Shown here in pieces: positions 1-64,000 of a DNA stretch of 64,000 nucleotides. The notes below the pieces were generated by a model. It was not told the DNA's origin. It did not search any database and worked only from the letters and a program-made list of their open reading frames with translations. Source of the stretch: Heliocidaris erythrogramma (lineage: Eukaryota > Echinodermata > Echinoidea > Camarodonta > Echinometridae). The translations under genes and the position numbers were made by a program. The stretch covers positions 29,140,199 to 29,204,198 of the forward strand of contig CM046864.1 in the NCBI GenBank assembly GCA_025617745.1. The letters are read 5' to 3'. Within the stretch, counting starts at the first letter, position 1, and each line of letters begins with the position of its first letter.

Positions 1-197
1 AGAGCATCGATCAGGGCCCCTAAACACAAAAGTTGGCAATCAATTGCAAAATGGCAAAATGGCAATGGCCAATCAAGACCATCGTTGCATGCAGATACCA
101 TTCAACAGGCCAACCATTAACCAATCAGAATGGTTGTTTCAAATTTGCAATCATAGATAGCAAACTTTTGTGTTATGAGGCCCAGAACCCAACTGAC

Positions 198-364
198 CTT
201 GCTCTGAACTTGGAGAGCCTGAATCTTCGTCTCTTACTTGAGCGGCATTCACACAAGACCCATTCACATGAGCTGTACTACTTTCCTGAGGAACCTCAAT
301 GATCACAATGAAGTAAGCGACCAAATAGAGAAACACAAACGGGAAGCATGCAAGGAAACTACAC
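198..364 (-). CDS. CLN3-like exon, membrane helix and acidic loop
   Basis: Starts after TTGCTGTTGCAG and encodes CSFLACFPFVFLYLVAYFIV, then an acidic and Ser-rich stretch. A GTCAGT donor follows base 198, implying that the gene continues left of the window. If that donor is not used, the frame stays open to a stop at 151-153, giving a truncated protein. The block aligns with the IPALLLASYF-LLL-PE segment of CLN3. Confidence 0.75.
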
Positions 365-3300
365 CTGCAACAGCAAGAAACTATTGATTAGTCAATTAAA
401 ATGACACAAACTACTATTTCGGTTGAACGACACATGCGACAATTGCTCCGCGGTCAAAATTTTGCAATTTACACTATGGAACAATACTACTGTAACACCT
501 ACACCTAACTCTAACCCCTAACTCTAACCCTAACATAAAACCTAACCTAAAACTAAATTACAACCCTAACCCTAGCTGCATATCTTTGGTGGGAAAAAGC
601 CCAGAGCAACTGTTGCCGGGCAAATGTCAGAGACTCTTTCTCACATCTTAAATACATGTATAAGATTACTTCACAAAAAATGTTATTATGCTTACAAGGA
701 TAATAAAAAAAGGTGAAAGGTGGAAAATAAGTTGTGAGCTTTCTCATTCCTTTTATGTCAGTTTAGAAGAACACCATAATACAAATGTCCCCTGAAAAGG
801 ATTGCTCTTCAAATGCCCTTATATTCAAAATATGACGTGTTCAGACCAACATTCATGTCACATGCATGTGCAGTCCCATATACCCATTTCTGTGTGCTTT
901 CCAGCGATATTAGGTCAATTTCCTATCACTTTGATGATTCCAAAACCTCACACTATATACACCAATTCTTACGTAGACATGGTCAACCTTTCTTAATTGA
1001 TTTGACAATTGCTTTCACAATGTAATCACATGACCAGAACTCGTTTTCATCTTTATTGTGTTAATGACGGGTTTTATCTCTACAGCTGCCATATTTCATA
1101 GGTTATAACAATAAATGTTATCTGAGGTAACGGACAACTTTTTCACATCAATCCGTTACCACATCCGCATCTTAACTTATAAATTACGGCAGCAATGAAG
1201 ACAATTATTCTTACCAATTAATATATCGAGAATCAGCTGCTCTGTCATTTGTTGGCTCAATTATACATCCTGAAAATGAAAACGATACAGATAATTGGAG
1301 AAAGTATCATTTATGGCATGTGGAAGACTATAAAAAAAAACCCAATATACTGCCTAACCGCAAACTTTATAATAATAATAATAACTGTTTCATTTATAGC
1401 ACCTTACCAGTTACAATGTAACCGACCAAAGCACTTACAGCATTATTACCTCAGTCACTGGATTCATTTGCGATTCTGCACATTACAGTGCACATTCTCC
1501 ACTCCTCTGGGGAGCATTCCAGCCAGTCGCCTGTTTCCAAGCCCGCACATGCTAATCCAACCACAATGATGTTCGCATCCTTCCAGGTACCCATTTAACA
1601 CCTGGGTGGAGAGGAGCAATGTAGATAAAATGTCTCGCTCAAGGGCATAAGTGCTGTGCCGGGGTTCGAACCCACGACCTTTGCATTCCCAGTCAAGTGA
1701 TTGAACCACTCGACTACGACACCTCTAAATTTTGCAAAATATAAAAATATTGCTCCATTATTTCATGGCATTAAACTTTTGTGTTATCCTTTATTTTCTC
1801 CTTACACTTTCGCTGTTGACCTACAGAATGCCAGGTAAAATTCTTATATAGGTTTATTTTATACTTTTTAGCTGTACAAGAGTTGTGTTTTTTTTAAGGT
1901 CATTGGTACACTTCAAATGCATTTTATACACAACGCTGTAAACTGATTTTTTTTTTTTTTAATATACAGAAAAATGAAAATTATTTTCTTTGTCAATGCA
2001 TGGCAAAAAAAAAATAAATAAAAGTAGCTGCATTCAACAAGGGCCCAGAAGCGTGCCCAGCTATCTGTGTGTTTTAAAATACGGAAATAATAATACAAAT
2101 AACACTCATTTGTTGTAAAGTGCATATCACATATTGACATTTCATATAGCACTGAATCATCCAAGAATGAATTCCTACCAGAAGCCATTTGCTTCAGATT
2201 GGCAAATGTAGATTAATGTCTTGCCACAGGACGTTGGTGCTGGGCTGGGATTCGAACCCCATACCTTGTGGTTCACAGTCCGGAGACTTATCCACTAGAC
2301 CATAAACACCTCTACATGTTGAACCCCACCATGCGTGGATGATGCTGTACTTCACTTACCAAACATAATGACCAAGGCAGCTCCTATTAGCCCTGCACAG
2401 CCGCATCCGCTGGACCAGGCATTCACCAATCGACTATCAAATCTAGACAGGTAGCCCAGCGCTAAACTGTGAGGTACAGCGAGACAAACAATATACAGCT
2501 AACTTTGCCTAAGTCGAATCTCGACTTAGGAAATGTAAATAGCACATGTTATGCATAGTTTGGTAAAATAAAATTGATTCGACTTAGGTAAAGTTCGACT
2601 TATACGACTTTGAGTTATGCAGGGTTAATTGTATACGAGAGGTTTGTTTACTCGTGATCGTATGTACCCAGTGGGAAATAGGGGATGGACATTTCTAGTA
2701 CATGTAGAAGGTACTGTGGACATGGCATGGTGGACATGGCATGGTAGTACTGAGGCAAAATGTGCTCTGGGCAATGTTTGCTCCGGATTTTATCTCATTA
2801 AATAGGGCTGTGGTTAAGGTTGCAATTGTATTAGGTTGGGTTTACAATAAAATTAGGTTTAGTGTTTGGTCCAGACGTGAAGTTTAGGAGTTCATAGAGC
2901 GTAGGGCTTTGAAAACAGATGTCGATAGAGCATTTAATGTAGTTGAAGTTATTGAGGACATGCTACTGAACAGGAAGTTCAAAGCATCGACACTGGCATA
3001 CATGCAGGGTAAATTTTACATGTACATGCTATAAAGGAATACGGATATAAGCACACAAATGCCATGTGGGGTATACACTGTACATGTGTAACAATCAACC
3101 TTGAATTTGGAAATGATTTATTAAAGAAATAAAATATTAGTTTTCCCTTCACTATCACACAAAATTCATAAATTCTTAATTTTCTGGTTGACAGGTTATG
3201 TGACTCTATTAAGGTACATGTATGCATGATTTTGGTACATTTGATTTCAAAAGACCTGCAAGACTTAACAGAAAAAATCAAGAAAACCAAGGAGTGATAG

Positions 3301-6300
3301 CTTGTCAAGTACGTTGCAAAGAAATCACAAATTTCATTCAGATTAATATCTCTTCTTCTTTTTGATGATTAATCCCCCCTCTCTCTCTCTCATTCCCTTT
3401 TTCTCTCTGTCTCTCTCTCTCTCTTTCTGTCTGTCTCTCTCTCTCTCTCTTTATCCCCAAACTAATCTCTGTTATTCTTTATCTCTTCATCTCTAATTCC
3501 ACCTCCTTCCAATCTTGTATTCAAACCAAAACTTACTTTTCTCCAAAGGCATAGCTTGTTCCTACAACCACCTGTGCATATAATACAAAAAAAAAGACAT
3601 TTCATAACTGAATCTTATTAAATTTCATCAAGAATCAGTGAAATGCAACCAAACATTTCACACTATTACAATCTCACCATAAGTCTATTGACATATGGTT
3701 CAAAACTTCTATAAGACATACTCCAGCAACAATTGCTCCAAGGGAAATATCCGAAAATAACCAATTTAGTAACTTCAGCCCAGGACAAAACACTTTACCC
3801 TAACCCTGAACGCTCAAACTAACCTTAAAGGGAAGTTTGAGTTTTGGGGAAGGCTGAGTTTTGGGAAAGTGAAAAATAATTTGTGAGCTTTCTAGCCATT
3901 TCCTTTTGTGTCAGTTTGGAAATAGTAGAAATGTCTCCAGAAAAGGAATACTAGACAGTACTCTTCAAATGCCCTCATATTCAAAATATGACGAGAAATA
4001 GCTAAGTGTTCAGGCCGAACATTCATGCCACATGTGTGTGCAGTCCCATATACCCATTTCTGTGTGCAGTGTACATGCTTTTCAGCGAGATTTGGGTCAA
4101 CTTCCTGTCATTTTCATGATTCCCAAACCTTACAGTGTACCTCATTTCTTATGTAGACATGATTGACCTTTCCCAATTGCTTTGAGACAGTTTCTCTCAC
4201 AATGTAATCGCACGACCAGGGGAGCGTTTCATCAAGCGTTTTGTCAGTGATTTTTACCGACAACTGTTATAAGCTGCTGAAATCCTTGCATCTGATTGGC
4301 TGAAAGTAAATTTGTCAGTAAAAATCACCGGTAAAACGCTTGATGAAACGCTCCCCAGAACTCAACTTAACCAATCACAACCATATCCCGACATGTACGA
4401 GTATGTCATTGGTTAAATAAAGCCTGGGGCAATTGCTTCTGGAGCACCAGACAAGTCAACGTTTCACCATTATCAATATAAATCAATATTTACATGTAAT
4501 GTGGTGCTGTTGATCTTTGTTTCTGCTTTATCTCTACTGCTTATGAAATATAACTCTTATCATTAAACCATTATTTCTTATCTTTGATACAGAGTGGTTG
4601 ATTGGATGAATGGTTGAAGAAGAAATGAATCATTCAAAATACCGCATCTTGATACTTTCGTGGGGTTAAAGGGACCCCAAAAGAATATAGCCGTGCATAG
4701 CATAGGACAGGAAACTAGGAAATAATATGTGCAGCGGCCATCTTGGAAAAATATTAAATATCAAATAATTCCTCATTTTCAGAAACTAGGAAATATATTA
4801 CTTGTCCCTACATGTACATCACATAACGACTGATTCATCCTGTCCTTGAACCCTGGGGAGTGTTTCATCAAGTGTTTTGTCAGTGATTTTTACAGACAAC
4901 TGCTATAAGCTACTGAAATCCTTGCATCTGATTGGCTGAGAGCAAATTTGTCGGTAAAAATCACTGACAAAACACTTGATGAAACGCTCCCCTGACCTCA
5001 CTTAACCCGTTGGCTACTGAATTTTCATAAATTGAAAATAGCTGGTGAGGAAATCAAAGAAGTTGACGTTGCCACTTTTGTTGGAATCAACATTGATAAA
5101 CATCTGTCTTGGAATAATCACATTTGTTTTGTAAATCAGTGCATAAGAAAGAAAGTTGGAGTGATATTTAGGTTGCAACATTTTGTACCCAGGCGCACTT
5201 TAATACTGCTATATAAAGCCTTTATACAACCACACATTACCTACGGAATAGAAGTGTGGGGAAGCACTATAAGACTAGCCTAAGAAGCATATTGTATTCA
5301 CAGAAAATGGCGGTCCGTGCTATAACATTCAGTGAATGGAGAACTCATGCGACTCCTTTGTTCCAAAGTCTGCGAATCCTTAATGTATATGATTTGCATG
5401 ACTTGTCAATTTCTACTTTCATGTTTGATTTGTATAATAACAACTTGCATCATACTTTAGTAAATTACTGTGACACTATACAGCATAGGTACTCCACAAG
5501 GCAAAAGGAAAGTGGACAGTTGCGTCTACCAAAATTCAGAACGATGCAAGGTCAATTTTCATTGTCTTTCATTGGTAGTGAACTTTGGAATAGATGACCT
5601 TTTAAAATCAAATTAACCAGGTCTAGAAGTAGGTTTCGGAATTCTGTTACGACATACTTGCTGAGTAAATCAAAAGTGAAAACGTTTATGTAAATAGTCT
5701 GTATATGTACAAGAAATGTATTTAACATCATTACTTTCTACTTTTTGTACTTCATTGTAAACTATTATTATTTTTAATTTGGGTATTAATTGAACTTTAC
5801 TCGTTTGTTTTTTTTGTTGTTGTGGGTCGGGCTCGACTAGCACATGTGCTATTATCTGGCCCCTTTTACCAACCAATGCTTTTCTTCATTTATATGTAAA
5901 TATCATTGTATGTAAAAAAAAAAATGTATTGTAATTAAATGTTGTTGGTTGTAAATCAAATCAAATCAATTCACATCAAATCAAATCAAATATTCCCACA
6001 TGGTTTATACCGGGACCACCTGGTTGCCATAGGCAATAAGCTGAACATTAATACGTGACTAATCCAAGAATGACTTGTTTGTAATGTCCTATTCTTGAAT
6101 GATGACCTCACTGGCACCAACAGATCAAGTCACAAGACAAAGTCAACAATGATAAGTTGGCTTTAAATACGTGATACAAATACAGAAACTACTGAAGCCT
6201 AATTAGGTTTCACATTAACACCAAAAGTGATAGTTTCGACTTGGCTTAAAAATAATACCTTACAAACAACTAATGAAATATAAGCCCTGAAGCCTAATGA

Positions 6301-9300
6301 GGTTTCGCAATTCTCTTCAAAAAAAAGAAAAAAACTCATGTGCACTTTATTTTTATCATTACGAAGAAAACTGTAATTATTGCTCTACATATACAGTGCC
6401 CCTTATACGTAGTTAGTCAACATTCAGCATGCTAAAATTGTGAAAGAAAGGAAGCTTACATTTTATTATAGCTCTTCAATAAAGGATCTGTGTTAAAGAT
6501 GGACAAAAAGACACAGGCATTCTTACCACAGCGAATATTGCAGTAATGAAATTAGGAGCAAAAGCCACCCCTGCTATACCTATGTGTGTTATGAGGTAGA
6601 AGATAAGAAGGAAAAGTGAGAGAGGATAAAATCACTTCATACATGTACATAGGATTTAGTGACATCATGCAAACATAGTGAGTTTTCGCAACAGGACGGG
6701 AAGACTACATGTAGAATATATATGCAGAAACAATCAACTCTCGCAGTACCCGCACTCGTGCGACCGTGCCAATCTCTGTGCAGTTTCACTTGTATAATTG
6801 CCGAGTGTGTGCGTGAAGTCATAGGTTTATGCTGCGCTTGGGCGCTGATTGGCTGATTACATTTCTCTGTTCTCCCTCTAGATCGGACACTAGATTGGTC
6901 GAGAACTGTTCTAGATTCGGTGCGGTGGAAGGAATTTCAGTGGTGCGCATGTGCAGATTGATTTTGGGCTCGGGCTAATACCATTCTCCCTCCCTCCGTC
7001 GTGCTTGCGAAAACTCACTTAATAATCCCTTGAAGGAGGAAAAAACGTAAGTGACTGTCACAAAAGACTTGAAAAACAAAACATCTGGTAATAATTGGAA
7101 TGTCAACTAGTACATGCATTTAGTAAAAATGGGGCAGGAAGTTAAACAACATTTTTTTTAATTGCAGAGAGAGAGAGAGTGAAGAGGGAACAGAAGAAAA
7201 TAATGAGATTGCAAAATAAACAGGGAAAGAGAAAGAGGGAGGGAAGTAAAGAGAAAGAAAAATAACAAGTCATTACAGACATGCAGACAGTGATTGATGG
7301 GGAAAATGGTACACACTTACCTAATAAAAGAATCACGGTGTTAGTACTGAATCTGATGTTGTACGATACTCGGGTTAAAAGAAATGTATTCAGCACTGGA
7401 ATAAAACAAAAGTCAAGTCAGAATTAAGCCTGGGTCACATTTGACAGAAATACAATAATGATAATGAGAACGAGAACGAGATTTCAATCGAAGGCGCACC
7501 CTACTACAGTGTGAGTCAGAAAAAATGTTACACTCTTTGAATTGATAGTTTTAAGAATTGGGATTAACAGATTATTTTTTAGCATGTATGGATAGATTCC
7601 TTTGTTGTTTGGTAACATTTGTTTTGATGTTGCTGTTACGGTTGAGTGCACAACAGTCATTGTTTGAAAGATGATTATGATTATCTGCTGAAACAGAGAC
7701 AACAACATTTGCACAAACAATGAGCGTAAATTTTAATGCATATCTTTAATTAAGACAAATAAATATGAGAACCAATAAATAAATAAAGCCAGAAATCATA
7801 ACATTCAGTGATCTTCACATCTTCATCCACAAGACGTCCGTTTCTCTTGATGTATTTCTGAGCTCGATGGAGCATCGCTGCCATGGACAGTGTCTGCCTG
7901 TCTTCACGCAGATTGGTTGCCTCTCTTGACGATTCTTTGCTGCACGTCATTCAGGTCTGCAGGTGGGCTGCCGTACACCTTGGACTTCAGGACCCCCCAG
8001 ACGAAGTCCATGGGTGTTAAGCCTGGAGATCTTGGGGCCATTCCTCAGGTTCGCGTAACGCTATGACTCTGTCTCCGAATAACTCAATTATCGTTACAAA
8101 AGACTTTCTTGCTCATTGTGCAGTGGAATCCAAATCAGGTAAAGCATTGTTGATGTTGGCTCAAATGAGTTTTCACCCAGACACAGTAATTGATTCCTAT
8201 CCAGTAAACGATTCCCACAAATGTGGTATCAAATAAAACTGGAAGAGTTATTCTATCTAACTATGGTGCAAGAATTATGATATTTCTATATTTGTAATAT
8301 ACATGTCAGCATTTTAAAAAGTGTAAAAAAAATTCTGATTCGCACTGTATATGTGAGCAGGCAAAAAAAAAAAGTGGCACTGTGTGATTTTTCAGTTAGA
8401 GCTCAATAAAGGTGTTTTTGGTTGGCATGGTCAAATCATAGAAGTTTCATAGAAATTTTTATTGCGTTCTAATCCTCTTTTTACTACCTTTACACAATAC
8501 CTCGCAAGTCAGAGTGCTTCAATAGACTGCAAACTTTAAACCCTTATTTCTCAAAAAATAACATTCTGTAGGACTGGGCATTCTGCTCCTTGTACAGTGG
8601 GTTAGGAGCATCCAATGCTAATGAGTTATGTATCATTTTGAAAGCCGAGAATCTCTTCTTTGAGAGGCAGACCTTAACTAAAAATTCATATCTGGCGACC
8701 TTTATCGTGGTTTTGTGGTGCCTGGTCACATATGGTGTGTACGTGTGATACATGCTTGTGTCTGTAAGGCAGCTATGGGGTGCATCATTAATGCAAAAAT
8801 ATCGTTAACATTATTGTTATCTGACAAATGTGACACACACTTTACGCCATGAAAGAACAAGATGAATGCGACTGCGTCTCCTACATGTATATGCCGCTGC
8901 CTAAATTCAGTTTATGGCTCAAACTGTTCATGAAATTTTGTGATAACCAGAGTAAAAAGCCTCTAATTACATGTTAATTGACCTCTTTGGCATTTGACCT
9001 TAATACACCTTATAACCCATAAGTCTGATCACTTTATCTCCTCCTAGTCATGAATACAAAATAGTTGAGATATGGTGATAACAAAGGTAAAACAACATTA
9101 ATTTCACATGTACACCTGTATAATGACCTCTATAACCTGCCACCTTTGACCTACATGAACAAAAATCTAATCAGTTTGTCTCACTATGGTGATGCATACT
9201 AGCTCCAACTTTGAAGTTAATGGATCAAATGGTTCTTGAGATATCATGTTAACAAGGCTAAAACCTGCAATTTCAGAATTGACCTCTTTGACCTTTAACC

Positions 9301-11387
9301 TACGTACATTTGTATCCCAAAATCTAATCAGATCGTCTTTCTATGGTGATACAAACTAGTACCAAGTTTGAAGTTCACACCTCAAATGGTTCTTGAGCTT
9401 TTGCGAGAATGAGGCTAAAACCTGCAATTTCAGAAATTGACCGTGACCTTTGACCTTTGACCTACGTACCCCAAATTCTAATCAGATAGTCTTCCTATCG
9501 TGATACATACTAGCATACGTTCATACGTAATGTGGTTCTTGAGTTATCGCGAGAACACATTTATGGAATGTCAAAATGTCAACCTCTTCATCCTGTACAA
9601 ATCACCATAATTATCTTAAATAACTGAAAATAACAAAACTTGACTCTGTGAAATTAATTTTTCCTTTTCATGAGCATGTTAATTTTCTTTCTTTATTTTG
9701 TTACATAATTTAGACAGAACTGAGAAGTTAGCGCTTGGCTTTTCATAAATATCAGTGGATTAAAGTTAAGCCAAGTTTACACAGAGGTAAGCTAGGTTTA
9801 ACTTCAATACAATACCGAATCCCCTGAAATATCCTAGTTTACTTTGCAGCAAAATTCCTATCTGATCATTTACTTACTTTTGACAAGAATAGCTGTGGAC
9901 CCTGCGACACCATAGATAGTCCCTACAAAACCTTCTCGGTGATAACTAGTGAAAAATAAAGAGTTATGAAATAATAACAATTGAAATACTAAGTACAGCA
10001 CTATAACTGCTATTATCTACCATTTAATGATTTCAACTGACATTGTCATTTCAGCACTACTGCTACTACTAATACTACTAATACTTCTTTTGCTACTAGC
10101 CTGCTACTACTACTTTGCTTTTGCTACTACTAACTACTACTACTATTGCTACTTTTACTACTGCTACTATTACCATTACTAAAACTATCTATTCTTCTAC
10201 TACTACTACTACAACTACATGTACTACAGTAACTATTACCAAATGTTAATAAAACTATTCTTCTACTACTTCTCCTAATACTACAACTACTACTACTATT
10301 ACTACTGCAAGTACCATTGTTACTATTACCACTACTAATACTAATACTACTACTACTGATGCTGCTGTCGATACTACTTCTGCTGTTACTACTACTACTC
10401 CTACCACTACTACTATTTAATACTAAAACTATTCTTCTACTACTACTACTCCTACTACTACTACTACCACCACCACTATTACTACTACTACTAATAATAA
10501 CTAGAGCACTCGGAGGGGGGACCAGTCCGAGTACATGTATCCCCCGAACCCGTCACCCATCCCCCATTTGAATCAATGTTGTGACTGAAATGGATAAAGT
10601 GGCAATTTGGGACCTTGGGTTTTACTGTTGACAAAAATGACCTTTTTGTACTTTTGTCATTTTTTAGTTGTTTTGAAATTGAAGATGATCCGACAAAAAC
10701 TGCAGCCGGTAGAGTGCTCACAAGAAAGTCTTTACTATTTCTTTAAAAAATATGGTTACCATGGCAACGATGACTCCACCCACACCAAAAACAATAGGCC
10801 TCTTCATCTTACCATAATGCACCTGATCCGACAAGAACTGCAGCCGGTACATCGTTCTCAAGAAAATCTTTACCATTTCTTTAAAATATATGGTTAAAAT
10901 GGCAACAATGTTGACTCCGCCCACACCAAAAACAATAGGCGTCTTCATCTTACCATAATGCACCTCCATGCGAAATTTGAAGGTGATCCGACAAAAACTG
11001 CAGCCGGTAGAGCGCTCACAAGAAAATCTTTACCATTTCTTTAAAAATATGGTTACCATGGCAACCATGACTCCGCTCACACCAAAAACAATAGGCTTCT
11101 TCATCTAACCATATTGCACCTCCATGTGAAATTTGAAGGTGATCCGACAAAAACTGCAACCAGTAGAGCGCTCACAAGAAAATCTCTGCGGCAGACGCGG
11201 ACGCGGCGCGACGATGCCAAATCCACAGTATCCCCGAACACTAGTTAGGGGGATACAATAATACTACCACTACTACTACTACCAACTACTATGAATTTAC
11301 TTCTGACCTTCTTGCGATGGAGTTAGCTGCAACACTAACCATGGCATAAGGAAGCATGTTGGACAAACCGAGGAGAAAAAACCCTAC
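198..11387 (-). CDS. CLN3/battenin-family membrane protein, divergent, 3' end beyond window
   Basis: Eight minus-strand exons (11387-11308, 9945-9878, 7395-7321, 6579-6527, 3571-3537, 2466-2360, 1269-1215, 364-198) all have AG acceptors and GT donors, and all their phases join into one open frame of about 213 residues. CLN3 proteins are multi-pass endolysosomal membrane proteins. The order of conserved blocks fits them: GFFLLGLSNMLPYAMVSVAA matches the family block GFWLLGLCNN..Y.VMLSAA; AILVKMLNTFLLTRVSYNIRF matches the ILPTLVIKL...PY..R block; YAFGE stands where CLN3 has GLGE; NAWSSGCGCAGLIGAAL matches WSSGTGGAGLLGAL; then a transmembrane block FLACFPFVFLYLVAYFIV and an acidic/Ser-rich cytosolic stretch. 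At least four hydrophobic segments are visible. Divergence suggests a paralogue rather than the canonical gene. The C-terminal half of CLN3 is not in the window. Family assignment is by motif order from memory, not a search. Confidence 0.82.
497..575. repeat. degenerate CCCTAA (telomere-type) repeat
   Basis: Irregular run of CCTAAC/CTCTAAC/CCCTAAC words, complementary to TTAGGG. The flanking GACAATTGCTCC-type sequence recurs near 2757-2900 (opposite orientation) and 3720-3830, where shorter CCCTAACCCT words appear, so this is part of an interspersed repeat rather than a chromosome end. Confidence 0.6.
700..1110. repeat. interspersed repeat, copy 1 (empty site)
   Basis: Similar over roughly 400 bp to 3855-4566: shared words include GTGAGCTTTCT, ATTCAAAATATGACG, CAGTCCCATATACCCATTTC and GTAGACATG. 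It contains GACCAGAACTC at 1033-1043, the uninterrupted version of the site that holds a MITE in copy 2. Confidence 0.7.
1215..1269 (-). CDS. CLN3-like short exon
   Basis: 55 nt after a CATTTTCAG acceptor, donor GTAAGAATA. Its length (1 mod 3) is exactly what is needed to join the phase-1 end of the previous exon to the phase of the next. It encodes CIIEPTNDRAADSRYIN, a hydrophilic loop. Confidence 0.66.
1367..1723 (-). mobile_element. tRNA-headed SINE
   Basis: Read on the minus strand, the element begins GGTGTCGTAGTCGAGTGG (Pol III A-box-like) and has GGTTCGAACCC (perfect B box) about 45 nt on. A non-tRNA body follows (GAGCGAGACATTTTATC, CACCCAGGTGTTAAATGGG) and it ends GGTGCTATAAATG plus (ATT)n. 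Head, body and short-motif tail are those of a tRNA-derived SINE of the long-arm tRNA type (Ser/Leu-like). Confidence 0.75.
2200..2310 (-). mobile_element. tRNA-headed SINE fragment
   Basis: On the minus strand GGTGTTTATGGTCTAGTGG gives an A box and GGTTCGAATCC a B box, closing with AGCACC that can pair with the 5' GGTGTT. The anticodon arm does not pair well, so it is not a working tRNA. The body after the head (CTGTGGCAAGACATTAATC) resembles the SINE at 1367-1723. Confidence 0.65.
2360..2466 (-). CDS. CLN3-like exon with WSSGxGxAG signature
   Basis: 107 nt after a GTACCTCACAG acceptor, donor GTAAGTGAAG. It encodes LALGYLSRFDSRLV then NAWSSGCGCAGLIGAALVIM. The WSSG-x-G-x-AG-x-x-GA pattern is the strongest CLN3 hallmark in the window; the middle residues are Cys instead of the usual Thr/Gly. 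Confidence 0.83.
3374..3455. repeat. (CT)n microsatellite
   Basis: CT-rich run with CTGT interruptions inside an intron of the CLN3-like gene. Confidence 0.85.
3537..3571 (-). CDS. CLN3-like micro-exon with YAFGE motif
   Basis: 35-nt exon after a T-rich tract and TGCACAG acceptor, donor GTAAGT. It encodes VVVGTSYAFGE and leaves AA, which completes an Asn codon with the next exon. YAFGE occupies the place of the conserved GLGE(VTF) of CLN3. On its own it would be unconvincing; the phase match and order support it. Confidence 0.72.
3855..4566. repeat. interspersed repeat, copy 2 (MITE-interrupted)
   Basis: Second copy of the 700-1110 repeat, ~80 percent similar by eye, interrupted at 4220-4355 by a MITE. 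Neither copy shows coding capacity. Confidence 0.68.
4220..4355. mobile_element. PIF/Harbinger-like MITE, CAG target duplication
   Basis: Near-perfect terminal inverted repeats begin GGGAGCGTTTCATCAAGCG, with ~36-bp arms. CAG occurs immediately on both sides (4217-4219 and 4356-4358) and once in the empty homologous site at 1035-1037. A 3-bp CWG duplication and G-rich terminus are typical of PIF/Harbinger. 136 bp, no coding capacity. Confidence 0.82.
4856..4991. mobile_element. PIF/Harbinger-like MITE, CTG target duplication
   Basis: Same family, orientation and length (136 bp) as the element at 4220. It begins GGGAGTGTTTCATCAAGTG and is flanked by CTG on both sides (4853-4855 and 4992-4994). 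Confidence 0.82.
5005..5994 (+). mobile_element. 5'-truncated CR1/L2-like LINE 3' end
   Basis: The C-terminal part of a non-LTR reverse transcriptase reads from ~5005: KIAGEEIKEVDVATFVGINI, LSWNNHI, LYKAFIQPHITYGIEVWG, then a frameshift near 5260 and, in the next frame, QKMAVRAITFSEWRTHATPL and FIGSELWNR. A stop at 5595 interrupts before the usual KSKVKTFM end (~5693). A 3' UTR and an (ATCAA)-type tail (5957-5994) follow. These motifs (FVGI...LSW..HI, QKMAVRAI, LWN) are the thumb and tail region of CR1/L2-type LINEs. Dead copy, inserted in plus orientation within an intron. Confidence 0.78.
6000..6526. other. intron sequence, nothing recognised
   Basis: AT-rich intronic sequence of the CLN3-like gene between the LINE tail and the exon at 6527. 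I see no gene, RNA or clear element. Confidence 0.5.
6527..6579 (-). CDS. CLN3-like exon 5
   Basis: 53 nt between an ACACATAG acceptor and a GTAAGA donor. It encodes GIAGVAFAPNFITAIFAV, a hydrophobic helix, and ends in phase 0. Confidence 0.76.
6677..7019. mobile_element. short-TIR nonautonomous DNA element
   Basis: Inverted termini AGTGAGTTTTCGCAA (left) and TTGCGAAAACTCACT (right), 15 bp perfect, enclose 343 bp that is more GC-rich than its surroundings. No open frame of note. Confidence 0.6.
7321..7395 (-). CDS. CLN3-like exon 4
   Basis: 75 nt between a TTTTATTCCAG acceptor and a GTAAGTGTG donor. It encodes MLNTFLLTRVSYNIRFSTN and then VILLL, matching the family block with a positively charged loop (R-V-S-Y-N-I-R) followed by a membrane helix. 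Confidence 0.8.
7507..8347. mobile_element. decayed mariner-like transposon
   Basis: Inverted termini CAGTGTGAGTCAGAA (left) and, reversed, CAGTGCGAATCAGAA, each followed by TTACACT and each preceded by TA, the target duplication of the IS630-Tc1-mariner superfamily. About 840 bp, so much of the transposase is deleted; a C-terminal fragment remains at 7904-8041. Confidence 0.75.
7904..8041 (-). pseudogene. mariner-type transposase C-terminal fragment
   Basis: 46-codon frame reading APRSPGLTPMDFVWGVLKSK then VYGSPPADLNDVQQRI. It matches the common W-P-P-R-S-P-D-L-T-P-x-D-F-x-x-W-G-x-L-K-x-K-V-Y block around the third catalytic acidic residue of mariner-like transposases (here D is replaced by G in SPG, while the D of MDF is kept). 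Truncated on both sides and certainly inactive. Confidence 0.75.
8375..8745 (-). mobile_element. nonautonomous DNA element, partial copy
   Basis: Closely similar to 48003-48640. Shared words include CACTGTGTGATTTTTCAG, CAAGTCAGAGTGCTTC, AATAGACTGCAAACTTTAAA and CAGACCTTAACTAAA. Its right end TGGTTTTGTGGTGCCTGGTC is the inverse of the left end of the other copy, so the family has terminal inverted repeats. Confidence 0.7.
8936..9560. repeat. diverged ~165-bp tandem repeats rich in TGACCTTTGACC
   Basis: Three to four imperfect units share AATCTAATCAG, CTATGGTGATACA, TTTGAAGTT, GGTTCTTGAG, GCTAAAACCTGCAATTTCAG and TTGACCT. The last unit has CTTTGACCTTTGACC, two overlapping direct hexamer repeats. 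Intronic, no coding. Confidence 0.7.
9878..9945 (-). CDS. CLN3-like exon 3
   Basis: 68 nt after a TTTTTCACTAG acceptor, ending before GTAAGTAAA. It encodes YHREGFVGTIYGVAGSTAIL then VK, corresponding to the segment leading into the ADILPTLVIK region of CLN3. The luminal loop that precedes this block in human CLN3 is almost absent here. Confidence 0.8.
10050..10500. repeat. (TAC/CTA)n trinucleotide microsatellite
   Basis: About 450 bp of interrupted TAC/CTA repeats. It generates a spurious Leu-rich open frame (10317-10571), which I do not treat as a gene. Confidence 0.9.
10505..11262. repeat. ~150-bp tandem repeats with X-box-like palindromes
   Basis: About four units share GATCCGACAAAAACTGCAGC, GCTCACAAGAAA, TTTACCATTTCTTTAAAA, CACACCAAAAACAATAGGC and ACCATAATGCACC. 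The block is flanked by inverse GGGGGATAC/GTATCCCCC words (10538-10545 and 11249-11257), suggesting a mobile unit with a tandem core. Inserted in the intron between 9945 and 11308. Confidence 0.72.
11308..11387 (-). CDS. CLN3-like exon: first conserved membrane block
   Basis: 80 nt, entered in phase 0 after a TTTTACCCACAG acceptor and leaving two bases (AG) before a GTCAGA donor. It encodes VGFFLLGLSNMLPYAMVSV followed by AANSIAR, the family's most recognisable N-terminal membrane segment. Confidence 0.82.
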
Positions 11388-11501
11388 CTGTGGGTAAAAT
11401 AATCAAAGAAAAATAGAAATCAAAGAATACTACTTTTCAAGTTTACATCAGAAGAATATGATGAAAATAGGGTTCGTTGGGTGTGCACCTTAGAACTTTA
11501 A

Positions 11502-12106
11502 AGGCCAAGTCCACCCTAACAAAAAGTTGATTTGAATAAATAGAGAAAAATCCAACAAGCATAACACTGAAAATTTCATCAAAATAGGATGTAAAATACT
11601 ATTAAAGCTATGGTATTTTAAAGTTTCGCTTAATTTCGCAAAACAGTTATATGCACATCCTACTCAGTATGCAAATGAGGGACCCAGTGACGTCACCCAC
11701 TCACTATTTCTTTTGTATTTTATAACATGAAATACGAAATATTTTAATTTTTCCTTGTTATAATGTGAACAAGGTTTGATTCCTCGCTGAACATGTGTAA
11801 TTGCCATTGTTGCAACCTATACACAATTCAATGAGAGCTTCCTAATTGTGAAATCTGCAAAAATTAAAATATTCTATATTTCACATAATAAAATACAAAA
11901 GAAATAGTGAGTGGGTGACGTCACTGGTTCTCTCATTTGCATACTGAGCAGGATGTGCATATAACTGTTTTGCGAAATTAAGCGAAACTTCAAAATACCA
12001 TAACTTTCTTATTTTACATCCTATTTTGATGAAATTTTCAGTGTTATGCTTGTTGGATTTTTCTCTATTTATTCAAATCAACTTTTTGTTAGAGTGGACT
12101 TGGCCT
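11502..12106. mobile_element. foldback MITE flanked by TTAA
   Basis: Inverted arms of about 260 bp begin AGGCCAAGTCCACCCTAAC on the left and mirror on the right (GTTAGAGTGGACTTGGCCT). TTAA lies on each side (11498-11501 and 12107-12110), the target duplication of piggyBac-type elements. Arms contain TGACGTCA. No coding. Confidence 0.8.
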
Positions 12107-13090
12107 TTAAGGGTACAATTTAATAGTCATGATAAATAACAATAATACTTGAGATGATCTGTCTGTCATTTGGATCACTAGGCAGTCAAGCATCCCTGAA
12201 GCACACACAGGACAGGTACATATATTTGCAGCCATGAACATTTTTGAATTGTAAACAACAGTTAATTTCATTGCAAAAACATTCGCAAATTGCAAAACTT
12301 CAGTGTTGTGTCATTTGTAATTCCATCAGTCCACAGCATGAAACTTTTGTGAGGCTATACCACTCACAAAATTTCCAAATATTAACTCTTTATTTGCTAT
12401 ACATTGAAACCCAAGATTGACGCATTAAAAGTGCATGCATATTATCTACTATACATGTGACAAAATTGAACTGTAGCATTCCAGTATTTGTATCATTAGT
12501 TGACCAAAGCTGTTTGAAGCTACTTCATCCCTTTGCAGCCCAAAATTCAGAAGTTGTGCGAGTATAATTATAATTGGAAAACTTGTGAGGAAAAAGGATT
12601 ATAATTTGCTTTTAAGTAATAACAATTTGGTAAGTTTATTTTTTCGACTCGAAAAGAATCATGTAATTTTTCCAATTATTTTACTCACATGTACTTGCTT
12701 TGATTTCAGAATAGCTCCCTCTGCAACAAAGGCAAGATTTTCATTTCTTACAAAAGAGTTTTGGAACTTGTGACCTTGAATTTTAATAGGCAGTATCTCC
12801 AGGATGTCTACTAAACTTGTGCAAAGTTTTGCAGAATTTGGTGCAAGACTGCAAAAGGGATGAAGTACCTTTAAGATTTACAGGCATGCAAAAGTTTCTG
12901 GCTTTGCAGTGGGGTTCATATTATATGATGACTTACCCAATTGCGTCTAATATGGGGGTTTTGGATTGGTTGGTACATCTTGAAACATACATGTATAGTT
13001 TCCAGCTACAGGGTACCAGTACTGTTAGTGCTACCCCATCTGTGAAGAAGAGAAGGACACGCAGGAACAGTCAATGATTTACTAAAGATA

Positions 13091-13489
13091 CAGTGAAACC
13101 TGTCTATAAAGACCACTCAAGGGAGACAAGAAAAGCGGTCTTTATGGACAGGTTCCTTTAATACACGTTTCAACGAGAAACACTTTAAGGGAAACAAAAA
13201 TTATGGTCTTTATAGACAGGTGGTCTTTCTATACAGGTGGTTGCTAAAGCAGGTTTCCCTGTATTTGCAAATGTACTACAGTCAAACCTGCTATAGCAAC
13301 CACCCGTATAGAGAGAGAGAGAGAGAGAGACCACCTGTCTTTTAAGACCACAATTTTTGTTTCCTCTTGAAAACTGTTTCTCATTGACACATGTATCAAA
13401 GGAACCTGTACATAAAGACCATCTGCTCATACAGACTGCATTTCTTGTCTCCTGTGAGCGGTCTTTATATACAGGATTCACGGTAGTAC
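13091..13489. mobile_element. foldback element with AG microsatellite
   Basis: Arms pair CCTGTCTATAAAGACC near 13098 with its mirror near 13475. The centre (13200-13345) is a second head-to-head pair, GGTGGTTGCTAAAGCAGG against CCTGCTATAGCAACCACC, followed by (GA)n. The composite structure suggests two nested members of one family. Confidence 0.68.
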
Positions 13490-14149
13490 AGGGCAAGTCC
13501 ACTCAGTCATCAAATGGACTGACTGAATGCCTGAAACAAATAAAGGCATAACCAAGAGAGAAGCATGACGAAAGAGAGAAAGTTTGAGGAAAATCTGATA
13601 AAGACTGTGAAGAGTTACGATTGTGTAAAGTATGTTAAAAATGGTTATTGATCAAATGCTAAATGGCAATTCTGTGACATCCCTTTTCAGCACCTCTCCC
13701 ATTTGTTTGGGAGGGTGTACTTACAAGTTTGTAACTTTCACTTTTTTGAAAAGTTTATTTACCCACTCACGGAACCATCACAATGTGGGGCTGTGTCAAT
13801 TTTGGCAGTGGTCATGACCTCTAAGTTGAAGAGGTAAAAATACCAATATAAATAATTATAATAAGCAAAGTTTTGAGAAAATATTTCCTTCCACATTTTA
13901 GGATGATAGAATGTTTAATTTCATGCCAGTTCTTCAATAGGATCTGTATCATCTTGATCAAGTGAAATTTTCAGGCTGTTTTTGGCTGGCGATCTTGCTC
14001 CTTTCCAGCACACATGTGTGCTACTGCTACATACTGCTAGATATCACACACTTAATATGGGAGGCAATTCTTTGCGGTACGAAGGTACAAAGTGCGAGGT
14101 TATCTACAATCACCTTGCATATGTGTGAGTGGTACAGTATTTACCAGTA

Positions 14150-14729
14150 GAGGCGCACGGCCGATATTTGAGGCTCTTTCCTATTTTGGAGACTGTCTCT
14201 ATTTTCTGAGACTTTCGTCAACATTTTTGGTAGCCTATTTGGGAGACAGTCTCCCATTTAGGAGACCAGGGGTCTGTTGCACAAAACTTGCTTTTAATTA
14301 CAACTAAAAATCAAACGCAAGTCCTTAGTATCACATCATTCGCTGAAAATATAGGTGCGTTTGATTCTCCCGAGTTGCGTTTCAAAACAAGTTTTGCGCA
14401 ACGGGCCACAGTTTGCTTTGTTTACTTTTGCTGCAAAGGGATTACCTCGGCTCAAAATGAAAATGTGATAAACACATTCCTCATGAAAAATTACCACTCT
14501 TTAACTGTCTACTTTCAAAATTCACCGTCTACTTTTGTTTTCATAACATTTTTCGTTATGATCTACACACAAAACAAATGGGCTTCTGACCTCAGTGAGG
14601 CAAAAATTTGGCAGAGAAAAACTGCCTTATTGTTGGTGTTGTTTCTTTTGTCCTTTTGTAAGCTAAGTCTCCAATATGTGAGGCAGTCTCCCAAATAGGA
14701 AACAGTCTCCAATATCGGCCGTGCACCTC
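14150..14729. mobile_element. DNA element with TA flanks and nested MITE
   Basis: Inverted ends GAGGCGCACGGCCGATATT (left) and GAGGTGCACGGCCGATATT (right, reversed), each preceded by TA. Between 14269 and 14407 sits a second palindromic element, with TGTTGCACAAAACTTG against CGTTGCGCAAAACTTG. The 136-codon frame overlapping it is chance. Confidence 0.72.
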
Positions 14730-16235
14730 TACAGTTTACCCACCACCTCGGTAATAATTTCTTCATCAAACAACATTAAAATCACTCACGGGTACATTAC
14801 TGTAAAATAGTTGGTATTTTCTGTCGCATGTACTAAAGGTATGGGGGGAAAATAAGATAAATATTTTAAATACTTGCTTTCAAATTCAGCCCTTAAAAAT
14901 CTCACTCCTACCTCAAATGGCCGTTAGGAAGAACTTTTGATATTTTCAGCAAAATCCAAAGTCAAAATCTTGTCCAAAACCGGAGAAATCCCCGCCGATT
15001 TGTTTCGCGATCGCGTGTTTTTTACAAACTGCCGATGTCTTAGACTAAAATCGGCCAATATAATTTTTGTCCACGAAGAAACTCGGGATCGCAAGCGCAC
15101 ATCGATCTATACGATCGCGCACACAGAAAATCGGAACTTTTCCGTGTACGCCATAGGGACCGAATTTTTGAGGACAAAACTCTTTTGGGGAGATGTCAGC
15201 GCCCGCGGCGACCAGGAAATGTACACAATGACTCCGATAGCTCGTTTCGCGAGAATCAACAGTAAATTACGGATTTCATTTTTGGAAATATCTTTTCCAA
15301 CATTGGTGAGTTGAATTTATTGTATTTCTTGGATATTTTGGGGTCGGTTTTTGAAAATTAAATGCCGATTTTGAGTGAATATTGGTGGCTTTTGTGCAGT
15401 GGTGTTTTAAAAAGATGAGGTGTATGACTGCCTACATTATACACACGAAGTATAGGAATGTAGCTATGAGTGATTAAAATGGAAATTTACAGAATTTTCA
15501 GTACCAAGCAAAACCAAGAAATGGGAGTGGTGATCAAACAGTTGGCTCTACATGTCTAGATCTAACGTCCATGCGCATTGAGTCGCCACCCGACGGCCTT
15601 AAACTTCCTATACTGCTAAATTAAACTTTATTCTTGATTTAAATCTTGATTTAATATGAATATATCAATGTATCCCCTAAAATATCTCAAAAGCATGATT
15701 CATGAAAATTCTCCATTTTAAAGAGAATGACGTCACTATATACATACTTCCGGAAGGCGACACAATAGGTGGCTGCTGTTGAGTCGCGCCCATCGATCTC
15801 TACCTGTAGTTACAAATCCAATACTGCGCGCATGCGCACACCACACAGGCACGTCATACACGTGTGCCAGATCTACGCAGACTCGCCACCTTCTTGTAGA
15901 GAGTTCTACGTTAAAGCGCCACCCCCTTCTATTTTTTTAGATCACACCACCCCCTCTTTTAAAATGGTACCAGCTTGATCAGTATATTTTAATCTTCATC
16001 TCGATAGCAAATTTAGTCAACTTCCGTCATCATATTGGGCTACAACTATTGTTGAGTAGGGAAGTCTCGTCTTTGTCGCCTGAGCTCCATCCACCGGCTA
16101 TTGCAAGAGTGTGTGTGCTAGTTAAACTTTGATCGCGCCCAACTCTTATTCATGCGCCGGATCTTACAAGAGACTTCCAACGGCGGAAGAATATATTTTG
16201 ACCTATTCAATGTAGCCACAACAAAGTCTGAAGCG
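14730..16235. other. CpG-rich single-copy-looking stretch, possible promoter region
   Basis: About 14.95-16.3 kb is richer in CpG than its surroundings and lacks obvious repeats. It contains the NRF1-type palindrome at 15828. A 125-codon frame at 14937-15314 shows no recognisable protein features. Together with a strong splice donor at 16280 this may be a transcription start region. Confidence 0.35.
15828..15837. promoter_or_regulatory. NRF1-type palindrome GCGCATGCGC
   Basis: Perfect GCGCATGCGC core, the consensus for NRF1, common in housekeeping promoters. Similar words occur at 25021-25030. Confidence 0.4.
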
Positions 16236-16279
16236 ATGCAGATAATTTTTAGAGGACGAGTTCGGACCATAAGTGACAG
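16236..16279 (+). CDS. candidate first exon of a plus-strand transcript
   Basis: An ATG at 16236 encodes MQIIFRGRVRTISD and ends with two bases (AG) before a textbook GTGAGT donor (AAGTGACAG|GTGAGTGG). The phase matches the acceptor at 22439/22440. The protein is not recognised. The splice sites are strong, the coding claim is weak. Confidence 0.25.
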
Positions 16280-16800
16280 GTGAGTGGCGAGTTAACAACG
16301 GTGGCGAGTCAATGCGCATGGACGTTACATCACATAGGCCTAGGCCTACAATGTGTTTTTTTTCAAGTTTTGTTCGATTTATAATGAATATTATTTGTTT
16401 TTATCATATTGTTTATCAGAGTTTCTTCAAACTTTCCCTGATCTCTTTTTATCATTTGCCTGCTTTAAAACCAAGTTACAATTACACCTTATCTATTGGT
16501 ATGTATTTTCATGAATTATGGTTGAATTCCCATCATGCCCATTGAAGTGAAAGGCACACCTGCACTGCAGTCAACCATTGACACAGACGCTCACACTTTA
16601 GACTACCGTACATTAACAATAAGTTCTACTCACTTTCTAATTCTAGATCTAGGTAACTGTTAATACTTTATCATGATCATCGTCATCAACATCACCTGAT
16701 AACATCATCTGATCACTTTCACTTTGTTTCAGGTAGATTTACTTTCAGTTTCACTTTCAGATTTGGACCTAAGTAACTAACAGTAACACTACAGTACAGT

Positions 16801-16866
16801 CACTGACAATACTAGTACTAGTAGTAGTAATAATACTGAGTACTAGTACTAATATGTAGTACTAGG
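16801..16866. repeat. TAG/TAC microsatellite
   Basis: Interrupted run of ACTAGTACTAGTAGTAG-type words, part of a low-complexity intronic stretch. Confidence 0.7.
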
Positions 16867-17043
16867 CCCTGGCCTAGCATGCCTAGTGGCAATTATTAAA
16901 ATACTAGCAGTGGCAGAACAGAAAGAGTGTAGGCATTGATCTTGTAGTTTTACAGGCGATGTCAAATGTTATAAAATATCTAGATTCTACATAAATTATT
17001 GTACCGTATAACTAAGATATTTAGAGGCTTTACTAGTACTAGT

Positions 17044-17240
17044 TTAGTTAAATTGTGTGAATTCCGGCTTGGCACGCGAGATGTCATACTTATCGCCGGA
17101 ACTCCGTGCGGGGCTCCAGCGGGGGCCAGGGCTGGAGAGGCGAACTCTGAGTGACTCGCGTGTACCTGGGCTGAGCTGGGCTGAGCTCGACTGAGCTGAG
17201 CGAGTCTCGGTGGATGTTTCGGCTTCGCCAGCCACCATTA
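17044..17240. other. GC-rich segment with short CTGAGC repeats
   Basis: Unusually GC-rich for the window, with repeated GGCTGAGCT words (17166-17200). The minus-strand frame (MVAGEAETST...) starts with a good ATG and could be an alternative N-terminal exon of the CLN3-like gene, but donors GTACAC (phase 1) and GTATGA (phase 2) do not fit the next known exon directly. Confidence 0.35.
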
Positions 17241-17347
17241 AAGGCTTTACCGTTCAGTTTGACATCATAATTGCTCCTTGTTTATATCCCCTTTTTTGAA
17301 TATTTTTTTTAAATCTCTTTGAATACAAAAAACGTGATGAAACTCAC

Positions 17348-17377
17348 CAAGAAGTCAACCTCGGCAAGCGTAATCAT
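17348..17377 (-). CDS. candidate first coding exon of the CLN3-like gene
   Basis: An ATG at 17377-17375, with an in-frame stop six codons upstream, encodes MITLAEVDFL and ends in phase 0 at a GTGAGT donor. That is the phase required by the exon at 11387, giving MITLAEVDFL joined to VGFFLLG. The implied intron is ~6 kb. A competing N terminus is the GC-rich frame at 17238-17044 (MVAGEAETST...), whose donors have the wrong phase for direct joining. A transcript read would decide. Confidence 0.38.
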
Positions 17378-17422
17378 TCGACTCCGCACCACTTAACTTT
17401 TAATTTTGCATATTGCAGTTGC

Positions 17423-17430
17423 TATATATA
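17423..17430 (-). promoter_or_regulatory. possible TATA box
   Basis: On the minus strand GCTATATATAGC lies about 46 nt upstream of the candidate ATG at 17377. Spacing would give a very short 5' UTR. Weak evidence on its own. Confidence 0.25.
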
Positions 17431-17879
17431 GCTTGCTGGCAGTGCAGTGCTGCATGCTGGCGCTGGCATAGATCATTCAGGTAATTGTAGTATCATAATG
17501 AATAAGTTAAAACAATAAAGGACAACGTATTCTAATAACATTTGGGAAGATGAATTTATGTATATATTACTTTTGGAAATTTATTTCCTGTGCCAAAATT
17601 TAGTATCAAAAATTCTACTTTCACTTTCACTTCCTATCATTGTTAATATTTTCCCTTTAATCGGTGCCTTTGCCATTGAAATTCCAGCTATTCAAGTCGA
17701 TGTATCTATCCACCTGATCATTTCTTTGCACGGGAGGGGGCGGGGACCATTTGCTTTGTAAAGTTCTCTCTCGCAACCTTTACTTTCTGCAAATGAATAC
17801 TCTACTCCTCTCTCCTTCCTTTTCTTTATCTTCTTTTCAATGATTTTTATCAGTTTCCTATTTTTTAGTTTGCTCCTGG

Positions 17880-18018
17880 GTTTTTTTTTTGTCGTTTTGT
17901 TTTTTGTTTTTGTTTTGTTTTTGTTTTTTGTTTGTTTTGTTTTGTTTGTTTTTTTTTGGTTTGTTTGTTTGTTTGTTGTTTTTTGGTGTGTTTTTTTTTT
18001 TTTTGGGGGGGGGGGGTT
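17880..18018. repeat. T-rich (TTTTG)n low-complexity tract
   Basis: Long run of T with periodic G, ending in a G12 tract. The Phe-rich frame across it is an artefact. Confidence 0.85.
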
Positions 18019-18304
18019 ATTTAATTAACAAGTGTTCATTTTCTATACTTTCCTATTTGTGATGTTTATGACAAGCACTGTCCTTACAATACATGTACCG
18101 TAGTTTCCGATGCTGATTTCTATTTGATTTGCAACCAGACAATTTCCATTCTTGAAAGTAGGCCTACTGTTATTTTTAACAGGACCAAGATATAAAGCAG
18201 ATTAAATGTTTGTTTGCTTTTGTTTTGTTTATATCTGATTATTGTATTCCTGAATAATTAAAATATAATGAAAATATAAAAATACTTAGAGGGCCCCTGC
18301 AACA

Positions 18305-18945
18305 AAACGCAACCCAAATGCAAGGGTTTTTTTTTTTTGCTGTTGATGTGCATGGATGCATACAACTAATGTTCCGTTATTCAAACATCTAGATATGTTT
18401 CATAGATTTTTAAATGTTTTTTGAAATATTTTTTCCAACCTCCTAAACTACACCCTAAAAAAAGCTCCAGATCTCGTTCTTGCAAGGACATCATCTGTCA
18501 ATCATCAGTCTGCTACAGTCTAACATTCTACAATTAGACAGTGGAATGTAACTTCCCCCTGCAGCTCAGCATATGCTCACAATAGAATTGCATGCTTTCA
18601 AACAATACCTCTTCATTACCATTCTTTTCCTGCATGGTGATGCTACAGCATGTCTGACATAGCAACTACTATATAGGCATTGTATATGGTCTATATCAGA
18701 ACAGATCGATGGTCATATCTGGCATAGCTATATACAGCTGTCTTCCCTTACTAATGATTGACAGATGATGTCACTGCAGGAATGAGATCTGGAGCGTTTT
18801 TAGGGTGGAGCTTATAATGTTTGAGAAAATGATTTCAAAAATAATTATGTTACAATTTATGAAACATATTTAGATGTTTGAATAACAAAATATGAGTTGT
18901 CCCTGCACATCAACAGAAATCAATTTGCCTTTGGGTTGATGTGGA
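18305..18945. mobile_element. foldback element, ~210-bp arms
   Basis: Left arm words GTTGATGTGCATGG, GTTATTCAAACATCTAGATA, CACCCTAAAAAAAGCTCCAG and CATCATCTGTCAATCAT recur inverted in the right arm between 18735 and 18945. No transposase frame. Confidence 0.72.
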
Positions 18946-18979
18946 CCTTGTATTTATCTCTCCTTCCCTTCCTTTCTCC

Positions 18980-18984
18980 AAATC

Positions 18985-19029
<45 letters not shown>

Positions 19030-19140
19030 ATTGTCTCTCTCTCTCTTTACTCTCTCCAAACATCTCTCTCATTCTCTCTCTCTCTCTCTCTTATTCTCTC
19101 CCTCTCTCTTTACTCTCTCCCTCTCTCTTTACTCTCTCCA
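18980..19140. repeat. (CT)n microsatellite
   Basis: Long CT run with interruptions. Overlapping Leu/Ser-rich frames are artefacts. Confidence 0.9.
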
Positions 19141-19202
19141 TCCCCCCCCCTCTTCTTATTCTTCTTCTTCCCATACCCTCTCTGTTCTTAATAATAATAA
19201 TA

Positions 19203-19423
19203 ATTGAATAAGTCATAAAGAAATGTGAGAAAATTACAATGTCCCGACCGAACTATATGTGAGATTGTTACTTTGCTTCGACGGGAGCCCGGATAGCTCA
19301 GTTGGTAGAGCACTGGTCATGTTTCCAGGGTCCCGGGTTCGAATCCCGGTCGGGGCATTGTAATTTTCTCACATTTCTTTATGACTTATTCAACTTACTT
19401 CAATCCTATCAATTATGATATTT
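19203..19423. repeat. inverted repeat flanking tRNA-like copy 1
   Basis: TTGAATAAGTCATAAAGAAA followed by TGTGAGAAAATTACAATG and CCCGACCG at 19204-19250 is the near-exact inverse of 19350-19393, including the last bases of the tRNA-like module. So the left flank carries an inverted copy of the element's 3' end. Confidence 0.75.
19287..19357 (+). pseudogene. tRNA-like module (tRNA-Lys-type head), copy 1
   Basis: The D arm (GCTC/GAGC) and T arm (CCGGG TTCGAAT CCCGG) are perfect and 6 of 7 acceptor pairs form. The anticodon arm has only a 4-bp stem with an 8-nt loop (CTGG TCATGTTT CCAG), so no normal anticodon. The 5' half resembles tRNA-Lys. Best read as a tRNA pseudogene or SINE head. The right flank is ATTGTAATTTTCTCAC, with no T-run terminator. 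Confidence 0.7.
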
Positions 19424-19605
19424 AATTACAAATTCAAATTGTCCTCTATAGAAATTCGTTGGCATGGATTTGCCCGACTTTAGAGGGAAGACCTGTCTCA
19501 TTGGTAGGCCATTATAGCGTACGCATGGAATTGGTATGGATGTACCCCCTACGCTCGATGGAAAGAGAGGGGCTATATGTGAGATTGTTACTTTGCTTCG
19601 ACGGG

Positions 19606-19676
19606 AGCCCGGATAGCTCAGTTGGTAGAGCACTGGTCATGTATCCAGGGTCCCGGGTTCGAATCCCGGTCGGGGC
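19606..19676 (+). pseudogene. tRNA-like module, copy 2
   Basis: One substitution from copy 1 (loop TCATGTAT). It lies in a direct duplication: about 175 bp from ~19250 is repeated from ~19569, with the same flanks on both sides. Confidence 0.7.
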
Positions 19677-19837
19677 ATTGTAATTTTCTCACATTTCTTT
19701 ATGACTTATTCAATTTACTTCAATCCTATCAATTATGATATTTAATATTTAATTAATAATAATAATAATAATACCTATAGCATTTATAACGCGCTTTTCC
19801 CATAGTGGCCCAAAGCGCTCACACTTACATATATAGT

Positions 19838-20012
19838 GGAAACTCACTATTAATTATCGAGGACCTAATTGGGACAATGAATTTACCTTGTTATATCAAG
19901 ATTCTCCTTCAGGGGGTAAAAAAAAAAAAAAAAAAATACTTGGGACCAGCGAAATTACCTCGTTATATCAGGAATCTTATTATATGGGAGCTCTTCATAA
20001 GGAATTTCCACT
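19838..20012. mobile_element. probable short palindromic DNA element
   Basis: Ends AGTGGAAACTC (left) and, reversed, CAGTGGAAATTCC, with internal ACCTCGTTATATCA words in mirrored positions and a poly-A run. Arms are diverged, so the boundary is approximate. Confidence 0.4.
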
Positions 20013-20470
20013 GTTTCTGTATTCACTGTCTTCCTCAGTAACACAACAAAACGATGGTGCATGATTTTCACTTAAATTATAGGATATCACATATATTTAT
20101 ATATATTTATTAAACAAATTTTTGTATTACCTATAACATATAGTCAATTTGAGACATCCACATTTCTTTAGTGATCAACATTGTGTCAGTCATCAAAGAA
20201 AATAAATTACTCATCAATGTAAAAAAGAGTTTTGTAAGCAATACAAAATTCATCAAAAAATGACACTATCCTCATATTTGTAAATATCCCTACATGATAT
20301 ACATGTAGATTACACATCGATTACAATAGGTTATCTTAATTTTTCATAATTTGTCAACATTATCTTAAAACAAGAGCTTTATTTATGACATGAAACACAT
20401 GAACGTCAAATGTATATCATTATACACACTGGACCACTTTGTATCCAAAACCCAAAGCAACGATTACCTG

Positions 20471-20567
20471 GGGGGCGTTTCATGGAAGGACTTGTCAGAT
20501 ATTTTATCCGACAAATTTGCTCTCAGCCAGTCAGATGCAAGGATTTCATTAGCTTATAACAGTTGTC
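20471..20567 (-). mobile_element. partial third copy of the PIF/Harbinger-like MITE
   Basis: GACAAATTTGCTCTCAGCCA, CAGATGCAAGGATTTCA and TAGCTTATAACAGTTGTC match the reverse complement of the interiors at 4220-4355 and 4856-4991. The left end GGGGGCGTTTCATGGAAGG is a variant terminus. The right end is missing where the next element begins. Confidence 0.6.
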
Positions 20568-21060
20568 GAGTCATGCATGAGTGAGCACACATTCAAGGCA
20601 AAATTGTCATTTTTCAAAAGTCACAAGAGCCATTTTGGGGGTCATTTTGGCGAATTCTGTTTCTGGTTTTTGTTCAAGTGCTGTAGTTGTTCCAGTGCTG
20701 TAGTTGTTCATCATCCATCGTTTCACCCCTTCGCACCTATCCTGACACTTTTCGTGTTTTTGCACGGTTTGGTGAGCACAGTTTTAGTGGAAAGTAGCGA
20801 TGTTCAACCCTCTAAACTTTGAAATGGCAAAATCCATTCGGATTATTGAAAAAATTAACATCAGATATTGCTACCAAAATGAGTTGTCAATTGTTTAAAC
20901 ACCAGAGGTAATTTTCTGGCTGGTTGAGTGAGCACACTTTAAAATTAAGCAAGAAATGCTAAAATTCACTGTTAATAATATGGCATAAAATATGACTCCT
21001 GTGATTTTTCAAAAATGACAATTTTCCCTTTAATGTGTGCTCACTCATGCATGACTTGAC
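20565..21060. mobile_element. DNA element with ~60-bp inverted ends
   Basis: Left GTCGAGTCATGCATGAGTGA and, reversed right, GTCAAGTCATGCATGAGTGA. Homology continues through GCACACATT and AAAATTGTCATTTTT. It interrupts the MITE copy to its left. Confidence 0.7.
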
Positions 21061-21406
21061 AGATCAATCTCATTTTCACACAAATTCTGAGAGGAACAAT
21101 TAATACAGTTTTGCATGGTAGGCATATGCTGTAAGAGTTATGGGGTGTTGCAAGAAAGTTGCGATTGATTGCAAGTTGCAACTCAGATGGTTAATGGGCA
21201 AAACTATATATTTTCCCTCCTACTGCCCACTTACCACCCCATAATGGACGCCCCTGGTTGCTATTAGTACTTCAATACAATCAAGGTACAATTTTTTTTT
21301 TTTTTTAGGAAGCGCTTTTTTCCCTTTTTTTTAAATAAACATGATTGAATTTTCTTGTGACTTTAATAATTTAGTTTATTTTGAATTGCGGTGAAACAAA
21401 ACAAAA

Positions 21407-22245
21407 ATCAACTCTATTTACTTATTACAAAAGAAAGCCCTTCGCATATGTACTGGTTCACCATATTTATCTCACACTAGACCAATATTTTACCAACTGA
21501 AAACTCTAACAGTATTCGACATCAATTCACTACAAAGTTTACTGTTTATATTTAAGTATCTAAATAACTTGCTCCCTCTTTCATTTCAAAACTTTTATAA
21601 TTTAAATAACACTATTCACTCCTACCCTACTCGCAATTCCTCCAATTTTCATCTTTTCAACCCAAAGTTACTGATTGCCCATAGATCAATAAGACACCAT
21701 GGTTCCGACCTATGGAACTCTCTCCCAGAATTCATTAAATCCTGTTGTTCCCTTTACTCATTTAAAGCCAAAGTTAAAACGATGTTACTATCTGAATATA
21801 TAACGTAAATTTCTGTGTCAACTCTTCATCATCATCATCATCATCATCACCGTTATCATTATCATCATCATCATCATCATCATCATCACCATTTTATCAT
21901 CAATATGCTCTTAACTTAAGATTTCAATTATTTATCCATTCTGCTTATTTGAACATGTTTTAGCTATTTCACAATATTTGTCTGGGGCTGCCATATTCTC
22001 AAGCAAACTGCTTATAATGGCAGTCCTTCTTCCGCTAATGATTTTATATGTTATGAATTACAATAATTTGACAATTTATCATTTCGTGTTTGTTTTTGAA
22101 AAAATAATTGTTACATATACATGTACTTGTTTATGATTCAGTGTCAAAAAGTACTCTTGTATTTTATTTTATATACAAAAGAAAAATGTACTAATATGAA
22201 TGCAGAAGAAAATAAATCAAATCAAAATCAAATCAAATCAAAATC
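21407..22245 (+). mobile_element. 5'-truncated CR1/L2-like LINE 3' end
   Basis: A frame open from 21407 to the TAA at 21806-21808 reads INSIYLLQKKALRICTGSPY, further LPLSFQNFYNL, then HHGSDLWNSLPEFIKS and FKAKVKTMLLSEYIT. That is the C-terminal tail of a LINE reverse transcriptase. The 3' UTR contains (ATC)n at 21824-21893, and an (AATCA)n tail ends near 22243, like the tail of the LINE at 5005. Confidence 0.78.
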
Positions 22246-22439
22246 TGTCCAACTGGACAAACTTTTTCCTCTTTAAATACTTTTGAGAATTCCCACTTAT
22301 TATTCTATTAATTTCATTTAAAGAGTCAATGTTAACTATTAATAGGAAACTCTTTTTTCAAATTCTAATTGTTGCTTATTAAATTATAGAAACACTATGG
22401 ATGCTATTTTCTAAAATCTTTCTTCTTTTCTTTCAACAG

Positions 22440-22724
22440 ACATGGATTTCTACTTCAGCTCTTCAGTGAAATAGACCCCTGCTTTTATAAACATCTATTT
22501 CTTCATATTGAAATCATACCTGGATTCCAGTCTAATATTCATCATCAGAATGGCGGAAGAGGAGTTTAAAGTTCTTCAATTATATCTTAACCAACTTACC
22601 CACCCCCTCCCCATGTCAAATGTTTCAGTCACATGCAGCCATTTTGTGTAGTAGCTCGTTATTGTGAGGAGGTCTTCCTCTTCTATGTGACCTAGTGACA
22701 TTACATGGCCCGTAATGAAATAAA
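22440..22724 (+). CDS. candidate terminal exon with poly(A) signal
   Basis: A strong acceptor (TCTTTCTTCTTTTCTTTCAACAG) precedes 22440. Joined in phase to the exon ending at 16279, the frame reads RHGFLLQLFSEIDPCF and ends with TAA at ~22569. AATAAA is at 22719-22724. This may be the 3' end of a short protein or of a non-coding RNA. Confidence 0.28.
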
Positions 22725-22729
22725 GATAA

Positions 22730-23750
22730 GCACTGCCAAAGCCACTTGGCCTCTCCTTTATTAAATCTTCTCACCATGTATAACAAATTAATAATAATAA
22801 TGAACTGATTCTATGAATTTGTGCTAATTGAATTATTATACTATTATTGATCTACACAGAAAATCCATACTATTCAACACTTTATTTCAGGGATGCCACT
22901 TTTCAGACAAAAGTAGGAATTCCTACTTTTTCAACATATTTTTAGCCATAGAAAACCGCTTTTTATGTACACAAGGGCCCATTCTAGATGATGTTTCCCA
23001 TATTTAGATTAAAACTATAGAATTAGATCTCTGTGCGTGTTTCTTCCCCCCCCCCCCCCACCCATTTTTTAAGTTAGATTTTTAATACTAGTAATATGCA
23101 ATATACGTGTACCAACTAAAAGGAAGATGAATCATTTAGTTTATATTTCTTAGAACTGTCAACAAGACTCAACATTATCTTTGTTTTCCAAGAGTAACAT
23201 GGTGTGCGTATTGAACATGGAAATTAGATGGTCATTTATTTCTTTTATTATTTCTTCTTTTGCGGGATGTAGTGGGTAAATAAGTTAATAGTATCTATTT
23301 CTCCAGTGTAAAATCAAATAATTTACCTCTTGAATAGGGATTGAAATTAAGAATGTATGATTCATTTATATTGAAATTCATTTCTTTTAATGAATGTACA
23401 TATTTGTACTACTGTCAAGAAGAGAATGATATTCTTTGACCTTGACAAGTCAGCTGTAATGGAACTCTTGAAAGATTATGACTGCATATAAATTATTTAC
23501 CGGTATTTTTGTTTAAGAAAAAGAATTAAACGTATATTTAAGAAGTAAGACAATGTCTAAACATCTCTAAAGACTGTTCTCATTTTTGCATGTAGGAAAA
23601 TATTCATTAAAAAGTGATAAAATATTCATTAAAAAGTGAGAAAATCTAACTGTATTTGCGAATCCAAGTGTGCAAATAATTGCACCTTAAATCTTGATTG
23701 TAAGAAAGAGATATGTAATTGAAAATTCGTATGTGAACATGATAAAGGCC
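22730..23750. other. AT-rich sequence, nothing recognised
   Basis: No gene, RNA or clear element apart from a C15 run at 23046-23060. Confidence 0.5.
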
Positions 23751-23784
23751 CTCTCACGTTATATCAATGACATGAACCATACGG

Positions 23785-24410
23785 GGGACGGCCGGGGGGG
23801 GGGGGGGGGGGGGGGTGAAATGAACCAGGGCGTGTGATCGAGGTGTGTGTATGAGAGAGAGAGAGAGAGATAAAAAAGAGAGAGGGAAGGAAAAAAATGA
23901 GAAAAAGGTGAAAGAGAAGATTTGATGAAAATGGGGGGGGGGGGGGGGGGGGGGGGGGTTTATGCAGCCCTCCAAGAATTATTTTCCTCCAAAATGAACC
24001 AGGACGTGTGATCGAGGCGTGTGTATGAGAGAGAGAGATAAAAAAGAGAGAGGGAAGAAAAAAAGATGAGAAGAGGTGAAAAAGGTGAAAGATGAAAATG
24101 GGGGGGGGGGGATTTTTTTTTTTAGCTAGCCCTCTGAGAATTTTCTTCCCCTAAAAAATTCGCTCGGGGGGGGGGGGGGGGGGGCAGGGGTTACCAGATT
24201 TGATGAGGTGCAGTTTTCCTCCATAATTTTCTGACAAGCAAAAAGAATTTCAAAAAAGGTTATAGTTTTAAAAGAAAGGGTACGTGGCACACTTTAGGCA
24301 TATCTTTAAAAAAAAAAAGTTGGTCAGAAGCTGTTCGGGGGCAGTCTGTAGTCTGTACCCTTGCCCCCCCCCCCCCCCGGGTACGCTAGTGGGGGGGGGG
24401 GGGTGAGAAA
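23785..24410. repeat. tandem pair of AG-rich repeats with long poly-G tracts
   Basis: Two copies of AATGAACCAGG(G/A)CGTGTG ATCGAGG plus (GA)n (from ~23816 and ~23991) are separated and followed by G runs of 10 to 27 bases (23796, 23933, 24101, 24166, 24391) and a C15 run at 24366. Run lengths are likely to be unreliable in the assembly. Confidence 0.75.
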
Positions 24411-24419
24411 GAGAGAAAG

Positions 24420-26000
24420 AAAGTAAAGAATATCAACTTAATTGGCCGAATTATCAAGGTTCATAATTCTCGTTGAATAAAGGTACATGTATGTTCACAA
24501 TTATAAGATTCACACACTTGGCATCAATGCGAAAGTTGCCCCTCAAGAAAATTTATGGATACCTCTTCCTCTACACCTATATTTTATTATTACCTTTGCC
24601 TTCGATTATTATACACCACCCCCCCCCCCCTTTTTTATAACTTTATCCTATACTGGTAAAGATAGTAAATTTATTAATTTCTTTGAAACAGTACTTATTA
24701 TGAATGTAAAAGTTTTTCCTCTTTATTCGTGAGATATGTGATAAATGTGAACAACATGTATTTAATTTCTTAATAACTACGGTATGCAACTCATTGAACT
24801 CGACCAAGTAATGTTATTTAATTGGAACGAAGTTAACCCTTTTGTGGTAACGATCCTATCAATTATAGCAATTAATCACTTGTTGGGACCTAATTATCAT
24901 AAAGATTTAATGACACCATATGAATGACGCCCATTCGTCAATTATCGATGCGCCGTCATTAGCCAAGTGATGAATACATTACCATACATGAATACATTAA
25001 TCGGATTTGACCTTTCTTACTGCGCATGCGTGACACTGATCCACGTTGTTATTTTACTTGCATGTAAAGCATATACACTGATGGGGAGCATCTTACAAAA
25101 TGAATAATGCATAGGGGCTTCGAGCGCGTTCAAATCGTGCCCAAATGTTACGGCGTAATGGCGGCCGCTTTAGGGGCTTGCCTTTAACACGGGAAAAACT
25201 TGCCTCAAGTTTGTGACACTATCCATAAAATCACACGATTACTTTAATTGATATTTGACATCATTTCGCCCGGATAAATAATCTTCACACTGTTTCCTAT
25301 TATGTAGTGTTGATGACCCGTAGATTATTTGTGAGGAAACTACTGCACATTTTGGTTTAAAAAGAGAGTTTAACGTTCAAATCAGACCTTTCCCTATGGC
25401 AGTAAGAGCATTTTCCCCTAATTTGACCTTATTGCCTCATTCAATCGAGTGGGAATTCCGCGCGCACAAGATGATTTATTGAACCATTTCGCATACCAAA
25501 TTGTTGCTAATGACATCCTCTAACTAGTGATCTAAACATAATTCTGATTGGTTGACGGGAATTTGGTGCCTTTTTGCTGTTCATTCAGCAATAGCCTCTT
25601 ATTTGTAGTCACATTCGGCCTATTCACGAACTGACTATAACGTCTATTGGATTGTGCCATTCTATCATGGGGTAACTCGATTTGTATACAGTGAAAAATA
25701 ATTCGTCTAACAACAATAATAGATTGTGAGATGCGTGTAGGCCTATATGTAAGAGAGAATATGAAATGAATGAAAATGTCAAGAGTCGTGATGGACTAGA
25801 TTGTGAAGATGTTCGTTTTGAGGTGGTAACTACAACGCCTCTCAAAGTGGTATAATTGAGGCTCGATGAGTCCAATTGACCCCCCATAAATCCCCGGGAA
25901 TATGCATGCTTTTGACCAATTTTTTTTTTTTTGCCATACTACACGTGTATTCCAATATTTTGTTATCGATGACCTAATGTGGGAGTGTACCAATCACGTG
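24420..26000. other. non-coding sequence without clear elements
   Basis: No exon or transposon signature that I can support. A TGCGCATGCG word (NRF1-like) at 25021 and GC-richer DNA at 25.0-25.2 kb are the only notable points. Confidence 0.4.
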
Positions 26001-26016
26001 AGATCGACGGCATCCA

Positions 26017-26430
26017 ATGAGATTGTGCGCTAGCAGACGTACGTCCGCCCGAAGGCAAGCCCCGGCCCCCTTCCCCCTGCCTTGGAGGGGGGTCTCCAAG
26101 GCAGGAAAAGCCCGCGCAAAGCCCGCGATAGAGGGGTTCAGAAATTTTGGCAGCCCTGAGATAGGGGGTGCTTTCAAAGGGAGGGAACAAGCATATGCGT
26201 ACCCTAAATAATACTGAGTGGGGGGGGGGGGCGGGGCCCTCGGACTCACGTCGCTCGATCGCGCATTCACCGGGCTGGGCGGCTAGTCTTGCTATGCAGC
26301 CACTACTAGCTTACTTGCCGAGAAAAATAGCCAAGTCACGAAGGCCTTGTCAAAAGGCTAAGTCGAGCCCAACGAACGTAGAGGGCGGCAACACTTTGCA
26401 GTCTTGCTATGAGGAAGGTTCACTTCGCTA
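26017..26430. repeat. GC-rich interspersed repeat
   Basis: The part at 26236-26360 (GGCCCTCGGACTCACGTCGC, GCATTCACCGGGCTGGGCGG, TTACTTGCCGAGAAAAATAG, AAGGCCTTGTCAAAAGG) recurs in reverse at 58934-59063 and, more diverged, at 59370-59495. Overlapping frames on both strands are not convincing proteins. Confidence 0.7.
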
Positions 26431-27184
26431 AATTTCTGTGACCATCGTTTTCTCTCAGAGAGGTTTTTAGGTAGATTGTAGATTTGATTTTTTTTCAATT
26501 TATACTTTCAAAAACTTGTGAATTAAAATATTAAAATCAGATGTTATGTTCAATAATATTTGTCAATGGTTTTTATAATTTTCAAGAGAAAAATGATTAA
26601 AATAGTTATGAATATATCATTTTACTTTTACGATACAATAATATGTATTTGTGAGGTTGCTAACGTTTTCCTGCTATATTTCGCTGCTACTGCACTGCTG
26701 TATTTCGATTTCGATCCATGTCCATACAGTGTGCATATATACCGTGTACATTATTGCTACACATATACAGTTCTCTCTCTCGATCTGACCGCCTAAGTAG
26801 ACTCAGAGTCAGAGTCAGAGCTCGACGATGGATCAATCAAGGTTTGATTTTAGTTATAAATTTAGATTAACTTATTTGAAATGATGATGAAACAAATTTG
26901 GCAATCCAGGGTAATAAAATAGAGAGAGCTGTAGTGTTAGTGTTACTAGTGACAGTGTATAGCATGCATGTAACGTTAATATGTTAAATTTAAAAAAAAG
27001 GTTCGGATGCTGGATGGAGCGATGATGATCATGATGATGGATGGGGGATCAGATTCGGATGACCGGACACTTAACAAAAATGAAAAAAACTAGAATTTAA
27101 TTCGTCATGAGGACGAATTAGGTGGTCTGTCTTTCAATTTGTATGATCATGGTTGTAATCAGGATGATCATAATAATGGGGAAA

Positions 27185-27850
27185 TACTAAACTGAAGATG
27201 GGAAGTCAAGAATGCCACGCATGGAAATGCTTCTTGAGGACAGGAATTTAGAAAAATGTCTTAAACGGTAATTGGAAGATGTGATATGATGTGATGTGAT
27301 GATCGATTATGATGATATAATCGATCTTGTAAATTTACAAAATGGCGTCTTGATGACGTCACGATGACATGATGACCTTGTGCTTTTCACAGTCAAGTTT
27401 TCGTACAAAATTTTATGGCTGTGCCAAATTTCAAAAAGATTCAAGATTTAGTTTTTAAGTTTTAAGTAAACTGAAGATGGGAAGTCAAGAATGCCACGCA
27501 TGGAAATGCTTCTTGAGGACAGGAATTTAGAAAAATGTCTTAAACGGTAATTGGAAGATGTGATAATATTTGTGCAAGATAACAGGATAATGGTGATGAT
27601 TATCATGACGGTGATATTATATCATCACCATCATCGTCATTATATCATCATAACAGTGATGATGATAATGAAGTTGATGATAATCATCGGCATCATCATG
27701 AATATCATGACAGTGATGATGTTAATGATGTTGATGATAATCATGATGATGATCATTATATCATCATGATAGTGATGATGATAATGATGTTGCTATGAAT
27801 GGAGATGCTTCTTGAGGACAGGAATGTAGAAAAATGTATGAAACGGTCAT
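27185..27850. repeat. ~100-bp repeat, three copies in ATGATG-rich DNA
   Basis: ACTGAAGATGGGAAGTCAAG through CTTGAGGACAGGAATTTAG to TTAAACGGTAATTGG occurs at 27190-27275 and 27470-27555, and partly at 27797-27847. Between and after them lies ATG/ATC-rich microsatellite (27580-28060). Confidence 0.75.
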
Positions 27851-28060
27851 GGTAAAATGAATAATGATAATGGTGATGATGATGATGTAATGATGATTAT
27901 GATGGTGATGATAGTCATGATAATGAAGGGGATAATGATGAAGATTGATGATGTGATAATGGTGATGATTATGGTGATGGTGACTATGAAGATGATTGAT
28001 GATATAATGATGATGGTGATAATGATGATAATGATTGGGATAATGGTGATAGACATGACT
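27580..28060. repeat. (ATG)n/(ATC)n microsatellite
   Basis: Interrupted GATGAT/ATCATC runs. Met/Ile/Asp-rich frames on both strands here are artefacts. Confidence 0.88.
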
Positions 28061-29643
28061 GCAATGACAGTGACCTTAACCATGCCAAATATGAAAGAGA
28101 AATCACATTTCGTTATGAAGATACGACCATAAGTTGATTTGTACAAAATGGCGCCTAGATGATGTCACGATAACCTGATGACCTTGAAAAAGATGTGGGA
28201 ACTTGAGCTTATTAGGACCGATGACTGACGAAAATTTGAAGATAATTGAGTAAGCCAATTTTGAGAAATTGTCATATCAAATAAGACTAATGATATTGCA
28301 GGATAACTTTAATACACTTCAGGGAATCAGATTTTCCATAGGGTTATACATAAACTACTGCACACTACTTTCTAATAGACATAACATGCAAAATAAGGCA
28401 TTTGATCAAAAATTGGAGACCACACTTATAAAAGTTTATAGTCTCAGCTATAACATACTAAAATCTGGAAGAAAATAGACCCAAAACAACTGAGATACAG
28501 CTCAGAAAACAATGTCATGTAGATTCATGATTTAAAAAAAAATCATCTTCCATAGACATAACAAGCAAATAGGGAAAATTCTGACATGGCATCTTTAATT
28601 GAAAATTTCACTATAATGACGTCATCAAAATGAAAAATGGTTTTGTAGGAAATTGCCTCAGCTACATATTAAAATCTGGGCGAAAAACGACCAATAATTA
28701 CGAATCTAGAGCCAAATTTGTATAAATGTGATGACGTCAAAACATGAAAAATGGAAATTTTGAATTCTGGCGCCATTTTGATGACGTCATAATGTTTATC
28801 AACGGGCTATCTAACGAGCTACAGTGAATTTTGTATAGGCATGTTTTTGCCCATATATGGCCTATAGTGTGGGATCACGCCCGCGCGTGCTGCAAATTTT
28901 GACGGACGATAATTTCCTTATTAATTGTCGTAGAAAGATAGAAAAGGTATCAAATTGCTCAGAATTTTGTGTTCTATGAGGGTGCACAAGAAAAAACGGC
29001 GATTTTGGGCTCCGTCATGGTGGAATACGGGAAAACGTGCACGCACCCCGTGTACGCGCGCAAATTTTTGAAATGCACAAAATGACCTGAAACGTGTGCA
29101 GACTTGATCCTACGTGATTTTGAGCATTTTTAAATTTTGACGCGCGCGTACGCGCACGTCCTGACCTTTAGATGACCTGTGAGGACATGACTTGATGACC
29201 CGTCATGTGAACTTCATGTGATGTGAATATAGTTGATTTTTGATGATCGATTATGATGATATAATCGATCTTGTAAATTTACAAAATGGCGTCTTGATGA
29301 CGTCACGATGACATGATGACCTTGTGCTTTTCACAGTCAAGTTTTCGTACAAAATTTTATGGCTGTGCCAAATTTCAAAAAGATTCAAGATTTAGTTTTT
29401 AAGTATTGGGCCTAGCAAAAAATGGTGGTTTTGGTGGTTTTTGGAGAATTAATATGAAATTTCCCGTTTTTCCCCCGTTTTTTCATTTGTCAATGGGAGG
29501 AAAATAAGGAAAAATGTGAAGAATCTTTAAATTGGAAGTAAAATGGTCCAACATTTCCTCCAAAGTTCAACAATTTTTTTCGTTGTAGATGGCAGGATGG
29601 AGGAGCTATTAAGGAAAAGATGGACAAGAAAACGACGTCTACA

Positions 29644-29677
<34 letters not shown>
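28060..29677. repeat. diverged relative of the macrosatellite unit
   Basis: Collinear with units of the array that follows but clearly diverged: GCCAAATATGA, GTTATGAAGATA, CATAGACATAACA, AGTCTCAGCTA, AAAATCTGGAAG, TTAATTGAAAATTTCACTAT and TAGGCATGTTTTT occur in the same order. It lacks the tRNA-like segment of the array units. The stretch at 29243-29404 duplicates 27300-27460. It ends in a ~32-base poly-A run (29647-29678). Confidence 0.75.
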
Positions 29678-29680
<3 letters not shown>

Positions 29681-30123
29681 AATTGAGCTACGAATGTGCC
29701 TTTTTGTGTGCATGATGTTTGGTCAAGATGTGATGATTGTGGAAAGATTCAGAAAGATCGACGAACTTGTTTAGGAGTTATCGGGGTTGGCATTTTTCAT
29801 TGTTGTGCGCGCACTGACGCGCGAACATAAGCGTACGCGCGCGTCTAATTTTCTGAAATTGACCGGATCAGTATTAGCTTTAATCCTGCCAAATATGAGT
29901 GAGAAATGACTTTCCGTTATGAAGATATGACCATGAACTAATACACGACAGGGAATCAAAATTTCCATAGAGTTGTACACAAACTACTGGAGACTACTTT
30001 CCAATAGACATAACATGCAAAATAAGGCAGTTTATTGCATGGTTTGTGATTGTGTATGTTATAATAGTCGAACAAGATCGTAAAATGAGAGGCAAAAAGA
30101 AGCAAAAAAAATTTTTTTTTAAT

Positions 30124-30190
30124 GGACGCACCGGGGATCGAACCTGGGTCACCGGAATGGGAGGCAAGTGCTTTGACCAATAGACCAAAA
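30124..30190 (-). other. tRNA-like / Pol III promoter-like module in each array unit
   Basis: On the minus strand TGGTCTATTGG (A-box-like), TTGCCTCCCATT (Gly-CCC-like anticodon region) and GGTTCGATCCC (perfect B box) occur at tRNA spacing. The 3' acceptor side (TGCGTCC) has no matching 5' strand, so it is not a functional tRNA. Copies start at 32623, 35121, 37621, 40119, 42619 and 44802. In units 5 and 6 one C of CACCGGGG is lost. Confidence 0.6.
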
Positions 30191-31867
30191 TATTTCCCAT
30201 AGAGATAACACGTAAACGAAAAGCGGGATTCTCAAATCCCATTTTGTAGTTGAAAATTGGGCATAATCCCGACATCTGTTCAAAAATTGGAGACAACACT
30301 TATGAAAGCTTATAGTCTCAGCTACAACATATCAAAATCTGGAAGGAAATAGACCCAAAATAATTGAGATACTGCCCAGAGAACGATGTCATGTAGATTC
30401 ATGAGTCGAAAAAAAATCATCTTCCATAGACATAACACGCAAATAGGGGGAATTCTGACATGGCGTCTTTAATTGAAAATTTCACTATGATGCCTTCATC
30501 AAAATGAAAAATGGTGGCAACTGATCTAGTAGAGAATGGTCTCAGCTATAACATATCAAAATTTGGAAGAAAATCGACCACCTATTACTGAAATATTATC
30601 ACATGAACACAAAAATGATGACGTCATTCTTTTCAAAATGAGAGTTTTGAGTTCATAGGCAGATACGATGACGTTAGAACATGAGATCGGCAAAAATTCT
30701 ACATGAATTCAAATCCACAACTCACAGGCTTCCAGAATATGTAGAGGAATTTGGGGGTATCCGTGCATTCTGACGAGCTATGGCGAATTCTAGATAGGCA
30801 TGTTTTTACCACTTTTTACATTAGAATGCCCATTGACGCGCCCACGTAATTGAAAATTTGACGCGCGCGTGTGGCATTATGGAAGGTCGAGAATGACTGT
30901 AAATAGTTGGAAATTGTCAACAATAGTGTCAGCAAGACAAACCATGCGAAAAAACGGCGTTTCTATTTTCCGTACGCGCTGCGCGTGCGTATAACGCGAG
31001 GACAAACGCGCACGGACGGAAAATTTTGAAATGCTCAAAATGTCCTGAACCATACTCTAATTTGATTAAAAAGTGATTTTGAACATTTTTAAATTTTGAC
31101 GCGCGCGTTACGTGCGCGTCATGATGCGTGCACGGATTTTGATGGCATTTTATGTTGACCCTTGACCTGAAGTTGATGTGTGTCAAATATGGTTCATTTT
31201 TGATGACTCGTTATGAAGATATGATTGATAATGTGATTTCACAAAATGGCGCCTGGATGACGTCACGATGACCTGATGACCTTGAAATAGATACCCGAGC
31301 TTGATCTGATAGGTCCTCATGACTGTAGAGATTTTGATGAAAATTGACTCAGCCGATATTGAGGAATCATGGTAACAAGAAAGTGGTGGAAAAATAAAAA
31401 TAAAGAAATAAAGAAAGAAAATTCTGACGAAATTAAAAGGTGATCTGTCGTTGACAGACCACCTAATAAAGCTACAACGTGTGTGTCTATGGGGGAAATG
31501 GGCAATTTTAACTTTGAAAGCCATTTTCACCCTGAAGACGCCCGTTAAAACGCTTGAGCTATACGAGCTTTTTTTGTGTAGAATTTTTTGCTCTATCATC
31601 TGAATCATGTCCCAAGTCTCTAGGACCACGCAAACTGAAGTTAGAGGTCCGAAAAGGGAATTTTTTCATCAAAAAATCACTAAATGAAGCCTAGATGACG
31701 TCATAATGTCCTAGTAAACTTCAAATTGTTACTGTGAACTCTTCTTATCAGGTCTCATGACTGTGTCGAATTTGAAAAAGATTCACTGTTTCGTTTTCGA
31801 GTTATTGCCCCCGTAAAAAAAAGGGGGGGGGGGGTCCAAGAGACACAAATGACGTTTTATAAAAAAA

Positions 31868-32176
31868 ACTAATTGAGCTACGAATGTGTTTTTTTGTGTG
31901 CATGATGTTTGGTCAAGATGTGATGATTGTGGAAAGATTCAGCAAGATCGACCAACTTGTTTAGGCGTTATCGGGCATTTTTCACCAAAAATTCACTTAA
32001 TGAAGCATGGATGACGTCATAATGACGTCGTGAACTTGATTTTTTTACTGTGAACTCTTCCTATCAGGTCTCATGACTGTGTCGAATTTGAAAAAGATTC
32101 ACTGTTTCGTTTTCGAGTTATTTTCCCCGTAAAAAGGGGGGGGGTCCAAAAGACAATAAATGATTTTATAAAAAAA
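31868..32176. repeat. internal ~310-bp sub-repeat of the array unit
   Basis: Duplicates the junction zone of the unit: ACTAATTGAGCTACGAATG, GTTTGGTCAAGATGTGATGA, GATGACGTCATAATG, TCATGACTGTGTCGAATTTG and GTTTCGTTTTCGAGTTATT, then a G run. Present once extra in units 1-5 and 7, absent from unit 6. Confidence 0.85.
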
Positions 32177-35100
32177 ACTAATTGAGCTACGAATGTGTTT
32201 TTTTGTGTGCATGATGTTTGGTCAAGATGTGATGATTGTGGAAAGATTCAGAAAGATCGACGAACTTGTTTAGGAGTTATCGGGGTTGGCATTTTTCATT
32301 GTTGTGCGCGCACTGACGCGCGAACATAAGCGTACGCGCGCGTCTAATTTTCTGAAATTGACCGGATCAGTATTAGCTTTAATCCTGCCAAATATGAGTG
32401 AGAAATGACTTTCCGTTATGAAGATATGACCATGAACTAATACACGACAGGGAATCAAAATTTCCATAGAGTTGTACACAAACTACTGGAGACTACTTTC
32501 CAATAGACATAACATGCAAAATAAGGCAGTTTATTGCATGGTTTGTGATTGTGTATGTTATAATAGTCGAACAAGATCGTAAAATGAGAGGCAAAAAGAA
32601 GCAAAAAAAATTTTTTTTTAATGGACGCACCGGGGATCGAACCTGGGTCACCGGAATGGGAGGCAAGTGCTTTGACCAATAGACCAAAATATTTCCCATA
32701 GAGATAACACGTAAACGAAAAGCGGGATTCTCAAATCCCATTTTGTAGTTGAAAATTGGGCATAATCCCGACATCTGTTCAAAAATTGGAGACAACACTT
32801 ATGAAAGCTTATAGTCTCAGCTACAACATATCAAAATCTGGAAGGAAATAGACCCAAAATAATTGAGATACTGCCCAGAGAACGATGTCATGTAGATTCA
32901 TGAGTCGAAAAAAAATCATCTTCCATAGACATAACACGCAAATAGGGGGAATTCTGACATGGCGTCTTTAATTGAAAATTTCACTATGATGCCTTCATCA
33001 AAATGAAAAATGGTGGCAACTGATCTAGTAGAGAATGGTCTCAGCTATAACATATCAAAATTTGGAAGAAAATCGACCACCTATTACTGAAATATTATCA
33101 CATGAACACAAAAATGATGACGTCATTCTTTTCAAAATGAGAGTTTTGAGTTCATAGGCAGATACGATGACGTTAGAACATGAGATCGGCAAAAATTCTA
33201 CATGAATTCAAATCCACAACTCACAGGCTTCCAGAATATGTAGAGGAATTTGGGGGTATCCGTGCATTCTGACGAGCTATGGCGAATTCTAGATAGGCAT
33301 GTTTTTACCACTTTTTACATTAGAATGCCCATTGACGCGCCCACGTAATTGAAAATTTGACGCGCGCGTGTGGCATTATGGAAGGTCGAGAATGACTGTA
33401 AATAGTTGGAAATTGTCAACAATAGTGTCAGCAAGACAAACCATGCGAAAAAACGGCGTTTCTATTTTCCGTACGCGCTGCGCGCGCGTATAACGCGAGG
33501 ACAAACGCGCACGGACGGAAAATTTTGAAATGCTCAAAATGTCCTGAACCATACTCTAATTTGATTAAAAAGTGATTTTGAACATTTTTAAATTTTGACG
33601 CGCGCGTTACGTGCGCGTCATGATGCGTGCACGGATTTTGATGGCATTTTATGTTGACCCTTGACCTGAAGTTGATGTGTGTCAAATATGGTTCATTTTT
33701 GATGACTCGTTATGAAGATATGATTGATAATGTGATTTCACAAAATGGCGCCTGGATGACGTCACGATGACCTGATGACCTTGAAATAGATACCCGAGCT
33801 TGATCTGATAGGTCCTCATGACTGTAGAGATTTTGATGAAAATTGACTCAGCCGATATTGAGGAATCATGGTAACAAGAAAGTGGTGGAAAAATAAAAAT
33901 AAAGAAATAAAGAAAGAAAATTCTGACGAAATTAAAAGGTGATCTGTCGTTGACAGACCACCTAATAAAGCTACAACGTGTGTGTCTATGGGGGAAATGG
34001 GCAATTTTAACTTTGAAAGCCATTTTCACCCTGAAGACGCCCGTTAAAACGCTTGAGCTATACGAGCTTTTTTTGTGTAGAATTTTTTGCTCTATCATCT
34101 GAATCATGTCCCAAGTCTCTAGGACCACGCAAACTGAAGTTAGAGGTCCGAAAAGGGAATTTTTTCATCAAAAAATCACTAAATGAAGCCTAGATGACGT
34201 CATAATGTCCTAGTAAACTTCAAATTGTTACTGTGAACTCTTCTTATCAGGTCTCATGACTGTGTCGAATTTGAAAAAGATTCACTGTTTCGTTTTCGAG
34301 TTATTGCCCCCGTAAAAAAGGGGGGGGGGGGGGTCCAAGAGACACAAATGACGTTTTATAAAAAAAACTAATTGAGCTACGAATGTGTTTTTTTGTGTGC
34401 ATGATGTTTGGTCAAGATGTGATGATTGTGGAAAGATTCAGCAAGATCGACCAACTTGTTTAGGCGTTATCGGGCATTTTTCACCAAAAATTCACTTAAT
34501 GAAGCATGGATGACGTCATAATGACGTCGTGAACTTGATTTTTTTACTGTGAACTCTTCCTATCAGGTCTCATGACTGTGTCGAATTTGAAAAAGATTCA
34601 CTGTTTCGTTTTCGAGTTATTTTCCCCGTAAAAAGGGGGGGGGTCCAAAAGACAATAAATGATTTTATAAAAAAAACTAATTGAGCTACGAATGTGTTTT
34701 TTTGTGTGCATGATGTTTGGTCAAGATGTGATGATTGTGGAAAGATTCAGAAAGATCGACGAACTTGTTTAGGAGTTATCGGGGTTGGCATTTTTCATTG
34801 TTGTGCGCGCACTGACGCGCGAACATAAGCGTACGCGCGCGTCTAATTTTCTGAAATTGACCGGATCAGTATTAGCTTTAATCCTGCCAAATATGAGTGA
34901 GAAATGACTTTCCGTTATGAAGATATGACCATGAACTAATACACGACAGGGAATCAAAATTTCCATAGAGTTGTACACAAACTACTGGAGACTACTTTCC
35001 AATAGACATAACATGCAAAATAAGGCAGTTTATTGCATGGTTTGTGATTGTGTATGTTATAATAGTCGAACAAGATCGTAAAATGAGAGGCAAAAAGAAG

Positions 35101-38100
35101 CAAAAAAATTTTTTTTTAATGGACGCACCGGGGATCGAACCTGGGTCACCGGAATGGGAGGCAAGTGCTTTGACCAATAGACCAAAATATTTCCCATAGA
35201 GATAACACGTAAACGAAAAGCGGGATTCTCAAATCCCATTTTGTAGTTGAAAATTGGGCATAATCCCGACATCTGTTCAAAAATTGGAGACAACACTTAT
35301 GAAAGCTTATAGTCTCAGCTACAACATATCAAAATCTGGAAGGAAATAGACCCAAAATAATTGAGATACTGCCCAGAGAACGATGTCATGTAGATTCATG
35401 AGTCGAAAAAAAATCATCTTCCATAGACATAACACGCAAATAGGGGGAATTCTGACATGGCGTCTTTAATTGAAAATTTCACTATGATGCCTTCATCAAA
35501 ATGAAAAATGGTGGCAACTGATCTAGTAGAGAATGGTCTCAGCTATAACATATCAAAATTTGGAAGAAAATCGACCACCTATTACTGAAATATTATCACA
35601 TGAACACAAAAATGATGACGTCATTCTTTTCAAAATGAGAGTTTTGAGTTCATAGGCAGATACGATGACGTTAGAACATGAGATCGGCAAAAATTCTACA
35701 TGAATTCAAATCCACAACTCACAGGCTTCCAGAATATGTAGAGGAATTTGGGGGTATCCGTGCATTCTGACGAGCTATGGCGAATTCTAGATAGGCATGT
35801 TTTTACCACTTTTTACATTAGAATGCCCATTGACGCGCCCACGTAATTGAAAATTTGACGCGCGCGTGTGGCATTATGGAAGGTCGAGAATGACTGTAAA
35901 TAGTTGGAAATTGTCAACAATAGTGTCAGCAAGACAAACCATGCGAAAAAACGGCGTTTCTATTTTCCGTACGCGCTGCGCGCGCGTATAACGCGAGGAC
36001 AAACGCGCACGGACGGAAAATTTTGAAATGCTCAAAATGTCCTGAACCATACTCTAATTTGATTAAAAAGTGATTTTGAACATTTTTAAATTTTGACGCG
36101 CGCGTTACGTGCGCGTCATGATGCGTGCACGGATTTTGATGGCATTTTATGTTGACCCTTGACCTGAAGTTGATGTGTGTCAAATATGGTTCATTTTTGA
36201 TGACTCGTTATGAAGATATGATTGATAATGTGATTTCACAAAATGGCGCCTGGATGACGTCACGATGACCTGATGACCTTGAAATAGATACCCGAGCTTG
36301 ATCTGATAGGTCCTCATGACTGTAGAGATTTTGATGAAAATTGACTCAGCCGATATTGAGGAATCATGGTAACAAGAAAGTGGTGGAAAAATAAAAATAA
36401 AGAAATAAAGAAAGAAAATTCTGACGAAATTAAAAGGTGATCTGTCGTTGACAGACCACCTAATAAAGCTACAACGTGTGTGTCTATGGGGGAAATGGGC
36501 AATTTTAACTTTGAAAGCCATTTTCACCCTGAAGACGCCCGTTAAAACGCTTGAGCTATACGAGCTTTTTTTGTGTAGAATTTTTTGCTCTATCATCTGA
36601 ATCATGTCCCAAGTCTCTAGGACCACGCAAACTGAAGTTAGAGGTCCGAAAAGGGAATTTTTTCATCAAAAAATCACTAAATGAAGCCTAGATGACGTCA
36701 TAATGTCCTAGTAAACTTCAAATTGTTACTGTGAACTCTTCTTATCAGGTCTCATGACTGTGTCGAATTTGAAAAAGATTCACTGTTTCGTTTTCGAGTT
36801 ATTGCCCCCGTAAAAAAAGGGGGGGGGGGGGTCCAAGAGACACAAATGACGTTTTATAAAAAAAACTAATTGAGCTACGAATGTGTTTTTTTGTGTGCAT
36901 GATGTTTGGTCAAGATGTGATGATTGTGGAAAGATTCAGCAAGATCGACCAACTTGTTTAGGCGTTATCGGGCATTTTTCACCAAAAATTCACTTAATGA
37001 AGCATGGATGACGTCATAATGACGTCGTGAACTTGATTTTTTTACTGTGAACTCTTCCTATCAGGTCTCATGACTGTGTCGAATTTGAAAAAGATTCACT
37101 GTTTCGTTTTCGAGTTATTTTCCCCGTAAAAAGGGGGGGGGGTCCAAAAGACAATAAATGATTTTATAAAAAAAACTAATTGAGCTACGAATGTGTTTTT
37201 TTGTGTGCATGATGTTTGGTCAAGATGTGATGATTGTGGAAAGATTCAGAAAGATCGACGAACTTGTTTAGGAGTTATCGGGGTTGGCATTTTTCATTGT
37301 TGTGCGCGCACTGACGCGCGAACATAAGCGTACGCGCGCGTCTAATTTTCTGAAATTGACCGGATCAGTATTAGCTTTAATCCTGCCAAATATGAGTGAG
37401 AAATGACTTTCCGTTATGAAGATATGACCATGAACTAATACACGACAGGGAATCAAAATTTCCATAGAGTTGTACACAAACTACTGGAGACTACTTTCCA
37501 ATAGACATAACATGCAAAATAAGGCAGTTTATTGCATGGTTTGTGATTGTGTATGTTATAATAGTCGAACAAGATCGTAAAATGAGAGGCAAAAAGAAGC
37601 AAAAAAAATTTTTTTTTAATGGACGCACCGGGGATCGAACCTGGGTCACCGGAATGGGAGGCAAGTGCTTTGACCAATAGACCAAAATATTTCCCATAGA
37701 GATAACACGTAAACGAAAAGCGGGATTCTCAAATCCCATTTTGTAGTTGAAAATTGGGCATAATCCCGACATCTGTTCAAAAATTGGAGACAACACTTAT
37801 GAAAGCTTATAGTCTCAGCTACAACATATCAAAATCTGGAAGGAAATAGACCCAAAATAATTGAGATACTGCCCAGAGAACGATGTCATGTAGATTCATG
37901 AGTCGAAAAAAAATCATCTTCCATAGACATAACACGCAAATAGGGGGAATTCTGACATGGCGTCTTTAATTGAAAATTTCACTATGATGCCTTCATCAAA
38001 ATGAAAAATGGTGGCAACTGATCTAGTAGAGAATGGTCTCAGCTATAACATATCAAAATTTGGAAGAAAATCGACCACCTATTACTGAAATATTATCACA

Positions 38101-41100
38101 TGAACACAAAAATGATGACGTCATTCTTTTCAAAATGAGAGTTTTGAGTTCATAGGCAGATACGATGACGTTAGAACATGAGATCGGCAAAAATTCTACA
38201 TGAATTCAAATCCACAACTCACAGGCTTCCAGAATATGTAGAGGAATTTGGGGGTATCCGTGCATTCTGACGAGCTATGGCGAATTCTAGATAGGCATGT
38301 TTTTACCACTTTTTACATTAGAATGCCCATTGACGCGCCCACGTAATTGAAAATTTGACGCGCGCGTGTGGCATTATGGAAGGTCGAGAATGACTGTAAA
38401 TAGTTGGAAATTGTCAACAATAGTGTCAGCAAGACAAACCATGCGAAAAAACGGCGTTTCTATTTTCCGTACGCGCTGCGCGCGCGTATAACGCGAGGAC
38501 AAACGCGCACGGACGGAAAATTTTGAAATGCTCAAAATGTCCTGAACCATACTCTAATTTGATTAAAAAGTGATTTTGAACATTTTTAAATTTTGACGCG
38601 CGCGTTACGTGCGCGTCATGATGCGTGCACGGATTTTGATGGCATTTTATGTTGACCCTTGACCTGAAGTTGATGTGTGTCAAATATGGTTCATTTTTGA
38701 TGACTCGTTATGAAGATATGATTGATAATGTGATTTCACAAAATGGCGCCTGGATGACGTCACGATGACCTGATGACCTTGAAATAGATACCCGAGCTTG
38801 ATCTGATAGGTCCTCATGACTGTAGAGATTTTGATGAAAATTGACTCAGCCGATATTGAGGAATCATGGTAACAAGAAAGTGGTGGAAAAATAAAAATAA
38901 AGAAATAAAGAAAGAAAATTCTGACGAAATTAAAAGGTGATCTGTCGTTGACAGACCACCTAATAAAGCTACAACGTGTGTGTCTATGGGGGAAATGGGC
39001 AATTTTAACTTTGAAAGCCATTTTCACCCTGAAGACGCCCGTTAAAACGCTTGAGCTATACGAGCTTTTTTTGTGTAGAATTTTTTGCTCTATCATCTGA
39101 ATCATGTCCCAAGTCTCTAGGACCACGCAAACTGAAGTTAGAGGTCCGAAAAGGGAATTTTTTCATCAAAAAATCACTAAATGAAGCCTAGATGACGTCA
39201 TAATGTCCTAGTAAACTTCAAATTGTTACTGTGAACTCTTCTTATCAGGTCTCATGACTGTGTCGAATTTGAAAAAGATTCACTGTTTCGTTTTCGAGTT
39301 ATTGCCCCCGTAAAAAAAGGGGGGGGGGGTCCAAGAGACACAAATGACGTTTTATAAAAAAAACTAATTGAGCTACGAATGTGTTTTTTTGTGTGCATGA
39401 TGTTTGGTCAAGATGTGATGATTGTGGAAAGATTCAGCAAGATCGACCAACTTGTTTAGGCGTTATCGGGCATTTTTCACCAAAAATTCACTTAATGAAG
39501 CATGGATGACGTCATAATGACGTCGTGAACTTGATTTTTTTACTGTGAACTCTTCCTATCAGGTCTCATGACTGTGTCGAATTTGAAAAAGATTCACTGT
39601 TTCGTTTTCGAGTTATTTTCCCCGTAAAAAGGGGGGGGGGTCCAAAAGACAATAAATGATTTTAAAAAAAAAACTAATTGAGCTACGAATGTGTTTTTTT
39701 GTGTGCATGATGTTTGGTCAAGATGTGATGATTGTGGAAAGATTCAGAAAGATCGACGAACTTGTTTAGGAGTTATCGGGGTTGGCATTTTTCATTGTTG
39801 TGCGCGCACTGACGCGCGAACATAAGCGTACGCGCGCGTCTAATTTTCTGAAATTGACCGGATCAGTATTAGCTTTAATCCTGCCAAATATGAGTGAGAA
39901 ATGACTTTCCGTTATGAAGATATGACCATGAACTAATACACGACAGGGAATCAAAATTTCCATAGAGTTGTACACAAACTACTGGAGACTACTTTCCAAT
40001 AGACATAACATGCAAAATAAGGCAGTTTATTGCATGGTTTGTGATTGTGTATGTTATAATAGTCGAACAAGATCGTAAAATGAGAGGCAAAAAGAAGCAA
40101 AAAAAATTTTTTTTTAATGGACGCACGGGGATCGAACCTGGGTCACCGGAATGGGAGGCAAGTGCTTTGACCAATAGACCAAAATATTTCCCATAGAGAT
40201 AACACGTAAACGAAAAGCGGGATTCTCAAATCCCATTTTGTAGTTGAAAATTGGGCATAATCCCGACATCTGTTCAAAAATTGGAGACAACACTTATGAA
40301 AGCTTATAGTCTCAGCTACAACATATCAAAATCTGGAAGGAAATAGACCCAAAATAATTGAGATACTGCCCAGAGAACGATGTCATGTAGATTCATGAGT
40401 CGAAAAAAAATCATCTTCCATAGACATAACACGCAAATAGGGGGAATTCTGACATGGCGTCTTTAATTGAAAATTTCACTATGATGCCTTCATCAAAATG
40501 AAAAATGGTGGCAACTGATCTAGTAGAGAATGGTCTCAGCTATAACATATCAAAATTTGGAAGAAAATCGACCACCTATTACTGAAATATTATCACATGA
40601 ACACAAAAATGATGACGTCATTCTTTTCAAAATGAGAGTTTTGAGTTCATAGGCAGATACGATGACGTTAGAACATGAGATCGGCAAAAATTCTACATGA
40701 ATTCAAATCCACAACTCACAGGCTTCCAGAATATGTAGAGGAATTTGGGGGTATCCGTGCATTCTGACGAGCTATGGCGAATTCTAGATAGGCATGTTTT
40801 TACCACTTTTTACATTAGAATGCCCATTGACGCGCCCACGTAATTGAAAATTTGACGCGCGCGTGTGGCATTATGGAAGGTCGAGAATGACTGTAAATAG
40901 TTGGAAATTGTCAACAATAGTGTCAGCAAGACAAACCATGCGAAAAAACGGCGTTTCTATTTTCCGTACGCGCTGCGCGCGCGTATAACGCGAGGACAAA
41001 CGCGCACGGACGGAAAATTTTGAAATGCTCAAAATGTCCTGAACCATACTCTAATTTGATTAAAAAGTGATTTTGAACATTTTTAAATTTTGACGCGCGC

Positions 41101-42171
41101 GTTACGTGCGCGTCATGATGCGTGCACGGATTTTGATGGCATTTTATGTTGACCCTTGACCTGAAGTTGATGTGTGTCAAATATGGTTCATTTTTGATGA
41201 CTCGTTATGAAGATATGATTGATAATGTGATTTCACAAAATGGCGCCTGGATGACGTCACGATGACCTGATGACCTTGAAATAGATACCCGAGCTTGATC
41301 TGATAGGTCCTCATGACTGTAGAGATTTTGATGAAAATTGACTCAGCCGATATTGAGGAATCATGGTAACAAGAAAGTGGTGGAAAAATAAAATAAAGAA
41401 ATAAAGAAAGAAAATTCTGACGAAATTAAAAGGTGATCTGTCGTTGACAGACCACCTAATAAAGCTACAACGTGTGTGTCTATGGGGGAAATGGGCAATT
41501 TTAACTTTGAAAGCCATTTTCACCCTGAAGACGCCCGTTAAAACGCTTGAGCTATACGAGCTTTTTTTGTGTAGAATTTTTTGCTCTATCATCTGAATCA
41601 TGTCCCAAGTCTCTAGGACCACGCAAACTGAAGTTAGAGGTCCGAAAAGGGAATTTTTTCATCAAAAAATCACTAAATGAAGCCTAGATGACGTCATAAT
41701 GTCCTAGTAAACTTCAAATTGTTACTGTGAACTCTTCTTATCAGGTCTCATGACTGTGTCGAATTTGAAAAAAGATTCACTGTTTCGTTTTCGAGTTATT
41801 GCCCCCGTAAAAAAAGGGGGGGGGGTCCAAGAGACACAAATGACGTTTTATAAAAAAAACTAATTGAGCTACGAATGTGTTTTTTTTGTGTGCATGATGT
41901 TTGGTCAAGATGTGATGATTGTGGAAAGATTCAGCAAGATCGACCAACTTGTTTAGGCGTTATCGGGCATTTTTCACCAAAAATTCACTTAATGAAGCAT
42001 GGATGACGTCATAATGACGTCGTGAACTTGATTTTTTTACTGTGAACTCTTCCTATCAGGTCTCATGACTGTGTCGAATTTGAAAAAGATTCACTGTTTC
42101 GTTTTCGAGTTATTTTCCCCGTAAAAAAAGGGGGGGGGGTCCAAAAGACAATAAATGATTTTAAAAAAAAA

Positions 42172-44357
42172 ACTAATTGAGCTACGAATGTGTTTTTTTG
42201 TGTGCATGATGTTTGGTCAAGATGTGATGATTGTGGAAAGATTCAGAAAGATCGACGAACTTGTTTAGGAGTTATCGGGTTGGCATTTTTCATTGTTGTG
42301 CGCGCACTGACGCGCGAACATAAGCGTACGCGCGCGTCTAATTTTCTGAAATTGACCGGATCAGTATTAGCTTTAATCCTGCCAAATATGAGTGAGAAAT
42401 GACTTTCCGTTATGAAGATATGACCATGAACTAATACACGACAGGGAATCAAAATTTCCATAGAGTTGTACACAAACTACTGGAGACTACTTTCCAATAG
42501 ACATAACATGCAAAATAAGGCAGTTTATTGCATGGTTTGTGATTGTGTATGTTATAATAGTCGAACAAGATCGTAAAATGAGAGGCAAAAAAGAAGCAAA
42601 AAAAAATTTTTTTTTAATGGACGCACGGGGATCGAACCTGGGTCACCGGAATGGGAGGCAAGTGCTTTGACCAATAGACCAAAATATTTCCCATAGAGAT
42701 AACACGTAAACGAAAAGCGGGATTCTCAAATCCCATTTTGTAGTTGAAAATTGGGCATAATCCCGACATCTGTTCAAAAATTGGAGACAACACTTATGAA
42801 AGCTTATAGTCTCAGCTACAACATATCAAAATCTGGAAGGAAATAGACCCAAAATAATTGAGATACTGCCCAGAGAACGATGTCATGTAGATTCATGAGT
42901 CGAAAAAAAATCATCTTCCATAGACATAACACGCAAATAGGGGGAATTCTGACATGGCGTCTTTAATTGAAAATTTCACTATGATGCCTTCATCAAAATG
43001 AAAATGGTGGCAACTGATCTAGTAGAGAATGGTCTCAGCTATAACATATCAAAATTTGGAAGAAAATCGACCACCTATTACTGAAATATTATCACATGAA
43101 CACAAAAATGATGACGTCATTCTTTTCAAAATGAGAGTTTTGAGTTCATAGGCAGATACGATGACGTTAGAACATGAGATCGGCAAAAATTCTACATGAA
43201 TTCAAATCCACAACTCACAGGCTTCCAGAATATGTAGAGGAATTTGGGGGTATCCGTGCATTCTGACGAGCTATGGCGAATTCTAGATAGGCATGTTTTT
43301 ACCACTTTTTACATTAGAATGCCCATTGACGCGCCCACGTAATTGAAAATTTGACGCGCGCGTGTGGCATTATGGAAGGTCGAGAATGACTGTAAATAGT
43401 TGGAAATTGTCAACAATAGTGTCAGCAAGACAAACCATGCGAAAAAAAAACGGGTTTCTATTTTCCGTACGCGCTGCGCGCGCGTATAACGCGAGGACAA
43501 ACGCGCACGGACGGAAAATTTTGAAATGCTCAAAATGTCCTGAACCATACTCTAATTTGATTAAAAAGTGATTTTGAACATTTTTAAATTTTGACGCGCG
43601 CGTTACGTGCGCGTCATGATGCGTGCACGGATTTTGATGGCATTTTATGTTGACCCTTGACCTGAAGTTGATGTGTGTCAAATATGGTTCATTTTTGATG
43701 ACTCGTTATGAAGATATGATTGATAATGTGATTTCACAAAATGGCGCCTGGATGACGTCACGATGACCTGATGACCTTGAAATAGATACCCGAGCTTGAT
43801 CTGATAGGTCCTCATGACTGTAGAGATTTTGATGAAAATTGACTCAGCCGATATTGAGGAATCATGGTAACAAGAAAGTGGTGGAAAAATAAAAATAAAG
43901 AAATAAAGAAAGAAAATTCTGACGAAATTAAAAGGTGATCTGTCGTTGACAGACCACCTAATAAAGCTACAACGTGTGTGTCTATGGGGGAAATGGGCAA
44001 TTTTAACTTTGAAAGCCATTTTCACCCTGAAGACGCCCGTTAAAACGCTTGAGCTATACGAGCTTTTTTTGTGTAGAATTTTTTGCTCTATCATCTGAAT
44101 CATGTCCCAAGTCTCTAGGACCACGCAAACTGAAGTTAGAGGTCCGAAAAGGGAATTTTTTCATCAAAAAAATCACTAAATGAAGCCTAGATGACGTCAT
44201 AATGACCTAGTAAACTTCAAATTGTTACTGTGAACTCTTCTTATCAGGTCTCATGACTGTGTCGAATTTGAAAAAGATTCACTGTTTCGTTTTCGAGTTA
44301 TTTTCCCCGTAAAAAGGGGGGGGGGTCCAAAAGACAATAAATGATTTTAAAAAAAAA
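42172..44357. repeat. shortened (2186-bp) array unit 6, recombinant
   Basis: At 44190-44340 the sequence begins as the first sub-repeat type (AGTAAACTTCAAATTG, CTTCTTATCAGG) and ends as the second (TTATTTTCCCCG, AAAGACAATAAATG). The switch falls in the ~50-bp identical tract between them, with one sub-repeat length (~313 bp) missing. Confidence 0.85.
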
Positions 44358-46963
44358 ACTAATTGAGCTACGAATGTGTTTTTTTGTGTGCATGATGTTT
44401 GGTCAAGATGTGATGATTGTGGAAAGATTCAGAAAGATCGACGAACTTGTTTAGGAGTTATCGGGGTTGGCATTTTTCATTGTTGTGCGCGCACTGACGC
44501 GCGAACATAAGCGTACGCGGCGTCTAATTTTCTGAAATTGACCGGATCAGTATTAGCTTTAACCTGCCAAATATGAGTGAGAAATGACTTTCCGTTATGA
44601 AGATATGACCATGAACTAATACACGACAGGGAATCAAAATTTCCATAGAGTTGTACACAAACTACTGGAGACTACTTTCCAATAGACATAACATGCAAAA
44701 TAAGGCAGTTTATTGCATGGTTTGTGATTGTGTATGTTATAATAGTCGAACAAGATCGTAAAATGAGAGGCAAAAAGAAGCAAAAAAAATTTTTTTTTAA
44801 TGGACGCACCGGGGATCGAACCTGGGTCACCGGAATGGGAGGCAAGTGCTTTGACCAATAGACCAAAATATTTCCCATAGAGATAACACGTAAACGAAAA
44901 GCGGGATTCTCAAATCCCTTTTGTACTTGAAAATTGGGCATAATCCCGACATCTGTTCAAAAATTGGAGACAACACTTATGAAAGCTTATAGTCTCAGCT
45001 ACAACATATCAAAATCTGGAAGGAAATAGACCAAAATAATTGAGATACTGCCCAGAGAACGATGTCATGTAGATTCATGAGTCGAAAAAAAATCATCTTC
45101 CATAGACATAACACGCAAATAGGGGGAATTCTGACATGGCGTCTTTAATTGAAAATTTCACTATGATGCCTTCATCAAAATGAAAAATGGTGGCAACTGA
45201 TCTAGTAGAGAATGGTCTCAGCTATAACATATCAAAATTTGGAAGAAAATCGACCACCTATTACTGATATTATTATCCAATGAACACAAAAATGATGACG
45301 TCATTCTTTTCAAAATGAGAGTTTTGAGTTCATAGGCAGATACGATGACGTTAGAACATGAGATCGGCAAAAATTCTACATGAATTCAAATCCACAACTC
45401 ACAGGCTTCCAGAATATGTAGAGGAATTTGGGGGTATCCGTGCATTCTGACGAGCTATGGCGAATTCTAGATAGGCATGTTTTTACCACTTTTTACATTA
45501 GAATGCCCATTGACGCGCCCACGTAATTGAAAATTTGACGCGCGCGTGTGGCATTATGGAAGGTCGAGAATGACTGTAAATAGTTGGGAATTTGTCAACA
45601 ATAGTGTCAGCAAGACAACCATGCGAAAAAAAACGGCGTTTCTATTTTCCGTACGCGCTGCGCGCGCGTATAACGCGAGGACAAACGCGCACGGACGGAA
45701 AATTTTGAAATGCTCAAAATGTCCTGAACCATACTCTAATTTGATTAAAAAGTGATTTGAACATTTTTAAATTTTGACGCGCGCGTTACGTGCGCGTCAT
45801 GATGCGTGCACGGATTTTGATGGCATTTTATGTTGACCCTTGACCTGAAGTTGATGTGTGTCAAATATGGTTCATTTTTGATGACTCGTTATGAAGATAT
45901 GATTGATAATGTGATTTCACAAAATGGCGCCTGGATGACGTCACGATGACCTGATGACTTGAAATAGATACCGAGCTTGATCTGATAGGTCCTCATGACT
46001 GTAGAGATTTTGATGAAAATTGACTCAGCCGATATTGAGGAATCATGGTAACAAGAAAGTGGTGGAAAAATAAAAATAAAGAGATAATAAAGAAAGAAAA
46101 TTCTGACGAAATTAAAAGGTGATCTGTCGTTGACAGACCACCTAATAAAGCTACAACGTGTGTGTCTATGGGGGAAATGGGCTTTTTTAACTTGAAAGCC
46201 ATTTTCACCCTGAAGACGACGTTTAAAACGGCTTGAGCTATACGAGCTTTTTTTGTGTAGTATTTTTTGCTCTATCATATGAATCATGTCCCAAGTCTCT
46301 AGGACCACGCAAACTGAAGTTAGAGGTCCGAAAAGGGAATTTTTTCATCAAAAATCACTAAATGAAGCCTAGATGACGTCATAATGTCCTAGTAAACTTC
46401 AAATTGTTACTGTGAACTCTTCTTATCAGGTCTCATGACTGTGTCGAATTTGAAAAAGATTCACTGTTTCGTTTTCGAGTTATTGCCCCGTAAAAAAGGG
46501 GGGGGGGTCCAAGAGACACAAATGACGTTTTATAAAAAAACTAATTGAGCTACGAATGTGTTTTTTTTGTGTGCATGTGTTTGGTCAAGATGTGATGATT
46601 GTGGAAAGATTCAGCAAGATCGACAAACTTGTTTAGGCGTTATCGGGCATTTTTCACCAAAAATTCACTTAATGAAGCATGGATGAGTCATAATGACGTC
46701 GTGTGAACTTGATTTTTTTACTGTGAACTCTTCTATCAGGTCTCATGACTGTGTCGAATTTGAAAAAGATTCACTGTTTCGTTTTCGAGTTTTTTTCCCC
46801 GTAAAAAAAGGGGGGGGGGGTCCAAAGACAATAAATGATTTTATAAAAAAAACTAATTGAGCTACGAATGTGTTTTTTGTGTGCATGATGTTTGGTCAAG
46901 ATGTGATGATTGTGGAAAGATTCAGAAAGATCGACGAACTTGTTTAGGAGTTATCGGGGTTGG

Positions 46964-47463
46964 NNNNNNNNNNNNNNNNNNNNNNNNNNNNNNNNNNNNN
47001 NNNNNNNNNNNNNNNNNNNNNNNNNNNNNNNNNNNNNNNNNNNNNNNNNNNNNNNNNNNNNNNNNNNNNNNNNNNNNNNNNNNNNNNNNNNNNNNNNNNN
47101 NNNNNNNNNNNNNNNNNNNNNNNNNNNNNNNNNNNNNNNNNNNNNNNNNNNNNNNNNNNNNNNNNNNNNNNNNNNNNNNNNNNNNNNNNNNNNNNNNNNN
47201 NNNNNNNNNNNNNNNNNNNNNNNNNNNNNNNNNNNNNNNNNNNNNNNNNNNNNNNNNNNNNNNNNNNNNNNNNNNNNNNNNNNNNNNNNNNNNNNNNNNN
47301 NNNNNNNNNNNNNNNNNNNNNNNNNNNNNNNNNNNNNNNNNNNNNNNNNNNNNNNNNNNNNNNNNNNNNNNNNNNNNNNNNNNNNNNNNNNNNNNNNNNN
47401 NNNNNNNNNNNNNNNNNNNNNNNNNNNNNNNNNNNNNNNNNNNNNNNNNNNNNNNNNNNNNNN
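46964..47463. other. assembly gap, 500 N
   Basis: Exactly 500 N interrupt array unit 8. Round size suggests a placeholder, so the true array length is unknown. Confidence 0.98.
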
Positions 47464-47680
47464 CACCCACCGCGCTTGTGACTATTTGTCGTGTGAGTGC
47501 AATCGCTGCTATCTTCACTCGCTGCTATTGTAATTCTATCTGTTTCATGTGGTGCTATAATATAATGCAATGTATGTATTCATGTGATGTACCCTCTTCC
47601 CTACTTTTTTTCTATTATCATTCTGTCTGTTTCATCTGGTACTGTAATGTAATGTATGTATTCATGTGATGTGTATAGGG
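47464..47680. repeat. short tandem duplication after the gap
   Basis: CTGTTTCAT(G/C)TGGT and ATGTATGTATTCATGTGATG occur twice about 90 bp apart. The first 70 bp (GCAATCGCTGCTATCTTCAC) resemble the inverse of 49395-49440, so a further copy of that foldback family probably abuts the gap. Confidence 0.6.
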
Positions 47681-47689
47681 GTATAGTAT

Positions 47690-47900
47690 GACTCTAAAAA
47701 TTAAAGTGTTAAATCACCATTTAAAAGGGCTGAGGAGTGACCACCTTTTCAACATAGTAGATTAACACTTTTAACATGCTGGATGCAACACAATAAAGGC
47801 TGAATCCAGCAGGTTAAAAGAGTTAATTTGCCATTTTGAAAAAGAGGTCACTCCTCGGCCTTTTGAGATGGTGATTTAACACTTTAGTTTTTAGAGTATA
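47690..47900. mobile_element. MITE with ~55-bp inverted ends
   Basis: Left ACTCTAAAAATTAAAGTGTT and, reversed right, ACTCTAAAAACTAAAGTGTT. Arms extend through AAATCACCAT and GAGGAGTGACC. About 210 bp, no coding. Confidence 0.78.
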
Positions 47901-47930
47901 GGGTAATGTGTATACTGTGTGGTAAGGAAG

Positions 47931-47961
<31 letters not shown>

Positions 47962-48002
47962 GGGGGGGGGGGTTCCTTCTTTTTATATTTTTCTTTTTTA
48001 TA

Positions 48003-48640
48003 TATGTGACCAGGCACCACAAAACCACCCAAAAGTCGCACTGTGTGATTTTCAGTTAGAGATCAATCAATGTGTTTTGGTTGGCATGCATGGTCAAATT
48101 TTAGTTTTGGGTATTTCCTGAAAGAGTATACTTTTTCTAAGTAATCTAAAATGTGGAGGCACCAAACAATCTAGAAGTGGTATTTTTGCCAGCTTTTTAT
48201 CAGACTTATGTGTGTCTTCTCTGGATTTTGTTGTATTACTTTTCTTTTTCACGACCCTGAATACTTGTCTCATTTTAATCTCCCATAAATCTCCCGGAGT
48301 AAGTTCTTGCATTGATACTTGTGTGCTATGATAAACAGGATATGTCTATGTAGTACGCCAAGTTTTAGGATAATCTGATAATCCCTTCATAGAAATTTTC
48401 ATTGAGTTCTAATCCTCAATTTGTCACCTTAGCACAACCCTTTGCAAGTCAGAGTGCTTCAATAGACTGCAAACTTTAAACCCTTATTATGAAGTAACAT
48501 TATGAGGGACTGTGCGTTCTTCTCTTTGTACATTGAGTTATGAACATCCAATGAGTTATATATCATTTTAAAGCTGAGAATCTGCTCTTTCAGAATCAGA
48601 CCTTAACTAAAGTATGATGTGGTCTTTAGATATTGATTTA
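48003..48640 (+). mobile_element. nonautonomous DNA element, fuller copy
   Basis: Starts TGTGACCAGGCACCACAAAA and shares long blocks with 8375-8745. No transposase frame is visible. Confidence 0.68.
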
Positions 48641-48856
48641 CATGTGCTTACCAGAGAATATAGTGTGCATGCATGTGTTTTATTTTGGCATAAGATTGGA
48701 GTTCAGTCAATTTTGACATGTACAAGGTTTATTTAAAATTAAGTATTATAACACATGTATTTGCTACTTGATTGTATTATCGATATTACAAATGAATTGT
48801 TATTGTGTTATTATGTTGATTTATGAAGACATAGGAAATATTATTCAAAACAAAAG

Positions 48857-49440
48857 CTTCGCATCATATGACCCCTGTACACAAACTTCCGCGCGTTTGA
48901 CCATGCATACCAATTATACTCGGGTCACTCTGTGTGGCGCAGTAATTATTGTTTTGGCAGCGGGTGAGCGATGAATAGTCACGAGTGGGTGATAGAAGCA
49001 AGTCGATCACGGTCTGTCTGAACGTACTGGAAATATTTTTGAAACTTACATAGCATCGATGCTAACATAGCATCGATGCTATGTACTACGTGTGAACATA
49101 ACTAATACAAATAGTCACACGCGCGGTATCTGTGGAATGTGCCTGCCAGGCTGAAATGTGCTATTCATGTGTTTATTACACAAGTTATGTTTATACGTAG
49201 TACATAGCATCGATGCTATGTAAGTCTCGAAACTATTTCCAGCACGTTCAGACAGGCCATGATCGACTTGCTTCTATCCCCCACTCGTGACTATCCATCG
49301 CTCACTCGCTGCCAAAACAATAATTTCTGCGCCACACACGGTGACCCAAGTATAATTGGTATTGAAGTTTGTGCACAGGGGTCATATCATGAGAAGTTGC
49401 GAGTGAAGATAGCAGCGAGTGAAGCAGCGATTGCGTTCAC
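48857..49440. mobile_element. foldback element with CATCGATG-centred palindromes
   Basis: Arms of roughly 220 bp: CATATGACCCCTGT...CGGGTCACTCTGTGTGGCGC on the left mirrors GCGCCACACACGGTGACCC...CAGGGGTCATATCATG on the right. The palindrome CATAGCATCGATGCTATG occurs at ~49064 and ~49203, with variants at ~49050, ~49482 and ~49638. Confidence 0.78.
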
Positions 49441-49675
49441 ATTACAAATACTCACAAGCACGGTGAGTGGTCTACCGCAAAGCATCGATGCTTTGTCGCT
49501 GGATCCTGAGATTTACTTGCTGCCAGAATAGTTTCGAAACCTAGCTCCAACTCGCTTCTATCTCGTGACTATCTGCGTTCAGACAGCGTTTGGTCTTAAA
49601 ACTATCTGGTCATGACCAAAATAGTCTCGAAACCTAGATAGCATCGATGCTATCGCTCTACGTGTGAACGTACCT

Positions 49676-50127
49676 ATTATTAGCGAATAGATCAAAGCCA
49701 ACGAATGCCAAACAATAAATTCAGCAATGTACTTCATATGAAATGAGCAAACTATTGTTGTTCATTCATCTTTGCAAAGTCCCATATGGGCTGGAGTATG
49801 CGTACGATCAGCGGACACATTTGAAACGTACACAGCGAATATATAACTTATGTCCTTGTCGAATTGATCAGTGCTTACACGCTCAAAATTTTGAACATGA
49901 TCATGAAGTAAACATACTGATCAATTCTCTATGGATATACGTAAAGCATTCGCTGTTTTAACGCTTCGCACTAGGTGTACGTTTCGAAATCGTCCACAGA
50001 TCAAACGCACTCCAACCTATATGGAACTTTGCCAAGACGAATGAACAACAATAGTTTTGCTCATTTAATATGAAAGTACATTGCTGAATTTATATTGTTT
50101 GGCATTCGTTGGCTCTATTAGCTAATA
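49676..50127. mobile_element. foldback element, ~140-bp arms
   Basis: Left CCAACGAATGCCAAACAATA, AATTCAGCAATGTACTT and CTATTGTTGTTCATTC recur inverted at 49990-50127. Both this and its neighbour contain GAAACGTACAC-type words near the loop. No coding. Confidence 0.75.
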
Positions 50128-50207
50128 TGTGCACAGGGTCTTAAAGCCCATTTCCAGTTTTTGTAGTGTAGAGGTTAACAGAAAGCCGAGTGGGGAACGG
50201 GTCTCAG

Positions 50208-51541
50208 TATCTGTATGAGTAGAAGCACAGAGGTCTTTATTAGTTGTAATCAGTAACTGACACATTATATATCACATAATAATGCTGATTATCATGGAGA
50301 TCATGCATTCCCCAAAACATATCATTTTTATCAAATGTGAAACAAGTGATTTTACCCTTTAAAAACCAATCGCCATAGTAGCTGAAACTCAACATTAACA
50401 CAGGTAAATAACTGACCCAAATTCTTAACCAAATAAATAACAGTCAATATAAAACTCTTCTTACGTTTTTAAGCAACACATCATGTGGCCTCTATACCAC
50501 AATTGAATAAATGATATAGCCTTGTTAATGATCTTATCCTCAATTCTTGTTCAATAAAATATACCCTTGACTTGGACATTGTAATATTAAGACCATGTAA
50601 ATATCACAATAACACAAACCTAAATAGGGCTATCCTGGTTCCCCCTTTTCAAAGAAAGCACATATTTTATAGTGAATAATGAAACTAACAATATTATAAC
50701 AATGGAACAAAGACAAAATATTCTTGCTTTTAATATCAGAATATCCCAATCCCAGAGACATTGATAAATCCTGGAAACTATAAATATATTCATATCTGCA
50801 TCAAATCTAACATCCATCAACCACACCAATCAAAATGTTGATCTTCCATACATTTCTAATTTTCAAACAAACTCCAATAATCTCCTGGTCTAACCCTAAA
50901 CACTGCTCTTTCTCCTACAATTCCTATACATTTAACATGTAACACTATTCTTTCCATAACAATCTGTAAAATGAAAAATAAGGTTTAAGATGATAGAGGG
51001 AACTAGAAAACCCTCTAATGGCTAAATATTCAGACAAAGTTTGTTCATCATTGTTTGATGTGTCATAATTAATATCCCCTTAGCAACAAAAATATAAACA
51101 ACAGGCAATGCTTTTAAACACTCAATTTCTATCATAAGCACTTCTTTACTATGCTCCCTATATCTTTCACTGATCTTATTCCTGAACCAAGACCTATACA
51201 CATCACCTGAATTAGAGCGTAGCCCTGGCCTTGAGACCAGGTACAACATTAACGCGCATGCACTTGGTACCGCACAAAACTCCATGTACATAACCATGTA
51301 TTACAGCGTAAATGCATAGAACAAATTATAACGCTAATCATCACACATTTTAATATTAAATCCTCGCTTTCGAAAATAATCATATCAACCCACATGATAC
51401 ATCAAAATGATCACTAAAATCGCTCTGACACAATGCACATATGTACATAACAAATATTTACCATAACAATATTATTATCCAGTATAATAAAAGTTGTTCA
51501 AGTTTGATCAACTCACCTGTATGAGTAAAAGCACAGAAGTG
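50208..51541. other. AT-rich insert bounded by a ~24-bp direct repeat
   Basis: CTGTATGAGTAGAAGCACAG at 50208 recurs as CTGTATGAGTAAAAGCACAG at 51517. The enclosed 1.3 kb is AT-rich with no convincing gene. On the minus strand the boundaries read CAG|GTGAGT and ACTCATACAG|, that is, intron-like. Nature unresolved. Confidence 0.4.
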
Positions 51542-52064
51542 CCCGCTCCAAAATTAAGGAGGCCCTCTACCGTCTATACGAATGAATTCCAGGGACTCTA
51601 CAGTAGCAAAACAAGTATTGATCTCAAACTGATTATAGTGTCAAATTGTTCTACTTGACTATAAAAAGTCATGTGCACTCATCTTAAATTTCACTTACGA
51701 TTTCTGGAGAATATCAGAGTATTTCCGAAATGAGCTCAATATGTAATCGATCCTATCAAAACTGGAATTCAGCTTTAAATGTAGTGTCCCTTCGTTTTCA
51801 GTGCTAATCAGATTTGCTTCATATTTGAATTGGGATGGTAGATAATGTTGGCATCATTTAGGAAAACAAAATTCAGGTCAAATAGATTTCGATTCAGAAA
51901 TTAAAGTGTAATGCCCTCTTCACATAGTTTGTCATCATTTATTAAAGTGTATTGTTCACTCATTACGCAAAATGAGGGTCAGTTTGTGACCAAGTGTCAT
52001 GAACTTGCACCCGTTTGCGTTACACCACCTGAATCTAAAAATTGTGCACCTGTCAGGATCTAAG
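51542..52064. other. sequence left of the LTR element, nothing recognised
   Basis: No exon, RNA or element that I can support. Confidence 0.4.
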
Positions 52065-52068
52065 TGCT

Positions 52069-53453
52069 TGTAGTGACCTCAATCTGTCACTCATTGAATT
52101 TTTGGCAAAATTGTTATTTAATTTGTATCAACAGAAAGTTCATTGACCGTCTAGCTTCAATTCTGGTCTAGACCGGTTTTCTAAACTCTTTTGATTATAT
52201 CACATGAACATCGCGTGATCGTCCTGCGTCTTATGTTAATTCACGATGTTGTTCATTGTTATTGTTAATCATGTTCAGTTCATGTCATGACCTGTAGCGT
52301 CTTATTTTTGAATACGCTAGTTTGTGGTCCAATCATGTATCGCGTAACTCCGCCGCGAATTTCCATTTGGACAGTTTTACACTTTTCTCGTCACTCGCAT
52401 TACAACTACGCTAGAGTCAACAACTCGCAACTCTGCTTGCTCGAGTCTTACACACACCTATCTTCGTGCCTTGCATCAACGCTAGCTGAGATGTTTCATC
52501 GCCGGCCGCAGTCCGTCTTCCTCATCGAAGATTTCGGCACTGAAGCTTCAAAGCACTAGCCCAGCACAGATAAACACCTTTTCATACCACAGCTTGTTCG
52601 GCGTCTTCCCGCCTCATCTTTCAGAGATAACTATTGTATCAACCGGCACGACCCACTGCTGCCTTCAACTCGCAATGTCTCTGGATCATTCAGCCGCCAA
52701 CGCCACGAACACTGAGACCGTCAGCACTTCCTTTAACGGCCTTTTCCAAACGACTTTCTTCGGGCGACTCACCGTCCCGTGTATCGTCGACTTCCGTCTT
52801 CATTTAGTCATACCATCTCTTTACCTCCGCCAGGCTCTTCAGCCCCGACATGGCAGAGCGTCGCATCCCGCAAAGACTCCGAGATCGTCATCGCGTCTGA
52901 GCTAATCGTCTCCGTGAACTGACTTCTCGTCGAGCGCCCTTTTCTCCTTCATCTCTCGCTGTCCTCGTTCGTCTTCACTAGTCTTTTGGTCGCGATAGCT
53001 GGACTTTTTCCTGCACGTTTTTTTGTTCACCTTACCACAGACTCACGGACACATAGGACACTTCATTTGTAATTCATTACGTGCTTCATTTATTTGTTCG
53101 TCATTGTAAGCATGTACTTTTATCGTCTTGTAACTGCATTGCATTTATTCGATTGCCTAGTCTCTAGCTTGTTCATTAACATTTTAGCACGATAATACTC
53201 CTCTGCTAATCATTCTGCTAGATACTTGTTATATCGATATTTATTATTGTGCAATTATTTGTCGTTTCAATTATCTATTTTAATAATAAGCATAACGAAA
53301 AGGGAATATTCCTGTTCTTTGATTTATTTGTACCTGTTTGTCTTTCCACGTAGACCTAAAAAAAGGGAAAAGTGGCACTTCAAATCCACGCACCCTGTTT
53401 ACAACAATTGCATATAATTATCGGTGCACCCGTATAGTGCCACTTTTACTAAA
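52069..53453 (+). repeat. 5' LTR
   Basis: Begins TGTAGTGACCTC and ends ACTAAA. It carries a TAG within the frame that stays open in the 3' LTR, and about 15-20 small differences from it, so some time has passed since insertion. Confidence 0.88.
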
Positions 53454-53454
53454 T

Positions 53455-53473
53455 TGGTGACCCCGACGTGATC
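53455..53473 (+). promoter_or_regulatory. primer-binding site, complementary to tRNA-Trp
   Basis: TGGTGACCCCGACGTGATC is the exact reverse complement of the 3' end of animal tRNA-Trp (GATCACGTCGGGGTCA plus CCA). It lies one base after the 5' LTR. Confidence 0.88.
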
Positions 53474-53543
53474 GAAGGGCCGACGCAAAACCAATGGCCC
53501 GACGTGATCGAAGGGCCGACGCAAAACCAATGGCCCGACGTGA
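53461..53543 (+). repeat. 36-bp tandem duplication of the primer-site region
   Basis: CCCGACGTGATCGAAGGG plus CCGACGCAAAACCAATGG (36 bp) is repeated twice, followed by a third CCCGACGTGATC. So the distal 12 nt of the primer site occur three times. Confidence 0.85.
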
Positions 53544-53841
53544 TCCTACTTGGAGAGACTCTCAGAATTTCATGTTCCCTTGATATGTTTTATGTACTGA
53601 TGTCATTTCTATGCCAATTGCAATTTGCATTAATTCTACACATATTGCTTGACTAGGATTTTTATATCGCAATTTAACAGTTTCGGATTTTATTCTGTAT
53701 AAAACTATAGGCATATTTAATTGGCGTAGCCTAAATTTAAGGCCTCTAAAACTAATTAACGATTTATAAGTATTTTTATTGTAGCTTTTTCGTATTTCAG
53801 CTGATTATTGTAATACAGCTTTAATACTGGTAGGGGAGTAC

Positions 53842-55226
53842 TGTAGTGACCTCAATCTGTCACTCATTGAATTTTTGGCAAAATTGTTATTTAATTTGTA
53901 TCAACAGAAAGTTCATTGACCGTCTAGCTTCAATTCTGGTCTAGACCGGTTTTCTAAACTCTTTTGATTATATCACATGAACATCGCGTGATCGTCCTGC
54001 GTCTTATGTTAATTCATGATGTTGTTCATTGTTATTGTTAATCATGTTCAGTTCATGTCATGACCTGTAGCGTCTTATTTTTGAATACGCTAGTTTGTGG
54101 TCCAATCATGTATCGCGTAACTCCGCCGCGAATTTCCATTTGGACAGTTTTACACTTTTCTCGTCACTCGCATTACAACTACGCTAGAGTCAACAACTCG
54201 CAACTCTGCTTGCTCGAGTCTTACACACACCTATCTTCGTGCCTTGCATCAACGCTAGCTGAGATGTTTCATCGCCGGCCGCAGTCCATCTTCCTCATCG
54301 AAGATTTCGGCACTGAAGCTTCAAAGCACTATCCCAGCACAGATAAACACCTTTTCATACCTCAGCTTGTTCGGCGTCTTCCCGCCTCATCTCCAGAGAT
54401 AACTATTGCATCAACCGGCACGACCCACTGCTGCCTTCAACTCGCAATGTCTCTGGATCATTCAGCCGCCAACGCCACGAACACTGAGACCGTCAGCACT
54501 TCCTTTAACGGCCTTTTCCAAACGACTTTCTTCGGGCGACTCACCGTCCCGTGTATCGTCGACTTCCGTCTTCATTTAGTCATACCATCTCTTTACCTCC
54601 GCCAGGCTCTTCAGCCCCGACATGGCAGAGCGTCGCATCCCGCAAAGACTCCGAGATCGTCATCGCGTCTGAGCTAATCGTCTCCGTGAACTGACTTCTC
54701 GTCGAGCGCCCTTTTCTCCTTCATCTCTCGCTGTCCTCGTTCGTCTTCACTAGTCTTTTGGTCGCGATAGCTGGACTTTTTCCTGCACGTTTTTTCGATC
54801 ACCCTACCACAGACTCACGGACACATAGGACACTTCATTTGTAATTCATTACGTGCTTCATTTATTTGTTCGTCATTGTAAGCATGTACTTTTATCGTCT
54901 TGTAACTGCATTGCATTTATTCGATTGCCTAGTCTCTAGCTTGTTCATTAACATTTTAGCACGATAATACTCCTCTGCTAATCATTCTGCTAGATACTTG
55001 GTATATCGATATTTATTATTGTGCAATTATTCGTCGTTTCAATTATCTATTTTAATAATAAACATAACGAAAAGGGAATATTCCTGTTCTTTGATTTATT
55101 TGTACCTGTTTGTCTTTCCACGTAGACCTAAAAAAAGGGAAAAGTGGCACTTCAAATCCACGCACCCTGTTTACAACAATTGCATATTTTTATCGGTGCA
55201 CACACGCGAGTGCCACCTTACCTAAA
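53842..55226 (+). repeat. 3' LTR
   Basis: Same length as the 5' LTR. It carries an uninterrupted 205-codon frame (54060-54677) without recognised features. The frame is broken in the other LTR and is probably chance. Confidence 0.88.
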
Positions 55227-55230
55227 TGCT

Positions 55231-57262
55231 CATAACTTGAAAAAATATTAACTCTATCCCTACAAAAGTTTACATTTTCTAAAAGGAAATTTCCTGAGGA
55301 TTTCAGATGTGCTGTTAATATTTAGGTTGGATGAGGTAGTAACGTTCTATTATTAAGATTATTTTATTTTTTTAGGACCCCCAAATACTATATTTCGCAC
55401 ATTAATATCTTTACTCTCTTTCTGCTGACCCTTAATTTCTCACCATATTTGAACTGCTCATGAAAATTTCCTTTCCGATGGTATGTATCATCTTCAATTC
55501 TTAATGCCACTTCAGATATGCATATACACTACCGTCTAAATGTTTTTGACGCCACGATACCCGCAACTCCCGTAGTTCGTCGCAGCCCCGCTAGACGCTT
55601 CCCGAACACCGCAGTTCGTTTCAGTCTCAAAATCGTCCCCTACGCGCCACAATAGCACCTCGCTGTTTATCTGGCGGTTTGCTCCGCGGTGTGCATGCTG
55701 TACGTTCTGCGCTATTGTTGTGCACGCAAAGCGGTGCGAATCTCAATCACTGAACTAGAATGTTCTAGTTCAGTGATCTCAATGCACAACGAGCGCTATG
55801 CAAGAAGAAAAATGGCTTCGTGAGCTCCCCCCCCCCCCTTTTTTTTGCGGGGGGGGGGGATAAGTATAAGGATTAAGATGCAAAGCCACTGCAAGGACTA
55901 CTAGTATTGCAGAGGCTCTGCAGCTCCAGGAATTTGTACTTTTAAGAGTCCAGAAACACTTACAACAATATCAAATTTGCGCTTTAATGTCAAACACGCG
56001 TTGAATTCTTGCTTGGATGATGACATGAGTTGAGATAATTTAATTTTGCCAGATTTTATGATAAAATGTCATTACAAATTTCACTGAATTCCTCCATCTG
56101 GAGGCGTTCATTCTTGCACATTTTTTGTCAGGAATATCATTTATTGGGTCTCTATCTCTCTCTGTCTCAGCTTGATCAAAACATAGGCAGAGCGAGAGAT
56201 ATTAACCGTTAAGACATACCCCATAGAAAGTTAAAGCACCTCCACCCTGTTTTAGCAGAAACCTTGGCTGAAACGCATAACTGTGACGTAGATAGCTAAG
56301 ACTAAAGAAAAAACGCTCTACAAATTACGCTTTTGAGTTCGTCGCGCAGCAAGGAGTGATAATGCACAAGTTAATACAAAAGATAAAACAAAAGTTAAAA
56401 CAGAGATAAAATGGTGTTCAGAATACCGATTTGTTAAAACCAACTTAAAACAGATAAAACGTGCTCAGAATACCACCCAAGATGGCCGAATCGCCACTTC
56501 GTCTACCTTTTCCCATTTTGTCAAATGAAAATTTGGTTTATTAACAGTTCATCTTAGCTTATAGACTACATGGCGTTAGACCAAATATATAAGACGAAAT
56601 GGGTTTAGCCTAACTGGTAATTAGACAAAATGGTAAATGGACTGAGTCGCAATGCTCGCTACCCCAAATCACAGAACTCCTAAAGACTTAGGAGTTCTGT
56701 GCCCCAAATAGGCAATTTTGCCAACAGATGGCGTCTGTCATGCAAACCACGCATGCGCAGTGCTGACAATATCTAGATCGGGTCGACAAGCGTTTGTCTT
56801 TTTGCATTGAAAATGTACACAGGTATTACAAAACTCCTCGAGTTTGAGTATAAATTAATCGACATGTTTGAAAAGATACCATGATTTATTGAGACAATTG
56901 GTTGCATTTTCAAAATTTGGGTGGTTTATGTCATGCGATCAAAAAATTAAGCATTTTAGCACTCATTTTGTTCATAAGCCGTAGTATTTCAATACGAACC
57001 GGAAGTGAAGTTAACGAAGATGCGGACCATTTCCATGTATAATATTGAATATTTGAGGTAGCGAGAATTAGACCACATATTAGAAGAACTGGTTCTAGAC
57101 CACATGGGATTAGACCATGTGGAATGAGACCAAAGGCACATTAGACAAATTTGGTGTAGACCAATTGGCAATTCACCCTTTCCCTGTCCGTGCTGTTTCA
57201 TATTCGCACAAGTTGATTTAGTCATTGATTGAAGCTATTTCTTTAGTTGTAAGAGATTGTAG
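55231..57262. other. non-coding sequence with two hairpin palindromes
   Basis: Contains a 15-bp-arm palindrome at 55746-55777 (ATCACTGAACTAGAA and its mirror), a C-run/G-run pair near 55828-55859, a 14-bp-arm palindrome at 56670-56701 (CACAGAACTCCTAA and its mirror) and degenerate TTAGACCA-type repeats from 56575 to 57180. No gene recognised. Confidence 0.5.
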
Positions 57263-57301
57263 ATCAGTCACTGTGGTCCACATCTTTTTGATTCTCAAAA
57301 T
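57263..57301 (+). CDS. possible upstream exon of the unrecognised gene
   Basis: 39 nt between an AGATTGTAG acceptor and GTGAGT donor, reading ISHCGPHLFDSQN in phase 0, compatible with the next exon. Short, so weakly supported. Confidence 0.3.
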
Positions 57302-57388
57302 GTGAGTATTGTACATTTATGACAATTTACCATATTATTTCTTTGGAATTGCAGATACATGTAATCCATTGCTATATATTTATTTCAG

Positions 57389-57550
57389 GTTCAAGAAGAC
57401 TTTCACCTTAAAATATCTAATCAAACAAACCAGTTACACGCGAAGTGGCCTGTTATGTCTAAGCAAGTTTTCCAGTATTCAATCGGAGATCCAAAAGACT
57501 GGAAAGGGCACCTTGGAGAGGTGGAGGTGAAAGAATTGTCAGATGGTAAG
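57389..57550 (+). CDS. exon of an unrecognised plus-strand gene
   Basis: After a TATTTATTTCAG acceptor the frame reads VQEDFHLKISNQTNQLHAKW, then PVMSKQVFQYSIGDPKDWKG and HLGEVEVKELSDGK, and leaves in phase 0 at AAG|GTATCT. An alternative donor five bases earlier (GTAAGG) would be out of phase with the last exon. The composition is that of a folded charged protein, unlike the surrounding repeats. Function unknown. Confidence 0.55.
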
Positions 57551-57658
57551 GTATCTAAAACTAATTCAGCATTGAATGAATATTTGAGTCCACAATTCTG
57601 ACAATTAAAAGCACATTTTTCTCATAGAGTGGAAGTTCAGTACTGGTTGAACCCTATA

Positions 57659-58244
57659 CAGGTTGGCCCAAAAAGATCGGGTCACTTGTAATCCTTAATT
57701 TCAGCGAGATAAATAGCATGATATGATAAATGTTCATTTGGTTAGAAAGAAAAATTTATTTTCCAGTAATTTGACATCAAGATCCTCCATTTTGGCCGAC
57801 ACATTTAAGACTTAGGGCTCATTTTGTGAGGTAATATCATTTTTCGAAATTTGCTACTTAATCAGCCGAATTCCTGTTGCCGTAAAAGAAAATCTTTCAC
57901 CCGACAGCATTTAATAGAAACAGCTCCTTGTCTGAATGATTTTCCTTTCACTGAGAACGTGCAGATTCTTTGGGTAGTCAGCAGTTTCTATGGATGCCGT
58001 CGGGTGGAACAGTTTTCCTTTATCAAACATGATATCAGTCGAAGAAGTACCAAATTTTTAAACTAACATTGCCTCATGGAATGAGTCCTAACATCTAAAT
58101 GTGTGGGTCAAAATGGACAATCTTGGTGTCAAATTTCTAGGAATTAAATTTTCTTTCAAACCAAATCATTATTTATCATATCATGCCATTTATCTCTCTG
58201 AAATTAAGGATTACAAGTGACCCGTTCTTTTTCGGCCACCCTCT
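57659..58244. mobile_element. mariner-type nonautonomous element
   Basis: Ends CAGGTTGGCCCAAAAAG (left) and, reversed right, GAGGGTGGCCGAAAAAG, inside TATA on each side. Arms of ~180 bp with diverged mirrored sequence. The core (57937-58060) reads FTENVQILWVVSSFYGCRRV, reminiscent of the N-terminal region of some mariner-like transposases, so it may be a deletion derivative. Confidence 0.72.
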
Positions 58245-58933
58245 ATAGGCCGGGCTATTTTGAAATTGCATAGCCAGAGGGGAGGCTCACGGAGAAGTAT
58301 AATATCGCTGACTACTCTAAATTGAACTGCTGACATTTTCACTAGGCATTTATGATATTTGAAAATAATTTCTTATTTTAGTAGGATAAGTGTCATGAAC
58401 AATATCTTGATTTGTTTCAAGATTACTAGTAAATTGCTGTTAAAATAAAAATCATGAGAATGAATTTACGACACATTTGTTATACATATTTGTAAGCTCT
58501 CAATAACAGAAAAGTCATTCAACAATGCTGATTGTGTTAGCTTACCTTATATTGGGTGGCATAATGGAATTATACTAGAATGTCTTTAAAGGCAAATGTT
58601 CTGCAAAGGAGGCTGTAAAGTCATTCATAGATTTCAAACCTGTACGTTTTGTATTTGTGTGTTTTGAAACCTTTGGAAAGTTGTCTACAAGCATGCTATA
58701 CATGTATATCTGGTAAAGCGTTATGAAGAGAGTGGAGACAAATGGCTCACTTGCATGTAATTTGATAACATACGCTATACTACAAACAAGATATTTGCTG
58801 CTCAGCACGGGTTGGCTCGGTGTTTTGCCAAAAAAGTGCATTAACTAGCAATAATTAAATCTCCAGAATAAAGAAAGGTCTACTTTAGAGGCAACTGCAA
58901 GCCAAATTCAAGTCGATTCCTATTAATGTCTAG

Positions 58934-59500
58934 GATAGCCTTTTGACAAGGCCCTCGTGACTTGGCTATTTTTCTCGCCAAGTAAGCTAGTAGTGGCTGC
59001 ATAACAGGACTAGCCGCCCAGCCCGGTGAATGCGCAATCGAGCGACGTGAGTCCGAGGGCCTTTTGGAACCTGGCCTGCATTTCTTATGCTATCCTTTGT
59101 TCCTAGCGAGGATCTGCTACCTTATAGGTAGGAGCCAATCAGCGAACGTATCTTTGCATGACGTCAGCATAAATTTGGTATGCAAATTCGCCTTCATCTC
59201 GAGCTAGCTCGCTCGGCACCCGGCGCTGCGACCCGTGCAAGCTACCTCAATCATGGAAAGCAAGCCCCGCAGATACCGTTGTGATTGGTCGATAATCCTC
59301 GGTAGGCGTGTTTAAGCATACGAATGTCAACTCGTGAATAATTCATATAGGACGATGGAAACCCAGGTTCCAAAAGGCCTCGCGACTAAAGTCGCTCGAT
59401 CGCGCGTTCACCAGGGCCGTGTTGATTCTTTTCGTCGCCGGCTAGTCTCATCTCAGGCACAGCATGACGAGGAAAAGTCACGAGGCCTTGTCGGGTTGAA
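58934..59500. mobile_element. foldback form of the GC-rich repeat
   Basis: The left arm (58934-59075) is the reverse complement of 26236-26360. The right arm (59365-59495) is a diverged mirror: AGGTTCCAAAAGGCC, GTCGCTCGATCGCGC, GTCACGAGGCCTTGTC. The interior holds unique-looking GC-richer DNA. Confidence 0.65.
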
Positions 59501-59829
59501 TACAACACCATTATTCTTATTCAAACATTTAAATACAATTCGAGGATTTCAAAACAAATTTTTTGCCGCCCTCCACAGTAGGTGGTTGCGGGGCGTCTGT
59601 TCATTTGTCCGTCTGTCGCAATTTTGTTCTTGCTATAACTTACGAACTGTTTGATTAATTAACTTCACACTTGGGCCAGGTATGCATTTGGAAGGGACAA
59701 TGAGCCCATCAGATTTTGGGGTCTCACTAAAAAACTAAATTTCCTCATTCATTTTGTACACATGGCGCTGCTTCCGCCACCACGTACCCCTGGTCTTCTA
59801 AATTTGAAATGTTGAAACTCAAGACATAA

Positions 59830-61312
59830 ACTCAACCAAAAAAGTAATCGCGCAAAGCATTGTTGCATATATCTCAAAAAGTTTTTTACCGATTTTGATC
59901 ATTCGGAGGGTAATGGATAGGACATTTTCTTACGCTTAAAATTAATGGTATGTAATTGCTAATTAGTGGCATTGTTGGTGTGCAGTCATGCACTTTATGA
60001 CAAAAGGTGTGTAGAATAAGTTGCACTTCAATCTTATGTGTCAGATTCTACACAAACAAGTGGAGAATACACCATGTTTCTGAACTTAAAAGCACCATTT
60101 ATGGCAATTCACTATATATATTGTACTTGTAATAAGCATTACAGTGGATGAGGTGTTCAAAATTGATTTCTCCACTGTCTGCTTTGCTCATCTCACAAGA
60201 TCCTTTCAGCATAAATTTGATCAAATCAAAACGCGCAAAATTTACCGGGTTTTGATTGGTTGCCTATTCCGGGAAATTAGGCTTATTGCCAGCCGGAATA
60301 GGCAACCAATCAAAACCTGGTATATTTTGCGCGTTTTGTTCCTTCAGTTTCCGTTTATATTGTTTGAATTAGGCTTTCTGTTCATTCTTGCGTTCTACTC
60401 TGATGATTGCAAGACAAAAAGCTTTTTTTTAGTATGACTTTTCTCAACGCACTTTATCCAGGAAGTTTATATGTGACGTTGAACTTCACTTTGGTCCATG
60501 CCCTTTACAAAATGCGTAGGAACTCTTCCAAACACTGCCAGAGAGGTATCGTTCTTGACCATCTTGTTAGCTTTCTGTTTGCTGTTATCACAAATGTTCT
60601 TGATGGGGTTGCAGTGCCATTCCTTGAGTTCAGTTGATAGGCAACTCAAGCATGGTGTGATCTTTCACTGCCGTGAATGAAATCAATCTTATCTCTGGTT
60701 GCTGCTTGATATGGCACAGATCAGGTGGCCCAACACCCCATTTAACATGTTGTGGGGTGGACAATCAACCTGGAACAGGAAAAAAAGTCTGTCACAGTCT
60801 TCGGTACATGGGTATTGATTCCGCCCCAAATCATCATGCTTCAAACTTCGGAGCAGGGAACCAGAATACTTGTGATGCAGTCACATTTGAGCTCCTCCCT
60901 TATACCCTTCTCCACACTCTCTCTCCCATCGATCTTCTTTAGGTAGCAGATGATAGACCTATCAGTAATTGAACACTTAATCCACTATGATGCTTTTGAA
61001 AACTAGAAACATAGAGTAACATGCAATAAATGGTGCTTGAATGTTAAAAAAAAAGGGTGATTCTCTGCATATTTGTGTACATGCTTGCACAGATCACAAA
61101 AGTGCAACTTTTTTCTCCACACCTTTTGTCATAAAATGCATGATTGCACACCAACAATGCCATCTATTTGCAGACAAGTACCACTCACTTTATGCGTAAG
61201 ATATTCTCTATCAATAACCATTTGAATGATTAAAATCAGAGAAATACTTTTCGATTCGAGATATATCCAAAATTGATTGGGAGGGGGACTTACATTTTTG
61301 GTTGAATGTATA
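59830..61312 (-). mobile_element. decayed Tc1-like transposon with long inverted ends
   Basis: Arms of ~250-300 bp: left ATTCAACCA-type start, TCTTACGCTTAAA, GGCATTGTTGGTGTGCAGTC and TATGACAAAAGGTGTG recur inverted at 61040-61312. The minus-strand interior retains transposase-like pieces: SMMIWGGINTHVPKTVTDF near 60836-60780 (VMIWGGI block) and NPIKNICDN near 60610 (NPIENxW block). Stops and frameshifts make it inactive. Confidence 0.68.
60228..60337. mobile_element. short palindromic MITE nested in the Tc1-like element
   Basis: Left AAAACGCGCAAAATTTACCG and GGTTTTGATTGGTTGCCTAT mirror the right ATAGGCAACCAATCAAAACC and GCGCGTTTT. About 48-bp arms, 110 bp total. Confidence 0.78.
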
Positions 61313-61672
61313 ATTACATATTTAATGAAACTTCGCAGGCTAACAGCATGCCAATACAGTTGCAATATTATACCGAACTTGTCATGGTAGTCTCAATGGT
61401 TCTGATAAAAAAATGAATAAATACTTAAATTTGAAAAGCACAAAATGTAACAATACCATCTTTTAGGGCTGCGAGCTAATATAACACATGTTCTTTTCTG
61501 TGTTTGTAAAATGTGGCAAGTTTATTCTCATTGACTTATGTAACAAGGAGTCATTTCTTTAGAGATTGAACATATTCTTATTGTATAAAAACAAAAACAT
61601 TTTACTCAAGACATTAGAATATACTGTGTGCACTAACTCAAGTTCCCCTTGAATCACATCTCTTCAATACAG

Positions 61673-62002
61673 GAAGGAACATCCATAGAGTACTATCTGG
61701 GAAATTTGGCTGGAAAGGAAAGACCACAGCCTTTCCTCTTAATCCTTGGATGCTCGAGGTGGAAACCCAACCAGGTCTTTGTTATTATTGAGAGGAGCAC
61801 CATCCAATGTTCTTCGATAATCCAGGCTGTAGACGTCTGTTTCAAGTTGACTTATGTACTGGACATAGATTACCAAGCCCAATGTTCTCCGGTATGGCAG
61901 ATGCTCCAGCACCTGATCTATGGATTACCATCAGGTGCTCTGAGTGATGTTGCTCTGCTCAATTTTCGGACATGGCTAGGCAACGTCCAGAAGGAAGTCT
62001 AA
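61673..62002 (+). CDS. terminal exon of an unrecognised plus-strand gene
   Basis: A CTTCAATACAG acceptor opens a 109-codon frame beginning EGTSIEYYLGNLAGKERPQP and continuing FLLILGC, QVFVIIE, AVDVCFKLTYVLDIDY and VWQMLQHLIYGL, ending KEV-stop at 62000-62002. AATAAA at 62085-62090 supports a terminal exon. I recall similar C-terminal regions (QPxLLxLG...AxDxCFKxxYVLxIxY...LQ) in uncharacterised animal proteins but cannot name a family. It joins in phase 0 to the exon ending at 57550 across a ~4.1-kb intron filled with transposons. Confidence 0.65.
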   Translation, partial: EGTSIEYYLGNLAGKERPQPFLLILGCSRWKPNQVFVIIERSTIQCSSIIQAVDVCFKLTYVLDIDYQAQCSPVWQMLQHLIYGLPSGALSDVALLNFRTWLGNVQKEV

Positions 62003-62084
62003 TCTAAGTATGACAGCGTTCAATATTTGAGACTGGTAAATCAAATCAAACTTGAAAATGGGTCAAACTCATCTGGATATCTGG

Positions 62085-62090
62085 AATAAA
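62085..62090 (+). terminator. poly(A) signal AATAAA
   Basis: Canonical hexamer 83 nt after the stop of the terminal exon. Confidence 0.5.
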
Positions 62091-62099
62091 TTGCCACAT

Positions 62100-62890
62100 A
62101 CGTGTTGACACACGTGCAAACAACCTGCCATTTTTTTTTTTTTTTTTTTGCAACAGTTTGCATTGTTTATGGATGAGCGTTAAATACAATGTGAGAGGAC
62201 CAATGTTAGTGTTATATGTTACATAACAACTGGATCATTTTTTTAACTAATGACTTTTAAGAGATACTTGCATGTACATGTAGATGTGCTTTTGAAAATG
62301 AAAATATTTGGCAACTAGGGGATAAAGCCTGCCTTTTTTCATTCCAGCTCTGTTATATTTTTGGCTTATAGGAATTTTTCACATGCAAATTGCATATGAA
62401 TCCTCAAATGGTAATAGTCATGAAATTCTAGATTTATCACTTCTCCCCATTAAAATTGGCAGCTTTCAATGAAAAAAAAACTGACAGTAAAGTTTAAGGG
62501 TTAGGCATATCATTATGTGAAAAGAAAAAAAATCACTCAGACTTTCATACTTGAAAGGTGAAATATGAATGTATGAATGGATTTTACATGGTTGAGATAA
62601 ATCGAAACTGGTTTACATTACTGCAGATGTTTCACTCAAATATTGTTGACAAGTTGCCTTTGTTGTATTATATGTCATCTATGCATTTCGGATGAATCAA
62701 ACATTATTTCATATTTCATATATTTCCCTTCCTAAAAGTTTTTTTAAACTGAAATACATGTACATGTACATTATGTTGTCAACGATGTATTCAACATTCA
62801 CCAATGCAGAAGTTGAACATTGGGTTTCAATATGGCTACCATGCGCCATTTTGGATTTATGCAAATTATAAAAATTGCTTAAGGTTGCCA
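62100..62890. other. AT-rich sequence, nothing recognised
   Basis: Sequence between the unrecognised gene and the LINE. A T-run at 62132 and no supported feature. Confidence 0.45.
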
Positions 62891-63011
62891 TTATTTATTT
62901 ATTTATTTATTTATTCATGTTTTATTTAAAATAGAGAGTAGGTACATTCAGTTAAAAAACTGCTTTACAAGCACGCCCTCTAGGACATTAATATACACAT
63001 TATTATTAACT

Positions 63012-63180
63012 GGGCGTTGTGGCGTGCGCCTGTAATCCAGCTAACAGTGGAAGTTATAAACTGATTCAGCGGACCAAGGTTCGAGACTGAGTCACGTCTT
63101 TCGGATGGTGACGTTAAAGGTCGGTCCCCAGACGTAAATAATCATATCTGATTGATACACGTCTGTAAAAACCCAATTAC
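63012..63180 (+). mobile_element. SINE with 7SL-RNA-like 5' head
   Basis: Starts GGGCGTTGTGGCGTGCGCCT, then GTAATCCAGCTA. Aligned with the 5' end of 7SL RNA (GGGCGCGGTGGCGCGTGCCT, GTAGTCCCAGCTA) this matches about 27 of 33 positions, including GTGGCG, GCCTGTA and AGCTA. A B-box-like GGTTCGAGACT lies at 63078-63088, a body (CACGTCTTTCGGATGGTGAC, GTTAAAGGTCGGTCCC) follows, and a (CA)n run ends it. Confidence 0.7.
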
Positions 63181-63200
63181 ACACACACACACACATACAA
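63181..63200. repeat. (CA)n microsatellite
   Basis: Short CA run at the 3' end of the SINE. Confidence 0.8.
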
Positions 63201-64000
63201 CAAAACAAAACAAAGCAAAAATAAACATTAACATAATTTTGTGACATCATATATAATACAAAATAACAAAGTAAACTTAACAATTAAAATGCGAAGAATA
63301 ATTACGACAGAGGAAATTATATTATAATAAATGTTTGGCCAATTGGCATCCGCGCTTAAAACAATTGATTGATTTTGTGGTTTGAATTGAAAAAGGAAGT
63401 TTGTTGAATAGGGTGCTTGCTTTGTATGAGAATGATCTTTTTTAAACTCAGTTTTAGGGAATGGGATGTCGAGAAGAGAATTTTGTGAATAGCGGGTACA
63501 AAAGTTAAAGGTACGGTGAGTAATAAGTGATTTTAGATAATTTGGGGCCATTATATTAATAATTTTGAAAACCAACAGACAGTAGTGATATTTCATTCTT
63601 TGTTCGACCGATTGCCAATTTAAGGTTGTAAGAAGGGTACATTGTGGTGTGTCATAATCCTTGTTTAAAACTAATCTTGCATATCTATTTTGTAACTTTT
63701 GTAGTTTGGATAAATTTGTCTTTGAGCAGTTTCCCCAGGCAGTGCAACAATAGTCGATATGTGGTACAATTAATGCGAAATATAAACTTACAAGAGTTTT
63801 ATGAGGTATTAAATGTTTAATGCGGCGAATACATCCAATGGTACGAGATATTTTAGTACTTATATGCTTTATATGTTCAGACCATGTCAGTTGTGAGTCA
63901 AGTATAACCCCAAGATATTTAATTGTTTCTATACACTGCAAATTATTACCATGTAATTTGATAGAGAGATGGTTGTTTTCCAGCTTTCTTTTTGATCCAA

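Follow-up and report, generated by a model that had tools for sequence, protein, structure and literature searches.

A sea urchin SINE whose head very probably derives from the animal's own 7SL RNA

Does a short repeat in the genome of the sea urchin Heliocidaris erythrogramma carry a head made of 7SL RNA, and if so, from whose 7SL RNA was it taken? The question was raised by an earlier note on this DNA, made from its letters, which placed at positions 63012 to 63180 a SINE with a 7SL-like head of about 33 bp, followed by a B box and an unrelated body. Here, the window denotes the whole stretch of 64,000 nucleotides that was analysed, C12:29140199-29204198, from a host genome of 1,064,227,859 bases in 26 contigs. 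We conclude, with a probability of about nine in ten, that the element is a copy of a young echinoderm SINE family with a head taken from the 7SL RNA of its host.

The head of the element and the 7SL RNA of the host

The SINE copy occupies positions 63008..63195 on the forward (+) strand, from its 5' end AACTGGGCG... onwards and with the whole (CA)n tail included, and shows a single mismatch over 172 nt to the consensus of a set of 43 best-scoring genomic copies described below. B box (63078-63088) and body were found as the earlier note had described them, but the element starts 3-4 bases earlier (63008/63009) and its (CA)n tail continues past 63180 to 63195. The 7SL-like head is likewise real, but longer than the proposed ~33 bp, as it represents 44 nt of 7SL.

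This head lies at 63009..63054 (+), represents the 5' domain of 7SL RNA as found in the host and includes by position a 7SL-type box A GGCGTTGTGG at 63013..63022 (+). The corresponding boxes of human (GGCGCGGTGG) and hagfish (GGCGCAGTGG) are given in PMC7245038. Further downstream follow a tRNA-type B box GGTTCGAGACT (63078..63088, +), a central motif CGTCTTTCGGATGGTGACGTTAAAG (63095..63119, +), a 3' hairpin formed by CAGACGT ... ACGTCTG (63129..63165, +) and the (CA)n microsatellite tail (63180..63195, +), whose length varies between copies; the 3' end reads ...ACACGTCTGTAAAAACCCAATTA(CA)n. The B box agrees at 9 of 11 positions with the consensus GGTTCGANTCC. In sum, the element joins the 44-nt 5' domain of 7SL to a body in which tRNA-type B box, central motif, 3' hairpin and (CA)n follow one another. 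A further copy was not found within the 64-kb window, and the head and body patterns gave 0 stretches each in viral contigs.

The SINE is located just downstream of an open frame in the opposite orientation (63228..63998, -), which encodes 256 aa and runs open off the window end. Read by eye, this frame resembles the C-terminal portion of a non-LTR reverse transcriptase; a Pfam search with four open frames of the window, this one included, found 0 families at E <= 0.001.

In an Rfam search of 301 bp, positions 63009-63054 corresponded to positions 1-44 of the family RF00017 (Metazoa_SRP) with 30.9 bits and E = 1.5e-6, a match under the gathering score of 70 in which 44 of the 299 model positions are present. 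Five families were reached at E <= 10 in this search, and none of them was tRNA or 5S. A scan of the whole window at the gathering score gave only two tRNA matches, both away from the SINE. Without gaps, 29 of 32 bases are identical between the Rfam consensus and the head, and the best local score of the 44-nt 7SL consensus was 49 at the head versus 21 elsewhere (window 1-62900).

The comparison with the species' own 7SL RNA, which the earlier note had proposed as a check, gave an even closer agreement. The host 7SL (L010) has the 5' end ACTGGGCGTTGTGGCGTGCGCCTGTAATCCAGCTACTTGGAAGTCGGGG, and the window copy equals nt 1-35 of it, letter for letter. Past nt 35, ACAG replaces the CT of 7SL in the helix-4 loop, after which TGGAAGT of the SINE equals host 7SL nt 38-44. 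The commoner C form of the head follows the host 7SL over nt 1-36 and then has CAG for the T of 7SL; the helix-4 loop of the SINE is 2 nt longer than that of the host 7SL. At nt 36 of the head, the 43 best-scoring copies divide into 35 with A and 8 with C, and the consensus of a second set, taken from chromosome 1, has C, the 7SL base. Moreover, the head has the single-C AATCCAGCTA, as does the host 7SL, and matches neither the Alu letters AATCCCAGC nor the human 7SL letters AGTCCCAGCTA. A tRNA or 5S head is refuted by this comparison together with Rfam. The earlier note had named a better fit of tRNA or 5S than of the own 7SL as the result that would speak against its claim; the outcome was the opposite, with identity over nt 1-35 and 2544 exact heads in the genome.

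Beyond nt 44, a comparison of the SINE body with the remainder of the 7SL RNA (rest of the Alu domain, 3' end) gave a best local score of 15 against a shuffle mean of 16.6 (p = 0.84). We rejected a continuation of the 7SL similarity into the B box, since 0.74 of the shuffles scored equally well (p = 0.84 against the own 7SL), and also a full Alu domain with its 3' half further down the body, for which there was no match against the own 7SL. The SINE retains neither the B box of 7SL nor a 3' Alu domain. The S domain of 7SL is deleted as well, and the SINE is not a plain 7SL retrocopy.

According to PMC8137916, the SRP Alu fold has a 5' domain that reaches up to helix H4 and contains the UGU motif that is recognised by SRP9/14. 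Judged by its letters, the SINE head is this 5' domain, with helices 2, 3 and 4 and the UGU motif. The predicted helices 3 and 4 of the head in the window copy are the same as in the own 7SL segment. Shuffled versions of the isolated head are as stable as the head itself (window copy z = -0.17, own 7SL z = -0.20); folding energy therefore proves nothing, and the argument is one of sequence identity.

From these parts, we infer how the element might work. Transcription by RNA polymerase III would begin with the first base derived from 7SL and rely on the 7SL box A together with the tRNA-type B box. The SINE RNA would fold its 5' domain and bind SRP9/14, through which it would be docked on ribosomes, and could in this way ride those ribosomes that make the LINE protein. 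The LINE reverse transcriptase may then recognise the 3' end with its hairpin and microsatellite, the hairpin being a candidate recognition structure, and start target-primed reverse transcription. The helper LINE might belong to the CR1/L2 group, a guess that we base on the CR1/L2 partners of the sea urchin SINEs tabulated in PMC3747384.

It is possible, although we consider it doubtful, that the 5' domain was retained as a promoter only and that SRP9/14 plays no part. The position of box A within the retained segment and the loss of both the B box of 7SL and the 3' half of the Alu domain would agree with such a role. However, the retained segment is the structural 5' domain to helix 4, as delimited in PMC8137916, and not box A alone, and the same paper cites that the minimal functional Alu element keeps SRP9/14 binding.

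Copy number, insertion and duplication

Using the exact 33-nt head, we found 2544 occurrences genome-wide (1238 forward + 1306 reverse), a count that takes in 7SL genes, tandem copies and duplicated segments; the reversed pattern, used as a control, gave 0 + 0. Two sets of copies were read. For the best-scoring set, a DNA search with the window copy yielded 1839 first-look candidates, of which 40 were scored and 43 matches listed (41 at 96-100% over most of the query, one at 85% and one 52-base piece). The 40 best-scoring loci were taken with their flanks and provided 43 copies. Of these 43 copies, 41 differ from the 172-nt consensus by no more than 2 mismatches, L063 has 4 and L068 has 5; L052.1, one of the 41 near-identical copies, contains a 27-nt gap.

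The chromosome-1 set comprises 40 loci with 44 copies that carry the exact head in the first 23.3 Mb, leaving out one tandem pair and one locus already in the first set. Consensus position 165 or beyond is reached by 39 of the 44 copies, with a median identity of 98.2% and a lowest identity of 80%. After four members of one tandem array had been dropped, 10 of 40 rows showed no substitution over the 124 nt past the head, gaps not being counted; in the same comparison, five rows are far off (12.7-64%) and are probably truncated or rearranged. Both sets favour young copies, as they were picked by score or by the exact head, and in the chromosome-1 set the identity over nt 3-35, that is the 33-nt head, is true by construction. 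The junction between head and body is identical in nearly all sampled copies and is interrupted in exceptional ones, among them L072 and L080. The SINE is a multi-copy, dispersed and uniform chimera, with a few sampled copies truncated or interrupted, and the family looks young. The collection of genomic copies and their consensus, which had been suggested before, thus supports the 7SL head through its 2544 exact occurrences.

In three copies (L083, L092 and L096) the SINE stops at ...GTTAAAG and is followed by unrelated sequence. In the full element this stop point is a 5' splice-site-like AAAG/GT, and TATA-like strings are present ~16-22 bp upstream of the SINE start in L096 and L083. These three copies may be spliced first exons or may have a different tail.

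RF00017 gave 23 listed matches in the host genome, 18 over the cut-off (12 on C16, 5 on C4 and 1 on C1) and 5 weak ones, two of which, L027 and L028, are SINE copies, the former truncated. The region C16:41246598-41716167 harbours 12 full-length or near full-length 7SL genes in two clusters, mostly ~2 kb apart. On the strand read, the exact 33-nt head string is carried by 11 of the 18 7SL loci.

The copies begin with (A)ACTGGGCG, and most of them have a (CA)n stretch of varying length as their 3' end. In the first set, an exact flanking repeat of at least 9 bp was found at 4 of 36 unique sites (L031, L033, L047 and L049), compared with 0.9% of mismatched pairs, and one of at least 7 bp at 7 of 36 sites versus 4.8% of mismatched pairs. 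The second set has repeats of at least 9 bp at 7 of 32 sites versus 2.0% of mismatched pairs, with one array included; this locus, L077, is a tandem array that matches its own microsatellite, and setting it aside leaves 6 of 31 sites (L087, L089, L099, L101, L102 and L104). Some copies are bordered by exact target-site duplications that measure 10-17 bp as scored. At most sites, 32 of 36 in the first set and 25 of 31 in the second, an exact duplication of at least 9 bp was not found. The window copy has no clear duplication either, but a near-match of 10/11 that is displaced by ~13 bp.

Head-to-tail arrays of the SINE were identified at C1:7720600-7721356 and C1:35967841-35969348, and part of the copy number is therefore not due to retrotransposition. 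In addition, seven copy pairs were compared, including that of the window copy (L001/L002), and their flanks are 99.4-99.7% identical. Overall, the data show retrotransposition for a subset of copies, with secondary duplication on top. One could go further and regard the element as a satellite-like unit, multiplied chiefly through tandem amplification and segmental duplication instead of retrotransposition, and the two arrays as well as the seven pairs would suit this view. We consider it improbable, since 36 unique flanking sites are present among 43 copies and since a minority of sites have exact duplications directly abutting the element on both sides, at its 5' end and at its (CA)n tail.

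Some loci show an individual arrangement. The array in L119 (C1:35967500-35969800) is head-to-tail, and some of its heads are interrupted past ...GCGCCTGTTATCA. In L094 (C1:15276190-15276990), the downstream flank contains the reverse complement of the upstream flank (GCTGCAATGTGGGC / GCCCACATTGCAGC), by eye possibly an insertion into a palindrome. L041 and L042 have unlike upstream flanks and the common downstream sequence CGTTTACATGGCTTTACTTCCGAGGAC..., for which 3' transduction or insertion beside another repeat is possible.

Relatives of the body and the origin of the head

With a pattern of the central motif that allowed up to 2 mismatches and excluded the main form, we found 24 places, 20 of which were read. 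L125 and L129 represent a diverged form with the same kind of 7SL head, in which the B-box region is a better T-arm (GTGCGGGTTCGAGCCCCG); this form is presumably older than the main form. In L129, Rfam again detected RF00017 1-44 (23.4 bits, E = 2.1e-4). A tRNA was detected by Rfam neither in L129 nor, at E <= 10, in the window copy. L136/L137 and L140/L141 are by eye an apparent tRNA-headed SINE, with CGTCC(T/C)TCGGAT(A/G)GGACGTTAAA, and this element has a close variant of the central motif of the window SINE. L132-L135 consist of the SINE body and 3' part and lie within 0.4 Mb on C2 with long shared flanks; they may have a decayed 7SL head rather than another head, and the L132 segment gave 0 Rfam matches at E <= 5. 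The body and 3' part are also present in L123 and L124, where a head is not recognisable. The other places that were read look for the most part like main-form copies that have diverged or are truncated.

For the body, it is the B box that points to a tRNA origin. The relatives suggest that an older SINE had a head of the tRNA type and that its A-box half was exchanged for 7SL sequence, probably by template switching or recombination.

The tRNA-type features could also be taken to mean that the whole element is a tRNA-derived SINE whose likeness to 7SL arose by convergence or chance. This would be in line with the tRNA-type B box, with the apparent tRNA-headed SINE that has a close variant of the central motif in the same genome and with the end of the 7SL similarity at nt 44. 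We regard it as highly improbable, as an unbroken run of bases, 35 in the window copy and 36 in the C form, agrees with the host 7SL from its first base on and is followed by another 7, and no tRNA match was obtained at E <= 10. A one-off 7SL retropseudogene fused to another repeat, for which partial retrocopies of small RNAs and 7SL/LINE-1 chimeras in mammals (PMC13174262) offer a precedent, or contamination by a mammalian Alu is hardly credible and is refuted by the copy number of 2544 exact heads and by the common head-body junction of nearly every sampled copy, and the SINE letters follow the host 7SL, not Alu.

The earlier note had itself judged contamination by a human Alu as unlikely, and rightly so: the letters are of the host 7SL type, and contamination is excluded since copies run through the assembly and the window copy lies on a 51-Mb contig. 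Of the remaining contigs, C24, with a length of 12.9 kb, is mitochondrial; its first 6 kb, which were read, contain on one strand ND2, 16S rRNA, COX1, a tRNA, ND4L, COX2, ATP6 and COX3, the protein genes being named by eye and the rRNA by a match to the Rfam bacterial LSU model. Its COX1 follows the echinoderm code, with AGA at four Ser sites, TGA at Trp sites and AAA at four sites, three of which are conserved Asn positions. The assembly has about 21 large contigs: 18 measure 37-79 Mb, C16 and C18 have matches past 35 Mb, and C14 is reckoned among the large ones by subtraction; five others measure 10-173 kb. A mitochondrial gene order of the echinoid type and a chromosome number of n = 21 point to a sea urchin as the most likely host. 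Two small contigs, C25 (L118) and C26 (L116), appear bacterial by eye and are likely assembly contamination.

The window itself contains other tRNA-like sequences. Between 30134 and 44822 (-), seven GGTTCGATCCC B boxes occur in a large tandem repeat, with five steps of ~2.5 kb and a last one of ~2.2 kb, and positions 30050-30260 look by eye like a tRNA-derived SINE head. The sequences at 19287-19357 and 19607-19677, 320 bp apart, are tRNA-like and score over the Rfam gathering cut-off, and ARAGORN assigns no anticodon to them; both are followed by a sequence whose reverse complement is by eye also present upstream of the first.

Comparison with known SINEs

SINEs with 7SL heads are classed as SINE1. 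The window SINE has such a 7SL-derived head, and target-site duplications are present at a minority of its sites. It does not keep the Alu domain on both its 5' and its 3' side, a trait that is common to the hagfish and primate members compared in PMC7245038, but is not part of the SINE1 definition there. The host-type 7SL head, the (CA)n tail and the unrelated body place the element outside the Alu/B1 lineage, and it is not a SINE2, as it has no tRNA-derived head and only its B box is of the tRNA type.

The closest parallel is the hagfish SINE1-1_EBu. As described in PMC7245038, it also resides in a non-mammal, has a 7SL head closest to that of its own host, combines it with parts of other origin and forms a young family with a microsatellite tail. 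It differs in having both 5' and 3' Alu-domain parts (~140 nt), RTE-derived parts and (AAC)n, whereas the window SINE is confined to nt 1-44 of 7SL and combines these with a B box of the tRNA type, a shared central motif and (CA)n.

Primate Alu and rodent B1 also begin at the 5' end of 7SL and keep the 5' domain. In contrast to them, the window SINE has the single-C 7SL of its host, no 3' Alu domain, no poly(A) and a non-7SL body, and it belongs to another phylum. The sea urchin families SURF1/SINE2-4c_SP, SINE2-3_SP and SINE2-8_SP are listed in PMC3747384 as tRNA-headed SINEs with CR1/L2 LINE partners; judged by their descriptions, it is the tRNA head that sets these SINE2 families apart from the 7SL head found here. 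Several central domains are conserved among SINEs, namely V, CORE, Deu, Nin, Ceph, Inv, Pln, Snail and Meta, as named in PMC8010984. A motif common to different heads, here CGTCTTTCGGATGGTGACGTTAAA, likens the window SINE by description to such central-domain families.

According to a 2024 paper, SINE1 elements are known only from primates, rodents and hagfish, and against this background the window SINE looks like an independent, minimal SINE1. The earlier note had considered that an independent origin in this lineage would be notable. The origin does look independent, but the occurrence outside mammals was already known from the hagfish SINE1-1_EBu, published in 2020 (PMC7245038). What looks new is the invertebrate host and a head cut down to the 5' domain. 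Among the titles and beginnings of abstracts of the matches listed from the open-licence literature, we recognised no report of an invertebrate SINE with a 7SL head, and three papers that matched strings of the SINE sequence were unrelated by title.

We consider it rather probable, with less confidence than for the origin of the head as such, that this is the first invertebrate 7SL-derived SINE, born independently from the 7SL RNA of its host, and the most reduced one known, with a 44-nt 5' domain that carries the SRP9/14 motif and a 7SL box A combined with a tRNA-type B box. If true, efficient spread of a SINE1 would not depend on the 3' half of the Alu domain, contrary to what had been concluded from Alu and the hagfish element. 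Since only the 5' domain has been kept, the element would isolate the useful part of 7SL, be it the promoter with box A, the fold that binds SRP9/14 or the two together. Given the youth of the family, it should be possible to find working copies, empty sites and the helper LINE, and hence the ribosome-docking model should become testable outside L1. Furthermore, an invertebrate origin would make 7SL-headed SINEs a repeatable evolutionary experiment.
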